In this document: in pieces, positions 1 through 64,000 of the stretch
Layout of the letters: every line of letters begins with the position of its first letter
Position numbering within the stretch: position 1 is the first letter of the stretch
NCBI GenBank assembly: GCA_025738555.1
Contig: JAOVFP010000010.1
Location: 1,550,001-1,614,000, forward strand
DNA from: Cyathus striatus
Lineage: Eukaryota; Basidiomycota; Agaricomycetes; Agaricales; Nidulariaceae
Direction: 5' to 3'
Length of the DNA stretch: 64,000 nt
Translations under genes and position numbers: made by a program
The notes under the pieces: generated by a model
What the model saw: the letters and a program-made list of their open reading frames with translations, nothing else
Told to the model about the DNA's origin: nothing
Databases searched by the model: none

Positions 1-1259
1 ATGACAGTGACTATGCACCACCCAAGAGATACTGCCCAGAGCCAGATGATCTTTTGGATACTATTATCCTTTCAGATGGAGATGAAGCCACTGAAGATTC
101 TGATTTATGCAAGATGATTGTGAGTAATGTATTTATTATAGATTCGAGCATTGTCACTTACATTTCTGCTGTGCTGTAGAATCAGAAACATCAAGAAAAG
201 CGAAGTAAAGATGTGGGAAATGTTCAGGGCTCATGTCTGACAAAGAAGAAATGAAAGCCAAAGTCAAAAGTGAGCCTAGCTATTATATTGTGATTCCAAA
301 CTCACATTTATAATTCTGTCAGAAACTGAAGTCACCTGAGGTTGTATGCATAGCCAAAGAAGCACCTATTACATTTGATTCAGCTGAGGAATCAGATGGT
401 GGTGCTGCTCTTCAGGCAGTTCAGGCAGCTGTGGCAAAAGTGAAAGGAGCATGTCAAGGCCCAGCAAATCGAAGTATGCAGCATTATGGAGAACCTACAC
501 CCATCATTGGTGCAGAGAGGTCACTTTGTTGGGAGTTCAAATGCAAATTTCATTCTTGGTACATTTCTCTCACATATTGTAATGATATCTCTTTATTAAC
601 TGTTATTATTCATGGTATTAGTACATGCACTTTTGCTTGTACAGTACCTGGAAGGAGTGCAAAATTTGATGATGAAATAACAATTCCAGCAGGCTTAACA
701 ATCTCACAACACATCTCACCAAATGTACTGCATACAAGAAGAGAAAGGAAAAGGCTGATCAAGAAACTGAAGATGAAGGTGACGTACCCATAACAACTTA
801 CAAGGAGACGAATGATATCATGGACAAGTTCCTTCTAAAAGGAAAGCTGAACCCTGCCATTGTCCACAATAAGGCAGGGTTCCTTTGGATCTTTTCAGCA
901 TGGATCCTTGACAATGATTTGCCCTGGACTACAGGTGAATCAAACATGCTTGCTAATCTTTTCAAGTACCTCAAGATATCTTATATGCTGCCAAGTGATA
1001 CAGCAGTACATAACAAGCTAGCAAAGATATTTGCAGAATTGCATGCAAAGGTGGTGGAAGAGCTTTTGGTACACATATCCCTCCTCTGCTGTATTCAGTT
1101 CTAAACTTCTAATATGTTCTATAGAAAATCAAATCAAAGTTTGCATTCACTACTGATACATGGACCAACAAGCAAATGATTTATACATTTGCTTGTTCCA
1201 TTGCATCATTTATTGATGATGACTGGACTCTTGTCGAGCACGTAATTGATTTCTGCCCA

Positions 1260-1922
1260 TGTGATATCCCGTATCACCTACCTCCAGACCCCTATGCTCT
1301 TACTCCACCTTTCCCTTTGTTTACTCCAGACTTTGATTATGTTCTTAGTATTACTTATTGCTTACTGTATATAGATTACTTTCGTTTCCTTTCTTCCGCC
1401 CTACTGAGCTATCCCCTCAGTATTGTAGTATACATCTCATAGTGAGTCACTTATCATTCTTAAGTGTGCCACTATCAGTTTTACTTTACACCACCATATG
1501 CACTCACTTCTCTGACATGTTTTATTATGTTTAATTAGTTATAGTCTTCATTCTACATATGCCTACCCTGACTGTACTTCTCCGCTGGCCTTGGCCAGCA
1601 GCCTTTACTTACTCCGAGTCTCTAGTATTTAAGTAGTACTTGATTTGTACTTAGCCTTTAGTTTTGTATTGAACTACATCCTCACCCTTTTGTCTGACTT
1701 GAGTTATACCTCTTGTCTTCTGTCTCTTGTCTTCTCTGAAGGGCTTGCCCTTACTCCAAAATACAGGACCAGGAATCCCAGGGGCGCAGCACATAAGCTG
1801 AAGCCAAAGTCCTACCCCCTGAGTTCTCGTTCTCTGCTTTCGTCTATTACTCACTCCTCACTTCTCCATAGTCACCCCCTCGTACTCCACCGCCAAGTCA
1901 GGCTAGGGGCATGGTCGTGACA
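1260..1922 (-). mobile_element. Solo LTR inserted in the hAT gene, 5-bp target duplication
   Basis: The 663-bp segment begins TGTGATATCCCG and ends GGTCGTGACA, so it has TG..CA ends. It is flanked on both sides by GCCCA (1255-1259 and 1923-1927). Read on the minus strand it starts TGTCACGACC and contains CTGCGCCCCTGGGA. That resembles TTGCGCCCCTTGGA in the solo LTR at 34042-34650, so both belong to one LTR retrotransposon family inserted in opposite orientations. Removing it restores the hAT frame. No internal retrotransposon sequence is present, so it is a solo LTR left by LTR-LTR recombination. Confidence 0.88.
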
Positions 1923-3236
1923 GCCCATTGGAGAGCAAGGAGCATGAGGGCTTATATGCTGCTCACTCATTTATTGATAGTGCTCATAAAGCTGGCATTT
2001 TGAGCAAGATAAGTTTATCCTCTATTCTATTCTTTCATGTACTAACATTATTTGTACTTCTCAGCGATCTCCATGGACAACACAAGTGTAAATGATGTGC
2101 TCTTCCAAAATGTGGCCTGTGCACTGCTCACACTTTATGACATACCTGAGCATAAAGATTGCCAAATCAGATGTCTTGCACACATTATCAATCTTGTTGC
2201 TCAAGCAATACTCTCTGCTGTTGGAGAAGCAGAGGAATGTCTTGATGATGGTGGTGAGTCAGACCACTTCCTCCTCAATAAGAATATGCCAATACACTAC
2301 AGTGCCGATGACAATGTGGAACTTCAAGAGCTTGAAACTAATCGAGATGTGGACATCAGTTTGAGAGATGATTTAGATGTGGTAAAGGGGGGATATGAGA
2401 TTGCACTAGATGAGGAAGAAGCAAGTGAGGTTGGGCAAAGTGCACTACAATGGGTATGTACATCTGCGGTTATTCTTATACTTGAACATTCACAACTGAA
2501 GCACTGGTTACTTTTCTATCAGCTTCAATTCATCACAAAAAAAATAACTTCCTCTCCTCAACAGAGACAATGATTCTGGAAAATATCTTCAGAGATATAT
2601 GGAGAGTCAAAACATGTGAATGAGAAGATACCAAACAGCCCCCTGCTTTCCAAGCTAATAGTCACCAGAGACATTTGTACAAGATGGAACTCAACCCATG
2701 CCATGATTGGGTGGGCTATTATTCTTCAAGAGGCAAGTTTATTTCAATTTAGGGACTCACAAGTTATGGCTAATAGTTTCATAGGCTATTAATCACTGAT
2801 CTTCAAGACTAAAGAATATGAAGAATTGCTGTTAGGAAAGAAAGACTGGGAGCAGTTGGATCAGCTGTGGAGTGTATTGGATGTGCATAATCATTATTCA
2901 GTATCATATAGATCCTTCCATCTAACTACAATAATGAAGTGTTTTACTGTGCATACACAGCAGCTCTCAATGTCATGGTGTCCAATGATCCCCTTTGTTC
3001 TCCCCATCTACAACTCCCTCAAGAAACATCTTAATGATGTCACTACAAGACAAGACCTCTCCTGGGAGCTCCATACAGCAGCTGGTGTTGGTAAAGGAAA
3101 GCTCATGAAATACAAAATGAAAGTGATTACCAACCACAACTATATTCTCAGGACAGGTATGTATGACAATGATTATGCTCCTTTTACATAGAACTCAATG
3201 ATACTGTGATTATTAGTCCTTCACCCGAGGTCATGT

Positions 3237-4611
3237 CACTGACCCACAGTCTCAGTAGAATCCAGTGAGATTCTCATGAGATTCTCTGATACTCCAGTGA
3301 GAATCCAGTGATATTTCTGAGAGTGTGGAGAGAGATTAGTGAGACTTTGGTGAGACTACACTGAGAAAATGAACAATTTCATCTCACTAAAATCTCAGCA
3401 AATTCTCATTTAGGTGAGAATCTCTTAGAGTCCAGTGATACTATAATGAGATGAATCTCAGAGAGTCCAATGAGAATTTAGTGAGAATAAGTCACTGGAC
3501 TCTCAGTACAGTCTCTGACATTTAACTCTGTTGTTACAAATTCCCACACAATATTTCATAAGATCTCTCTGCACCAAGCTGTACCTAGACTTTATTGTCA
3601 CAGTGATAACATGTTTCCCACAGTCATCACACTTGTCACACATGTGTGAAAGTGTGACATCTTGGAAAAGCGTGACATTTTGGAAAAAGTGCAACATGTG
3701 TGATATGTGTGACATATCATAGACATCACACTTGTCACACTTTTTCCAATATTGTCCAATATGTCACATGTCACGCTTTTTCAACATTTTTCAACATGTT
3801 GGAAAATGTTAGAAGAGGTGTGGTGCCTAAGCTGTACATAGACTCTATTGTCATATATGTGTGAAAGTGTGACATGTTGGAAAATGTTGGAAAAAGCGTG
3901 ACATGTGTGACAAGCGTGGGAAAAAGCGTGACATATTGGAAAATGTTGGGGAAGAAATGTGACATATGTGACAAGCGTGGGAAAAAATGTGACATGTTTG
4001 GAAAAGTATCACATATCATAACCATCACACTTGCCACACTTCTCCAAACATGTCACCCTTTTTCCCACGCTTGTCACACGTGTCACGCTATCACACATGT
4101 GTGACAAGTTTGATGATTGTAGGAAGTGTGAAAGTGTGACATGTCGGAAAATGTTGGAAAAATCGTGACAAGTGTGGGAAAAGTGTGACATGTTGGAAAA
4201 GCGCAACATGTATGACATATCATAGCCATCACACTTGTCACATTTTTTCCAACATGTCACATATGTCACGCTTTTTCCAATATTTTCCAATATGTCAGAC
4301 ATGTCACACTATGCTTTTCACTCCAACATGTCACACATATCACACTTTTGATAATATGTCACACTTTATCCAACATTTTCCAACATGTCACACTTTCACA
4401 CATGTGTGACAAGTGTGATAACTGTGGGAAACATGTTACAACTGTGATAATAGAGTCTAGGTTCAAGTAGAGTCCAGGTGCCCTACTGATAGTGTAGTGA
4501 GACTCTCACTGGATTCTCAATAGTCTAGTGAGAGTCTAGTGAGTCTCTCACTGAACTCTCAATAGTCTGGTGAGAGTCCAGTGAGAGTCCAGTGATAACT
4601 GTGGGAGAGTG
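3237..4611. mobile_element. Foldback-type non-autonomous element inside the hAT gene
   Basis: The ends read CACTGACCCACAGT and (reverse complement of the right end) CACTCTCCCACAGT. Inside lie blocks rich in CCAGTGAGA/TCTCACTGG. A longer inverted pair follows: 3577-3660 (ACCTAGACTTTATTGTCACA...) matches the reverse complement of about 4389-4480. The centre is satellite-like DNA. No coding capacity is seen. It separates the hAT exon ending near 3154 from the C-terminal part starting near 4612. I found no convincing target duplication, so the exact ends are approximate. Confidence 0.65.
3640..4440. repeat. GTGTGACA/GGAAAATGTTGGAAAA satellite-like array
   Basis: Irregular direct and inverted repeats of GTGTGACATGTTGGAAAATG followed by TTGGAAAAAGCGTGACA, in both orientations. 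Unit length is about 29-30 bp where regular. The same unit appears in the foldback element at 45848-46243. Short reading frames in this array are by-products of the repeat. Confidence 0.85.
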
Positions 4612-5389
4612 CAACATACTGCTCAAATGCCAATACCAGCATCATATAGTACCCAGCTCTCAGCATCCAGTAGCTTGGCAAGTCTTTGTGACTTCAACTT
4701 CAGTGTTCTGGTTGCATCTGCTCCAACTCTGCATCAGCAACTTGAAGAAGAGCTCCAGCACTATTTTGCATTTGGAGGCCATGGTGAGGTACATGATCCT
4801 CTGTTGTGGTGGAAGGTATGTCATCATACTTGATATATTTCACATAAGAATGCAAGAATGCAAGCTCAATGTTTATCTACATCATAAACAGACACATGAA
4901 ACATTATTCCCCACACTGGCAAGAATGGCAAGAGACATTCTAGCCATACCTGCGACTAGTGTGTCCATTAAGCAGACATTTTCGAAGTCTTGTCAAATTT
5001 GTACTGACTTGTGGAGCTCACTACAGGCTGAAATGATCTGTGAGGCATTACTAACGAAGGTATGGATTAGGAGTGACCTTTTCAATCTCATTCAAAAGCC
5101 AAAGCCTCTCAAAAAACATGGCAGTTGGTGCCTACTGGTTGATTTGTAGTTGAACATATTAGTTACATGCCAGGTAGGATAGTAGATGTGAATGTTATTC
5201 AGTACTGAATATACTACATACATATGAACTGCATTTACACTGCTACTCACCATCCAACTGACTCTTCCTCCCACAGCACCATTTCCAATGAGCATACATC
5301 CTCCTTGACTTCACAGCATCATCCCCAATGGGCCCAGGCCACCCACCCAACCCATCCTCTCACAGTATCATCCCCAATGAGGCGAGGTG

Positions 5390-5935
5390 AGAGAGACGAT
5401 GCCAACAGATTTATCCTCTCGTCGACATACTCCCACACAAACATACCCCCTACCCCTTGTTGATGCATGCCCACACCAACATACCCCCTCATTGTATATC
5501 CTCCCATCAACCCCCTACCCCTTGTCAGCATACACCCATGCTAATGTACCCCCTTGTTGAGGTATCCCCTTGTCGATGCACCACCTTATTGACATATGTC
5601 CACACAAACATGCTGCCTCACCAACATACCCTGTTGTTGACATATGTCCACACAAACATGCTGCCTCACCAACATACCCTGTTGTTGACATACACCCACA
5701 CAAACATGCCCCCTCATATCCCCTCATTGACATACACCCATGTAGACATACCCCCTCACAAATGCACCCTGTCGTCGATGTACACCCATGCAAACATACC
5801 CCCTTGTCGACATACACTCATGTAGACATACCCCCTCACAAATGTACCCCCTCACAAACACACCCCCTCACAAACATACCCTGTCATCAGCATGCACCCA
5901 TGCAAACATACCCCCTCATCAACATACACATCTCC
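5390..5935. repeat. Minisatellite of CACAAACATACCCCCT-type units
   Basis: Degenerate tandem repeats built on GACATACACCCATGCAAACA followed by TACCCCCTCA. At about 5580-5690 a 51-bp unit (GACATATGTCCACACAAACA...) occurs twice almost unchanged. All frames on both strands stay fairly open only because the repeat lacks stop codons, so the Pro/His/Thr-rich frames here are not called as genes. Confidence 0.8.
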
Positions 5936-5939
5936 TTCC

Positions 5940-7680
5940 CCCCATTCTCATATGTGGACTCCAGCACCAGTGTGCATGCCTGGTTGTATCACCTTACACC
6001 AGTGAGCATATATCTCCTTCTCCCCCACCCCCTAGTCAGCACCAGTGAGCATGTTCAAGTCCAAGCCCCATTGAGTTCTTGGCACATCCACCATGGCCTC
6101 TCCTTCAGCTCCCTCCAGCTCAACTATCCATGGTGGTGACACAGGCAAGGAAGAGAGAGGGCAGAGGAGGGGAGGCTGGATGATGATGTATTGGCACTGT
6201 TCTGGCCAGCAGGGGGTGGGTGGTCATGAGTGGAGTTGGTTGTTGGGCATGTTGGAACTTGGTGGCTGCTGGCGAAACACATGGTGTAGTTGGTGGTGAT
6301 GGGTGTCATTGTGCTGGTAACACAGGTGGGGGAGACAGAGGTGGGGAGGCTGGATGATGTTACATTGATGCTCAGTGATGAGTGTTCTAGCCAACTGGAT
6401 AGGTGTCGTCGTCTTGATGCAGGGGAGGAGGGAGGAGGGAGGAGGGAGATGGGCTTGATGACATGGCATAAACACTGTTCTTGCCAGTGGCATTGTTGTT
6501 GGGGATTGCAGATTGGAGAACACTGCTAGCATGGATGTGGATGTGGGAGGGGTGCATGGTGTCACAATGCTAGGAGTGGGGGAACAGCCAGAACGAGGGA
6601 AGGCAGTGCAAACACAGACAGTGTGATGTCATAAGGCTGGGTTAGGGGGAAGACCAGAACTATAGCAGGCTTGTGCACTGTGCAGATGAGATGCCACCCC
6701 CAGAAAGGCTAACAGGCAACAGCAGGACTACAGAACTAAACAGATGGTTAGCTTCAGTTAGAGATGATATAGGAACTAGATATAACACACTAGGAGCTGC
6801 TTGAGGATATAAGTTGTGGTCCTTGCAGCTCAGTGCTGCGGCATGCTGCTGCAGTAGGGTGAGGGAGTGGGGAACATATGACATGTAGTGTCAGTGTTAC
6901 ATTCTGATGAGTCAGGTCACACTGGTCACATATCACATGATCTATATCATTATCCTATACATTTTACACTATATCCCTATATATACTATTAGTATACTAT
7001 AATTACACTATCCCTATAAATACTTTGTGAGGTGTATAGGGATAGTACAGAGTTGGAGCCTTAATTATAACACATGGGTAGCTACAGGTTACAGGTAACT
7101 TGAAGCTGACCAGTACCCATACCCACTAGTACCCATACCTGTGACCTGTGTGGGTATGGTGTACCTGAGCCATTGCCTAGTCAACATTGTCTATTCACAA
7201 TCTTTCATCTATTGCTGGCTATCTATTTAATTTTCCTCTTCCTTACAATATAGGAAAACCTCAACTAATTCACTGTTTGTCCCTCTTCAAAAATCAGTAC
7301 ATGTCCAATCCAAATCTGTTCAATGTTCCGTTTCTTCATTGATAGATACCATTAGTTCATATTTGCACTTGTTTACATCACATTTCTTTTGAACACACTA
7401 TGTCTTACCTATACTATAACTCTTTATTCTCAAACTGTCTGGTCTCAATTTTACTTTGAGTACAAAACTATACATTCTGCCAACAAGCATTTGTATCTGT
7501 TTTAGCTTAGCACTAGATCCAAACTATTATACAGGATCCATAATGTGCTTTTGCAAATCAGCTTCAGTTTGCATCACCTTACGATTATATAGCACAAAGG
7601 GAAGTGAAATATATATTCAGTGCAAAGATATATGTTCAGGTACAGACTTCTTGCTAGTTCCTATTTTAACCTAACAAAAG
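5940..7680. other. No gene recognised; imperfect repeats
   Basis: I see no supportable gene. An imperfect duplication is visible: the word GGGGAGGCTGGATGATG at about 6170 recurs near 6345, each copy preceded by a GTAACACAGG/GTGACACAGG stretch. From 6900 onward the DNA is AT-rich with no recognisable coding pattern. Confidence 0.5.
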
Positions 7681-7685
7681 GTACA

Positions 7686-8830
7686 CTAATGTCTAATATG
7701 ACTACTCCTACATCCACTTGGCTGATTACATTCAATATTCTCCTTATTCTGGCTCTGGGAAGTTATAATCAATCTCATATCTGCACTAATTTTTCTCTTT
7801 TTAATAGGAGCATGGAATTTGTCACCTGATTCCTTTTCAATTTCAGACTGATTTGAATAAGTATCTGGGAAAGTTCTCTTGTATCTCTCTACTGCACTCA
7901 TCACTCCTTTGTTGTACTGATTTTGGCTGTGTTCATAAAAGCTTGCTTGTCAATGGCCAAAACTTTGCTGTGTTTTACTGCCAGCCCTTTCTTGATGTAA
8001 CTCTTGATTAACTTTGCTTTTTCTTTCACCAAATATTTCACCCTCCATTCTTGGACTGCAATGTGGGATACATCAGTTAGCTGATATCCTTGGTTTAAGT
8101 ACCTGTGCATTGGAACCCTGTGAATTTCAATGTTTTAATTCAGATTATACAGGACAACAGATATGCACCTTATTTACAAACACCCACCTTGTATACTCTC
8201 CCATTTCCACTGTACTCCAGAGGACCAATTGCTACTCCATTGGTAATACTTTTTTTCAAGAACACATGCTCATCTGGGTCTCCCTCATCCATGCAACATG
8301 AACTTGTATCACTATATAACCATTTTAAAATGTAAAAGTTATAAACAGTCAAGTTTTACTCACTTGGGATCTTATTTTGATTTCTAAGGATAAAAATCTA
8401 TCATTGACCAGAGTGCTCCTCACTTAGAAGAAGTTGAATACACAAAAGGTTGGAAATGATGACAATGTCAGTCTTGAAGGTTAGAGAAAACATCCCAGCT
8501 TTGAGATGGACATAACAAATGAGACAGAATTGTATCTAGTTTTCCTGAGTGAAACTATTGACATTCCAAACATTTTAAACAGTTTATAATAACTTACCTT
8601 GATATTGTTCTTTGAACAATGCTGTCAGTGGATCAATCTTATTAGGAACAGGGAAATTATGATGGGACTGAATTTCTGTCCACCAGTCTGATCCAAAAAT
8701 GAGATGACCAAGATGTTCCTTTGATGGTGTGTTGAAAGCATTCCATAAGTAGACTGGCTCAAAGGATCTAAAAGTTCATCACAGTACTCTGGTTGGAACC
8801 AGGCCTAATTATGGGTGACATTTATTTTAG
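7686..8830 (-). pseudogene. Remnant of an unidentified multi-exon gene
   Basis: Several minus-strand blocks look coding. One near 8590-8770 reads NTPSKEHLGHLIFGSDWWTE; the next, 8170-8350, contains DPDEHVFLKKSITNGVAIG; the last, 7686-8110, contains YQLTDVSHIAVQEWRVKYLV and KKRKISADMRL. They lie in order on one strand with AT-rich, intron-like gaps and frame breaks between them. I do not recognise the family and propose no function. Neighbouring sequence is repeat DNA, so a transposon-borne gene is possible. Confidence 0.45.
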
Positions 8831-8839
8831 CAATCAATT

Positions 8840-9357
8840 CCTGGAAAACAACATGAATTTTTTACTTTCATTTTCCAAAACTCACATTTAGAATTTAGTC
8901 TTGCAACATATCTTCTGTTTTGTTCATTCCACCTCTGAATCCAAATTCTTATCACATCAATTTACTCTGTCTGCAATCATCAATGTTGGTCCTGCTGATT
9001 TACCTTTCACTCATTACCACTCTTATTAAATTCACCTCTTTACATAGACACTTTACAGTGATCTCTCACAGGGCATGAATGTATTCATTAGGGCTAACCT
9101 TATTCAGTCTCGTGACAAATCTTCATGGTCCGGGGTATGTTTCTTTCAGTAATATTTAATCTTTTTGATATTAAATCAGTACTCCTTTTAGTTCAGACCT
9201 ATCAACTTAACATTAAGGACTTGCACATCTTTTAGATATTCCTTACTTGCTCTATTTTATTGTACTCTCATTTATCTTCTGTTCAACAACCATCTCACTA
9301 CATCACTAATAATTGTTGACACAGGCTACACTTATCTAATCATGTAATATTTCATAT
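8840..9357. other. No gene recognised
   Basis: AT-rich sequence with stop codons in all frames. I see no repeat, RNA gene or coding pattern. Confidence 0.5.
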
Positions 9358-9594
9358 TGTTAGGTAGTGGGCTCTGCTGCTTGCTGGCCCTATTTCTTTA
9401 TTTAGCAGAGATAATGGATCATGTCACATGTGACACAACCCTTTACAATAACTATATACTACATATAAACATTATAATAGTGTGTAATAGCTGTAACTGT
9501 AAATTTACATGCTGCAGAGTATACATATACTATACAGTTGGAGCATTAGGTAGAACCACATGATCATGTGAGTCAGGTTTTGTTGAACCTAACA
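9358..9594. mobile_element. Possible short solo LTR (TGTTAGG..CCTAACA)
   Basis: A 237-bp segment begins TGTTAGG and ends CCTAACA, a perfect 7-bp inverted end with TG..CA, as in Copia-type LTRs. The five bases outside are CATAT and TAGAT, which match poorly, so no target duplication supports it. It could be an old solo LTR with decayed flanks, or chance. Confidence 0.4.
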
Positions 9595-9659
9595 TAGATA
9601 ATACTAAGCTACAAACAGTTGTCTAAAAGCATACAAAACATACAAAACATTGAAGAAAA

Positions 9660-10219
9660 AAAGAAAGCTCATTATCTCATAACAGAATAAGTCATCATCA
9701 AGAAAGGGCAAGTCAAAGTATCATCATGAAGCTGCAACACCAACACCAAACCACACCTCAAACCAAAATCATCCACCAAGTCCAACACCCTTCTCACTCC
9801 CCTTCTCACCCTCCCTACTCCCTCAAACAGTCCTCCCAAACTCAACCTCCCTCCACACACCACTCCTTCCACCATGATCTGTACATTCCCTCCTCCTGTG
9901 CTCCCTCTCCCTCTCCCTCTCCTCCACACACACCCCCAGGCACAGAAGGACTCCTGAGTGGTGGACTTCCAAAAGCAGAACTGCCAACAAGAATAGAAGG
10001 TGACACAACCCCTCCCTCCTGCCAACCCCACCCAATACAATCAGACTCTCAGGAGCAGGCAGCAGACTCCCTGCCCATGCACCCAAAATCTCCCTCACCC
10101 CCTCCTGACTCCCATACCTCCTCAGTGTCTGCACAATCATACCCAAATACACAACCCCAAGTCCAAGCACAAGAGTAATCACCACCCTTGGTGCCAATGC
10201 CTCTCTGCTACTTAATGGC
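9660..10219. other. Pyrimidine-rich low-complexity DNA
   Basis: C+T-rich on the plus strand, with repeated CTCCCTCTCCCTCTCC and CCACACACC words. The Pro/Ser/His-rich frame on the plus strand and the Gly/Val-rich frame opposite follow from composition. No gene is called. Confidence 0.5.
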
Positions 10220-10872
10220 TCACATGCATGGTCCAAAAGCGAGCTGGTGTGCCATACATATGAGAGGATGGAGGAGGAAGAGGAGGGTAGACCAGGCTAG
10301 CCATATGGCTGGCATTGATAGCATTACCCAGACATTCCACCATATAAGGGTGTAATCTTTTCTGTGGGGGTCTTTTTCAGTGTTGGCAGCAAGAGAGGAA
10401 GGGATAAGGAAGAAGAAAGAATACATCAGCATTAGAATGAAAGTGTGCAAAGGGGAGTGACATGTTGATGTTATAAAGCAAAGGGAAATGACAGAGAACA
10501 CATCAATGTTAAAAAGCAAAAAAGGCAGGGGTAACAATGTGCCAGTGTCAAACCTGAAAGAGAACACTCCAGAACAAAAGAATGAAAGGGGAAAAACTTA
10601 ACAAGCAATTAAAAACAAAAACATGAACCTCAGCCCACTGTGACACCTTCCCCATACTCCTCTTAGCCCCAAAATGCACAATAAACACACCCATAGAATA
10701 AACTCATAATAGCACAAATGAGCAGAAGCAAAGCTGCAGTGCAGGTAAGTGGGTTATCTGATATTTCTGGGACTTGGAAGGTGGTTAATATTCCTCTGAG
10801 GTAACATAACATTGGTAAGATAGCTAATGTGAGGAAGGAAAAGAAAAGAGACATATGAAGCCAACAATGCAC
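10220..10872 (-). pseudogene. Multi-span membrane protein fragment, older copy
   Basis: Minus-strand blocks read LLLLICAIMSLFYGCVYCAF (near 10670-10740) and then IWWNVWVMLSMPAIWLAWS (near 10300-10350). Both are hydrophobic, membrane-spanning in character, and separated by broken sequence. The same pair of blocks occurs in the younger paralogue at 56034-56940 as ISLSYGCVFIV and WWNVWVVLST plus PAVWLAW. From memory, the WWNVWV..PA.WLAW pattern is common in uncharacterised Agaricomycete membrane proteins; function unknown. Stop codons after the first block and loss of CpG mark this copy as dead. Confidence 0.55.
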
Positions 10873-11957
10873 TAGTCAAATTCAGTGTTTTCCATTTTCC
10901 CAATAGTGAATCAATGAATGCTTCCCAGCTGTACTTGAATCAGATCAGAGCAGGCGACATTCCTCCTCCTGAGCCTCCTGCTTTGGTTCCAGCTTTAGCT
11001 CCACCACCTGCACTAGAAAGCTCCCAATCATTAAACACACCAACAGCTGTAGCACCCACATGTGCTGTCAACCCTATCCCTACTCCCATCAACCACTGCT
11101 GCTCCCTTTAAGGGGAAGGGGGATACAGTGCTGGTGGATAAACTGGTGGAGAAGCAACTGATGTAGATTGAGAAGGTAAAGAAAAAAGCCATGGTGATGG
11201 ATTCCCCTGCTATTCCCTCTTCCTTTCCTGCTGCAGCTGCTGCAAAGGATACATAGCCACAACCCCCTCTGCACCCATCATACATACAACATCAGGCTTA
11301 CTAATCTCCACATCTTCAAATATCCTTGCTACGTGGCTGAAGTACATCACTGGAAGATGGGGAGGAAGTGTTAGATATATCTGTCTTAGGAATGTTTCCA
11401 TGACTATGAGGTAGACATTTGTCCATGCAGTACAGTGTCCCCTTCTTCCCATTCTGCATATTTACCACCACCCAGTCCCAATTCCAAGTCCTCCTGGGCA
11501 GAGGAGGGGGAGTAAAGACATGAACATGAGAATGAAAAGGGGAGTGAGAAGGAGGGAAAAGAGGTATGTTTGAATTTGAATGGGTTAATGGGGACCCATA
11601 GTTCTTTGACTGGATTACTGTGATGCCAACAGTGGAGGTGCGAGGGTCATTGATATAGCCTTCTAAGGGGGGATGTGACTCTTGAGCATGAGTTTCTGGG
11701 TGATTGAGACAAAGCAAGGGATTTGGGTGAGAAGACAGGGTAGGGGTCTGAGAGCCATGTTTCATGGGTTGATACTGCATGCTACTTATTAGCATATAAC
11801 AAAAGGCAATAATGAAGAAAGTTGATGGTGAAGTGAAAAGACAGTAAGGAGAATGAAGGAGAACAGGGCATAGAGAGGGATGAAAGAGGCAGGGAGAAGG
11901 AGAAGAGAAGGAGGAAGAAAAATGTACATGTACTCCCAAGAGAAGCCCCATGAACAG

Positions 11958-13313
11958 AGCTCTTTACACTTAGCCTGGTGTTCTGTATGGATCCACGTGG
12001 AATCTGTGTGGAATCTGCACAGATTTGGCAGAGGTTTTTTTGGGTCTGTGCAGATTCCGCACAGAATCAAAAATTCCATGCAGATTACACATAATTCTGC
12101 ATTACAGACTTGAAAAATTCTGTACAGATTCTGTACAGAATCTTATTATACTTATTTTCTTATGGAAAATTAGAATAGAAAATTGTGTGACACTAAGCAT
12201 TAAGTGTGACACTGCATAAAGCGTGACACTATGCATAAAGTGTGACACTATGCATTGAGTGTGATGCTAAGCATTGAGTGTGACACTAAGCATTAAGCAT
12301 GACACTAAGCATTAAGCATGATGCTAAGCATTGAGTGTGACACTAAGCATTAAGCATGACACTAAGCATTAAGCATGACACTAAGCATTGAGCATGACAC
12401 TAAGTGATGAGTGTGACATGTGACACTGTGCATTAAGCGTGACACTGTGCATTAAGTGTGATACTAAGTGTTGAGTGTGACACTATGCATTAAGCGTGAC
12501 ACTAAGCATTGAGCATGACATGTGACACTGTGCATTAAGTGTGACACTAGCATTAAGCGTGACGCTAGGCATTAAGTGTGACACTAAGGGTTGAGTGTGA
12601 TACTAAGAGTTGAGTGTGACACTAAGGGTTGAGTGTGACACTATGCATCAAGCGTGACACTAAGGGTTGAGCGTGACATGTGACACTATGCATTAAGTGT
12701 GACACTATGCATTGAGCGTGAAACTAAGTGTTGAGCATGAAACTAAGTGTTGAGCATGACATGTAACACTGTGCATTAAGCGTGACACTATGCATTAAGT
12801 GTGACAGTATGCATTGAGTGTGTTACTATACATTAAGCATGACACTATGCATTGAGCATGATACTATATATTGAGTGTGTCACAGATTTCATGTAGTGTC
12901 AAACTTTTCACCTAGGGTTACACTTGACACCTGTGACAATGATTTCACATAGTGTCACAGATCCTGGCAGCAGTGGAGACAAGATGGTGGTAGGGATGAC
13001 ATGAGATTATGAATTAACAGTTTTAATAGTGCTCATTGTGATTTGAAACAGGAAAATTAAGGTATTAAACAGATCTTACAGATTTTGCATAAATCCACAC
13101 AGAATCCATGCAGAATATGTATGGAATCTGTACAGAATAATCACCTCTAATAATAATAATAGCCACTATATAAATTCTGTATGGTACCCTCAAGGATCTG
13201 TACAGATCTGTACAGAATCCACACAGATCTGTGCAGATTCCATATGGAATTTTCAGGTCCATATGGATTCCGTGTGGATCTGTACAGACCTCCCAGGGGA
13301 GTGTAAATTACTG
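11958..13313. mobile_element. Non-autonomous DNA element with 9-bp target duplication
   Basis: CATGAACAG stands on both sides (11949-11957 and 13314-13322). The paralogous segment at about 57800 has the empty site (GCGAACAGGGATCC) with one copy. The ends share TTTACACT (AGCTCTTTACACT left; reverse complement of the right end CAGTAATTTACACT). Many TCTGTACAGATT and CCACACAGAATC words lie under each end in both orientations. The centre is a 19-bp tandem array. An 8- or 9-bp duplication with clustered subterminal motifs suggests a hAT- or KDZ-like mobiliser; that is inference. Confidence 0.8.
12185..12890. repeat. 19-bp satellite, GTGTGACACTAAGCATT units
   Basis: About 35 units of a 19-bp word (AGTGTGACACTAAGCATTG with variants TGCATT, AGGGTT, AAGTGTT) run head to tail. 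Some units carry an extra GACATGT. The array fills the centre of the 1356-bp element. It shares the GTGTGACA core with the arrays at 3640-4440, 45860-46230 and the 55-bp minisatellites. There are no unique spacers, so it is not a CRISPR array. Confidence 0.9.
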
Positions 13314-14639
13314 CATGAACAGGGGATCCACCCTCCAAAGTACACACCCTTGAGCTCTGTATCAGCAGGCTGCTCTTCTGCAGCATCTTCAGTGAGCAAT
13401 TTGCTGAAGAGAGGGAGGAGAGAAATTGATATGGCATCTAAGCTCCTGCAAAAGTTCATATTAGACCTTGGCATTGAGGGGCAGTTGAATCTGCATGGGA
13501 TGGTGTGTGCTGCTTGTGCTTGGGGAAGGGAGCTGAGGTGGTTGCCTTCTGAGGTTGTTGTTTCTGTACAAGCATGGGGCAATTGCTCTGTTAAATTGGT
13601 TAGTGATAAAAATAGGGTAGAAAGTAGGGAATGCACCAGGGGTCAACTATGGTGCCAGTGGTGCAGTTACTCAAAGAAGTGAGTCATTTGCCAACTCTAC
13701 ATGAGGATGAGAAAGTCTGGCCAGAGCATCCACCATGCTGAGTGCAACAGTAGGCTGAGATTCATCTATTTCAGTGGTACAGAAAAGAAAGACAAAAGAG
13801 CTGGCAGTGGTTTACAACAGTTGGTGCCATAACTTTGATGCACTGTGCCCCCCACATGGGCTTCTTTAGCCCAATGCCCATCATGGATGGGAAGGAACCC
13901 ATGTCTGTGACTTGGTTCAGATGGTGTCACAAAATCAGATTGCATTTCTCACATACTCAGAACATGTGACAAAGCAACACCAAGTCACAAATTTGGGTTC
14001 CTTTGCACACATGGACCGCCAGTGCATCTAATTCAAGGTAAATTTGCAAATGTAGATGACCAAGCTGCATTCTCCTTGGCCTACAGCTTGAAGCCAACTT
14101 GATACCGTATTTGAAGTAGTCCCAAATCCACCATCACCTTCCATATGCCAGATGATATACCTCATGAGGATTACAAACATGGCCACCATCCTCCCTCCTA
14201 GCCATGCACACCCACTGATTCATCCACAAACTCCACAGTGTTGTGCTCTTTACCCTGCATCCACAATTGGTCTGCAACATCCATTGCAACATTATTGGTT
14301 GTAGTATAGCTTGAGTATCGCAATGCTCAGACTAAATGCGAATACATCAAGCTTGACACACCTCTGCTGCCATTCATGAGGTATAAGAGGAGTGTTTAGC
14401 AGGCATAGTGAAGACTGCGCACTGTGACATAACTGGGGAGAACCTGGGTACCAAATGGTAGGACTCATATGAAGAAATGCTGGAGCACATTGATGAATAC
14501 CATCAGACAAGGCAGGATCCCAAAGTTGACATTCCCTGGGAAGCACTTCATGGAGTAAGAGAGAGGGAGAGACCACAATGGAAGGCTGACAACAGGGTAT
14601 TCCAGTCAATGTTCAACCTACATGATTGCTGTATGTGTC

Positions 14640-14770
14640 ACTCCCACACATGTCTCAACTGACCATCAACTGACTCCCACCTAACTCTCATCTGACTGTC
14701 ATTTGACTCTCAACTGAGTCTCAAGAGTCAGGTGAGAGGCAAGTGAGAGTCAGTTGAGACTTCTGGAATT
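14640..14770. repeat. CTCTCA/GACTCTCA inverted cluster
   Basis: ACACATGTCTCAACTGACCA at the left faces GAGAGTCAGTTGAGACTT at the right, with ACTCTCATCTGACTGTCATT repeats between. This looks like a small foldback element. A related cluster lies at 46380-46500 (CTCAACTGACTATCAACTGA and GTCAGTTGAAACATGT). It sits at the point where the two copies of the large duplicated segment stop matching. Confidence 0.6.
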
Positions 14771-14802
14771 GGTATTGGGCTTAGCTTGGATTCAATACAT
14801 TA

Positions 14803-15331
14803 CACCTCAGACAGGACTGAATTGGGGCAGGGTAAATATGGTAGAAACAGATTTTCTTAACAATTAGAATGTGTACCAAAATCAGCTCCTTGAACAGATT
14901 CATGTTCATATTTAGAAAATAATGATGGATTGGTTCTAAACCCATATCGCACTTCCATATTGAGAAAATGACAATAGAACAAAGGTAGAATCTGTGTGAA
15001 AAATTGGTTGTTAATGCAGATTCTTGCACAAATCCTGAATTGGGATGCACATTTGTTCACTGACCCTATCTAAACACAGATTCTGGCTATGTTCAGCACC
15101 CCTATCTTATCGCACATTCAGAATTTGTCCTGGTAACAGAGTGTGGATTGGTTTGTTCATCAGATCCACTTGCCAATTCTAAATGTAATCAAAAATATGT
15201 TGTCCTACCCTATGTATGTGCAGATTGTAAATATGGTAACATATCATTTTGATTGTCCTGCTCACAGGGCCACTCACAGGCCACTCACACCCACTCATAA
15301 TCCACTCAACTCCCCATTCCATCCCACTCAG
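14803..15331 (+). repeat. Dispersed repeat, copy 1 (inverted copy at 45316-45847)
   Basis: Begins CACCTCAGACAGGACTGAAT and runs to about CCACTCAACTCCCC. The reverse complement is found at 45316-45847, nearly identical over about 530 bp. The first ~30 bases resemble the end of the MITE at 61815-62215 (CACCTCAGACAGGCCTAAAT), so these are probably relatives of one transposon family; the opposite inverted end is not visible here. Short frames on either strand are not conserved as proteins. Confidence 0.8.
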
Positions 15332-15568
15332 TTCCTGCCCAGGGACGGAGCTGTGATATGGTAGAGCCAGGAGGTTAGGTTGTATAGGACAGTGAATGTT
15401 ACATATTATAAGCTCTTCGTAGTAATAGTGATTGAGAATACAATAAGAAACAATAACATACTTATGCGCTATAAAAGAGGATAACAAGCTTGGCTTGGCA
15501 AGTGCCTGGCATCATATCTAGCATTGAATACTTATAGTCATGGTTTATTCTGGAGTCATTGAGTCACA
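15332..15568. other. Upstream sequence of the SAP-like gene
   Basis: AT-rich, no repeat recognised. The sequence GCGCTATAAAAGAGGAT at about 15466-15482 holds a TATAAA-like word roughly 95 bp before the ATG at 15569, which would fit a promoter. Confidence 0.4.
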
Positions 15569-16543
15569 ATGTCTAACTTGTCGATCCAGGAAGCAGAATG
15601 GGTTCTTCAAAGAGCTGTTGTTCGTGAATCTGCACTCAGGTCCTTCCCATACCACATTCTTCAGCAACTTTGTAAAGACAATCATGTGAATGTTCAAGCA
15701 ACTGGTCGAAGGAAGCCGGGGTTACCAATTAAGAATGACTTCATAGTCACACTTTTTGCGTATAAGAAAGGTCAAACCAAAACATTATCAACAGCTCCTA
15801 ACTCAAGGAAACAACCGGTGAAAGGCGAACATGAAGAGTCTTCAAAAAGAAAAAAAACAAGGTTAGTTGTTAAGACTTCTCTTCAAATGTCAAAATTCAC
15901 TGACTGATATTGTTTTACAGAGGAAATACTTCTAGCTCGAGAAAACGATTGGCCAAAGGCGAACATGAGGAGTTGCTGAAACGAAAAAAAAGAGATATGT
16001 CCTAAGGCTTCCCTTCTGCCTATCTCATGGAGTATCCTGGATATCCTACAGAGTACATGAACATCCATGCCACACTAATTTTCAGTATCAGCACCTCCCT
16101 TATGAACTAACAGATTGTGACACACCAGAAGCAGTAACACAGAACATTGAGTCCCTACAATTAACACACATGGAATCCAATACATTTATGGATGTGGTTA
16201 GAAATGTAACATATTCTATGAAACCTCGACATACCACAGTGAAGGTGCCGTGAAATAAGGATGTTACTGTTCGAGTATACAAATCTGCAAAGGACTGACA
16301 ACATATACACGAAATATCTTGCATTGTTGATGACAAAGGGACTCTTCATCTTTCAACAATTGAAGAGCAGCTCCAAACATCAACAACAGTTCTAGTATGA
16401 AAAATTTATGCACTCACCATTAATTACTGATTATTCATAGCCCATAGACCCTAAGAGATATCATCCTTATTATCAATATAATTTGGGAAAGCTTACTGTT
16501 GATGAATTGGAAGACCTTATGGACCCAGAAGGACTCCTATGAG
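15569..16543 (+). pseudogene. SAP-like DNA-binding domain protein, probably broken
   Basis: Starts MSNLSIQEAEWVLQRAVV. Residues about 29-66 (FPYHILQQLCKDNHVNVQAT, then GRRKPGLPIKNDFIVTLFAY) resemble a SAP-type helix-extension-helix: a leucine helix, LCK, a G-containing turn, and a second hydrophobic helix. A basic stretch SSKRKKTR follows. An intron (about 15861-15920, GTTAGTT..TTACAG) leads to a second exon with KGEHEELLKRKKR, which repeats the first exon's KGEHEESSKRKK. Downstream the frame continues as YELTDCDTPEAVTQNIESLQ and ends near 16540 with DELEDLMDPEGLL, but crosses stop codons near 16253 and 16297. The first exon could still be expressed. Likely a nuclear DNA-binding protein; SAP identity is by pattern only. 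Confidence 0.5.
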
Positions 16544-16599
16544 TAATTTTTTGCACCAATAAAAATATAGTACATAAAGTTCGTCAATGAAATATAATA

Positions 16600-19213
16600 T
16601 TATGTACAACTTAAAATACCATGCTGAAGTCGAACAAAAAATTATAATACATGAGCAGTGTCCAAGATGTCATAAAGGCATGTGCTTAAAAAAAAATTTC
16701 TACAAATACTCCGAGATCCTGAGCTGGTACAACATGCATCTTTTTTGCTCTGTTCTGTCCTTTTACAGGACAGACTTCAATTCCATGTTCCGTCAGGCCA
16801 AGTACCATGAATACTTCCCTGTACAACTGGTAGTTACGACGGTTTACAACCATTACACATTCACCCTTCCTACTAGGGGCCTCTGGGTGCACATACTCTG
16901 CTGGGACTTCAAGTTCTTGTCTGCCTGTTATTTCCACCTGGATAGATCTATTACTTCTCACCAATCCCAGGTAGGTACTGCTGCATTTTTCATATCATCC
17001 CCTTTCAAATCCAGAGCTAGCAGCAGTTGGCAGAGATCCTGAGATAACCACATGAAGATATCTGCAATCCAAAAATGAGCTGTCTGCTTTGAGAAGTTGA
17101 TTTATCCAATAGCCTACAAAGATATTAATATTGGTCAATATTCCAGAACTGTAAGAATGATACACACTATTGAATGCATCTGCTGAAGCATCACGAGCAG
17201 ATGACCCTTCGCCAATAACAGCCGTTCTCATCGAGTTTGGAAGAGGAGTAGAAGCTTGCAAGGCAGATGTTGAGGCTATATTTTCTGGAACTATTAACTG
17301 CTATTAGTGATGTATGACAACATCAAGATGAGTAACTAACTTCGATGGGGGTAGGCAAGCTCTTCAGCAGATACAACATTGGAAATCTAATCCAAATATG
17401 ATCAAGAATCAATCCTTTGCAAATGTAATTATAAGTACTTACTTGCGGGGTTCTAAAGCTAGGATCCCAAGCCGGTGTTTGGGACCCAATCCCAGAATCA
17501 TTTTCCTAAGCAGGTGTCATACAGACACTCTGTGAAGGATGATCTGTAGCTCCTTCTAGATCAAATGGCAATATATTTGAAATGTTGTATCTGTAATAAT
17601 TTCTTAGTTTTATAGATTGGAATGCATATTGAGATGCATAAATACCCAGGAATATATAAATCCGTTATTGAAACTTCTTCAAGTTTTCCCGTACTTATCA
17701 GGCGGGCTTCAACTTCAAGCTTGGCGCGACCATTAGCATTGACACTCTTTAGTATCCCAATATCCCCCTTTTGAGGACCAGAGGTGACCATGCCATATAA
17801 CCCATAAAGCGATCAATATGGATCATTATGCATGAGCCTATCCTCAACAGTCCAACTACCAGATGCATCTGCAGTGCTTGTGTCATTACAATCTTCCCAC
17901 CTAAACGTACTATTTCTATGAACTTTGCTACAGAGGTCCAAATCTGAGGAGCGAACTGGTATGTGTTTTCCCTGCTTAATCTGTCAGAATAAAAATAATC
18001 TGGCAAAGTGGATTCAAAGTTACCTTCTTTAACGGAAAGGCAACAACTGTAATATTTTCCTTGCCTATACACCCACATGCTTCCACACTTGTGACCATAC
18101 CAACAACTCCTTTGTGTATGCCAGACTTTACCCTAACTCCATCGCCAATCTTGAAGCACTTCTCAAGTAAATTTAATGGATATTCGAAAAGATCATCTGG
18201 TGAATGAAAGAGCCTTATCGTCGCATTTTCTTCCATGATGTCTTCAATGAAGGCCAGTGAAACTATTCCTTGAAGGACAACCTTTACCTGATCGCGTATA
18301 CATATATTTACCGATAATACTGCCCGCCTTGTCTGCTCTAAAACCTCTTTAGGAATGTGGCTACAGCAATCAAAGGATCTCAGTTCTTCCATTGTCGGTA
18401 TCCCTTCAACTTGATAGTACTCATCAGAATCGACTTCCCGACGTAGTAAGAACCCATCAGCCATATAAAACGACCCTCGAAATATATATCCTTTTACAAT
18501 TTTATTATCAGTGTCTTCATATTGGACTTTGAACTTATCTGGGCATGTTTGCCTTGCAAGGTCAGGGTTGAATAGCTTGCAGGGTGGTTTCAAGCTCGAT
18601 GACAACAACGGCTGCTTTCATTTGAATGAATTTGTGTATTTTACTCGAGGCAATTGAACAATGTCAATCTGAAATGTGCGATTGCAGACATTTATAATAA
18701 ACACCAGGTCATATCAGAATTCTCCTTTGAGTCATACCCAAGTGTGCTTGTAGGGTGTATAGCTCACTCCAATGTTTCCAAGGTAAGTATCCCACATAAT
18801 ATTTGGTGCATGATGAATATGGGACTGGTCAACTTTGCCAAAGATTTTGGTACACTTCTTAATTTCCTCAAGATTAAGAGCCTCGATGTAAATGTGCCCT
18901 GGGATAATGGACAATGAAAAGGCACTTCGAATGTGCTTGGGACCAGCATGTAAATTGAGCTGGTATACAATCCGTTCCTCTGATCCGTTCTACAAAATGT
19001 GAATCAGATACTCGTCAATGATTGCAACTCACTGACCTTAACTGGTATGTCATAAAGGGGCCAGTCCCAAGCTACTTGACTGCGATGGGCAACATTGTGC
19101 TTGCTCACGGCAGTTGTTGAACTAGGTCCAGCAAGTGAATGTGCACCTCCGCATGAGGCGACATACTTTTCATAGAGATGGCCAATAATTTCTGGTTGTC
19201 GTTGTGACGCCAC
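16600..19213 (-). pseudogene. Spt5-like NGN/KOW protein, pseudogene
   Basis: Reading the minus strand from 19213: WDWPLYDIPVKVSELQSLTS, then after an intron an NGN-like block with AFSLSIIPGHIYIEALNLEE (near 18855-18915). Next is 18608-17976 with a KOW motif (FKIGDGVRVKSGIHKGVVGM), then IPVRSSDLDLCSKV and a second KOW (SGPQKGDIGILKSVNANGRA, near 17700-17770). A tail piece GSQTPAWDPSFRTP (near 17460) is like the repeats at the C-terminus of Spt5, and a late block GECVMVVNRRNYQLYREVF follows. Spt5 proteins clamp RNA polymerase during elongation; expanded Spt5-like paralogues occur in Agaricomycetes. In-frame stops lie near 17810 (DPY*SLYG) and 17504 (MTPA*END), so this copy is not functional unless unusually spliced. 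Confidence 0.7.
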
Positions 19214-20464
19214 CTGTGCATTTAGGCGTAAAATTGCACATTTCTACCATTTACAGTCTTAAATCTGTACACATTAATGAACCCCAGATAATAAATAAAG
19301 ATCTATGGACTGCTAAAAAATAGCAAGCCTTGTACTTATTGGCCTTTTATTTGGGTTAATATTCAACAGTTCATATCATAAAATATAGTACAAGTGCTTC
19401 TATGTCCAACCTACCATTAGCCTGGTGTGTAGGAAAAGATATTAAATATTGAAGGGACCGCTTTTCTGCCAGTCACATGACTTGTATATGTTTTAATTTC
19501 ACTTTGATACCGCTAAGTTGTTTGTTTGGCATCAGGATTGAAGTCTAACAAATAGTCAATGACATAAATATGAATTAAAGAATATTTCAAAGTGATGTAG
19601 AATAGTCAATTCTTCATCAATCAGGATGATTTTGGTCTTGATCGGAAGCTAGAATTTAGTACATTCTATTCTAGTATGATAGGGAATGGTCTCACCGAAG
19701 CACAGGCCTGGATAAGAACAAAACATTAGATCAAAGATGACAATTTTATGATGATCTACCCAAAATGATCAATGATGAGACACTGTAGCATCTGAAAACC
19801 ATGGGAATTGAACATTCTAGAGGATTCTAATGCCTCGGAGTGACTCATAGTCAAATGATAGCTAAATAAAGACACAAATAAGGATAGGGGATGTGTTTCA
19901 GGTAGATATATGTAGTATACAATGTCTGGGAAAATCATAATAATAGTTCTGGGCTTTGTATATTTAAGTAGGTACTATAGAGGGTAGAAAGGCAAGCAGA
20001 TTCGCACCTTTCTTGCCCAGGTACAATAGGTATTGGGTAGTGGTTTAGGTCTTATTTGTTTCAAAGAATATATTGTTTTGGTTCGCATTTTGGGTATCTT
20101 TTGGAAAGAATTGAAGTTCTGAGACTCCAGAGAGGGCCTAGGACTTAGTTATTTCAATAAAGTGGTTTCATAAGAGTAAAGGGTTGCTCTTGTTTCGGTT
20201 TTCTAAGAAGTTGTACTAGCAAAGGGTTGTTAAGACACTTCTACAAAGTTTAAAGTAGTACAAAGGTGTATTACTTGAATTCTACAATAAAATTCTATTG
20301 CATTTCGATTCAAAGGCTTTTCAAACGATTTAAACTTGCATAAGACAATAAGAAGGAACACCCACCTTTCCCACAACTCGCACTTAAAGAGTCTTGTGAA
20401 TTTTATAGTGAAATAAGTTGCAAACATAGAGCCGGTTTCACTACTAGAACACAAGTACCCCTTT
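19214..20464. other. No gene recognised
   Basis: AT-rich spacer between the Spt5-like pseudogene and the small acidic gene. I see no open frame with a coding pattern, RNA gene or repeat. Confidence 0.5.
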
Positions 20465-20869
20465 TCATCGTTCAGCTTGAACCAAGTGCGCTAGCTCCAG
20501 CCAGCAAACAGGAATGTTGGGATCTTCATCGTCATCTTTGTTATCTACAATAAATTCTACAAAAATAACTCTCAATCAGAACATTGCATTCAAGTATTGC
20601 CATTTTATACACATACCATCTGGTTGCTCTTCGTCATCTTCATCCTCAGAGTCAGAACCCACTTGAGCTTCCAGATCTAAAAATGTCTATGCCCTGGTGT
20701 TAATGATTGCATTACTATATTTAGATTGTTTCATTACCGCTACCTTAGCTCTCTTCGCTTTTCTCTGCTGAGGTTGAGGTACTTCATCATCAGGGTCAAA
20801 ATACCATTGAATCTGACTCATGTCCTTCAAGCTACCATCTAGATTCAGTGTGCAATTGTCTTTGGCCAT
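20465..20869 (-). CDS. Small acidic protein, three exons, 95 aa, intact
   Basis: Exons 20869-20744, 20686-20617 and 20556-20465 with GT..AG introns of 57 and 60 nt join into an open frame of 95 codons plus TGA. The product begins MAKDNCTLNLDGSLKDMSQI, has a basic patch (QRKAKRAK), then a long acidic stretch (GSDSEDEDDEEQPDE, DNKDDDEDPN) and ends LAHLVQAER. No membrane segment or signal peptide. The LNLDGS.KD...I.W pattern occurs at the start of uncharacterised basidiomycete proteins, often near transposons; I assign no function. Among the mostly broken genes around it, an uninterrupted frame with clean splice sites is notable. The start is the first Met of the open frame. Confidence 0.6.
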
Positions 20870-21581
20870 TGTATACTAGAGTATGCTAGAGTACCTACTG
20901 TGATGTTGGGGCAATGAAACTATTAAGGTAAGAACCTGCAACACCTGCCTTCTATTTATTGGATATGAAAATGTTTAGGGCAGACTCTTCTGGCACATGA
21001 TATCCCCACATGTTCCCTGCTCATTCCCCACTCCATTCCCTGTGCCCTCATATTCAAGGCAATACACTCTTGTATTGTCTAACATACAAATCAAGACCAG
21101 CCATAGTTTAATATCATTGTTTAATGTGCGTAGTTTTATGTCCATAGTTCAATATCATTATTTAAGGTGCATAGGTGTTATTTAAAGTGCATAGTTGCAA
21201 AAACTGAAATCTAAATTCCATTTCTCCAATGACACTGACGCCACATGCATCTGAACCCACTCTGTAATTGTCTTGCTTGATAATAGTGCCTGGAAACATA
21301 GAACAATTAATATAATAGATAATGTCTGCATGTAGGTCAGTGATTCAGTTTTTGAGACTTTCTCTTGAGTGGAGGTGCCCTTTGATGTGTTATGCTTGTA
21401 GATGAAATGATCAACAATAAAGGCTTACAGCAAGATAGAAGGCTTACAGCAGAGGTTGAGTTCCATAGCTTAATTGGATAGTGTGTTTCACGATTATCAG
21501 CTTCTGACGATCCTGTGGCTATTATACATATCGAACTGATTGCGGCACACTTAAAGAGAGCATATTAGCTTGTCTCAATTT
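20870..21581. other. No gene recognised
   Basis: AT-rich. A short imperfect repeat is visible at about 21100-21190 (CATAGTT(TA/CA)ATATCATT..TTTAA.GTGCATAG) occurring two to three times. No coding pattern. Confidence 0.45.
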
Positions 21582-22670
21582 TTAACAAAATATACTTATG
21601 TCCACAATCTGCGTTAGAATGCCTCTCTCATGTGGCAAAGACATCTGCATATTCCTGAAGCGCGAAAACACACATGGAAACCCGTCGTCACTACCAACAA
21701 TTATAAGGGAACCTTGTTGACCACATGCAAGGTGCATGGGGTAATTGCGGGAAATTGGATGCTTGTAAGTCTTTAATGGCTGGGAAGGTGGAAGAGCATA
21801 TGTATTGATACCATTGAACAGGTTGGAAACATGCATCTCTTTTCCAGACATGACTGCATGTCCACTGGTATAGGTAAGTGGAAGGCAAGACACTTAGCAC
21901 ACAATGTAAATACCTACATTCGAGACTGTAAGCGACGACTCCATTGGTGAGTCCAAGGATTAACTTGATAGTTTATACTATCGCAAGAGATCAGTCATAG
22001 CATTCTATTGTAATCGTGACAGTTATTACTCACATTTTGTGCGTTTCCAAAACAGAATATAAGATTTGTTTTCCATCGTCATGAAAAGCAATGCTATGAA
22101 ATCTATACTTAAAATCTGGTGCTGGAGTTCCAGCATACTCGTCAAGGTCACCTGTGTCCTCTGTGAATTCCTGAGACATCATGTTTGACAACGTGTACCT
22201 TTGTGGTTGACCATTCATACCAGCAAACAGCCGTCGCCAATACTGGCAAGATGCTGACCATACTGATCAAATGCCAAATCCTCTATACGATTTTCATGTG
22301 CCTCTGTAACACTCTTACATACATACTGGAAATGAAAAGGAATAAATACGTGAATAACATATAGGTTAAGTGATGAGATACCTTGCTACTTTCATGGTGA
22401 TATACCATTATGGAACCATCCAAAGACCCAACTGCGAAGTTGGAACATGTAGTACCATCTGAACTAGGCATCCAGACAGCAGAAGACACAGGTCCATGAA
22501 ATACCAAGTTAATTTTTTCGAGACTGATCCCACTCATGGCATCCCAAATAACCACCATTCTGTCATCCGCTAGTAGAGTGAGCAGCAAGTCTGTGAGTAT
22601 TAAATACATGCAAGTACTTTGACGCATCTGGACTTAGCTTCAAAACATTTATGGGCTTCATATGGTAACT
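21582..22670 (-). pseudogene. WD40-repeat protein, frame-shifted copy
   Basis: Minus-strand exons encode WD40 blades: PINVLKLSPDA (near 22640), DDRMVVIWDAMSGISLEKI (near 22530), GTTCSNFAVGSLDGSIMVYH, ENRIEDLAFDQYGQHLASIG (near 22270), DFKYRFHSIAFHDDGKQILY, and PPSQPLKTYKHPISR..GSLIIVGSDDGFPCVF (21660-21800). Introns are short GT..AG. Near 22215 the frame changes between GDGCLLV and NGQPQRY, giving a frameshift or stop. The WD40 gene at 38880-40329 is a paralogue: it has IPPVQPLQSLKHAIRSNVP and GELVVVGSDDGVVHIYD in the same place. WD40 propellers are protein-binding platforms; the partner is unknown. Confidence 0.7.
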
Positions 22671-23109
22671 CAGTGTTTGAGTAGTATTGAACTAAGTATT
22701 TTTCCATTAATCTGTTGGTTCAACTAGGACATGAAAGCAATACTACACACCTTAGGAAGATTGGCTTGAATGGACATTGATGCTATCGAGATTGGTTATT
22801 GAATGAAGAGTACAAAGGGAGTATGAAGTTCATGATAAGAGTGTGCTTACAATTTTATAGGAGATAGGTGCCAGCACTATTGTTGTAGGAAAACACATCG
22901 CTAAATACAGTTAATTGTAATATTCAGTGACAGTGATCGCAGGCTTACCTGTTGAATGAGGAGTCATAACCTATTATCGCAAGATTTAGTTAGCATTTCA
23001 AAGATGACAGCAAAACAACTAACTGGCGAATATTCCATATTTTGGAACTGTCATTGACGTTGATAATTACACAACGCCCAATTGTTCGCACCAGTCTCCA
23101 TTAAGATTA

Positions 23110-23445
23110 CTGTACCATTTCGACCGATTGTTCGCTCATTTTGAGCGTGACCGAAAATTTGGGTTCATTGTTCAGTTCAGGGACCAATTCAATGCGTGAC
23201 ATGCTTAAGATTTGTTCATACCAACAATGTTCATTGTCCTTAGATATTTAACAATGACAGACATAAAACACTATTTTATGATATAATACATACATCTAAC
23301 ATAAAAAAATTCGTCAAAATTATGCCTTATTTAATTGCCCTGACCCTTTGTTCAGTACTCTCTGGGACGCGTGACAAGGCTTGAATTTGTTCTGTTCGGA
23401 GACCCTGCGTGACGCGTGACCGAACAATCGGTCGAAATGGTACAG
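23110..23445. mobile_element. TA-flanked MITE with perfect terminal inverted repeats
   Basis: Left end CTGTACCATTTCGACCGATT; the right end is its reverse complement, giving inverted repeats of about 24 bp (CTGTACC..GATTGTTCG). TA stands on both sides (23108-23109 and 23446-23447), as for Tc1/mariner-type elements. The tandem paralogue near 23700 reads CATTCGGATTAGACCATC where this copy reads CATTAAGATTA[element]TAGTTCTTC, so the empty site confirms insertion at TA. 336 bp, no coding capacity. A truncated relative is at 52490-52644. Confidence 0.88.
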
Positions 23446-23875
23446 TAGTTCTTCATCAGGCATCCTTGCAATGCCACGCCCCTCTCTCTCACTTACACAT
23501 AGTATTGTTAGTAAAAGTATGTTGTACATAGAATAATTGTATATTACCAACAGTCCCTGCTCACTCACCACTTGTACCGTTACCTAGGACTACTGTACTG
23601 ATATTTAGTTGGCTTGCCAAGGATAATAGGATAATAGAAAAATGACTTACCAGCATTCCATATTTTGGCACTATTGTTGACATTGATAGGCCCAATTGTT
23701 CCCTCCATTCGGATTAGACCATCATCAGGTGCGTCTTTTCTCTTATTATTATCCTATCTAAAAGTACTACTATCTATGTAAAAGAACTGAATACATCCCT
23801 ATACTAACTACAGTACCTATGAAGAACATGAGAGTAAGGAAGAAGGGAGTAGTGAGTGTGGGTACAATACGACCA

Positions 23876-23936
23876 TTTCGAAAGCATTTAGGGCAGGTCA
23901 GCTGACCTGGCCGACCTGCCCTAAATGCTTTTGAAA
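23876..23936. repeat. Near-perfect 61-bp palindrome with 24-bp stem
   Basis: Left arm TTTCGAAAGCATTTAGGGCA + GGTC and right arm GACCTGCCCTAAATGC + TTTTGAAA pair over 24 bases with a single mismatch (CG against CA). The 13-base loop overlaps a second palindrome, GGTCAGCTGACC. It occurs only in the second unit of the tandem duplication, so it is either a tiny foldback insertion or a hairpin-forming relic. Confidence 0.85.
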
Positions 23937-24310
23937 CACCCATACTGATCGCAATGCTACGTCCCTCTCTCTCACTTACACCCATGTGCTCTCATAGTCA
24001 TACCTTATAGTAGCTATAGTAATAGTTGATAATACACAAACCAAACAGTAGAATAATCGTATAAGGCCTTAAATTATTAGTAGTAATAGTAATGCACTGT
24101 AAAACAAAGTGTCCCCACTCACTCCCCACTCAACAATTAGTACGTTACCTAGGACTACGTTATTGATTAGTTTACAGTGTACATTCTCTCCTTGTTCATT
24201 TTATTTTCCCTGGATACCTGTATTGTTTAGGTTGCACAAGTGGTCATCGGAACAGATTATCTCAGTATTTAATGCTCATTCATCAGGCAGAAAATGATGC
24301 ACACTCCACA

Positions 24311-26760
24311 ATGTCAAACAACCAACACCCTCCTGTCGAACCTGGTCATCCCTACTACCCTGTTCCTAAAAGGTTGAACCATAATCGGTCTCAATCTCTT
24401 GTCAATGAGCTGGTGTGTAAAGTTATGCAATGAAATAATACCATGAACTTACATCTACTTTCCAGGCAACTATGCAATACACCCACGTTAGGGTTGAATG
24501 AAGGCTTGATGAATATGAGCCAGTGCCAGTAACTGAGAATCCATTTGCTACCTGACAGCCAGACGCAGAAGACAGCCAGGTATCTGAAGCGGTGGATAGG
24601 ACTTCTGGGCTACGTTGTGATACACCAGTATGTAGCTGAATTGCTCTTCCTTTTATTCCCTTAATCTTGTTGTGTAGAACCCCATTCTAGTGGGGCCATC
24701 CCCGACTGTGCCACCAGTGCAAACCGGATCCTTGCCCCCCCAGCTTTCTGGTAGTGTTGTTCCTCCGCCTCCACCTTTACCTCCGAGTATCCCTTCCAGC
24801 CAGGTGCCTGAAATGGAGGATAGGGTTTCTGGGCTCTATCATGCTACACTAGTAAGTAACCACATTGCTTGCCCTTTTATCTAAATTTATTTGTGTAGAA
24901 CTCCAGTCTAGCAGGACCATCCCCTACGCTGCAGGCTAGCGCAGCAGCATTGATTATACTGCCTGGGTCCCCACCCCCTCCACCTTCGGTGGCTGTTGCT
25001 CGACCCAGTGCTGTGAACGGCCATCATCCTACACCATATGGGTCACCATCCACTGCGACTGAACCGCAAGCCTCTGCAGTCCTGTCATCTAACATTCCCG
25101 TGCCAGCACCTGGTATCCCTGGTCCAAGTTCACCTCCTGATGTCCCTGCTCCTATGCATCCTCTCCATTTTCATATGGAAATCGATGGCATGGCATCATC
25201 CCACCAAGATCTGCCCTCCAGTATGGAAATTGATCCAAGTTTACTACTACACCAGCCACCTGTAATCCCCTCACCCAATGATCCATCAGCTATTCCCTCG
25301 CCCAACCACCAGCAAGCCCAAGCTAATCCATCAGCTATTCCCTCGCCTGACCACCAGCAACCAACAATGCCTTCAAATTTTCAGCCAACCATTTTTCCAC
25401 AGTGCTATTCCCTAGAGGAAGTAAGTATCTACATACTTGTATACCGTGCCTTATCTCAACTTTTTAGATAACATTTCTATTGTGGCATGTCACCCACTTC
25501 TCTTGAACCAGAACTTCAATGTTACAATGACCAGCTTGTCCAAACCCTCACAGGTTTACTAAACATGCTCCCAGGAGCTAATATGAGCCCTAACCCGATT
25601 AATAGCCCAAGTTCATCTGAGGATGATGGTATGGACATTGCGGATGAAAGCAACAATTTAGTGGTACGATCTCCTAGGAAGTGCTTCAAAAAGACCACAG
25701 ATGAATTATGGTTCAATGTAAGTTTGACCTTTCAATTACAGGACTGAACCTTCTAATGATTCTCACAAAGGAACACCTATGAAATTACCTTGCTGCGAAG
25801 AGGCTGTGGCATAAAGATGCTACAAATTTTCGCAGTCCTCCATCCAAAGCGCTTCTTGAAGAGTTTGAGGATCATAGAGCAGTACCAGATGTTGCATCCC
25901 CAATGCTCGATTGGATGTCTCCTTTATCATCCGATTGGAACACAGAGATGATCCAGCTCCTCACTTTGGACTACCAAGCACTGCTTAATGATCAAAGTAC
26001 ATGGGATAATATTATCATTACTGAGGATGATATGAAGATGGAAGCCCTGGCAGTTAAGATCAAGAGTAGATTAGGACATAGTGTTACAGCATATCGGGCC
26101 TTACAGCCACCATCTGAGGACTCCGATGAAACACCACATTCAAAGAAAGAGAGAATTAAGCTAAGTGGGGTTGCAGAGAAAGTAATAAACCGACGTTTCA
26201 CTTGTAGGGAAGGGGTATGTGTTCCATTATGTTTGTTATCCAATGTCACACTGCTGAGATTCTTATGCAGACATGGAAACACTGAGGAAAAGTTATCAAG
26301 GCTTGCCTGTCTAATAAAGAAGAGGACAATGAACTATGGAAGGAGGTCAAACACATTCATGAGATACTAGGAGTTGATGGGATGAGCTCAGACAAAACGG
26401 AAGTCGAAGGTACAACTACACAGCAGAAAGTAGTTCGGCGAAGGGTGAAAGCTTGGTGAAACAATAGTATTTCTGATTTATTCAGGAACGTAGAAACTTA
26501 TGGCACTGGCCTTTGTAAGGGAGGTGGTAACATTCATTGCTTCAGGGAACATGATGCATCTACATCCGGAACAAAGGCCAGAAAAAAGACCAGGAAAGAC
26601 CAACAATGTGTCAAAGGACTTCTGTCAAACTATTATGATCAAACTTGGTATAAGGCTCTTACTAAAGGCCAAAAGACTGTATTGGATCCTCAGCCTCCAT
26701 GGGAACTACTCAACACAGTTCGTAAAACTTTCCCCATACTATGTATTAGTTGCTGAAGAG
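24311..26760 (+). pseudogene. Pro-rich conserved fungal protein, transposon-associated type
   Basis: Starts MSNNQHPPVEPGHPYYPVPK. Later exons include a proline/serine-rich region (24690-25471, VVPPPPPLPPSIPSSQVPEM, PSAIPSPNHQQAQANPSAIP) and a conserved-looking C-terminal half. That half includes YLAAKRLWHKDATNFRSPPS, LDWMSPLSSDWNTEM, GMSSDKTEVEG and VVRRRVKAW*NNSISDLFRN. From memory, the GMSSDE(T/S)E..E...VV....WR pattern is common in uncharacterised Agaricomycete proteins. Exons are joined by ~50-nt introns. Several stop codons interrupt it (near 24499, 24555, 26280, 26458); most read TGA where CGA or TGG would be natural. Function unknown. Confidence 0.6.
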
Positions 26761-26862
26761 TGATAAATGCTGACCATATTGCTGAAGTGAGGGTTGATAC
26801 AAAGCTAATATGATATGTACGTATACATGAAGTCATATATATTAAGCACAATTGCATACATA

Positions 26863-27120
26863 ATTTCATTTTTACTTCTTTTCTTGTTTATTGTACATAT
26901 GTAATATGTCACCTCGGACCCCACATGCTGCTCTTGTATATTGTAAATATGTAATATTTTGCCTTGGACCACAATGACTATTGTTTGTATATACCTTGAT
27001 TTCATTTTTACTTCTTTTCTTGTTTACTGTACATATGTAATATGTCGCCTTGGACCACACATGCCTCAGACCACAAAGACTATTATTTTTATATACCACT
27101 TTCATACAGGTTATATTGTA
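26863..27120. repeat. Tandem duplication, about 137-bp unit
   Basis: TTTCATTTTTACTTCTTTTC and TTGTTTATTGTACATATGTA at 26865-26905 recur at 27001-27045. Each copy is followed by AATATGTC(A/G)CCT(C/T)GGACC. A third, shorter partial unit (GTAATATTTTGCCTTGGACC) lies between them. No coding capacity. Confidence 0.7.
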
Positions 27121-27129
27121 TATATATCA

Positions 27130-27400
27130 AATACTGCTACTTCCGTTCTTGCGAGCAATTTTTCATACTTGCACGAATAAAGTCAATAGCTGCCCAGTTT
27201 TTTTCGTAGTCTAGTAGTATTGGGAACTCTTGATTCATCTACACATTTAGATGTTAGTAAATTTGTGAAAAAAATGTATGCACTCACCAATTCCACAACA
27301 AGGTCAATTTTCTCTTTCAGTTGTGCGCTAAATGGCTGACCCTTCTTCATGTTTTCAGAAATACATATCTTTGCAAACTTCTGCTCTATAGATAAGTAAC
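27130..27400 (-). pseudogene. Fragment related to the 44.6-kb small gene family
   Basis: Minus strand: EQKFAKICISENMKKGQPFS, AQLKEKIDLVVEL (27280-27400), an intron, then NQEFPILLDYEKNWAAIDFI (27180-27240). The shape (EFPIL..Y...W...D.IR) matches SGQYPDLRGYDSNWLTLNII in the gene at 44593-45150, so both belong to one family. Such a motif recurs in uncharacterised Agaricomycete proteins. Upstream exons were not found. Function unknown. Confidence 0.5.
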
Positions 27401-27409
27401 CATGATATT

Positions 27410-27995
27410 TTAGGTGAACACAAAAGGCCTATATACCTGTACCCTTGTATACTCATCTTTCTTCCAGCATAGAGAAGTCTGCAATGAATACCCCCCCTTG
27501 CTTGGCTGGCCCAGTTCACCATGTGGTTTAGGGATCAGGGATGATCCCTTAAGAGTCCGTGCACTCCCTGTAACATTAGATGTTTTTCCCAGTATTTCAA
27601 GTGGCCATTCTTTGCATAGCGTAAGGATGTGGTGTGGTTTAGGTAAAAATTCTCTTTCAAAAGATCAACGTAAACTTAGAGAGTGTAAATTTAGGGAAGT
27701 CATTGTTGGAATGTCAACTTTGGACTCAGTCTTAAGTAGTGCATTAAATCATACATGCCTTGTAATGCCTACCATAACAATGCCTTGTTTTATAAGCGAC
27801 CATGTTTGTCCAAGTAAATTGGTTCAGCTGTGATGTCATCTATTAGGACCTGTCTTTATTCTGTATCCTGCAGTTATCATACTACAGTAAGTATAAAGCT
27901 TCACTGATGCTCTCCACTCTGCCCACATCAACAGCTCAGCATCTAGTGAGTGTTTTCACTACCATAGATTAGCGCACTCCTTACTGACAGCCTTT
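27410..27995. other. No gene recognised
   Basis: Between two gene remnants. A 139-codon plus-strand frame (27414-27833) shows no family pattern and I do not call it. Confidence 0.45.
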
Positions 27996-29084
27996 TCAAG
28001 AATGCCACATCCTAATAAGGAAAAGAAGCTTACTGTTTGCTATTGCAGTTGGTGTAACGGGGTAACAATGACAGAAGCACAATATCTTGCACACAAGGAA
28101 GAAACCAAGGTTGAAGCCGATCTTCGAGACCTTGAAGATCAAGTATTTTCCATCACTCTCCAGGATGTCTGTTCCTTGCCTATTCAAGACTCTCCACTGT
28201 TTCTTGCCCCACCTCCTCCGTCATATGAAATGGACATGCAAATGATGTTCTGAAATTTATTCGAGTATGATAGGAATCTTGAAAGTTCTTGTGATAGCAT
28301 CCATGCTGTGTATTTTGAGTGGCTAGAAGATGGAACATGAAATCCAGCCTCACAAAAAGAGGGTGCCAGGTTCCTCACAAGAAGTGATGCACATGCATTT
28401 CTCGTGAACCAAGAAGCCTGGCTATGAGGCCTTATAGCTAGGCTTCATCTCATTCCCACTTCAGGTGATGACGCAAATACTTCATTCAAATGTTCGATAC
28501 AGGAATGAGCAGAGAACCTATTGGTGGACATCCATGTGCGCATTCAACATTGGAGCAATCTGGGTGTTTCTTATGGGAAATACTATGATACTAGTGAGTA
28601 ACTTCGATGTTATTGACAGTGCGATTAGTAACTTGATTATCATAGGTAGTCACTTTGACCATCCCTTTCGCCTTGGCCATCCAATCATTGCAGCTTCCCT
28701 TTTCCTTACTGTCGCTGTCAATGTTTTTGTGAATACTGCCAGGCCTACTTGCAACTTTATCCTCCATATGGTCAAGCTTTTACTTGGTTCAGTTCTCTCA
28801 GCTGATCAGAAGTCCGTGCTCGAATCGGAGTGGTGTCAGCCAAAATTATCATTAAACCTCTGGCTTATATGAGTGCAGTATTTATTATATGCATGAACAG
28901 GATTATTCATAAGTAATCATTGTCTATAATACTATTATGTGTACTATTGTTACACATACTCATATGTACTCATTACTTCATGTTTCTCATTATTAGTGTA
29001 CTACTATTACTATTATGAGTACTCATAAGTACTCATTACTGGAAGTTTCTTATTGTTATATTGAATATTAGTATGGATGGTTAG

Positions 29085-29300
29085 GTGATCATAAACAATC
29101 ATTAATCTGTACTAATTGAATATTGGTATTGTATAAATGGCTAGGTGATCATAAACAATCATTAATCTGTACTAATTGAGTATTATATGAATGGCTAGTT
29201 GATCATAAACAATCATTAATCTGTACTAATTGAATATGGCTATTGTATGAATGGTTAGATGATCATAAACAATCATTGATTTTTCTAATTGAATGTAGTG
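29085..29300. repeat. AT-rich subterminal direct repeats (left arm, copy 1)
   Basis: Four units of about 45-57 bp carrying GATCATAAACAATCATTAAT + CTGTACTAATTGA. Matching inverted arrays lie at 32480-32755, and in the second element at 47865-48080 and 51610-51960, with different copy numbers. Regular, copy-variable subterminal motifs are what transposase-binding arrays look like; that role is inferred. Confidence 0.8.
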
Positions 29301-29494
29301 ATCATTAGTGATCATTCAGGGTTTCAAGAGTATATTCACCTACTATTACTAGTTGTATGGTGATCATAAGTGATCATTAAGCATTTGAAAAGTATATTTA
29401 TCTACTATTACTAATCTAATAGTGGTCATAAGTGATCATTGAATATTGCAAGGGTATATTAGTATATTATTAATACTAGTAAATCCACATCATC

Positions 29495-30130
29495 ACATTT
29501 GTCACGTTCTTACTGCGCGTCACATATATCACACATATTCCCGCGCATGGGGATTGTCACGCTCTTACCGCGCGTCACATCTGTCACACATATTCCCGCG
29601 CATGGGAATCGTCACGTTCTTCTCGCGCGTCACATATGTCACACATATTCCCGCGCTTCACATTTGTCACGTTCCTCCCGCGCGTCACACATGTCACATA
29701 TATTCCCGCGCATCGCATCTGTCACGTTCTTACGCACGTCACACCTGTCACACATATTCCCGCGCTTCACATTTGTCACGCTCTTACCGCGCGTCACGTC
29801 TGTCACACATATTCCCGCGCATGGGGATTGTCACGTTCTTCTCGCGCGTTACATATGTCACACATATTCCCGCGCTTCACATTTGTCACGTTCCTCCCGC
29901 GTGTCACATATGTCACACTTATTCCCGCGCATCGCATTTGTCACGTTCCTCCCGCGTGTCACATATGTCACACATATTCCCGCGCATCGCATTTGTCACG
30001 TTCTTCTCACACATCACATATATCACACATATTCCCGCGCTTTACATTTGTCACGCTATTCATGCGCGTCACGCTTTTGTCACATTCTACCCACACATCA
30101 CATATACCACGCTTTTCATATGCGTGACAC
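29495..30130. repeat. 55-bp CpG-rich minisatellite, left arm of copy 1
   Basis: About eleven 55-bp units; each has TTGTCACGTTC, CGCGCGTCACATATGTCACA and CATATTCCCGCGCATCGCAT. The unit keeps CpG (GCGCG, TCACG) while surrounding repeat DNA has lost it. Because 55 = 3x18+1 and the unit has no stop codon on this strand, all three frames stay open; these frames are not genes. Confidence 0.9.
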
Positions 30131-30249
30131 ATGTGTCACGATTGTCACGCTTTACTAACATGTCATGGTTTTTATGCATGTCACATTCTTGATAATGTCA
30201 CACTTATCATGTTTTTGAGGGGTTTCACATGTTTTAACACTTGTCACAT

Positions 30250-31640
30250 ATTTCAGGTGCAACACAAGATTTTTGCAAATGTCATATTTTCCATCACTTT
30301 TTAGACCTGTAATCACAAGTAAAATATCTCAAGTTATATTCATCAGATACAGGACATAACAAAAGTATGTGTACTTATTTTTGCTTTTACATTTGCTCAC
30401 ACTTGTGGAGCCTGAATGCACAGTGAGAAGATGAATTATGAGGTACTGAACACTTAACAGCTAAAGGGAGAGAAGTTGATCATGTGTGTGTGGTTACCTA
30501 TATATCCATTCTATTGTTCAAATTGTTACAGAAGCAAAGTATCCAAATGCACAGAGTAATTTATTAAAACAAAGAAAACAAAGAAAACAAATATGTTTTT
30601 GTAGAATTGATGGTCATCACATGGGATATGACAATTAGAAAATTGTAGAAGTGTAACAATAATAAGAAAGTAGAATTAAAAAGTAGAATGTATCTGTAGG
30701 TACCATTGAAATATGAGATATTTTTCAATCAGAACTTAAGATGTGATATGATGGCATTAAATATTTTCCTATTGAAAAGAACAGTGATAGAGTCACATGA
30801 ATAAAAAATGTGAAAGATTAGTGAAATGTGTGATTCCACATCAAACTTACACATCTCAATCATTAGATGATTATGATTCTTGCATCAAGCATTGGTTAAA
30901 CAAAAGTCTTTAACAAACATTATTGAGTCACATATCTGTTTACTCTACATGGCTACTTCACAGTTTCTTTGTTTTAGTGATACAAAGAGATAATGGAAAC
31001 TATCTTTACTCCCAACAATATTGTGTCACAATTCACTTCTACACTGCCATATGTGTTCACATTTCTGACATATGTTATATAGTTCATTTTCTTCCTCTGC
31101 TTCTGATGAGGTAACTATAAACAAACCTGAAGTACTGTCGCATATATGAAGGTTTGTATCCATTTTTAAGTATGAAAACACCTCTGGTACTTCTCTACAT
31201 GTTCTTGCCCAGTGGTCATTGCTTTCTTGCTTTTCAACAGTCAGACACCATCTAGAATTGACACTCAGCAAGCATTTCACAATATTCTTGCTCAATCTAG
31301 TATCAGGACATGGTTCATACAATTGTTATTGTTGAATTTCCTTCTAATGAATGATTTTCAAATATAAATAAGTTGTTAATATCAAAGGACAAATTACATT
31401 ACTAAGTAATGAACTAACAGTTAACTGTGGTATCACTGTGCAGCATTGTCAATGACTGAGTCAGACTGTATCAGTCAAAAGAGTCTAAGTCAGTTATTAA
31501 CAGTCAGCTGGTCAGCCACTAATTGTCAATAGAAAAGGTGAAACACCTCAGCCTTATAATTCTTGGGTCATACACAAGATGTGGAAAACATTGACCTCCA
31601 TTGACTAACCCTTTCAACACTGTCACTGGGTGCTCTGACT
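30250..31640. other. Central region of foldback element copy 1
   Basis: About 1.4 kb, AT-rich, no inverted partner inside the element. The same sequence forms the centre of copy 2 (about 49000-50330) but in opposite orientation. It holds one conserved frame (31026-31322, minus strand) and otherwise only non-coding DNA. Confidence 0.75.
31026..31322 (-). CDS. Small frame conserved in both foldback cores; captured exon?
   Basis: 98 codons starting MYEPCPDTRLSKNIVKCLLS and continuing NSRWCLTVEKQESNDHWAR, EVPEVFSYLKMDTN. Copy 2 (49329-49517, plus strand) has MYGPCPDTRLGKNIVKCLLS and matches for about 58 codons, then differs by a deletion that shortens it to 62 codons. The Cys/Trp content and lack of low complexity look coding. 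No homology is recognised. It could be a captured host exon, or part of the lost autonomous element's gene. Promoter and terminator were not identified. Confidence 0.35.
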   Translation of the reverse strand: MYEPCPDTRLSKNIVKCLLSVNSRWCLTVEKQESNDHWARTCREVPEVFSYLKMDTNLHICDSTSGLFIVTSSEAEEENELYNICQKCEHIWQCRSEL

Positions 31641-31744
31641 CTTCAGATACAAAAGATATGACAAATGTGACATGTGACACATATCAAAGACATCACATAT
31701 GTGATGCATGTGAAGAATGTGACATATGTGACTCGTGACATCCA

Positions 31745-32285
31745 TCAAAAACGTGACGCGCGTGAATAGCGTGACAATCGTGACAAATGTGTCACATGTG
31801 TGAAAAATGTAATGTGTGGGTAGAATGTGACAAAAGCGTGACGCGCATGAATAGCGTGACAAATGTAAAGCGCGGGAATGTGTGTGATATATGTGATGTA
31901 TGAGAAGAATGTGACAAATGCGATGTGCGGGAATATGTGTGACAAATGCGATGCGTGGGAATAAGCGTGACATATGTGATGCGCAGTAGGAACGTGACAA
32001 AAGCGATGTGCGGGATTATGTGTGACATATGTGACACGCGGGAGGAACGTGACAAAAGTGATGCGCAGGAATATATGTGACATGAGTGACGCGCGGGAGG
32101 AACGTGACAAATGTGAAGCGCGGGAATATGTGTGACATATGTGACGCGCGAGAAGAACGTGACGATTCCCATGCGCGGGAATATGTGTGACAGATGTGAT
32201 GTGCGGTAAGAGCGTGATAATCCCCATGCATGGGAATATGTGTGATATATGTGACGTGCAGTAAGAACGTGACAAATGTGATGCT
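31745..32285. repeat. 55-bp CpG-rich minisatellite, right arm of copy 1
   Basis: About ten 55-bp units, inverted relative to the left arm (ATGCGCGGGAATATGTGTGA + CA..GTGACGCGCG). Frames on the minus strand (up to 178 codons) are an effect of the stop-free repeat. More CpG has decayed here (GATGTGCGG, GATGCGTGG) than in copy 2. Confidence 0.88.
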
Positions 32286-34041
32286 GTGGATTTACTAGTA
32301 TTAATAATATACTAATATACCCTTGCAATATTCAATGATCACTTATGACCACTATTAGATTAGTAATAGTAGATAAATATACTTTTCAAATGCTTAATGA
32401 TCACTTATGATCACCATACAACTAGTAATAGTAGGTGAATATACTCTTGAAAACCCTCAATGATCACTAATGATCACTATATTCAATTAGAAAAATCAAT
32501 GATTGTTTATGATCATCTAACCATTCATACAATAGCCATATTCAATTAGTACAGATTAATGATTGTTTATGATCACCTAGTCATTCATATAATACTCAAT
32601 TAGTACAGATTAATGATTGTTTATGATCACCTAGCCATTTATACAATAGCAATATTCAATTAGTACAGATTAATGATTGTTTATGATCACCTAGCCATTC
32701 ATATAATACTCAATTAGTACAGATTAATGATTGTTTATGATCACCTAACCATCCATACTAATATTCAATATAACAATAAGAAACTTCCAGTAATAAGTAC
32801 TTATGAGTACTCATAATAGTAATAGTAGTACACTAATAATGAGAAACATGAAGTAATGAGTACATATGAGTATGTGTAACAATAGTACACATAATAGTAT
32901 TATAGACAATGATTACTTATGAATAATCCTGTTCATGCATATAATAAATACTGCACTCATATAAGCCAGAGGTTTAATGATAATCATTGGCTGACACTAA
33001 TGCGAATCGATACCTGACGACTTGCGAATCGCGAGAAAAAAGTTCAACTTGGATCCCAAAACAACTATGTTCGCTACTTGTCAAGCCTGCGCATCTATTT
33101 ACCCCCCAGATGAAAAGAGTGCATACCCTTTTTGCTGTACCTTCAAACACTTTACCAGTGTGAAACTGTGTGGAGTGCACTTAACAAAGCATGCTGTTCG
33201 GAATGGTATAACCATCGCAGTTCCTTCGAGGCCATATGTAATGCAGGACTTTACAGCTTTTGCAGGAGCACTGTACTCATGCCCTGGAATAGAGCAATTG
33301 ATTGATTGCACTAGGCATGCAATATCTGTTGATGGGATTTGAGATATCAATCAAGCAGTAGCAATTCGTCAGTTTATTGATGCTGACAGTAAAGTATTTG
33401 TTGACTCAAATGAAGAACTACGCACTCTCTGGAGTATAAGCTATGACACTTTTAACCCTTATCACAACAAAGCGGCAGGAAAATCAGTGTCAGTAGGATC
33501 ATTGGCTCTTGTATGTCTTAGCTTACCCCCAAGTTTGCGGTACCGTTCAGAGAACATCTATCTCACTGGGTTGATACCAGGGCCGCGTCAGCCATCATTA
33601 GATGGCCTAAATCCTTACTTAGCTCCATTAGTAGATGTCCTTCACAAGAGCTATCATCAGGGTACTTGGTATAGCTGCACATATGAACATCCTAATGGGA
33701 TTCGTGGTTGTGAGGCTATTGTTCCTGCAGTTTGCGATCTACCTGGCTCTCATAAACTTACAGGTTGTGCATTGCATTCTGTGACAATTTTTTGTTCTCT
33801 GTGTCATCTCTGGAAGCCAGATATTAATAACATTGACTGCTCATCCACCAGCTGGATGCCAGTTACATATGAAGAGCACTTTAAAGTGGCAGCCGACTGG
33901 CGAGATGCTTTCACTAAAACTCAAAGGAACAATCTTTTTTAAAAAAATGGAGTTCGATGGTCAGAGCTGCTCCATCTGGAATACTGGGATCTGACAAAGT
34001 ACACAGTCATTGATGGAATGCACAACTTATATCTGGGTTTG

Positions 34042-34650
34042 TGTCACATCCCGTTCTATTCCACTAGGGACAAGAACCTCGGAGTAGATAGTCTAATAGC
34101 GGAGTAACTTGTACAACATTAGTAGGGTGTGTGGAGATGATGAACAAGTACGGGAGTAGTGGAACGTTGGCTTCAACTTGTGTGTTGCGCCCCTTGGACT
34201 TCCAGTTCCATATTTAGAACAAAGCAGAGTAAGTGGCAAATTAGCGGAGTTGGCTCAAGGCCCAAGTGGGAGAAGGGTGTAAACGTAGTTGATTTGAAAC
34301 TGAAGTCTATCTACATTACAGGAGTAGTTTATATAGTAAACTACTTTGTCCGAATGTGTACGGAGTAATGCCCATGGGTATGTGGCATCCTAGGGTTAAG
34401 TAAACTCCATGAAATGTAGAACATGGTAAACTAGTAGTACACCTCTAGATTATAGTCATAGGAGAAATGGCTGCGGCCGGAGAACAAGGTAGTAATATTA
34501 AAGGGAAGGAACAAGTAAACAGTTACAAGTAAATATTAGTAAGGAAGAGTTCGATATATAACAAGTATACATAGTCCAGAGGAAACGTACTAAAAGCGGA
34601 GTAAACCCGGAGTTGACTCCAATGGTACAGGGATTGTCACGGATATGACA
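34042..34650 (+). mobile_element. Solo LTR inserted in the Tnp2 gene, 5-bp target duplication
   Basis: 609 bp from TGTCACATCCCG to CACGGATATGACA. Flanks are GTTTG (34037-34041) and GTCTG (34651-34655), one base different. Removing it restores HNLYLGLVKHHFRVILGMNW. It shares CAACTTGTGTGTTGCGCCCC with the minus-strand sequence of the LTR at 1260-1922 (CAGCTTATGTGCTGCGCCCC), so it is the same family. No internal region is present. Confidence 0.88.
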
Positions 34651-36388
34651 GTCTGGTCAAACATCATTTTCGTGTAATCCTTGGTATGAATTGGGAAGAG
34701 AATCAGGAAAATAACAAAACTCTGGAAATGAATGAACCCATGGCCAAGTCAGTTCAGAAAGGGTTAGAAGTAATGTTGTCCCAGCCAACATCTTCAGGAC
34801 TATGCAGGTTGTCTATTCCTGTGTTGCAATCACTTTGTTGACACTTCAATGTCTCAGAAAAGGTGAGACGAGTCAGTCAGAGGGTTAAGAAGCAGCAGTA
34901 TGTTAACGTACTGGTAAGTCATTTCTCTTTTTAATAGTTCACCATCAATTAATTAGATGAAAGCTTGAAATCTCAGGATTCAGGGAACATGATGATGATT
35001 CTCATTTGATAGAATGCGCACATACAATCATTCATGATTTTGCCAATATTGAGATAGATACTGAAGGAACAAGCCCTGAAGAGGAATTCTATAGAACTCC
35101 TCTTCTCGAACATGATGATTTAAAGGAGATACAAGAAGATATTTTGCATATGATCCGACCGAGCTGGCAAGCAGGTCCCCCAGTAAACTTTGGTTCACCA
35201 TCTCATGGGAAATTGAAAGCTGATCAATGGTGGACCTGCATTGACTATGACCTGACTATTTCATTGGCAAAAATGTGGGGTGGTGGAGAAAGTAAAAACT
35301 CAGAAATAGATGGAAGGAAACAAAAAGCGGCTGAAAGTATGCTGCTCCTTGCCATTGCTATTCATTACACTATATCACACCAAGTTCAACCCAGACTTCA
35401 TGACATGGAATTCAAGAAGTTCATATTAGCCTATCTTCATTCAATTCGAGAACTGAGGCCTGATGTCAACCTTCATCCCATTCATCACAATGCTATCCAC
35501 CTGGCGACATACCTGTCATGGTTCGGACCAATTCATGGTTGGTGGATGTTCCCATTCGAGTGGTTAATCGGCAATTTACAAAAAATAAATATCAACTTTA
35601 AATTTGGTAAGTTTATTGGCTACTTTGTATTACCTGCACTGATGGATCTTTAGGAGAGCTGGAAGCATTGATGTTGAATGCTTTCTGTGCTGTGTCAGAG
35701 CTGCATGTATTCTTACAGCGCCCAGGATGTCCTGAAATTATCAAATGGAGTAGTGAAATCGTGCAAGAGTGTTTTCCTGATGTTCAGTCTGGGACATTGA
35801 TTCACAATATGCGATTGTTGGCGAACGATACATGTCAGCCTACCAGCAGGAAAGATATTAAGCTCGATTTGGAAGTGTTACAAGTGGCTGGCTTCACAGA
35901 TGATACTAGAGTCACCGAATATGATCGATATATAGTCAATGGATGCCAGCTATCATCAAAGCATAATACATCAAGAAATAGCATAATATTCTATAAAGAT
36001 CCCGATTCTGAGCAACTAATTCTGGCCATAATTCGACACATTTTTGAAGTAATTGACCAACAAGGGTGTATTTTATTTGCAGTCCACTCTTATAGGCAAT
36101 AGGCAGACTTACCAAGTGTATTCGACCGATTTGAAGAGTTTGGTGTCAGTCTCTGGAAGGATTTATTAGATGAGAGAGTTCGCATAATCTCAAACAAGAT
36201 TCAGATCTACCCCGCAAGCAGTCGCAAATGGACTGATGGAGTTTTAGCCTTGAAGCCCTATGTTCATGTATGCATTGCTATTGGGCTATCTATTTAATTA
36301 TCAACGACTCATGAAACAATTGCTACAGGATTTCTAATGCATTTCACAAGGTACTTATGTACATATATGTTCTACCACTACATTGTTA

Positions 36389-37880
36389 TTAGTCCGTTTC
36401 TTTAAGTAGTTGCTTTATGGAGTCACCACTGTCAGGGCGATGTATCCATATGTCAGGAGAACAACTTACTGACTCCAGCTCAGGGCAGTACATCCAAAGC
36501 TTCATTATAAAAGACTGCATGTAGTCCTTGCTTTTGGCGAACTGTGGGCTATTTCCATAAGGTGGGTGTATCGTTAGGCTCCTTAGCCTTGAAGCATGCT
36601 TCATTAATTTGATAAAGTAGTCCTAATAATATAATTCAAGTAGATAGCTGGGAAAGATGGCAACACAATGCACATGATAAAGAATTTCTGAACAATCCAA
36701 ACAGATATCAATCTTTTGACATTTGCATATGGCACTAATGTTGGGTATGGAGCACTTGCATTGCATTTTGGCCACCATATGTTCATCCATCGAGTAAGGA
36801 AGTGCGATGGTAATACTCGTGTCGGAATCAAAAACGTATGTGGATTGGAGAGGGAAGTAATGTTCGCTATAGCCCTGCAGAATTCATGATTATCTGGATT
36901 GGGAAATGAATCAGATAGTTGAAGCTGAATTGTCTTCAATGAAGATGAGATGGCTGTCAGCTGGAACTGCTCACTACATGTAATATCGGTAACACTCTCT
37001 GGTATCTTGATGAACCCCTTCCTGACTGACTTACATCCTTCCGGTGTACAACAGATCCATAAATGTTGTAGTTGGCACATAGCAGAGGACGTGGTGGATG
37101 GCACAAATGAAAATGGTTCGTCACAGGAGATCAAGAGTGTCTTTAGGGTCTGCAGTGATCCACAAACCAAGATTGGTATGATATCTCTTCCACTTTTCCC
37201 TTTGATGCTTAAAAATTGTAGAGACAGTCCGTCCAGAAGCACAGACAATATATCAAGCATTTTCGAATCACCAAAGATGTGAGTCACTATACAGAGGTTT
37301 CATAGCCCAACTGCAACATCATTTTTGATTATGTCACAAGGTATCTCTGGTGGACATGGCAAGGCTACTGTGGAATGCAGAACTTGTGGAGAGTATGTGC
37401 TATCAAGGCCAACACTTGTACAAGAAGAAGGGAGACTCGCCAGAATAGCAGTGATGGAACAGATGACTTGGAGCTCTGCCGGCAGAGTATCTTCTCTGTC
37501 ATCATAACTATGAACTATGGTGAACTCTTCCATACCAGAAGCCTTGCTTAAGAATGTACATAGTCCTGTAAGGTGCTCTAGCACACAGTGTAGGCTGACA
37601 TCTACTCTGAGGTGTTGGGAACATGTGGATAGATTCACTAGAAGATGAATTGTAGCCAGACTAATGACTCCTTTAAGCAATATATTAGTACATCCAAAAA
37701 TGTTGGTGTTCAGTGCTCCTTGCCTTCTAAGAAACACTTCCATAGTAGCATAGTGCAATTATCGATTAGTGTGGATCAGCGACAACAAGCAATCATCCTC
37801 TGCTTGAATAATTATCAAGTCGACCAATTCCACTGGAAGGGTCAGAATGGGGAAGACAGGAGCCTTATTACACTGCTTCT
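36389..37880 (-). pseudogene. F-box/LRR-like protein, pseudogene
   Basis: Minus strand: an F-box-like start LPVELVDLIIIQAEDDCLLS + LIHTNR, then a TAA stop (near 37767) and LHYATMEVFLRRQGALNTNI. The rest has leucine-rich, LRR-like spacing (LSVLLDGLSLQFLSIKG, GSLQTLKTLLISCDEPFSFV, SSSLKTIQLQLSDSFPNP, SRLRSLTIHPPYG). F-box proteins bring substrates to SCF ubiquitin ligases, with LRRs choosing the substrate. Introns near 37290 and 36605 are plausible. The stop in the F-box region and lack of a clear start indicate a pseudogene, though translation from the Met at 37758 would give a protein without F-box. Confidence 0.6.
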
Positions 37881-37889
37881 TGATGGTAA

Positions 37890-38879
37890 TCTAGAAGTTG
37901 AAAAGTTAGACATGAAAAGTTCAAGTGTCTATTTGCTTAAGCATACCACTTTTCGTCATTTTCGGATGCCCTTACTTTGCAAGGGGCTGTCAAGTTTTTG
38001 AGTACCACCTTTGTAACCGCCTTTTACACTGATGCCTTTGACAAAGGTCCTTCTGATTGCCCATGCAACAGAAGAAAACTCCTGAGTTATTTGGTTAGGT
38101 ATTGAAGAACATAGCCTGGTAAGTTTCTATTACCACATACCAGGTCGCAGCTGAGAGGTTTAACAATGTTTCGGATATTTGCCATTTGTCAAAATGAATT
38201 GAAGGTTATAGACTGGGGAGGAAATATATGCACAGTGAAGATTGGGGAATGGTAATGTTGATATGCTTCGGCATTGAATGAATTAGTAATTACTTTATAC
38301 AAGCTGACCGTTTGTTTTCGAATGGGCATATAGAATTCATTCGCAAATCACAATTAACTTTAGCCTCTCCACAATTCACAAAAGGTTGATGAATCATGGC
38401 AATGATAATATGTTAGCAGCCTTCAATATTGAGAGGGCGTCGGTCTGGTAGTCCCTAGGCCCAATCAGTGAAATGATGTGGTATGGAATGCAGTGGCATT
38501 CAGCAATGGAATGGACTCCACTGTCAAACTGCTATTGTTTTTACTACCAATCTGCTGAACAAGCACCAGTCAGTCTCCATAGGAGAATCAGATGGTGTTG
38601 AACAATAATTTGTTTGCCAAGTTGTCCTCTATCTTTTTTATTATCTATGTGACTCACAATTCCATTAGACTAGTTAGATTAAGCATGCTCCACTTTCACT
38701 AAGTGAGCGAAGAAATGAGGTATCAAAACAATACAATAGGTGTGATATGCATCTTGATACTTATACTATTGCTACGACAAGATGTGGCTCCATTGCACCA
38801 CCCTCCTCATGAAGCCAGATACTCTCACTGTGCATACTTATAAATTTTGTGTTTCCTTTGAGTAATTAATTTTTGCAGT
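37890..38879. other. No gene recognised
   Basis: Spacer between the F-box pseudogene and the WD40 gene. A 118-codon plus-strand frame overlaps the F-box region on the opposite strand and is not called. First exon(s) of the WD40 gene may lie here but I could not identify them. Confidence 0.45.
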
Positions 38880-40329
38880 TTGACTTGGAATATATGTTCA
38901 CTTGTCATTCAAAGGCAATCAACACATTAAAGATAAGCCCGGATGGCACAAAATTGGCCAGTGGTGGTAGGTGCAATTTTGTACTATAGATTGAGCATTA
39001 TACGAATGAATAAAATACCCTTCCAGGTGATGACGGACTTGTAGTAATATGGGACCTGGATACTGGTGAAAGCCTTTGGGAAGTGCCTGTAATTGGGGAA
39101 GTTACTACAATCTGCTGGGCCTTGTTCCCTGAAACCAGCACCACAGTGTTATATTTTGGAACTGGAAGTGGTGTAATATGGGGGTATCAGGAAGATACCT
39201 TTGGTGATAGTTATGAACAAGTATTGGCAATCTCTGCACATGATGGCCCCTTGGAGGACTTGAAGTTCGACCTGTTCCATAGTCGACTTGCTTCACTCAG
39301 AGAAGGCTACCTCAAGGTTTGGAATTTAAATTTTCCAGGCAAGCAATTCATTTCGAAATCCCTTTCATTTCCCACTTAATCTCTTTAGGTCAGGCCACAT
39401 TATATGTGGAGACCACTCCTCTTCCTCACACAGCTAGAAATGTTGCATTTATTGAGAATGGAACAGAACTAATTCTTTGTTATTTGGAATCCTGTGAAAT
39501 GTATGTCACATTGTCCTTCCATTTGTAAAAGTGTTAAATCATGCAGCACCAGTTTCTGCTATCAAATGTCACCTTGGAAGATGCGATGGATCCATGAGAT
39601 ACACACCAGAATGTTAGTCTTTTGCCGTCACAATTACGTTAACTCACCCAGTACCATTTCTTAAGTGGTTATGCAACTGTTAGTGCTGACAACGATACTT
39701 TAATTGTTTCAAATCTTAGAGATGGTATCGACATTTATGCTATACCACCTGTACAGCCACTTCAATCACTAAAACATGCCATTCGCTCAAATGTACCTCT
39801 CGTTGTCTCAACCACATTCGAAGGTGAACTGGTTGTTGTTGGCAGTGATGATGGAGTAGTACACATATATGATCAGTGTTTGGGAACATTAATCGCATTA
39901 TTACCCCATGGCTATGGTAAGTTATTATGGTATATGTATGCGGCTGATGTCACATTAACTGTTCTGTTGTTAGTTGGTACACTAGTCCAAATCGCTGAGG
40001 TTTGTTCAATGTGCCTAGTACACGAGCAACTCTAATTATGGTTACAGGCATTCAGTTCTGACAAGCATTGTGTTATTGCAACTGGGACATCAGATAAGGA
40101 TGCCATCGAAATAAAAGTATGGATGTCAGGTACCAGAAATTTACCTACCAGTACCTTCCCAAAAAATCATCCATGCCCTACTTCTGAACAGACATCTGGT
40201 ATGCAAATACTCCAGCAAAGAATGCCGGCGGTAGTTGAAGTGACCGGCAGGATTGCTATCTTTTGTCTACTGTTTGTTTACCTTGTAGGGTATGACTACT
40301 TGGTAAACATCATGGCTTTTACATTGTAA
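38880..40329 (+). CDS. WD40-repeat protein, 5' end not located
   Basis: Exons joined by short GT..AG introns: YMFTCHSKAINTLKISPDGT + KLASGG; DDGLVVIWDLDTGESLWEV.. (39027-39340); ATLYVETTPLPHTARNVAFI; YQMSPWKMRWIHEI; DTLIVSNLRDGIDIYAIPP and GELVVVGSDDGVVHIYDQ; VGTLVQIAE; SSDKHCVIATGTSDKDAIEI + KVWMS. These are WD40 blades with GD or SDDG turns and VxIWD ends, and no stop codon was found in the chosen frames. After 40260 a hydrophobic stretch (IAIFCLLFVYLVGYDYLVNI) could be a C-terminal membrane segment, as in other fungal members of this family. The paralogue at 21582-22670 is inverted. The start Met is not seen, so it may be truncated 5'. Confidence 0.6.
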
Positions 40330-42620
40330 TGTGCTCGTCAAATGCTACAGGACATCTCTGACAAATGCTGGGTGTTATCCCTCTATAGAAGCCCTCCAGG
40401 ACACAAGACAGCCACCTCACGGTGTGTGCTCCCCCAGAGATGCCTCTGTTTACCCCCTCCTGGTGCCCTACCCTTGGTACAGCATCCCGAGCTACATTAT
40501 ATAACGACAACTGACTACACATACTTTCCCTTCTCCTTTATGATACAGCATATTTCCTGCCCCTTACTAACTGTACATTCTCCTTGCATTCTCATTCCAG
40601 TCTCTTCCAAGATATTTATTAATCACTACAATGTTACAACTTTTCAGCTACACATTTATGTACTATATATTCCATTCAATTTCAGCTATTTTGAGCACTA
40701 ATGATATAGTAGATAGAAAAAACACAACAGTTACAGAAACTTACCAGTAATGTATATTGTACCAGCCCACCATCCTACAACTTCTCAGCGTCTTTCCCAT
40801 GCACACATAGAAGTGGACTGTCTATTATGAGGATGGGTCAGTGGTAATTGGCTTGCATTGACATGAGACTTACTTCAACTTTGCTAATTTCAAGCCCTTT
40901 TTCCCTCCTCTCATCATTTTCCGCTCCTTGATGATGAATGCCCAATAGCCTAGCTGCTCTCCAATGTCTCCCCAGGCCGCCCCAGTGCACCATAACTCGG
41001 TCGCCTACCTACCGTGATCTTGCTGTTTAGAAAACAAGAAACTGAAGAGAAAGATACACACATTATAAAACTTGGCCTGCTCCTTATAGCTGATGAAGGT
41101 TGGTTCTGTTGCCATGTTTAACAATCACCTGTGAACATTATTTTGAGAAAACTATCTGAAATAACAAGAACCTACCTCAGTTTAGATCTCTGAATGCTTG
41201 GCATGGTTCAGTAAAGGAGCAGGACAATGTGGGACTCGTGAAGCATTTGAAAGCTTATCTCAAACAGATACCTGCCACTACCCCACTTACTCTCCAAATC
41301 AGTGACAACAGTTGGTCTACTTCTCCCCCCCCACCCCCCCATGACTAACCAACGACCAACGACGATGACACTCCCCCACTCACAATCCACCCCCTCCAAA
41401 TATCACCCCACAGCGTAGACAGTGGCCACATCGACGCCCTCATAATGTCGCCTCACTCACAACTCCCCTCACTCCCCCAGTCGACCTACTCCTGAGTCCC
41501 CAATGACCCAGTACCATCTACGTGGAGTAGATGGTACGTTCTTTTCTCAATGTCTGCTGTCTGATCCCCACAGGCATGAGAACACATCCCCTACAACACG
41601 TCCCCTACCTCAATGTCCCCCTCAACTTGTCCCCTCCTGCTGCCAACACCACTGCCTCCCCGCCGACTTGTCCCCTGCCTCAACATCCCCCACCTCAACG
41701 AGCACATGTTCTCTACTACATGCTCCCTTCTGCCACCACCACTGCCTCCTCCTCACCGACTCCTACCTCAATGTCCCCCAACCTGTACATTCACTCTCTT
41801 CGCTATAGAAAGCTATCGAGGGCCTGGTACGGATAAGCCTAAGCTCGCTTATGCGCGAAAAAGGACAGGAGGACAGAGTTCTGGCACTGTAGACTGTAGG
41901 CACTTTAGGGATTCAAGCAATCGAGATGTTGCATGTTCTCTGTATACGCCGGCAAGGCGAGCTATAGGTAAGTTTATGTCCTGTCATAAACGATCTCTGT
42001 GCTTATAATATAAGAAACCTCATGCAACCCACTGGCACCATCTACCACGCAGCATTCTTCATTTTCTGCAATCCTGCAGCCCACAACCTCAATGTTCCAT
42101 TCAGCCATGTGATACCGATGCTATGTGCATATGTCGGAGCCAGGTCAGCCCCTTCCCCTAGCTCGAGTCAACACTGCCTGTTACCTCACATCTCACAGTG
42201 CCGTTGGAGTCTGCAGTCCCCTTCTCCCACCACCACTGCCTTGTCCATACCTTTCAGGCTCATAGCGTAGTGGCCGAGTACTGCCTACCATTCCTCTCCT
42301 TGACAGTAGTGATGGAGGGGGAGCAGAGTAGGTAGAAAGGGGAGGCATGAGGAGAATTGGGGGTATCTGTGGGATGGGTATAGGTGGAAGTTCATGGTTC
42401 CACTGTCTGGTTTTGTAGTCGGGGAGCACGGTAGTTGTGCTGGCACCAGAACTCCTGCGCTCAGCATAGCGGGACATCATCCTTCACAAGCCGAAATCAA
42501 ACCCAGGCTCAGAGAAGGGCACACAACTCCATGCCATTGTACTTACCACATCTTCAAAGATCCCCGTCCACTTCATCCATCCTTGTAATAACCACTGTCT
42601 ACCACACATGTCATCAGCAC
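40330..42620. other. No gene recognised; C-rich tracts
   Basis: Contains CCCCCCCCACCCCCCC near 41330 and Pro/Ser-coding low complexity at 41500-41800 (repeated CTCAACTTGTCCCCT / CCTCAACATCCCC / ACCACCACTGCCTCC). Frames of 100-130 codons on the plus strand reflect this composition. No conserved protein, RNA gene or transposon end is seen. Confidence 0.5.
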
Positions 42621-42639
42621 CACCACAGCCAGCCAGCAC

Positions 42640-43085
42640 GAGTCCCCCCCCCCGAAGGTGTCACCGATCCCAACTACATTCCCCTCCCTGGTGGCCTCAG
42701 GAACTTGACCGTCATCCAACAGCGTGCACTTGGAGAGTTTAGGAAGGAGCTTCGGGACAAGGGGCACTTTGTTCCAGAGAGGATGGACGATGCCACCTTG
42801 CTGCAGTGAGTTCTCCTGCCCATGTTGTTTCTTTCATTCCTCATCCCTTCTGATCATACAATGGTGTCATGCACGTAGGGTCTTGAGAGCAAGGAAGTTT
42901 GCCGTCCCCCTGGCAAAGGAGATGATCATCGGTGCTGAGAAATGGAGAAAAGAATTTGGAGTTGATGATATCACCAAGTATGTTCATTCCTGTTCCTTTG
43001 CTCTCACAATTGATGTTAATCATCCCATTAGAAACTTTGATTTCAAGGAGAAGGCTGATTTTGACCAGTACCTTCTCCCCACATC
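42640..43085 (+). pseudogene. SEC14-like CRAL-TRIO N-terminal fragment
   Basis: Three exons with exact splice junctions. Exon 1 (to 42805) encodes LPGGLRNLTVIQQRALGEFR and GHFVPERMDDATLLQ; exon 2 (42879-42977) VLRARKFAVPLAKEMIIGAE + KWRKEFGVDDITK; exon 3 (from 43032) NFDFKEKADFDQYLLP. The DDATLL..LRARKF....A..M...A..WR..F..DDI pattern is the CRAL-TRIO N-terminal helical domain of SEC14 phosphatidylinositol-transfer proteins, which exchange PI and phosphatidylcholine at Golgi membranes. After DQYLLP the expected lipid-binding domain does not follow and the frame stops at 43148. It is therefore a 5' fragment of a gene, perhaps carried here by a transposon. Confidence 0.8.
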
Positions 43086-43149
43086 GTCTCACTATGACCA
43101 CCCCCTCCTCTGTGTCTGCATTACGATGACCGTCTTCTATGACCTCTGA

Positions 43150-44592
43150 CCCTCACATGCTATCCATTCACTCACTCTTACTTCCCTTCATCTCTTTGAG
43201 CATGTAGCTTCTTTACTTCCTGCCCCATCTCTTCCTTCCACTTCCACCTTCATATTCACCTCGCTGACCCTTTCCAACAGAGCTCCACTTCCCTTTCTGC
43301 TTCACACCCGCACTCCAACATCGAAAGCTAATGGGAATGGGAATAGGACAGCCAGTCCTCTTCTACTAGTACACCAATGGTGTAGACAGTCTTCCAAGGA
43401 ACTGCTAACTAGCCTGGTGAATCAGTATAAAGCTTGGGCATAACTGTGAATGGGACGAGTTCTGTAACCTGTTGCTGGGAGGATGAATGTGGTGGGTAGG
43501 GTAGGACAGACAAACCTCTTCTCTGCTCCTTCACATTTCGTTCACGTACTAAATAAAGCACTCTGCAGCTCACCTTTGATGATCCTACCTGCTGACCCTA
43601 AGCACACATGCTCATCATGCAGAGTATGCTTCTCAACATTGATATGAGGCACTGGAAGCAGCCAGCATGAATTGAACATAGCATTCATATCGGATGGGGA
43701 GGGAGGGTAAGTTGTCTCCTTACTCCTTCCACTTTGTTCACATACTAACTAAGCACCTCTCTAGCTCATTCATCATGAACCCACTCATCCATCCCAAGCA
43801 CACTATTGATACGAGGCACAGGACTCAGCAAACAGGACACAGTGACTAACATTGGATTGCTATCAGAGGGCCCTTGTGCAAGGCAGGAAGAAAGGAGGAG
43901 AGAGGGTGAGTTCTTATTTCGTTCATGTATGAACAGGGGTCCTGCCCTGCGGTATGGCATCCCCTTCATCAGTTCATTCTAATGTAATTCATTTCTTCAG
44001 TTTAACACTATTATATTCTTTCTATCCATTCCTCTAGCTGAACTAACCTCATATGTACGATGCTACTGTATCACCACCAGCAACACTACACCATCTCGCA
44101 GCACCACCACCTCATGATTCTGCACCACCCCCATCTTGCACAACCACGCCATGTCCACCTCAACACATAGCCATAGCTTGTCTCTCCCACTCATATCCCA
44201 CACAGTTGTTCTACCTCTACATCATGTAGAGCCTCTCCCCCTCATGATGATTTTATACATATTCATGGATTTATCTATTAATTAAAATATGTTTTAATGT
44301 ACATTTACTATCTAAGTACTAAGTTTTGACCCCCTCCAATTCTAGTAACCCAGTGTCAGTGTATTACTGAGTTTAATATACTTTATTGTTCAATTCAACC
44401 AAATAGTGCCTCCTCCCTAGTTGATGCAGAACTCTATTGTCTCGTTCTCCATACAGGTGCTCATCCATTCTCCATACCAACCCATCTATTCCTATTTGGT
44501 GAGGTGATATTGTTCTGAATTCTACATGTTTCCATCCTTGTTAATTATCTTCTTTTTTGTCTCTCAGACTATAAGTACACATCTACATCACA
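43150..44592. other. No gene recognised; imperfect duplication
   Basis: CTCCTTCACATTTCGTTCAC + GTACTAAATAAAGCAC (43523) recurs as CTCCTTCCACTTTGTTCACA + TACTAACTAAGCAC (43721), about 200 bp apart, with neighbouring GATACGAGGCACAGGA / GATATGAGGCACTGGA words. So a ~200-bp imperfect tandem duplication covers about 43500-43830. Otherwise no pattern. Confidence 0.5.
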
Positions 44593-45152
44593 ATGGGTAC
44601 AGTAAAAATGCCTGCCACTAGAAACTACTGTGTTTTGTGCCATTTCTCTCCATTGACTATACACTCACAATTTTCACCGGAACGTATTCTGAGCCCACCT
44701 CCATGCACTCTTAGGACTTACTTTCCCCAAGAAGATGACACTGAACCGCCAATAAGCTCTGGAGTGCTTGTTCCTAAACCCTGGGGCAAAGCAGGAAAAA
44801 ATTATAAAATAGTTGACCATGTGGAATGTAGCCAGGAGCGACTTAGCGATATGGAGGTGATAATTTATTTCAGAGCAATATTTATTTTCTTACTATTGTG
44901 ACATGCAGAACTATATTATTCAATTAGCCCATGAGGAGTTGGATTTTGAAATTACTTACGCTGCTCAGGAAAGCAGTAAACTTGATATTGTATGTGAGAA
45001 GGTACATCTTTCCACTAATTATTGTGACAATATCTAATGACCGCTTCTGAAGGCTGCAGGTCAATATCCTGATCTTCGTGGATATGACAGCAATTGGCTG
45101 ACTCTTAATATTATCAAGATCAAAATGCGAAATTTCCGAAAAAGTCACTGAA
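44593..45152 (+). CDS. Unidentified protein, three exons
   Basis: Exon 1 from ATG 44593: MGTVKMPATRNYCVLCHFSP, PQEDDTEPPISSGVLVPKPW + GKAGKNYKIVDHVECSQERL. An intron from near 44855 to 44909 joins NYIIQLAHEELDFEITYAAQ + ESSKLDIVCEK. A second intron leads to GQYPDLRGYDSNWLTLNIIK + IKMRNFRKSH and TGA at 45150. Clean GT..AG junctions and no internal stop suggest an intact ~150-aa protein. No membrane segment. The (Y/F)P.L..Y...W....(I/M) motif is shared with the fragment at 27130-27400. Function unknown; nearby repeats leave open that it is transposon-associated. Confidence 0.5.
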
Positions 45153-45315
45153 CACCGGTCACATCTGCAGCTGAAGGAGGATCTGTAATGAAGAGGAAAG
45201 AAGCCAGGGTCGTTCATGGCACAGGAGCTTGAGTAGAGTTTCAAATTTTCAAATTTTATGTCTTTGCATATATGGACATATTTGCGGTGTGGGAAATTGT
45301 ATATATGTATTGAGT

Positions 45316-45847
45316 GGTTGAGTGGGGATGGAGCAGGGAGTTGAGTGGGTTATGAGTGGGTGTGAGTGGCCTGTGAGTGGCCCTGTGAGCAGGACAATCA
45401 ATATGATATGTTACCATATTTACAATCTGCACATACATAGGGTAGGACAACATATTTTTGATTACATTTAGAATTGGCAAGTGGATCTGATGAACAAACG
45501 AATCCAGACTCTGTTATCAGGACAAATTCTGAATGTGCAATAAGATAGGGGCACTGAGCATAGCCAGAATCTGTGTTTAGATAGGGTCAGTGAACAAATG
45601 TGCATCCCAATTCAGGATTTGTGCAAGAATCTGCATTAACAACCAATTTTTCACACAGATTCTACCTTTGTTCTATTGTTATTTTCTCAATATGGAAGCG
45701 TGATATGGGTTCAGAACCAATCCATCATTATTTTCTAAATATGAACATGAATCTGTTCAAGGAGCTGATTTTGGTACACATTCTAATTGTTAAGAAAATC
45801 TGTTTGTACCATATTTACCCTGCCCCGATTCAGTTCTGTCTGAGGTG
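45316..45847 (-). repeat. Dispersed repeat, copy 2
   Basis: Reverse complement of 14803-15331 with few differences over about 530 bp. The end at 45847 (GAGGTG) is followed within a few bases by a nested foldback insertion (45848-46243). After that, TGTATTGA continues the sequence that in copy 1 flanks the same end (reverse complement TCAATACATTACACCTC). Confidence 0.8.
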
Positions 45848-46243
45848 TTATTGGTGATCAATGTGACAAGGGAAAAAGCATGACATGCTGGAAAATGTTG
45901 GAAAAGGTGTGACATGTGTGACATGTTGGAAAATGTTGGAAAAAGTGTGACATGCTGGAAAATGTTGGAAAAAGTGTGATATGTTGGAAAATATTGGAAA
46001 AAGCATGATATGCTGGAAAATGTTGGAAAAGGCATGACATGTGTGACATGTTGGAAAATGTTGGAAAAGTGTAACATGCTGGAAAATGTTGGAAAAAGTG
46101 TGATATGTCTTGTCACACTTTTCATGTACTGTCAGGTTCTGACAAGTGTGACAAGATGTGTCACAACATTTTCCAACATGTCACACTTTTCCAACATTTT
46201 TCAGCATGTCATGCTTTTCCCTTGTCACATTGATCACCAATAA
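45848..46243. mobile_element. Small foldback element with GTGTGACA satellite
   Basis: Ends TTATTGGTGATCAATGTGAC and (reverse complement) the same sequence, forming an inverted repeat of at least 45 bp that runs into CAAGGGAAAAAGCATGACAT. The centre is a tandem array of GACATGCTGGAAAATGTTGG + AAAAGTGT units. Copy 1 of the surrounding repeat gives an empty site. The flanking duplication cannot be longer than 2-3 bp (TA or TTA/TAA). Confidence 0.8.
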
Positions 46244-46259
46244 TGTATTGACAACTTGC

Positions 46260-46500
46260 TTATTCAACAAACAACTATCACTGATAGTCTAATGAGAGTT
46301 CAGCAGTGAAATGATATCAATCTAGTCTCAGATTACTATTGAGACCTGAGTGAGAGAGGTTTGATTTTTGTGAAAATTTATCATCTAACTCTCACCTGAC
46401 TCTCACCTAACTCTCATCTGACTGTCATTTCAGGCTAAAAATCTCAATCTACTCTCAACTGACTATCAACTGACTCTCTGATAGTCAGTTGAAACATGTG
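46260..46500. repeat. CTCTCACCTGACTCTCA cluster
   Basis: Runs of ACTCTCACCTGACTCTCACC followed by TCAACTGACTATCAACTGAC and the inverse GATAGTCAGTTGAAACATGT, with related GAGAGTTCAG words on the left near 46294. It resembles the cluster at 14640-14770 and the outer parts of the element at 3237-4611, so a shared family of small foldback elements is likely. Confidence 0.6.
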
Positions 46501-47601
46501 GCTAAGTGTCATGACCTCCAACACTGTCAAGTGCAGAGTTGTCATATGAAGACAACAGTGAATGTTCCAAGTGATTGTGGGGTATTGCCACTTGTGACTC
46601 TTGGGCAAGCAGAGTACTTGTTGGGTAGGTATCATTATTGAGGTAGTCAGATGTGACTTTCAATCTCCAAAAAGTATGGTTAGTACAGATATCCTGTACA
46701 TCAACATAAATGACATACCTTCAACATTCCAACTTGGTTCAGCAGCTTATACATACTAAGACCATGATGTAATGTTGCGAGTAGATGACATCTCTCATAA
46801 ATACCACCCCAACTCCCACCAACTTCTGTCAGAAGTAACAAGAATAAAGGAGGGTGGTTGAGAGGATAGAGAGTAATAAAGGAGCAAGGAGGGTGATGAG
46901 AGAGCAAATAACTCAGACACAAACACTAACACAGACACAAGATGAGGAGGAAACTTGTTAACAACTACCAAGTTACAGAGTGTTTATATACTGAGTAAGT
47001 CTACCAAAGTCCAACCAAAGTCCTGTAACTAAGGTAACTGACAGCTGTCAATCTGTCAATAACAAATCTGTCAATCAAGTATCTGTCAATCACAGATCTG
47101 TCAAGTATGACAGGTGACAAGTGACAGCTGTCAAGGAAGCTGTGCAACTCAGAATATCTAACAACTTCTGCCATCCATACAAAACCTTCAAACTCCATCC
47201 TGTCATCTCATGCTGTGTCTAACTTTAAGTGAGCTTGTACCTCAACAGCTTGCCATGGCATAGGAGACTGACAGGTGAAAATTCATTTCAATATGTAGGC
47301 TCATGCTTTAGTCTGTATGAGAGTGCTTGAGATGCTAGATGTACTAGGTGACTTGAGCTTTGGAATGCCACATAGGAACTTTGAGGATGGACCAGGTGCA
47401 TTGTAGATGTAACATGTAGCCTATCATGCAGGTTAGTTAGTGTCCAAAAATGTAAGTAAATAGAGAAAACACACCCCAACCTCATGAATTTTATAAGTTC
47501 TTAATCAAACCTATCCCTCATGTTGTTCACAGTGGTAGGGCATGATTTACATACAGTATTAGCTGGGGTTAAAACAGGGTCCAGGGGTGTGATTTGGCAG
47601 A
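46500..47601. other. No gene recognised; TCTGTCAA microrepeats
   Basis: CTGTCAATCTGTCAATAACA and ATCTGTCAATCAAGTATCTG at 47045-47125 give a short TCTGTCAA array. Remaining sequence has stops in all frames and no recognisable element. Confidence 0.5.
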
Positions 47602-48279
47602 AATGTCAGAGTGGTGTCAGCCAAAATTATCATTAAACCTCTGGCTTATATGAGTGCAGTATTTATTATATGTATGAACAGGATTATTCATAAGTAATCA
47701 TTGTCTATAATACTATTATGTGTACTATTGTTACACATACTCATATGTACTCATTACTTCATGTTTCTCATTATTAGTGTACTACTATTACTATTATGAG
47801 TACTCATAAGTACTCATTACTGGAAGTTTCTTATTGTTATATTGAATATTAGTATGGATGGTTAGGTGATCATAAACAATCATTAATCTGTACTAATTGA
47901 ATATTGGTATTGTATGAATGGCTAGGTGATTATAAACAATCATTAATCTGTACTAATTGAATATGGCTATTGTATGAATGGCTAGGTGATCATAAACAAT
48001 CATTAATCTGTACTAATTGAATATGGCTATTGTATGAATGGTTAGATGATCATAAACAATCATTGATTTTTCTAATTGAATATAGTGATCATTAGTGATC
48101 ATTGAGGGTTTCAAGAGTATATTCACCTACTATTACTAGTTGTATGGTGATCATAAGTGATCATTAAGCATTTGAAAAGTATATTTATCTACTATTACTA
48201 ATCTAATAGTGATCATAAGTGATCATTGAATATTGCAAGGGTATATTAGTATATTATTAATACTAGTAAATCCACAGCA

Positions 48280-48945
48280 TCACATTTGTCACGTTCTTAT
48301 GGCGCGTCACATACGTCACGCTTATTCCCGCGCATCGCGATTGTCACGTTCTTACGCGCGTCACACCTGTCACGCATATTCCCGCGCATGGGGATTGTCA
48401 CACTCTTACCGCGCGTCACATCTGTCACACATATTCCCGCGCATGGGGATTGTCACGTTCCTCCCGCGCGTCACACATGTCACATATATTCCCGCGCATC
48501 GCATTTGTCACGTTCTTACGCGCGTCACACCTGTCACACATATTCCCGCGCATGGGGATTGTCACGCTCTTACCGCGAGTCACATCTGTCACACATATTC
48601 CCGCGCATGGGGATTGTCACGTTCTTCTCGCGCGTCACATATGTCACACATATTCCCGCGCTTCACATTTGTCACGTTCTTCCCGCGCATCACCTCTGTC
48701 ACACTTATTCCCGCGCATCGCATTTGTCACGTTCCTCTCGCGTGTCACATATGTCACACATATTCCCGCGCATCGCATTTGTCACATTCTTCTCACACAT
48801 CACATATATCACACATATTCCCGCGCTTTACATTTGTCACGCTATTCATGCGCGTCACGCTTTTGTCACATTCTACCCACACATCACATATGCCACGCTT
48901 TTCACACATGTGACACATTTGTCACGATTGTCACGCTATTCATGT
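48280..48945. repeat. 55-bp CpG-rich minisatellite, left arm of copy 2
   Basis: About twelve units of the 55-bp repeat (TTGTCACGTTC...CGCGCGTCAC...CATATTCCCGCGCATCG). CpG sites are mostly intact. The three overlapping plus-strand frames of 192-226 codons are repeat artefacts. Confidence 0.9.
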
Positions 48946-49328
48946 GCGTCACGTTTTTGATCTTTGATATGTGTCACATGTCACATTTGTCATACCTTTT
49001 GTATCTGAAGAATCAGAGCACCCAGTGACAGTGTTGAAAGGTCAGTCAATGGAGGTCAATGTTTTCCACATCTTGTGTATGACCCAAGAATTATAAGGCT
49101 GAGGTGTTTCACCTTTTCTATTGACAATTAGTAGCTGACCAGCTGACTGTTAATAACTGACTTAGACTCTTTTGACCGATACAGTCTGACTCAGTCATTG
49201 ACAATGCTGCACAGTGATACCACAGTTAACTGTTAGTTCATTACTTAGTGATGTAATTTGGCCTTTGATATTAACAACTTATTTATATTTGAAAATCATG
49301 TCAATAGAAGGAAATTCAACAATAGCAG

Positions 49329-49517
49329 TTGTATGGACCATGTCCTGATACTAGATTGGGCAAGAACATTGTGAAATGCTTGCTGAGTGTCAATTCTAGA
49401 TGGTGTCTGACTGTTGAAAAGCAAGAAAGCAATGACCACTGGGCAAGAATGAGTAGAGAGGTACCAGAGGTGTTTTCATACTTAAAAATGGATACAAATG
49501 CTAAAAGAACTATATAA
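49329..49517 (+). pseudogene. Copy-2 version of the conserved core frame, shortened
   Basis: MYGPCPDTRLGKNIVKCLLS, then NSRWCLTVEKQESNDHWAR and EVPEVFSYLKMDTN match the frame at 31026-31322. Here a deletion after MDTN (copy 1 continues LHICDSTSGLFIVTSSEAEE) joins AAATG to CTAAAAG and ends the frame at TGA-free TAA 49515. The longer form is therefore probably ancestral. Confidence 0.4.
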
Positions 49518-50384
49518 CATATGTCAGAAATGTGAACACATATGGCAGTGTAGAAGTGAATTGTGACACAATATTGCTGGGAGTAAAGATAGTTTCTATT
49601 ATCTCTTTGTATCACTAAAACAAAGAAACTGTGAAGTAGTCATGTAGAGTAAACAGATATGTGACTCAATAATGTTTCTTAAAGACTTTTGTTTAACCAA
49701 TGCTTGATGCAAGAATCATAATCATCTAATGACTGAGATGTGTAAGTTTGATGTGGAATCACACATTTTGCTAATCTTACACATTTTTTATTCATCTGTG
49801 GCTCTATCACTGTTCTCTTCAATAGGAAAATATTCACTGCCACCATATCACATCTCAAGTTCTGATTGAAAGATATCTCATACTATCTAATTTCTAAATT
49901 TCTCATACTTTTTCAATGGTACCTACATATACATGCTACTTTTCAATTCTACTTTCTTATTATTGTTACACTTCCACAATTTTCTAATTGTCATATCCCA
50001 TGTGATGACCATCAATTCTACAAAAACATATTTGTTTTCTTTGTTTTCTTTGTTTTAATAAATTACTCTGCGCATTTGGATACTTTGCTTCTGTAACAAC
50101 TTGAACAATAGAATGGATATATAGGTAACCATCTTACTCTTGTTATGTCCTGTATCTGATGAATAAAACTTGAGATATTTTACTTGTGATTACAGGTCTA
50201 AAAAGTGATGGAAAATATGACATTTGCAAAAATCTTGTGTTGCACCTGAAATATGTGACAAGTGTTAAAACATGTGAAACACCTCAAAAACATGATAAGT
50301 GTGACATTATCAAGAATGTGATATGCATAAAAACCATAACACATTAGTAAAGTGTGACAATCATGACACATGTGTTATGCATGT

Positions 50385-51475
50385 GAAAAGCATGGTATAT
50401 GTGATGTGTGGGTAGAATGTGACAAAAGCGTGACGCGCATGAATAGCGTGACAAATGTAAAGCGCGGGAATATGTGTGATATATGTGATGTGTGAGAATA
50501 ATGTGACAAATGCGATGCGCAGGAATATGTGTGACATATGTGACATGCGGGGAGGGGTGACAAATGCAATGCGTGGGAATGAGCGTGACATATGTGACAC
50601 GCGAGAGTAACGTGACAAATGCGATGCGCGGGAATATGTGTGACAGGTGTGACACGCGGGGAGGCGTGACAAATGCGATGTGCGGGAATAAGCGTGACAT
50701 ATGTGACACGTGGGAGAAACGTGACAAATGCGATGCGCGGGAATATGTGTGACATATGTGACACGCGAGAGGAACGTGACAAATGCGATGCGCGGGAATA
50801 AGTGTGACAGAGGTGATGCGCGGGAAGAACGTGACAAATGTGAAGCGCGGGAATATGTGTGACATATGTGACACGCGAGAGGAACGTGACAAATGCGATG
50901 CGCGGGAATAAGTGTGACATAGGTGTTGCGCGGGAATATGTGTGACATATGTGACGCGCGAGAAGAACGTGACAATCCCCATGCGCGGGAATATGTGTGA
51001 CAGATGTGACTCGCGGTAAGAGCGTGACAATCCCCATGCGCGGGAATATGTGTGACAGGTGTGACGCGCGTAAGAACGTGACAAATGCGATGCGCGGGAA
51101 TATATGTGACATGTGTGACGCGCGGGAGGAACGTGACAATCCCCATGCGCGGGAATATGTGTGACAGATGTGACGCGCGGTAAGAGCGTGACAATCCCCA
51201 TGCGCGGGAATATGTGTGACAGGTGTGACGCGCGTAAGAACGTGACAAATGCGATGCGCGGGAATATATGTGACATGTGTGACGCGCGGGAGGAACGTGA
51301 CAATCCCCATGCGCGGGAATATGTGTGACAGGTGTGACGCGCGGTAAGAGTGTGACAATCCCCATGCGCCGGAATATGCGTGACAGGTGTGACGCGCGTA
51401 AGAACATGACAATCGCGATGCGCGGGAATAAGCGTGACGTATGTGACGCGCAGTAAGAACGTGACAAATGTGATG
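50385..51475. repeat. 55-bp CpG-rich minisatellite, right arm of copy 2
   Basis: About twenty units, the longest array in the window. A three-unit higher-order pattern is visible (units ending AATCCCCATGCGCGGG, AATGCGATGCGCGGG and AATGTGAAGCGCGGG alternate). CpG is well kept. Three minus-strand frames of 319-381 codons overlap each other completely and are not genes. Confidence 0.9.
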
Positions 51476-52198
51476 CTGTGGATTTACCAGTATTAATAAT
51501 ATACTAATATACCCTTGCAATATTCAATGATCACTTATGATCACCATACAACTAGTAATAGTAGGTGAATATAATCTTGAAACCCTCAATGATCACTAAT
51601 GATCACTATATTCAATTAGAAAAATCAATGATTGTTTACGATCATCTAACCATTCATACAATAGCCATATTCAATTAGTACAGATTAATGATTGTTTATG
51701 ATCACCTAGCCATTCATACAATAGCCATATTCAATTAGTACAAATTAATGATTGTTTATGATCATCTAGCCATTCATATAATAGCAATATTCAATTAGTA
51801 CAGATTAATGATTGTTTATGATCACCTAGCTATTCATATAATATTCAATTAGTACAGATTAATGATTGTTTATGATCACCTAGCTATTCATATAATATTC
51901 AATTAGTACAGATTAATGATTGTTTATGATCACCTAGCCATCCATACTAATATTCAATATAACAATAAGAAACTTCCAGTAATGAGTACTTATGAGTACT
52001 CATAATAGTAATAGTAGTACACTAATAATGAGAAACATGAAGTAATGAGTACATATGAGTATGTGTAACAATAGTACACATAATAGTATTATAGACAATG
52101 ATTACTTATGAATAATCCTGTTCATACATATAATAAATACTGCATTCATATAAGGCAGAGGTTTAATGATAATCATTGGCTGACACTAATGAATGTCA

Positions 52199-52489
52199 AG
52201 AAGACAAATGAATAGGCCAGATGGAGTAGATCTCCAAGTAAAGGTTAAAACATTAATGTCTGAATGAGGCTGATAAGGAGGCTGAAGAGGAGGAGGAGGA
52301 GGAGGAGGAGGAAGACATTGATTATGATGAGAAAACTCAGAAAGTTATGGTCGCTGATCACAAATCATCCCAAAAAGGCATTAGCCAATCAGGTGGCCAG
52401 AAATTGAGATCCCAAACATGATCCACAAATTGTCTTATAAGAAAATCCAAACCTCCCCAAAAACCCACTACCTTAAAAGGTGGTGGGAA
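52199..52489. other. GAG microsatellite and acidic coding-like scrap
   Basis: Eight GAG triplets at about 52286-52311 sit in a plus-strand frame reading LNEADKEAEEEEEEEEEEDI and DYDEKTQKVMVADHKSSQKG before a TGA near 52420. Too short and unanchored to call a gene. Confidence 0.4.
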
Positions 52490-52644
52490 TATCTAATGTA
52501 AAAAAAAAATTGTCAAAATTATACCTTATTTAATTGCTTTGACCCTTTGTTCAATGCTCTCTAGGACATGTGACAAGGCCTGAATTTATTCCACTTGGAG
52601 ATCCTGTGTGACATGTGACCAAACAATCAGTCGAAATGGTACAG
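52490..52644. mobile_element. 3' remnant of the TA MITE
   Basis: Matches the right half of the MITE at 23110-23445 (GTCAAAATTATACCTTATTT, then CGAAATGGTACAG end) with CpG decay: GTGACGCGTGACCGAACAAT there is GTGACATGTGACCAAACAAT here. The left end is missing. The right end is followed by TA (52645-52646) and directly by NLR coding sequence. Confidence 0.8.
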
Positions 52645-52646
52645 TA

Positions 52647-53828
52647 ACAGAACAGTGTATAAAACATGGGAGATTTCATTTCAAAAGATATTGGAAGATT
52701 CAATTGACAATGGAAATGAAGATAGAGCAGCTACAGCACAATATGCAATAACTCTTATAAATATCTGTTCATTTTTTCATTATGAAAAGATGTCAAAATC
52801 AATATTTGAAAGAGCTGCAATGCATTTTCCAATACACAAGAAGTATTATGAAGAGATTGATTTGCCTTCATATCTACCATCTATGGATGTGTCAATTTTA
52901 AATGTGAATGAATGTGGTGAATGAGATGAATGGTTGTTTACAGAGAGCATTGAATTACTTCTTTCATTATCATTAATAAATAAAACTAAGATAAAATCAG
53001 TGTACAATGTACATCCACTGGTACAGACATATTGTCAAGATAGGTTATCAATGACAGACAGAAAAATGTGGATACTAAATGCTAGATCATTATTAGTGAG
53101 CTCTGTTTGTACTGAGGATACAACTGCAGAATATATCTATATGAACAATCTCCTGCCACATATTATACAAAATCTATGTCATGATGATAAAATAATTAAT
53201 TCCAAGTATTACAATGATATTTTCAGCATTTTAGCAAACATACTTAGAGATTGTGGTAAATATAATATGGAAGGAGTGTATAGATTAAGAGTTGCATTAA
53301 AATATTTGGAAAAGCTTGTGGGATATCATGAAACTTTGATTGATAGCTTAATAAACAAGGAAGACATGTGGTTGAGTATAGAGCAAGATTAATACAGATA
53401 ATCTTCACTATAATGAGATGGTACTCAGTGAACTTTATCACTTATCAGTTACATATTGGAACCAGGGTAAAGATATAAGTAGTCAACTGCTGGAGAACAA
53501 AGTTTTGGAGATGAGAAAGAAAATTCTAGGCAATGAGCACCCTAATACACTTCAGAGCATGGCCAGTCTTGCAGTTATATACAAGAATCTGGGTAAATAT
53601 AAAGATGCAGAAAAGATGAAAATTGAAGTTTTGGATATGAGAAAGCAAATTCTTGGCAATGAGCCTTCTAATACACTTCAGAGCATGGCCAGTCTTTCAT
53701 GGACATACACTATTCTGGGTAAACATAAAGATGCAAAAAAGCTGAATATTGACATTTTGGATATGAGGAAGAATATTCTTGATACAGTTACTGTCAATAG
53801 CATAATTGTTTATATTTATATATACTGA
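52647..53828 (+). pseudogene. 5'-truncated NLR (C-terminal NB-ARC part and TPRs)
   Basis: Sequence from 52647 matches the NLR at 63686-64000 (TVYKTWEISFQKILEDSIDN, YLPSMDVSILNVNECGE). The P-loop half of NB-ARC is missing, cut exactly at the MITE end. TGA at 52922-52924 replaces TGG of the intact gene (GEWDEWLF there). Downstream, SVYNVHPLVQTYCQDRLS closes the NB-ARC module. Then follow tetratricopeptide repeats of 42 residues (LGNEHPNTLQSMASLAVIYK, NLGKYKDAEKM.IEVLDMRK), the kinesin-light-chain type, with further stops near 53390-53420. It shows what the intact gene's C-terminus probably looks like beyond this window. Dead copy. Confidence 0.85.
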
Positions 53829-55440
53829 CATATATCCAGCATGGAAGTTTAACCTGAAGAATACTTAGCAAGAATTATCTGACCTTGTTGGCTACATAAG
53901 CTCATCAACAATGTCACAGACATTGAGCAGGGAGGCACCAGTGGATGTCATGATGAAAGCTGACTAAAAATCTCAAGTTGGCAACAAAAACAATGAGAGA
54001 AAGAAAGAATAATGACCTTGAATACCAAAAAGAAGACTAAGTGCAAGCATGATAGCATTCATATGCACATTGGTTCTATAAGTCCAAAATTCAAGGCTTG
54101 AGCTGATGTCTTGAATGAGATAAATTATGACAAATACAAAGACAAGAGCTTACTGGTCCAGTGAGTGCAATACCAATACCCCAGGAACAAAAATGATGGC
54201 ACATACAGAATATGTCCCTAAAGTCAACCAACAGTTTGGCTTGAGATACTAGATCTTGAAACTGATAGGGAGGCTTTTAATTTGATAAGAGAATGAATCA
54301 GTCAGAGATTACAAATCCAGTCAGAATAATATGTACCTTGATGATCTTGGGCTTGAGAGCTGGGGTTAAGTCCTGCGCTGCCAGCTAAATATGTAAAACA
54401 CATAATTATCAGGGGAATGAAACATCAATATGATATTATAAAGATCAGAAGAGAGTACAAAGTATATAACTGACTAAGGACAAGTAATGACAGTACTGGA
54501 AGGATTCTTTTATAAAATAAGACCTACATCTCTGGAAAAACAGCCAAAGGGAGACACTGATGTGAAGTTAGGACCAGTGACAATAGTAAGGTGGTGATAT
54601 CGTACTGGCTAGCTAGTATCTATAGATAAGAGAAAACAACCGAAATGATAGTAGTTATGATTGATGAATGGGCACATGTGCGCATGGAGATAACGCCTGT
54701 CATAAAGTGCGGGAACCAAGCGCTTGGCGCGGTTCTCTGGGAATAGTCATATGCACCTCACACAGTATTGCACGTGGAACGCATCAGCGGGGACCTGGTA
54801 TCTACACGGGATGGATAGGACAGGTACTGGTTGGATTGTATGTATTGTCAAATAAATGCATATGTAGTTTATTGAAAATAGATAAGATACATACACTATA
54901 GTTTGATTGTGTCGCATATTTATCATATATAAGTCTCAGTGTAGGAAGAGGAAAAAGCAAGTACCACTGGACTAGTGATACTTCCGTTCCCCACAGACAG
55001 GGTAGCGCTACAGACAGACCAGACATCATTTTGATTAGATAACCAAGATAATCGAGTACACATAAGACAATGGTTGTGATTAGATAACGAGATAATCGAG
55101 TACATGAAGTGCACACAAGCATTTTGAGATAGAAACTGTCCACTGTCTGTTTAATTACACAGAATATAACCTATAAATTTGAACTGTTTACACCCTCGAC
55201 CTTTTAAAAGACTATTGCAAGTAACTCAGCTAGTATTGATAGAATAATAATCTTAAAATACACTGTGTAGTAGTACTATTACTATCAAAATTACCTGTAT
55301 TTCACGAAGTAGCATCATCAAAATCAGTGGAACAAAGGCCAGGAAAAAGGTCATTCATCCAGATAAGTAAGCCACATGAACTCATGACCAAGGGCAGTCA
55401 TTTATTAGTGATGGGGAGATGATACACATGTAAAAAAAAA
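53829..55440. other. No gene recognised
   Basis: 53829-54640 is AT-rich with no pattern. From 54660 composition changes abruptly to CpG-containing DNA (GTGCGGGAACCAAGCGCTTG + GCGCGG). A short direct repeat GATTAGATAAC(C/G)A.GATAATCGAGTAC occurs at 55035 and 55078. No gene seen. Confidence 0.5.
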
Positions 55441-55449
55441 GTTCCCAAC

Positions 55450-56005
55450 TACTCACATCCCACCGGCCTCATACCAACCCTACTATTCCCCCGATTGTGA
55501 ATCGAACATAGCCCCTAGCTGTCTACGAACACTCGAACCTCCCGCCGAACGCTGAGCACTCAAACCAACGTAGTTAGGCCATCGAATTGAGGATTCAGGA
55601 GCTTGTTGATGATACCATGATAGTGCCAGTTGGGATGTTGCACAAGTAATGTGTCGAAAGAGGCCACCTGGAATTATGGGTGTATGAAGCATCTGGCGTA
55701 GGTTGGAAGGACAATCGGTAGGTGTACTGGGTGACGTGGCCAATCTTGGTATGTGCTGTGGTGGTGGGTGTGGGGGATGATTCGCAGAACAGTGGTTATC
55801 AGGAGACGAAGAGGGAGATTGAGGTAGTTGCTTAGAACGAATGTTCGTGTGGTGGCATGCTAGATATGTAGGAGGAAGATGGAGAGACACTAGACTACTG
55901 TACTTTCACATGTAGAATCGAAAATGAGGATCTATGAACATACAACTATCCACAACGTCAGTACTTCAAACACTGCTATGTATCGCAGGGGAAACACACC
56001 TCAGG
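55450..56005. repeat. Dispersed repeat R, copy 1
   Basis: About 555 bp (CTACTCACATCCCACCGG ... AACACACCTCAGG). Two more copies lie at 60045-60520 and 60870-61455 in the same orientation; shared words include TCGAACATAGCCCCTAGCTG, GTGCCAGTTGGGATGTTGCA, and GAACGAATGTTCGTG. This copy lies just before the membrane-protein segment. No protein is conserved among the copies. Confidence 0.8.
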
Positions 56006-56033
56006 TTCCAGGCTAGCCATACTGCTGGTGTTG

Positions 56034-56656
56034 TGTTATGATATATGATCCTCTATTACTTATGCTTGCCTTCGTATCCCTCACTCCCTCACTTAGTATA
56101 GTATACTACTACTCTACTACACATATGCCTCTACTTTTTCTTTATTCTACGCATTACTGGAATTATACTGCATACGCATGAATTGTATGGATGCCTGGCG
56201 ATGGTAGTAGAATGATCTAGATACATTACATGAGGCTACTTGGTATTTTGTATAAATACTTGATTAAACTCACTGTAAATATCATCCTTTTGCCAACTAT
56301 ATTTCAAACCCTTGTATTGAGACTTCTAAGTCTAAATCAACGAATAGAATAAACACAGATCTGCTCTGTTTATTCTATAAGATCGCTGTAAAACGTTACT
56401 GACTTACTCTAACGTTTATTGCGGGAAAGATCACGTGGCCTTTCCCCCAGCGGTTACAACAGTGAAACTAAGGTTGTCTTGTAAAAGAATCTTATCACAC
56501 TCTAGACTGAAACAACAATTGTTCACTCTACCCAACACCCGCTCAATACGAAACCAATCTCATATCATAGGTAAAGTACTCATTTACTAAAGTTTACACT
56601 AACATTTATATTCAAGGGAATACACCAACGATTATAGTTCTTCACGAACCATAACA
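56034..56656. mobile_element. Solo LTR (TGTTATGA..CCATAACA) with 5-bp target duplication
   Basis: 623 bp from TGTTATGATA to ACCATAACA. Flanks TGTTG (56029-56033) and CGTTG (56657-56661) differ only by C/T at a CpG. The older paralogue near 10310 has the uninterrupted sequence (GGCTGGCATTGATAGCATTA). Removing the LTR rejoins WWNVWVVLST and PAVWLAW on the minus strand. The ends suggest a Copia-type LTR family different from the other two LTRs. Confidence 0.85.
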
Positions 56657-56661
56657 CGTTG

Positions 56662-56940
56662 ATAACACTACCCAGACGTTCCACCATATTAGCGTGTAGT
56701 TTTTTCTTGCTTCCTGTGTCGGTGGGGTGTTGTCAGCGGTGATAGATAGAAGAAAGAATGTTAAACACGAACCTCAGGCCACCGTGATGCCTTCCCCATA
56801 CTCCCCATGGCCCCAAACGCACAATAAACACACACCCATAGGATAAGCTTATAATAGCACAAACGAGCGACAAATCATCAACAAGTCCACCAACAACTGC
56901 AGAAACCACATGCGCCGTCAACCCTATCCCTATTCCCATC
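56662..56940 (-). pseudogene. Multi-span membrane protein fragment, younger copy
   Basis: Minus strand: LVCAIISLSYGCVFIVRLGP (near 56810-56865), then a gap and TLIWWNVWVVLST ending at the LTR (56656); the continuation PAVWLAW lies beyond the LTR at about 56010-56028. Same blocks as at 10220-10872. Hydrophobic, probably two membrane spans. Broken by the LTR insertion; function unknown. Confidence 0.5.
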
Positions 56941-59110
56941 GACCGCTGCTGCTCCCTTTGAGGGGAAGGGGATACAACGTCGGTGGATAAACTGGTGGAG
57001 AAGCAGCCGACGCAGATTGAGAAGGTGAAGAAAAAAGCTACGGGGACGGATACCCCTGCTATTCCCTCTCCCTTTCCTCCTCCTGCTGCTGCTGCTGCAA
57101 AGGATACATAACCGCATCCCCCTCCGCACCCATCATACGCACAACATCAGGCTTACTAACTTCCGCATCTTCAAATATCCTTGCTACGCGACTGAAATAC
57201 ATCGCTGGAAGACGGAGGAGGTGTAGATATGTCTGTCTTGGAAATGTGTCTGTGATTATGAGGTAGATGTTTGTCCAGGCGGGACAGTGTTCCCGTTCTT
57301 CCCCATCCACGTCTTTACCTCCTCCCTGTCCAGATTCAAAGTCCCCCTGGGCAGAGGAGGGGAAGCAGGGACACGTGCACGAGAACGAAAAGGGGAATGA
57401 GAAGGAGGGGAACAAGGTATGTTTGAGTTTGTATGGGTCGCTGGGGACCCATGGTTCCTCTACAGGATTATTGTGATGCCGACGGTGGATGTGCGAGGAC
57501 CACTGATGTAGCCTTCCGAGGGGCGAGGCGGCCCTTGAGCGGGATTTCTTCGGAGGCCGGGAGGAAGCAAGGGATCTGGGTGAGAAGGCGGGGTGGGGGT
57601 CTGAGAGGCGCGTTCCGTGGGTTAATACTGTGTACTGCTTATTAGTATATATCGAGGACGAAGAAGGAAGAAAGTCGACGAGGTGGAAAGACTAAGGGGA
57701 ACGAAGGAGAACGGTGTAGAGGGAGATGAAAGAGCGCGGGGAGAAGTAGAAGAAAAGAACGAAGAAAAACGCACAGATATGCCTAGGCGAAGCCTCGCGA
57801 ACAGGGATCCACCCTCTGAAACGCACACCCTCGAGCTCTGGATCAGCGGACTGCTCTTCTGCAGCACCCTCGGTAAGCGATTCCGCGAAGACGAGAGGGT
57901 GAGGAGGGACACTGATACAGCGTCTAGACTGCACCGAAAGATCGTGTTGGAGCTTGGTGTTGAGGGGCGGTTGGATCTGCGCGGGGTGGAGGGCGCTGCT
58001 TGTGCTTGGGGTAGGGAGGAGAGGTGATGTAACTGCCATCCATCCTCTGCTCGTCGTCGCCTTCTGATGTTGTTGTTTCTGATGAGGCGTGAGGCGAGTG
58101 TTCTGTTGGAAGTTGGTTTGTGTGTAGGAGGTAAGGAAGGGCGGGACGTACCAGGGATTGATTGGGGCACCGGTGGTACCGTCAATCCAAGAAGTAAGTC
58201 ATTCACCGACTCTACGTGAGGATGAGAAGGTCCGACCAGATCATGCACCGCGCTGAGTGCAACGGTAGGCTGAGATTCATCTATTTCGGCGGTACGGGGA
58301 AGAAAGACGAAAAAGCCGGGAGTGGTTTACAGGTTTACAGAAGCTGGTGTCAAAGCTTCGAGACGCTGCGTCTCCTGCGCTGGCCTCTTTTATCTGACTC
58401 CCGTCGTCGTTGGGAAGGAACCCCCGTCCGTGACTTGGTTCAGATAGTGTCACAGTCACATTGCCTTTCTCACGTGCTTGGAACGCGACATCAAGTCACA
58501 AATTCGGGTTCCTTTCCGCCCGCGGCCCGCTAGCGCGTCTAATTCGAGGTACTGACATGCCGATTCACAAACATAGACGATCAAGCTGCATTCTCCATCT
58601 TTAGTCTACAGCCTGAAGCTTGAAGCTATAAAGCAGTCCGGTTTTCCTTGACTCTATCATCGCCTTTCATACGCCGAACATCACCTACCACCAACCTCCC
58701 ACAGCACCACCCTCCTTCCCAGCTTTGCGTACCCATTGATTTGTCCACGAACACGTCTCCGCAGCGTCACCAACATCCCTTGTAACACTATTGGTTCTAG
58801 TATCGCAACCCTCAGACAAAAGGCGAACTACGTCAAACTCGACACGTCTCCGCTGTCGTTCACGAGGTATAAGAATGATGCTTAGCGGGCATAGTGAAGG
58901 CTGGGCACTAAGACATAAGGGACGATTTGGGGGGGAATGGTGGGACTCGTACGAAGAAATGTTGGACAATGTCAACGAATACCATCAAACAAGGGAGGAT
59001 CCCAAAATCGATGTTCCCCGGGAAGCACTTCACCGAGTAAGAGAGAGAGGAGTCGCGGTGTGGGGCTGAGGGTAGGGTATCCCGATCAGTGTTCGACCTA
59101 CACGATTGGA

Positions 59111-59669
59111 AGAAAGTGTATCTATCTGCACGATCAGGATTTTAGGCATAACATACGTATCGAAACAATAGTGCGTACCTCATCAATCACTATCAAATCT
59201 CTAAACCCTCCTCTGCGTGTGTATGAGGAATGTTAGGGTGGTGGTTCACGCGAAATCCTAGACGGTAAGCACGTGGAAATTGGAATCCACTCTTTGGACC
59301 AAGAGCTAAGTACACTTGCACGTAGCCTCTACAGCCAACAGTCCAACCGCACACTGATTCTCGCCTCCTTGACCTGCTTCGTATCCACCCGGCAGCTTTC
59401 CTGCTAAACACCCCAACACTCCTCTGGACGACACGGGGGCATGACGTGCACACAAATGACCATCGGTAATTTGGTGATTCAGTAACGGCCGTCGGTACTG
59501 GTGGTGGTACATTCGGGGATGGAAATGGGGCATCGATACTGGAGATGTATAGTCTGTCGTACTCAATTGAGTGGAAGCTGGGGAGACGAAACCGTAGGCT
59601 CGTGTTGCGTGAGTAGGGTTCGTGGTAACGCATGACATGGCACTTATTCAAGTTCCTCGTGGGGTAGCG
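59111..59669. other. No gene recognised
   Basis: CpG-containing DNA after the end of the duplicated segment. Minus-strand frames of 110-206 codons exist but show no family pattern and are not supported by the neighbouring tandem copy. Confidence 0.4.
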
Positions 59670-61455
59670 GGGAAGTGAGTGGAGGAGAGTGGTGAGTGGG
59701 AAGATACCTCGAGCTAGTTCACCCTTTGGTGCTTTGCAGGGAGTAGGATAGATATGGGGAGAAGCCTTGTTCGGTCGAAGGTAAGATATTGTGCACTGTT
59801 TCGCAGCACGCAACGGACGAACGTATGGTTGTAATTATAGTAAGAACTTCTGGAATAGCTGTACGTGTCGAAATGAAGACATCTACCTCATCAACCACTC
59901 TCGCACCCCCGTCCCTTTTCAGCGTGATGTCTAGCACTGTACAGGCTCCTCGTAGCGGGAGCGAAGCCCCCGTACTCGCGATGGAGCTTTAAGTAGTCTT
60001 CATCGTCACCCTTCTACCCACCTCCCATTCACTCCATCTGTCCCCAACTATCCACATCCCACCGGCCGCCACCCATCGTACGTCGCACCAACCCTACCAC
60101 TCCCCCGATTTTGGATCAAGCACAGCCCCTAGCTGTCTACGAACACTCGAGGCTCCCACTGGACGCTGAGCGCTCAAACCAACGTAATTGGGGTCACAGA
60201 ATTGAGGATGCCGGAGCTCTGTGATGATGCCAATGACGGTGCCAGTTGGGATGTTGCACACGTAGCACGCCGAAAGAGGCCGCCAGGAGGTATGAGTGTA
60301 CGAAGCATTAGGCGTAGTTTGAGGTTGGAGAGATAGTGTAGGTGCACTGGGTGATGTGGCCAATCTTGGTATGCGCTGTGGCTGTGGTGGTGTGTGTGGG
60401 ACGATTCGGAGAATAGCGAACATCGGGAGACGAAGAGGGGTTGTAGCAGTTGCATCGTTGCTCAGAACGAATGTTTGTGCGGCGGTGTGCTGGATATGGC
60501 GGAGGCAGATGGAGAGACGGGCAGCGAGGAAGTGAGTGGAAGAGATGCCTCGAGCTGGTTCACCCTGGGTGCTTTGTAGGGAGTAGGATAGATGTATGGA
60601 TATGCCATGTTCAGTCGAAGGTAAGTTACCTTGCGTCGTTTCGTCGCACGCAAAGGGACAAACATATGGCTGTAATTATGGTAAGAACTTCTGGTATAGT
60701 TTTACGTGTCGAAATGAGAACACCTACTTCATTAACCACCTCGTCCATTTTCCGGGCCTTCCCCTACCCAGCAAGTTTTCGAGGAACACTAATAGCCTTA
60801 GTGTGACGTCCAAGATTGGATAGGTTCCTGGTAGCAAGAACTAAGCCCTTGTACTCGTGTTCTGTCCCCGACTACTCACATTCCAAGGGCCGCAATCCAT
60901 CGTACGTCGTACCATTCGTACCATTCCCCTGATTGTGGATCGAAAACAACTCCTAGCTGGCTACGAACACTTGAGCCTCCCACTGAGCGCTGAGCGCTCA
61001 ACAACGTAGTTAGGGTCATCGAATTGGGGACTCCGGAGCTCGGTGATGATGTCCATGACGGTGCCAGATGGGATGTTGCACACGTAGCACCCCGAAAGAG
61101 GCCGCCAGGAGGTATGGGTGTATAAAGCATTTGACGTAGGTGGGATTGGAGGGATCATGTAGGCGTAATGGGTGACGTTGCCTATGTTGGTATGCGCTAT
61201 GGTGGTGGGTGTGGGGAACTATTCGGAGAACAGTGAATATCGGGAGACGAGGACGTGGGTTGTAGGAGTTGCATCGTTGCTAAGAACGAATGTTCGTGCA
61301 GCGGTGTGCTGGGTATGGCGGAGGCAGATGGAGAGACGCTAGACTGCTGTACTTTCACATGTACAGTCAAAAAACGAGAATGGATGAACCTATAACTACC
61401 CTCAACGTCAGTACGTCAAACACTGCCATATATCGCAGGGAAAACACACCTCAAG
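59670..61455. repeat. Tandem duplication, about 0.85-kb unit, two copies
   Basis: Unit 1 (59670-60510) and unit 2 (60525-61330+) share the order: AGGGAGTAGGATAGAT, TCGAAGGTAAG, GTAATTATAGTAAGAACTTC / GTAATTATGGTAAGAACTTC, GTGTCGAAATGA, then repeat R (60045-60520 and 60870-61455). CpG is well kept in both units. No conserved coding frame found. Confidence 0.75.
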
Positions 61456-61811
61456 CTGGTAAATTCCCAAAGCACAGCACGTCTCGCTCTCCACCACATT
61501 CAGCCCGGTATGTTGAGAAGTGACTACAGCACCATGTCCCTGGATCAACTAAGTACGATGGATTATAGTGGTAGGTTTTCTGGCGTCCTCCGAAGTGATA
61601 GACGAAGATGAAACGGCACGTACATCAGTCCCTATACAACTTCTACCCCTCCTTATACATCCTCGAAAAACGCACACAGCAAGCATGTCGCTAGGGGTAA
61701 ATTATCTCGGGTATTCCTGGACAACAAGGTGACGAGTATGCTTTGACGTTACAGCGGGCTTCGTATTGCAGGTAGTAGTACTGAGCAGTGGGGAGCGTGG
61801 AGCTGTGAATG
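61456..61811. other. No gene recognised
   Basis: Single-copy-looking, CpG-containing sequence between repeat R and the MITE at 61815. No coding or RNA pattern. Confidence 0.45.
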
Positions 61812-61814
61812 TGA

Positions 61815-62215
61815 CACCTCAGACAGGCCTAAATCGGGACAGTGTAAATATGGTACACCCCGATTTCCTTAATAATTAGAATATGCTGTAAGGTATGTAA
61901 GGTGTCAGATGCATTAGCAAATTTTAAAACGAGTAATAAATCTGTCTATTGTTCCAATTGTTTCGTACCAAATTTAAATATGTGACATGAACCAAGCCTC
62001 CGAATTTTTTCCGATTGGCCTAGAACGGATGGGATCATGGATCTCATTGTAAGTATCTTGCATGGATCAGACGATTATCCTATTGTTGTGCATATTCAAA
62101 ATTTGCTCAAAAATCGGACACTCAATATATTTAAATAAATATTCTAATTGTTACATACATCGGGTTGTACCATATTTACAACGATCCGATTCACCCTTGT
62201 CCCTTGTTTGAGGTG
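61815..62215. mobile_element. MITE with CACCTC..GAGGTG ends
   Basis: Left end CACCTCAGACAGGCCTAAAT and right end (reverse complement) CACCTCAAACAAGGGACAAG. Inside these, AATATGGTACACCCCGATTT and TTAATAATTAGAATAT face ATATTCTAATTGTTACATAC and CATCGGGTTGTACCATATTT at the right. About 400 bp, no coding capacity. The left end also begins the dispersed repeat at 14803. TGA on both sides could be a 3-bp target duplication, but the similarity to relatives may extend beyond these ends, so the border is not settled. Confidence 0.7.
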
Positions 62216-62399
62216 TGATCAACGAAGATAGCATGTGGCTGTGACGATTTCACAAGTGCTAATCACACATGCATCGATCTGCTATTCACCCCAAATCGAG
62301 TCCTCAATCCATCGACCACTTTGCAAGCGCATTGCTTGCACCCCACACTCAGCTGTATTAACATCCCAGTAACCAGATTTGTGAGCGATTATTACGACG

Positions 62400-62733
62400 A
62401 TTTTTCCTGGGATCTCATGGGTACTTCGAGGGGTCAGTTGACCTTGCCGTGTGTGAGTTCTCGTCTAAATATGTGTTTACCGCGCTGATAGATCGGACAC
62501 GACGGTTCGAGGATCACAACGATATCGCACGAAACGAAGATAAGAGCGAGGCTGTACTAATCAACTCTCATTAAGCGATCATTAACCATGAGAAATGTCA
62601 AATGATTGATGTGCCATAAGAATAGAAAGCACGCGGGTCGAGGTATATAGGCATTGCCCATTTAGACCTTATGGTGACTTCAAGCCCGTCAGCATCGAAC
62701 GGTTATTGTCAACAGCGAAGCCTATTTCTCAAC
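62400..62733 (+). promoter_or_regulatory. Likely promoter of the NLR gene
   Basis: TATATA at 62644-62649 (GAGGTATATAGGCATT) lies 85 bp before the ATG at 62734, suiting a TATA box with a short leader. The upstream 300 bp keep many CpG (CGCGCTGATAGATCGG, GACACGACGGTTCGAGG, GCACGCGGGTCGAGG), unlike the decayed repeats, as expected of unmethylated promoter DNA. No specific regulator site is identified. Confidence 0.5.
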
Positions 62734-64000
62734 ATGTCATTCAAAAATGCGCACAACTTTGGAATTCAACATGCTGAAATGAATGATATAAAGATCAATA
62801 CCCAGGTAAATAATGTAGTTTACCAAATCACTTTTTAAAAACTTTTTACTGATATTACTAAATGTTCAGAATATATACAATCAGCTGAAGGATGAGGAAC
62901 TTTCTCCACTTCGGACCACTGCTGCTTGTACCTCTCAGAATTTCGTCGGGCAAGAGATATATCTGGAGAGACTTCATCAGTATTTTGCAAGAGCAAATAC
63001 AACTAAGAGAAAGATGTTCCTTCTATATGGAATGGGTGGCATTGGAAAAACTCAGATTTGTTTGAGGTTTATAGATGAGACGGCTGGCCAGTAGGTATTT
63101 ATCAGGTTCTCCTGGGTACAGAATTAATCATATTCAGCAGATATGTAAATACATTTTGGATTGACACAACATCTGAGGATACAGTCATTCAAAGTCTCAA
63201 AGAAATTTATAAAAAGATATCAACTCAAGGGACTTCAGCATCTTCATTCTCTTCTTCAGTGGTTCTTAATCAAATTTCTAACCTTCAATCTGAATGGCTC
63301 ATAATCTATGACAATGCTGATGGCTCTCCTGAACTGGTTCAAAAACATATTCCACCTGGAAACATGGGGAATATTTTGATTACAAGCAGAAATCCTGCAC
63401 TTAGCAGAATTACTTCACATGAAAATTCAATGGAAGTATCTGAAATGAGTGAAGAAACAGCCATTGAGCTTCTTCTTAAAGCAAGTGGAATTGTTAAGCA
63501 TACAAAAGACTTGAATGATGCAAAAATAGTAGTTCAAAAATTGCATTATCTTCCATTGGCTATTGATATGGCTGGAGCATATATAGCTCAAGTACATTAT
63601 GAGATTGGTGATTTCATTAAACTCTATGAGAAGTTCAGACCAAAAATATTGAACCATGATAAATTTAAAGGTGCATCAGGATATAACAGGACAGTGTATA
63701 AAACATGGGAGATTTCATTTCAAAAAATATTGGAAGATTCAATTGACAATGGAAATAAAGATAGAGCAGCTACAGCACAATATGCAATAACTCTTATAAA
63801 TATCTGTGCATTTTTTCATTATGAAAAGATATCAAAATCAATATTTGAAAGAGCTGCAAGGTATTTTCCAATACACAAGAAGCAGTATGAAGATATTGAT
63901 TTACCTTCATATCTACCATCCATGGATGTGTCAATTTTAAATGTGAATGAATGTGGTGAATGGGATGAATGGCTATTTATGGAAAGCATTGAATTGCTTC
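62734..64000 (+). CDS. NB-ARC NLR protein (STAND ATPase), 3' end outside window
   Basis: Exons 62734-62805, 62870-63090 and 63141 onward, with GT..AG introns of 64 and 50 nt that keep the frame. After a 24-residue first exon (MSFKNAHNFGIQHAEMNDIK) come the linker FVGQEIYLERLHQYF, Walker A GMGGIGKTQ, a Walker B-like WLIIYDNAD, NILITSRN (sensor/RNBS-B position), and YLPLAIDMAGAYI (GLPLA motif). These are the NB-ARC ATPase marks of STAND/NLR proteins, which switch on nucleotide exchange and oligomerise; in fungi they act in non-self recognition and cell death. The copy at 52647-53828 suggests a TPR sensor follows. No N-terminal effector domain is recognisable in the short first exons. No stop to the window end; it seems functional. 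Confidence 0.9.

Follow-up and report, generated by a model that had tools for sequence, protein, structure and literature searches.

The foldback elements of the window (the whole 64-kb stretch of DNA analysed here) are very probably non-autonomous members of a KDZ foldback family, presumably moved by the CxC2-KDZ transposase of 16-18 kb relatives with a 7-bp staggered cut. Directly observed were the ends, the 7-bp duplications and the empty sites, together with the location of KDZ genes between identical ends and two spacer orientations. An orphan-looking foldback family thus gains a transposase, and KDZ elements are extended to a Galileo-type structure of apparently independent origin.

Two foldback elements with exact 7-bp target duplications

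Element 1 has its GAG end on the left and its CAT end, as read inward, on the right (GAGTGGTGTCAGCC / GGCTGACACTAATG). It was mapped together with element 2, which belongs to the same family, and with its host gene (positions are those of the window).

28828..33002, + strand: element 1, a 4175-bp non-autonomous foldback element
28821..28827, no strand: CGAATCG, left copy of the 7-bp target duplication of element 1
33003..33009, no strand: CGAATCG, right copy of the 7-bp target duplication of element 1
28831..30150, no strand: left arm of element 1, a long terminal inverted repeat (inverted repeats I1-I11; inner limit approximate)
31760..32999, no strand: right arm of element 1, a long terminal inverted repeat (inverted repeats I1-I11; inner limit approximate)
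29491..30072, no strand: 55-bp tandem array in the left arm of element 1, 10.6 copies
31939..32284, no strand: 55-bp tandem array in the right arm of element 1, 6.3 copies
30250..31640, no strand: spacer segment of element 1 used in comparisons, inverted relative to the ends when set against element 2
33487..33942, + strand: part of the host gene, Transposase_21 (tnp2) of a multi-copy element (PF02992, E 1e-8)
47609..52191, + strand: element 2, 4583 bp
47602..47608, no strand: AATGTCA, left copy of the target duplication of element 2
52192..52198, no strand: AATGTCA, right copy of the target duplication of element 2

The ends and the exact 7-bp duplications claimed for both elements in the earlier note were confirmed in the sequence. 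Its view that these are a real element family with foldback structure was borne out by the arms as well as by the ends and duplications. The arms, ∼1.3 kb each, surround a central spacer of ∼1.5 kb and are made up of 55-bp and 54-62-bp tandem repeats. Their outer parts are 97-99% complementary, with inverted repeats of 280 nt at 99%, 253 nt at 97% and 411 nt at 97% plus weaker stretches. This is the build that defines the foldback class: long inverted arms composed of short tandem repeats, with a spacer between them.

Element 1 had further been placed inside a Tnp2 gene, with the reading frame restored on its removal. This proved correct: the host is tnp2 by Pfam, and joining the flanks with a single CGAATCG leaves the frame open across the junction. 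Searching the genome with the joined 198-nt site recovered 14 uninterrupted copies at 94-97% identity, and weaker relatives at 72-77%. Three of the 14 were read, two carrying a single CGAATCG and one a single CGAATTG. These uninterrupted copies are stronger evidence than frame restoration. Because the tnp2 site is intact elsewhere, with the duplicated 7-mer present once, insertion of element 1 and duplication of 7 bp are directly demonstrated.

The same ends and 7-bp duplications recur across the genome

The genome searched comprised 107 Mb in 24 contigs. Exact matches to the ends numbered 142 for GAGTGGTGTCAGCC, 37 for CATTAGTGTCAGCC and 378 for CATAAGTGTCAGCC, and reversed-pattern controls for the three gave 1, 0 and 0 matches respectively. 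End positions were taken from the 100 of 142 and 100 of 378 matches listed. Flanks were then read at 39 end pairs. Nineteen came from the window and the genome end searches, among them three taken as KDZ carriers (L029/30, L031/33 and L032/34). The other 20 were chosen by eye, by orientation and spacing, from the end lists of contigs C1-C3; five of these had one flank seen beforehand, and L069/70 was chosen as a KDZ carrier. Four regions with one end only in each (L023-L026) contributed no pair. At least four further CAT/CAT pairings, and inward GAG/GAG pairings at C2:6683830/6685832 and C7:1546999/1547537, lie outside the set.

An exact 7-bp duplication was present at 25/39 pairs and a 6/7 match at 2/39. 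The earlier note had staked its 7-bp family on other copies showing neither 8- or 9-bp duplications nor a missing one. So far as this was checked, over the 39 pairs, there was no duplication of 8 bp or more, and 12/39 had none. Pairs of a GAG-type and a CAT end (n = 36) accounted for all the duplications (25 exact, 2 at 6/7, 9 none); CAT/CAT pairs (n = 3) gave no exact and no 6/7 match, all 3 having none. One GAG and one CAT end thus seem to be needed. The 12 pairs without duplication comprise the 3 CAT/CAT pairs, 2 that take part in the exchanges described below (L031/33 and L032/34), and 7 others. One of the exact cases, L016, repeats the near flanks of L015 and probably represents a duplicated locus.

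At least five arm families are united by their outer 14-17 bp. Further inside they diverge, with at most 38 common 12-mers per family pair in 1-kb samples, the exception being the arms of the window, C1 and C14 elements, which are related. Within their first kb, 5/7 representative arms carry 4-13 copies of the octamer GTGATCAT (at most 0.2 expected from first-order shuffles), in tandem arrays, so that its copies are not independent. The arms of C1 and C14 lack it, and in them GTACTCA is frequent (39 and 13 copies); element 1 has 7 and 4. GTGATCAT is a possible candidate binding site, and the octamers GTGATCAT and GTACTCAT, both recurrent in arms, may be bound by the transposase.

Two long copies were considered as the autonomous parent and rejected. 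The extra length of a 9.8-kb copy on C19 is a nested LTR retrotransposon (ORFs judged by eye), and the L028 copy has a copia-type gag inside.

A KDZ transposase lies between the same ends

The earlier note had called for longer relatives encoding a transposase, and such relatives were found. Matches to Pfam KDZ (PF18758) fall between paired GAG/CAT ends in elements of 16-18 kb; 0/14 control genomes matched. The KDZ catalytic domain was detected in element A (L031; E 3.9e-28) and in elements on C1 and C14, and a CxC2 cysteine cluster (PF18803) lies N-terminal to KDZ in the two elements L031 (E 8.6e-39) and L010 (E 1.6e-39). The C14 element (C14:2145873-2163210, 17.3 kb) is bounded on each side by an exact 7-bp TGAGGCC, has KDZ matches at 2149078-2149846, and its arms align over 1.4-1.5 kb at 83%. 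The C1 element (C1:7642204-7658611) has 1.1-kb arms at 86%, CxC2 (E 1.6e-39) and KDZ matches, and no duplication. Elements A (C9:3010459) and B (C9:3773978), on contig C9, measure 17.7 and 17.6 kb and have 1.5-kb arms. Both ends were read in seven KDZ-encoding elements. The one on C14 has a duplication of its own; the other six, A to E and the C1 element, lack one. Two further KDZ copies, C2:2363686 and C23:1293416, had no right end in the stretches examined.

The window family is tied to these elements by its terminal repeats, since the outer 232 bp of element 1 align with the arms of C1 and C14 (73-77% identity, E 1e-33 to 1e-49). These are the closest KDZ elements found, yet their arms reach only that identity, and no presently active source for the window elements emerged.

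Could the foldback elements instead belong to another superfamily with 7-bp duplications (hAT7, P/Galileo or an atypical MULE), the KDZ genes being only nearby or nested? Both hAT7 (PMC12730594) and Galileo (PMC2775673) are described as producing 7-bp duplications, and Galileo has long repetitive arms of the same kind. We consider this highly improbable, for the KDZ matches lie inside paired ends and in fixed orientation. Within 5 kb of 100 of the 142 GAG ends there were, among the matches listed, at least 8 KDZ matches on the inner side versus 0 on the outer; match density predicts ∼0.4 within this distance. The counts were 9 versus 3 within 10 kb and 11 versus 5 within 15 kb, again among the matches listed, and at all three distances every inner match listed points toward the GAG end. 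Six of the 8 inner matches within 5 kb are copies of one arm family, and the comparison used 93 KDZ loci, merged by eye from the listed part of 159 matches. Furthermore, A and B show 99.3% identity across the 17.5 kb that run from inside the left arm through KDZ to the CAT end, and their flanks differ; KDZ therefore travelled together with the ends. (The outer part of the left arm, in which the tandem repeats differ, aligns apart at 86%.) Finally, the C14 KDZ unit is bounded by its own 7-bp duplication.

Membership of the KDZ group is thus our preferred reading, and KDZ genes between the same ends rule out an unplaced superfamily. The earlier note's statement that the family could not be placed no longer stands: KDZ-encoding elements with the same ends are present in the same genome. 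Its premise that KDZ elements make 8-bp duplications was also too narrow, since 7 bp is published for Kyakuja, a KDZ branch (PMC12730594), and found here at the C14 KDZ element. Its proposal that the window elements hold no transposase and are driven in trans is the likely reading, there being no KDZ match in the 64-kb window among those listed. The CxC2-KDZ transposase of the 16-18 kb relatives would recognise the asymmetric ends GAGTGGTGTCAGCCA / CATNAGTGTCAGCCA, excise a window-type element in trans and reinsert it with a 7-bp staggered cut.

Of the four KDZ matches listed in C1 and C14, three are broken by stops, although introns may explain some of these. With an approximate query, the best protein relatives came from Cyathus, Laccaria, Galerina and Amanita, all of them Agaricales, which makes a mushroom of this order the probable host. 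As a separate observation, a second gene that is divergent from KDZ recurs in the C1 element and element A (36% over 110 residues, E 7e-19); it matched no Pfam family above cut-off. A scan of further ORFs, six in L033 and three in L009, likewise gave no Pfam family above cut-off, and hence no TET/JBP match among them.

Comparison with other KDZ elements

The nearest published counterparts are Kyakuja-1_LB and -2_LB of Laccaria bicolor, which likewise combine a KDZ transposase, an Agaricomycetes host and a 7-bp duplication according to their description (PMC12730594). That study describes Laccaria Kyakuja as producing 7-bp duplications, ending in CA..TG and lacking terminal inverted repeats (Kojima 2025, PMC12730594). 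The elements studied here agree in the first respect, with 25/39 exact duplications including that of the KDZ-encoding C14 element, and differ in the other two. Their ends are GAG..ATG, with TG at one end and no CA at the other, and they have inverted arms of 1.1-1.5 kb and many non-autonomous foldback derivatives. The five best matches include CxC2-KDZ proteins from Laccaria amethystina and L. bicolor, which may or may not correspond to the named Kyakuja families.

Zisupton, the Dileera element Zisupton-1_PGr and Cryptococcus KDZ1 are similar in their KDZ catalytic domain and large size. Unlike the 7-bp duplications found here, those reported for Zisupton and Zisupton-1_PGr (PMC12730594) and for KDZ1 (PMC12810828) are of 8 bp. 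The latter source gives KDZ1 241-bp terminal repeats and a CxC1 domain, and KDZ2 and KDZ3 duplications of 4-8 bp.

As far as these published descriptions go, a 7-bp duplication is therefore not new for KDZ; what is new is the kilobase-long, tandem-repeat-filled arms and the signs of arm recombination. Judged by title or abstract start, the literature searched yielded no earlier description of KDZ foldback elements. An earlier one is possible; a Marasmius oreades study, for instance, presents its characterisation of KDZ terminal motifs as supplementary material, in a figure (PMC8290104).

Spacer flips and exchanged duplications

Of 13 copies entered into the spacer comparison nine were used, L016 (the L015 duplicate), L022 (CAT/CAT), and L021 and L027 (no spacer match) being left out. 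With the GAG end set left, the spacer runs one way in element 2, L013, L015, L017, L018, L019 and L020, and the opposite way in element 1 and L014 (2/9). Both flipped copies have exact 7-bp duplications. Flips of this kind would result from a crossover between an element's two arms, and the occurrence of spacers in both orientations suggests that the arms recombine.

A second sign came from contig C9, where the KDZ elements A, B, D and E lie in mixed orientation at 3.01-3.79 Mb (C is on contig C2). When 7 GAG and 5 CAT flanks were compared, TCTCACA at the GAG end of A recurred exactly at the CAT end of E, and GCAGTAC at the GAG end of E recurred exactly at the CAT end of B. The GAG flank of B and the CAT flank of D have 6 bp in common. 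Through these exact exchanges E is accounted for at both ends, and A and B at one end each. By arithmetic, ∼30 cross pairs are expected to yield 0.002 exact 7-bp matches. Empty counterparts were found for the rejoined sites: E+B has 8 intact copies elsewhere (92-100% over ∼200 nt) and A+E has 12 (92-99%, plus weaker ones). The B+D join matched a single copy at 93%, differing from it by 11 nt in length, and three gapped ones at 84-87%. A fourth exchange, between the GAG flank of D and the CAT flank of A, was rejected, no listed place spanning both halves, and the flank of C found no partner among those compared. Reconstruction by hand showed that three inversions between inverted copies (E/B, A/E and D/E) restore three sites and leave D unmatched.

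We judge it evenly balanced whether these exchanges are inversions produced by ectopic recombination between inverted copies, as in Galileo, where exchanged 7-bp duplications are reported to mark inversions of this origin (PMC2775673). The two exact exchanges and the 6-bp one, with intact copies of the rejoined E+B and A+E sites, argue for it. So does the background: 2964 cross comparisons within the 39-pair set gave 6 matches at 6/7 and no exact match beyond the duplicated locus L015/L016, a result that also led us to reject exchange as the reason why duplications are missing in that set. Spacers in both orientations (2/9 versus 7/9) again indicate that arms seem to recombine. Against it, misjoins at 17.6-kb, 99% identical repeats give the same pattern, B+D fits only with an indel, the D/A exchange failed, and C on C2 is unmatched.

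That misassembly at the near-identical 17.6-kb repeats produced the exchanged duplications is, in our estimate, a little less likely than not. The repeat length and the 99.3% identity of A and B favour misassembly, and all of A-E lack a duplication of their own. Yet both exact exchanges join neighbours on one contig and not the C2 or C23 flanks compared, and the flips in 4-5 kb elements, which are less prone to misjoining, point the same way as inversion.

In the preferred reading the long arms would double as recombination substrates, flipping the spacer within an element and, misassembly aside, perhaps swapping flanks between copies; a chromosomal inversion would then leave exchanged duplications behind. 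The likeness to Galileo (Drosophila, P superfamily), as described (PMC2775673), extends to long internally repetitive arms, 7-bp duplications, subfamilies and exchanged duplications at inversion breakpoints. The transposase is unrelated, and unlike Galileo, for which a target consensus GTAGTAC is given (PMC2775673), the duplications here have no consensus obvious by eye. We tentatively propose, at slightly less than even confidence, a fungal counterpart of Galileo, in which motif-rich KDZ arms serve both transposase and recombination and in which repeated inversions have occurred within a 0.8-Mb stretch of a single mushroom chromosome, their order readable from the exchanged 7-mers. If the exchanges are real rearrangements, KDZ elements are a source of inversions in the genomes of mushrooms, and looking for exchanged 7-bp duplications becomes a simple means of detecting such events without a comparison genome.

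A second protein in the KDZ elements

Besides the CxC2-KDZ transposase, a second protein was found to be conserved across KDZ elements of two arm families, represented by the KDZ element of contig C1 (L009) and KDZ element A of contig C9 (L033):

L009:6019-6339, minus strand, conserved second protein of the KDZ element, divergent from KDZ
L033:701-1075, plus strand, conserved second protein of the KDZ element, divergent from KDZ

A Pfam scan of this protein from both elements gave no family above its cut-off.

Duplications and nested retrotransposons in foldback copies

Foldback copy L011 (C19:467700-477690), which retains an exact 7-bp duplication, contains a nested LTR retrotransposon (about 1226-6343 of L011), judged by eye from its ORFs to be gypsy-type. 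An exact 7-bp duplication was likewise present at L028, whose foldback copy belongs to a different arm family and in which we detected:

L028:2451-3371, copia-type gag (PF14223, E 2.1e-23)

Two further foldback copies, L015 (C10:3800400-3804350) and L016 (C3:6430150-6434100), lie in opposite orientation but have identical duplications and near flanks in common, a likeness reflecting either a duplicated locus or a host repeat duplicated after insertion.

Arrangement and number of ends

Exact CAT ends far outnumbered exact GAG ends in the whole genome (415 vs 142), which means either that the count overlooked left ends of variant sequence or that hybrid elements with two CAT ends are frequent. 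Back-to-back GAG ends separated by only 480-800 bp occurred at C1:467086/467882 and C4:1226670/1227151, and these closely spaced outward ends give the appearance of two elements almost abutting each other.

Shortly past element 2, the foldback element at window 47609-52191, sits one more protein match:

Window 53418-53828, tetratricopeptide-repeat protein fragment (PF13374, E 3.1e-22)
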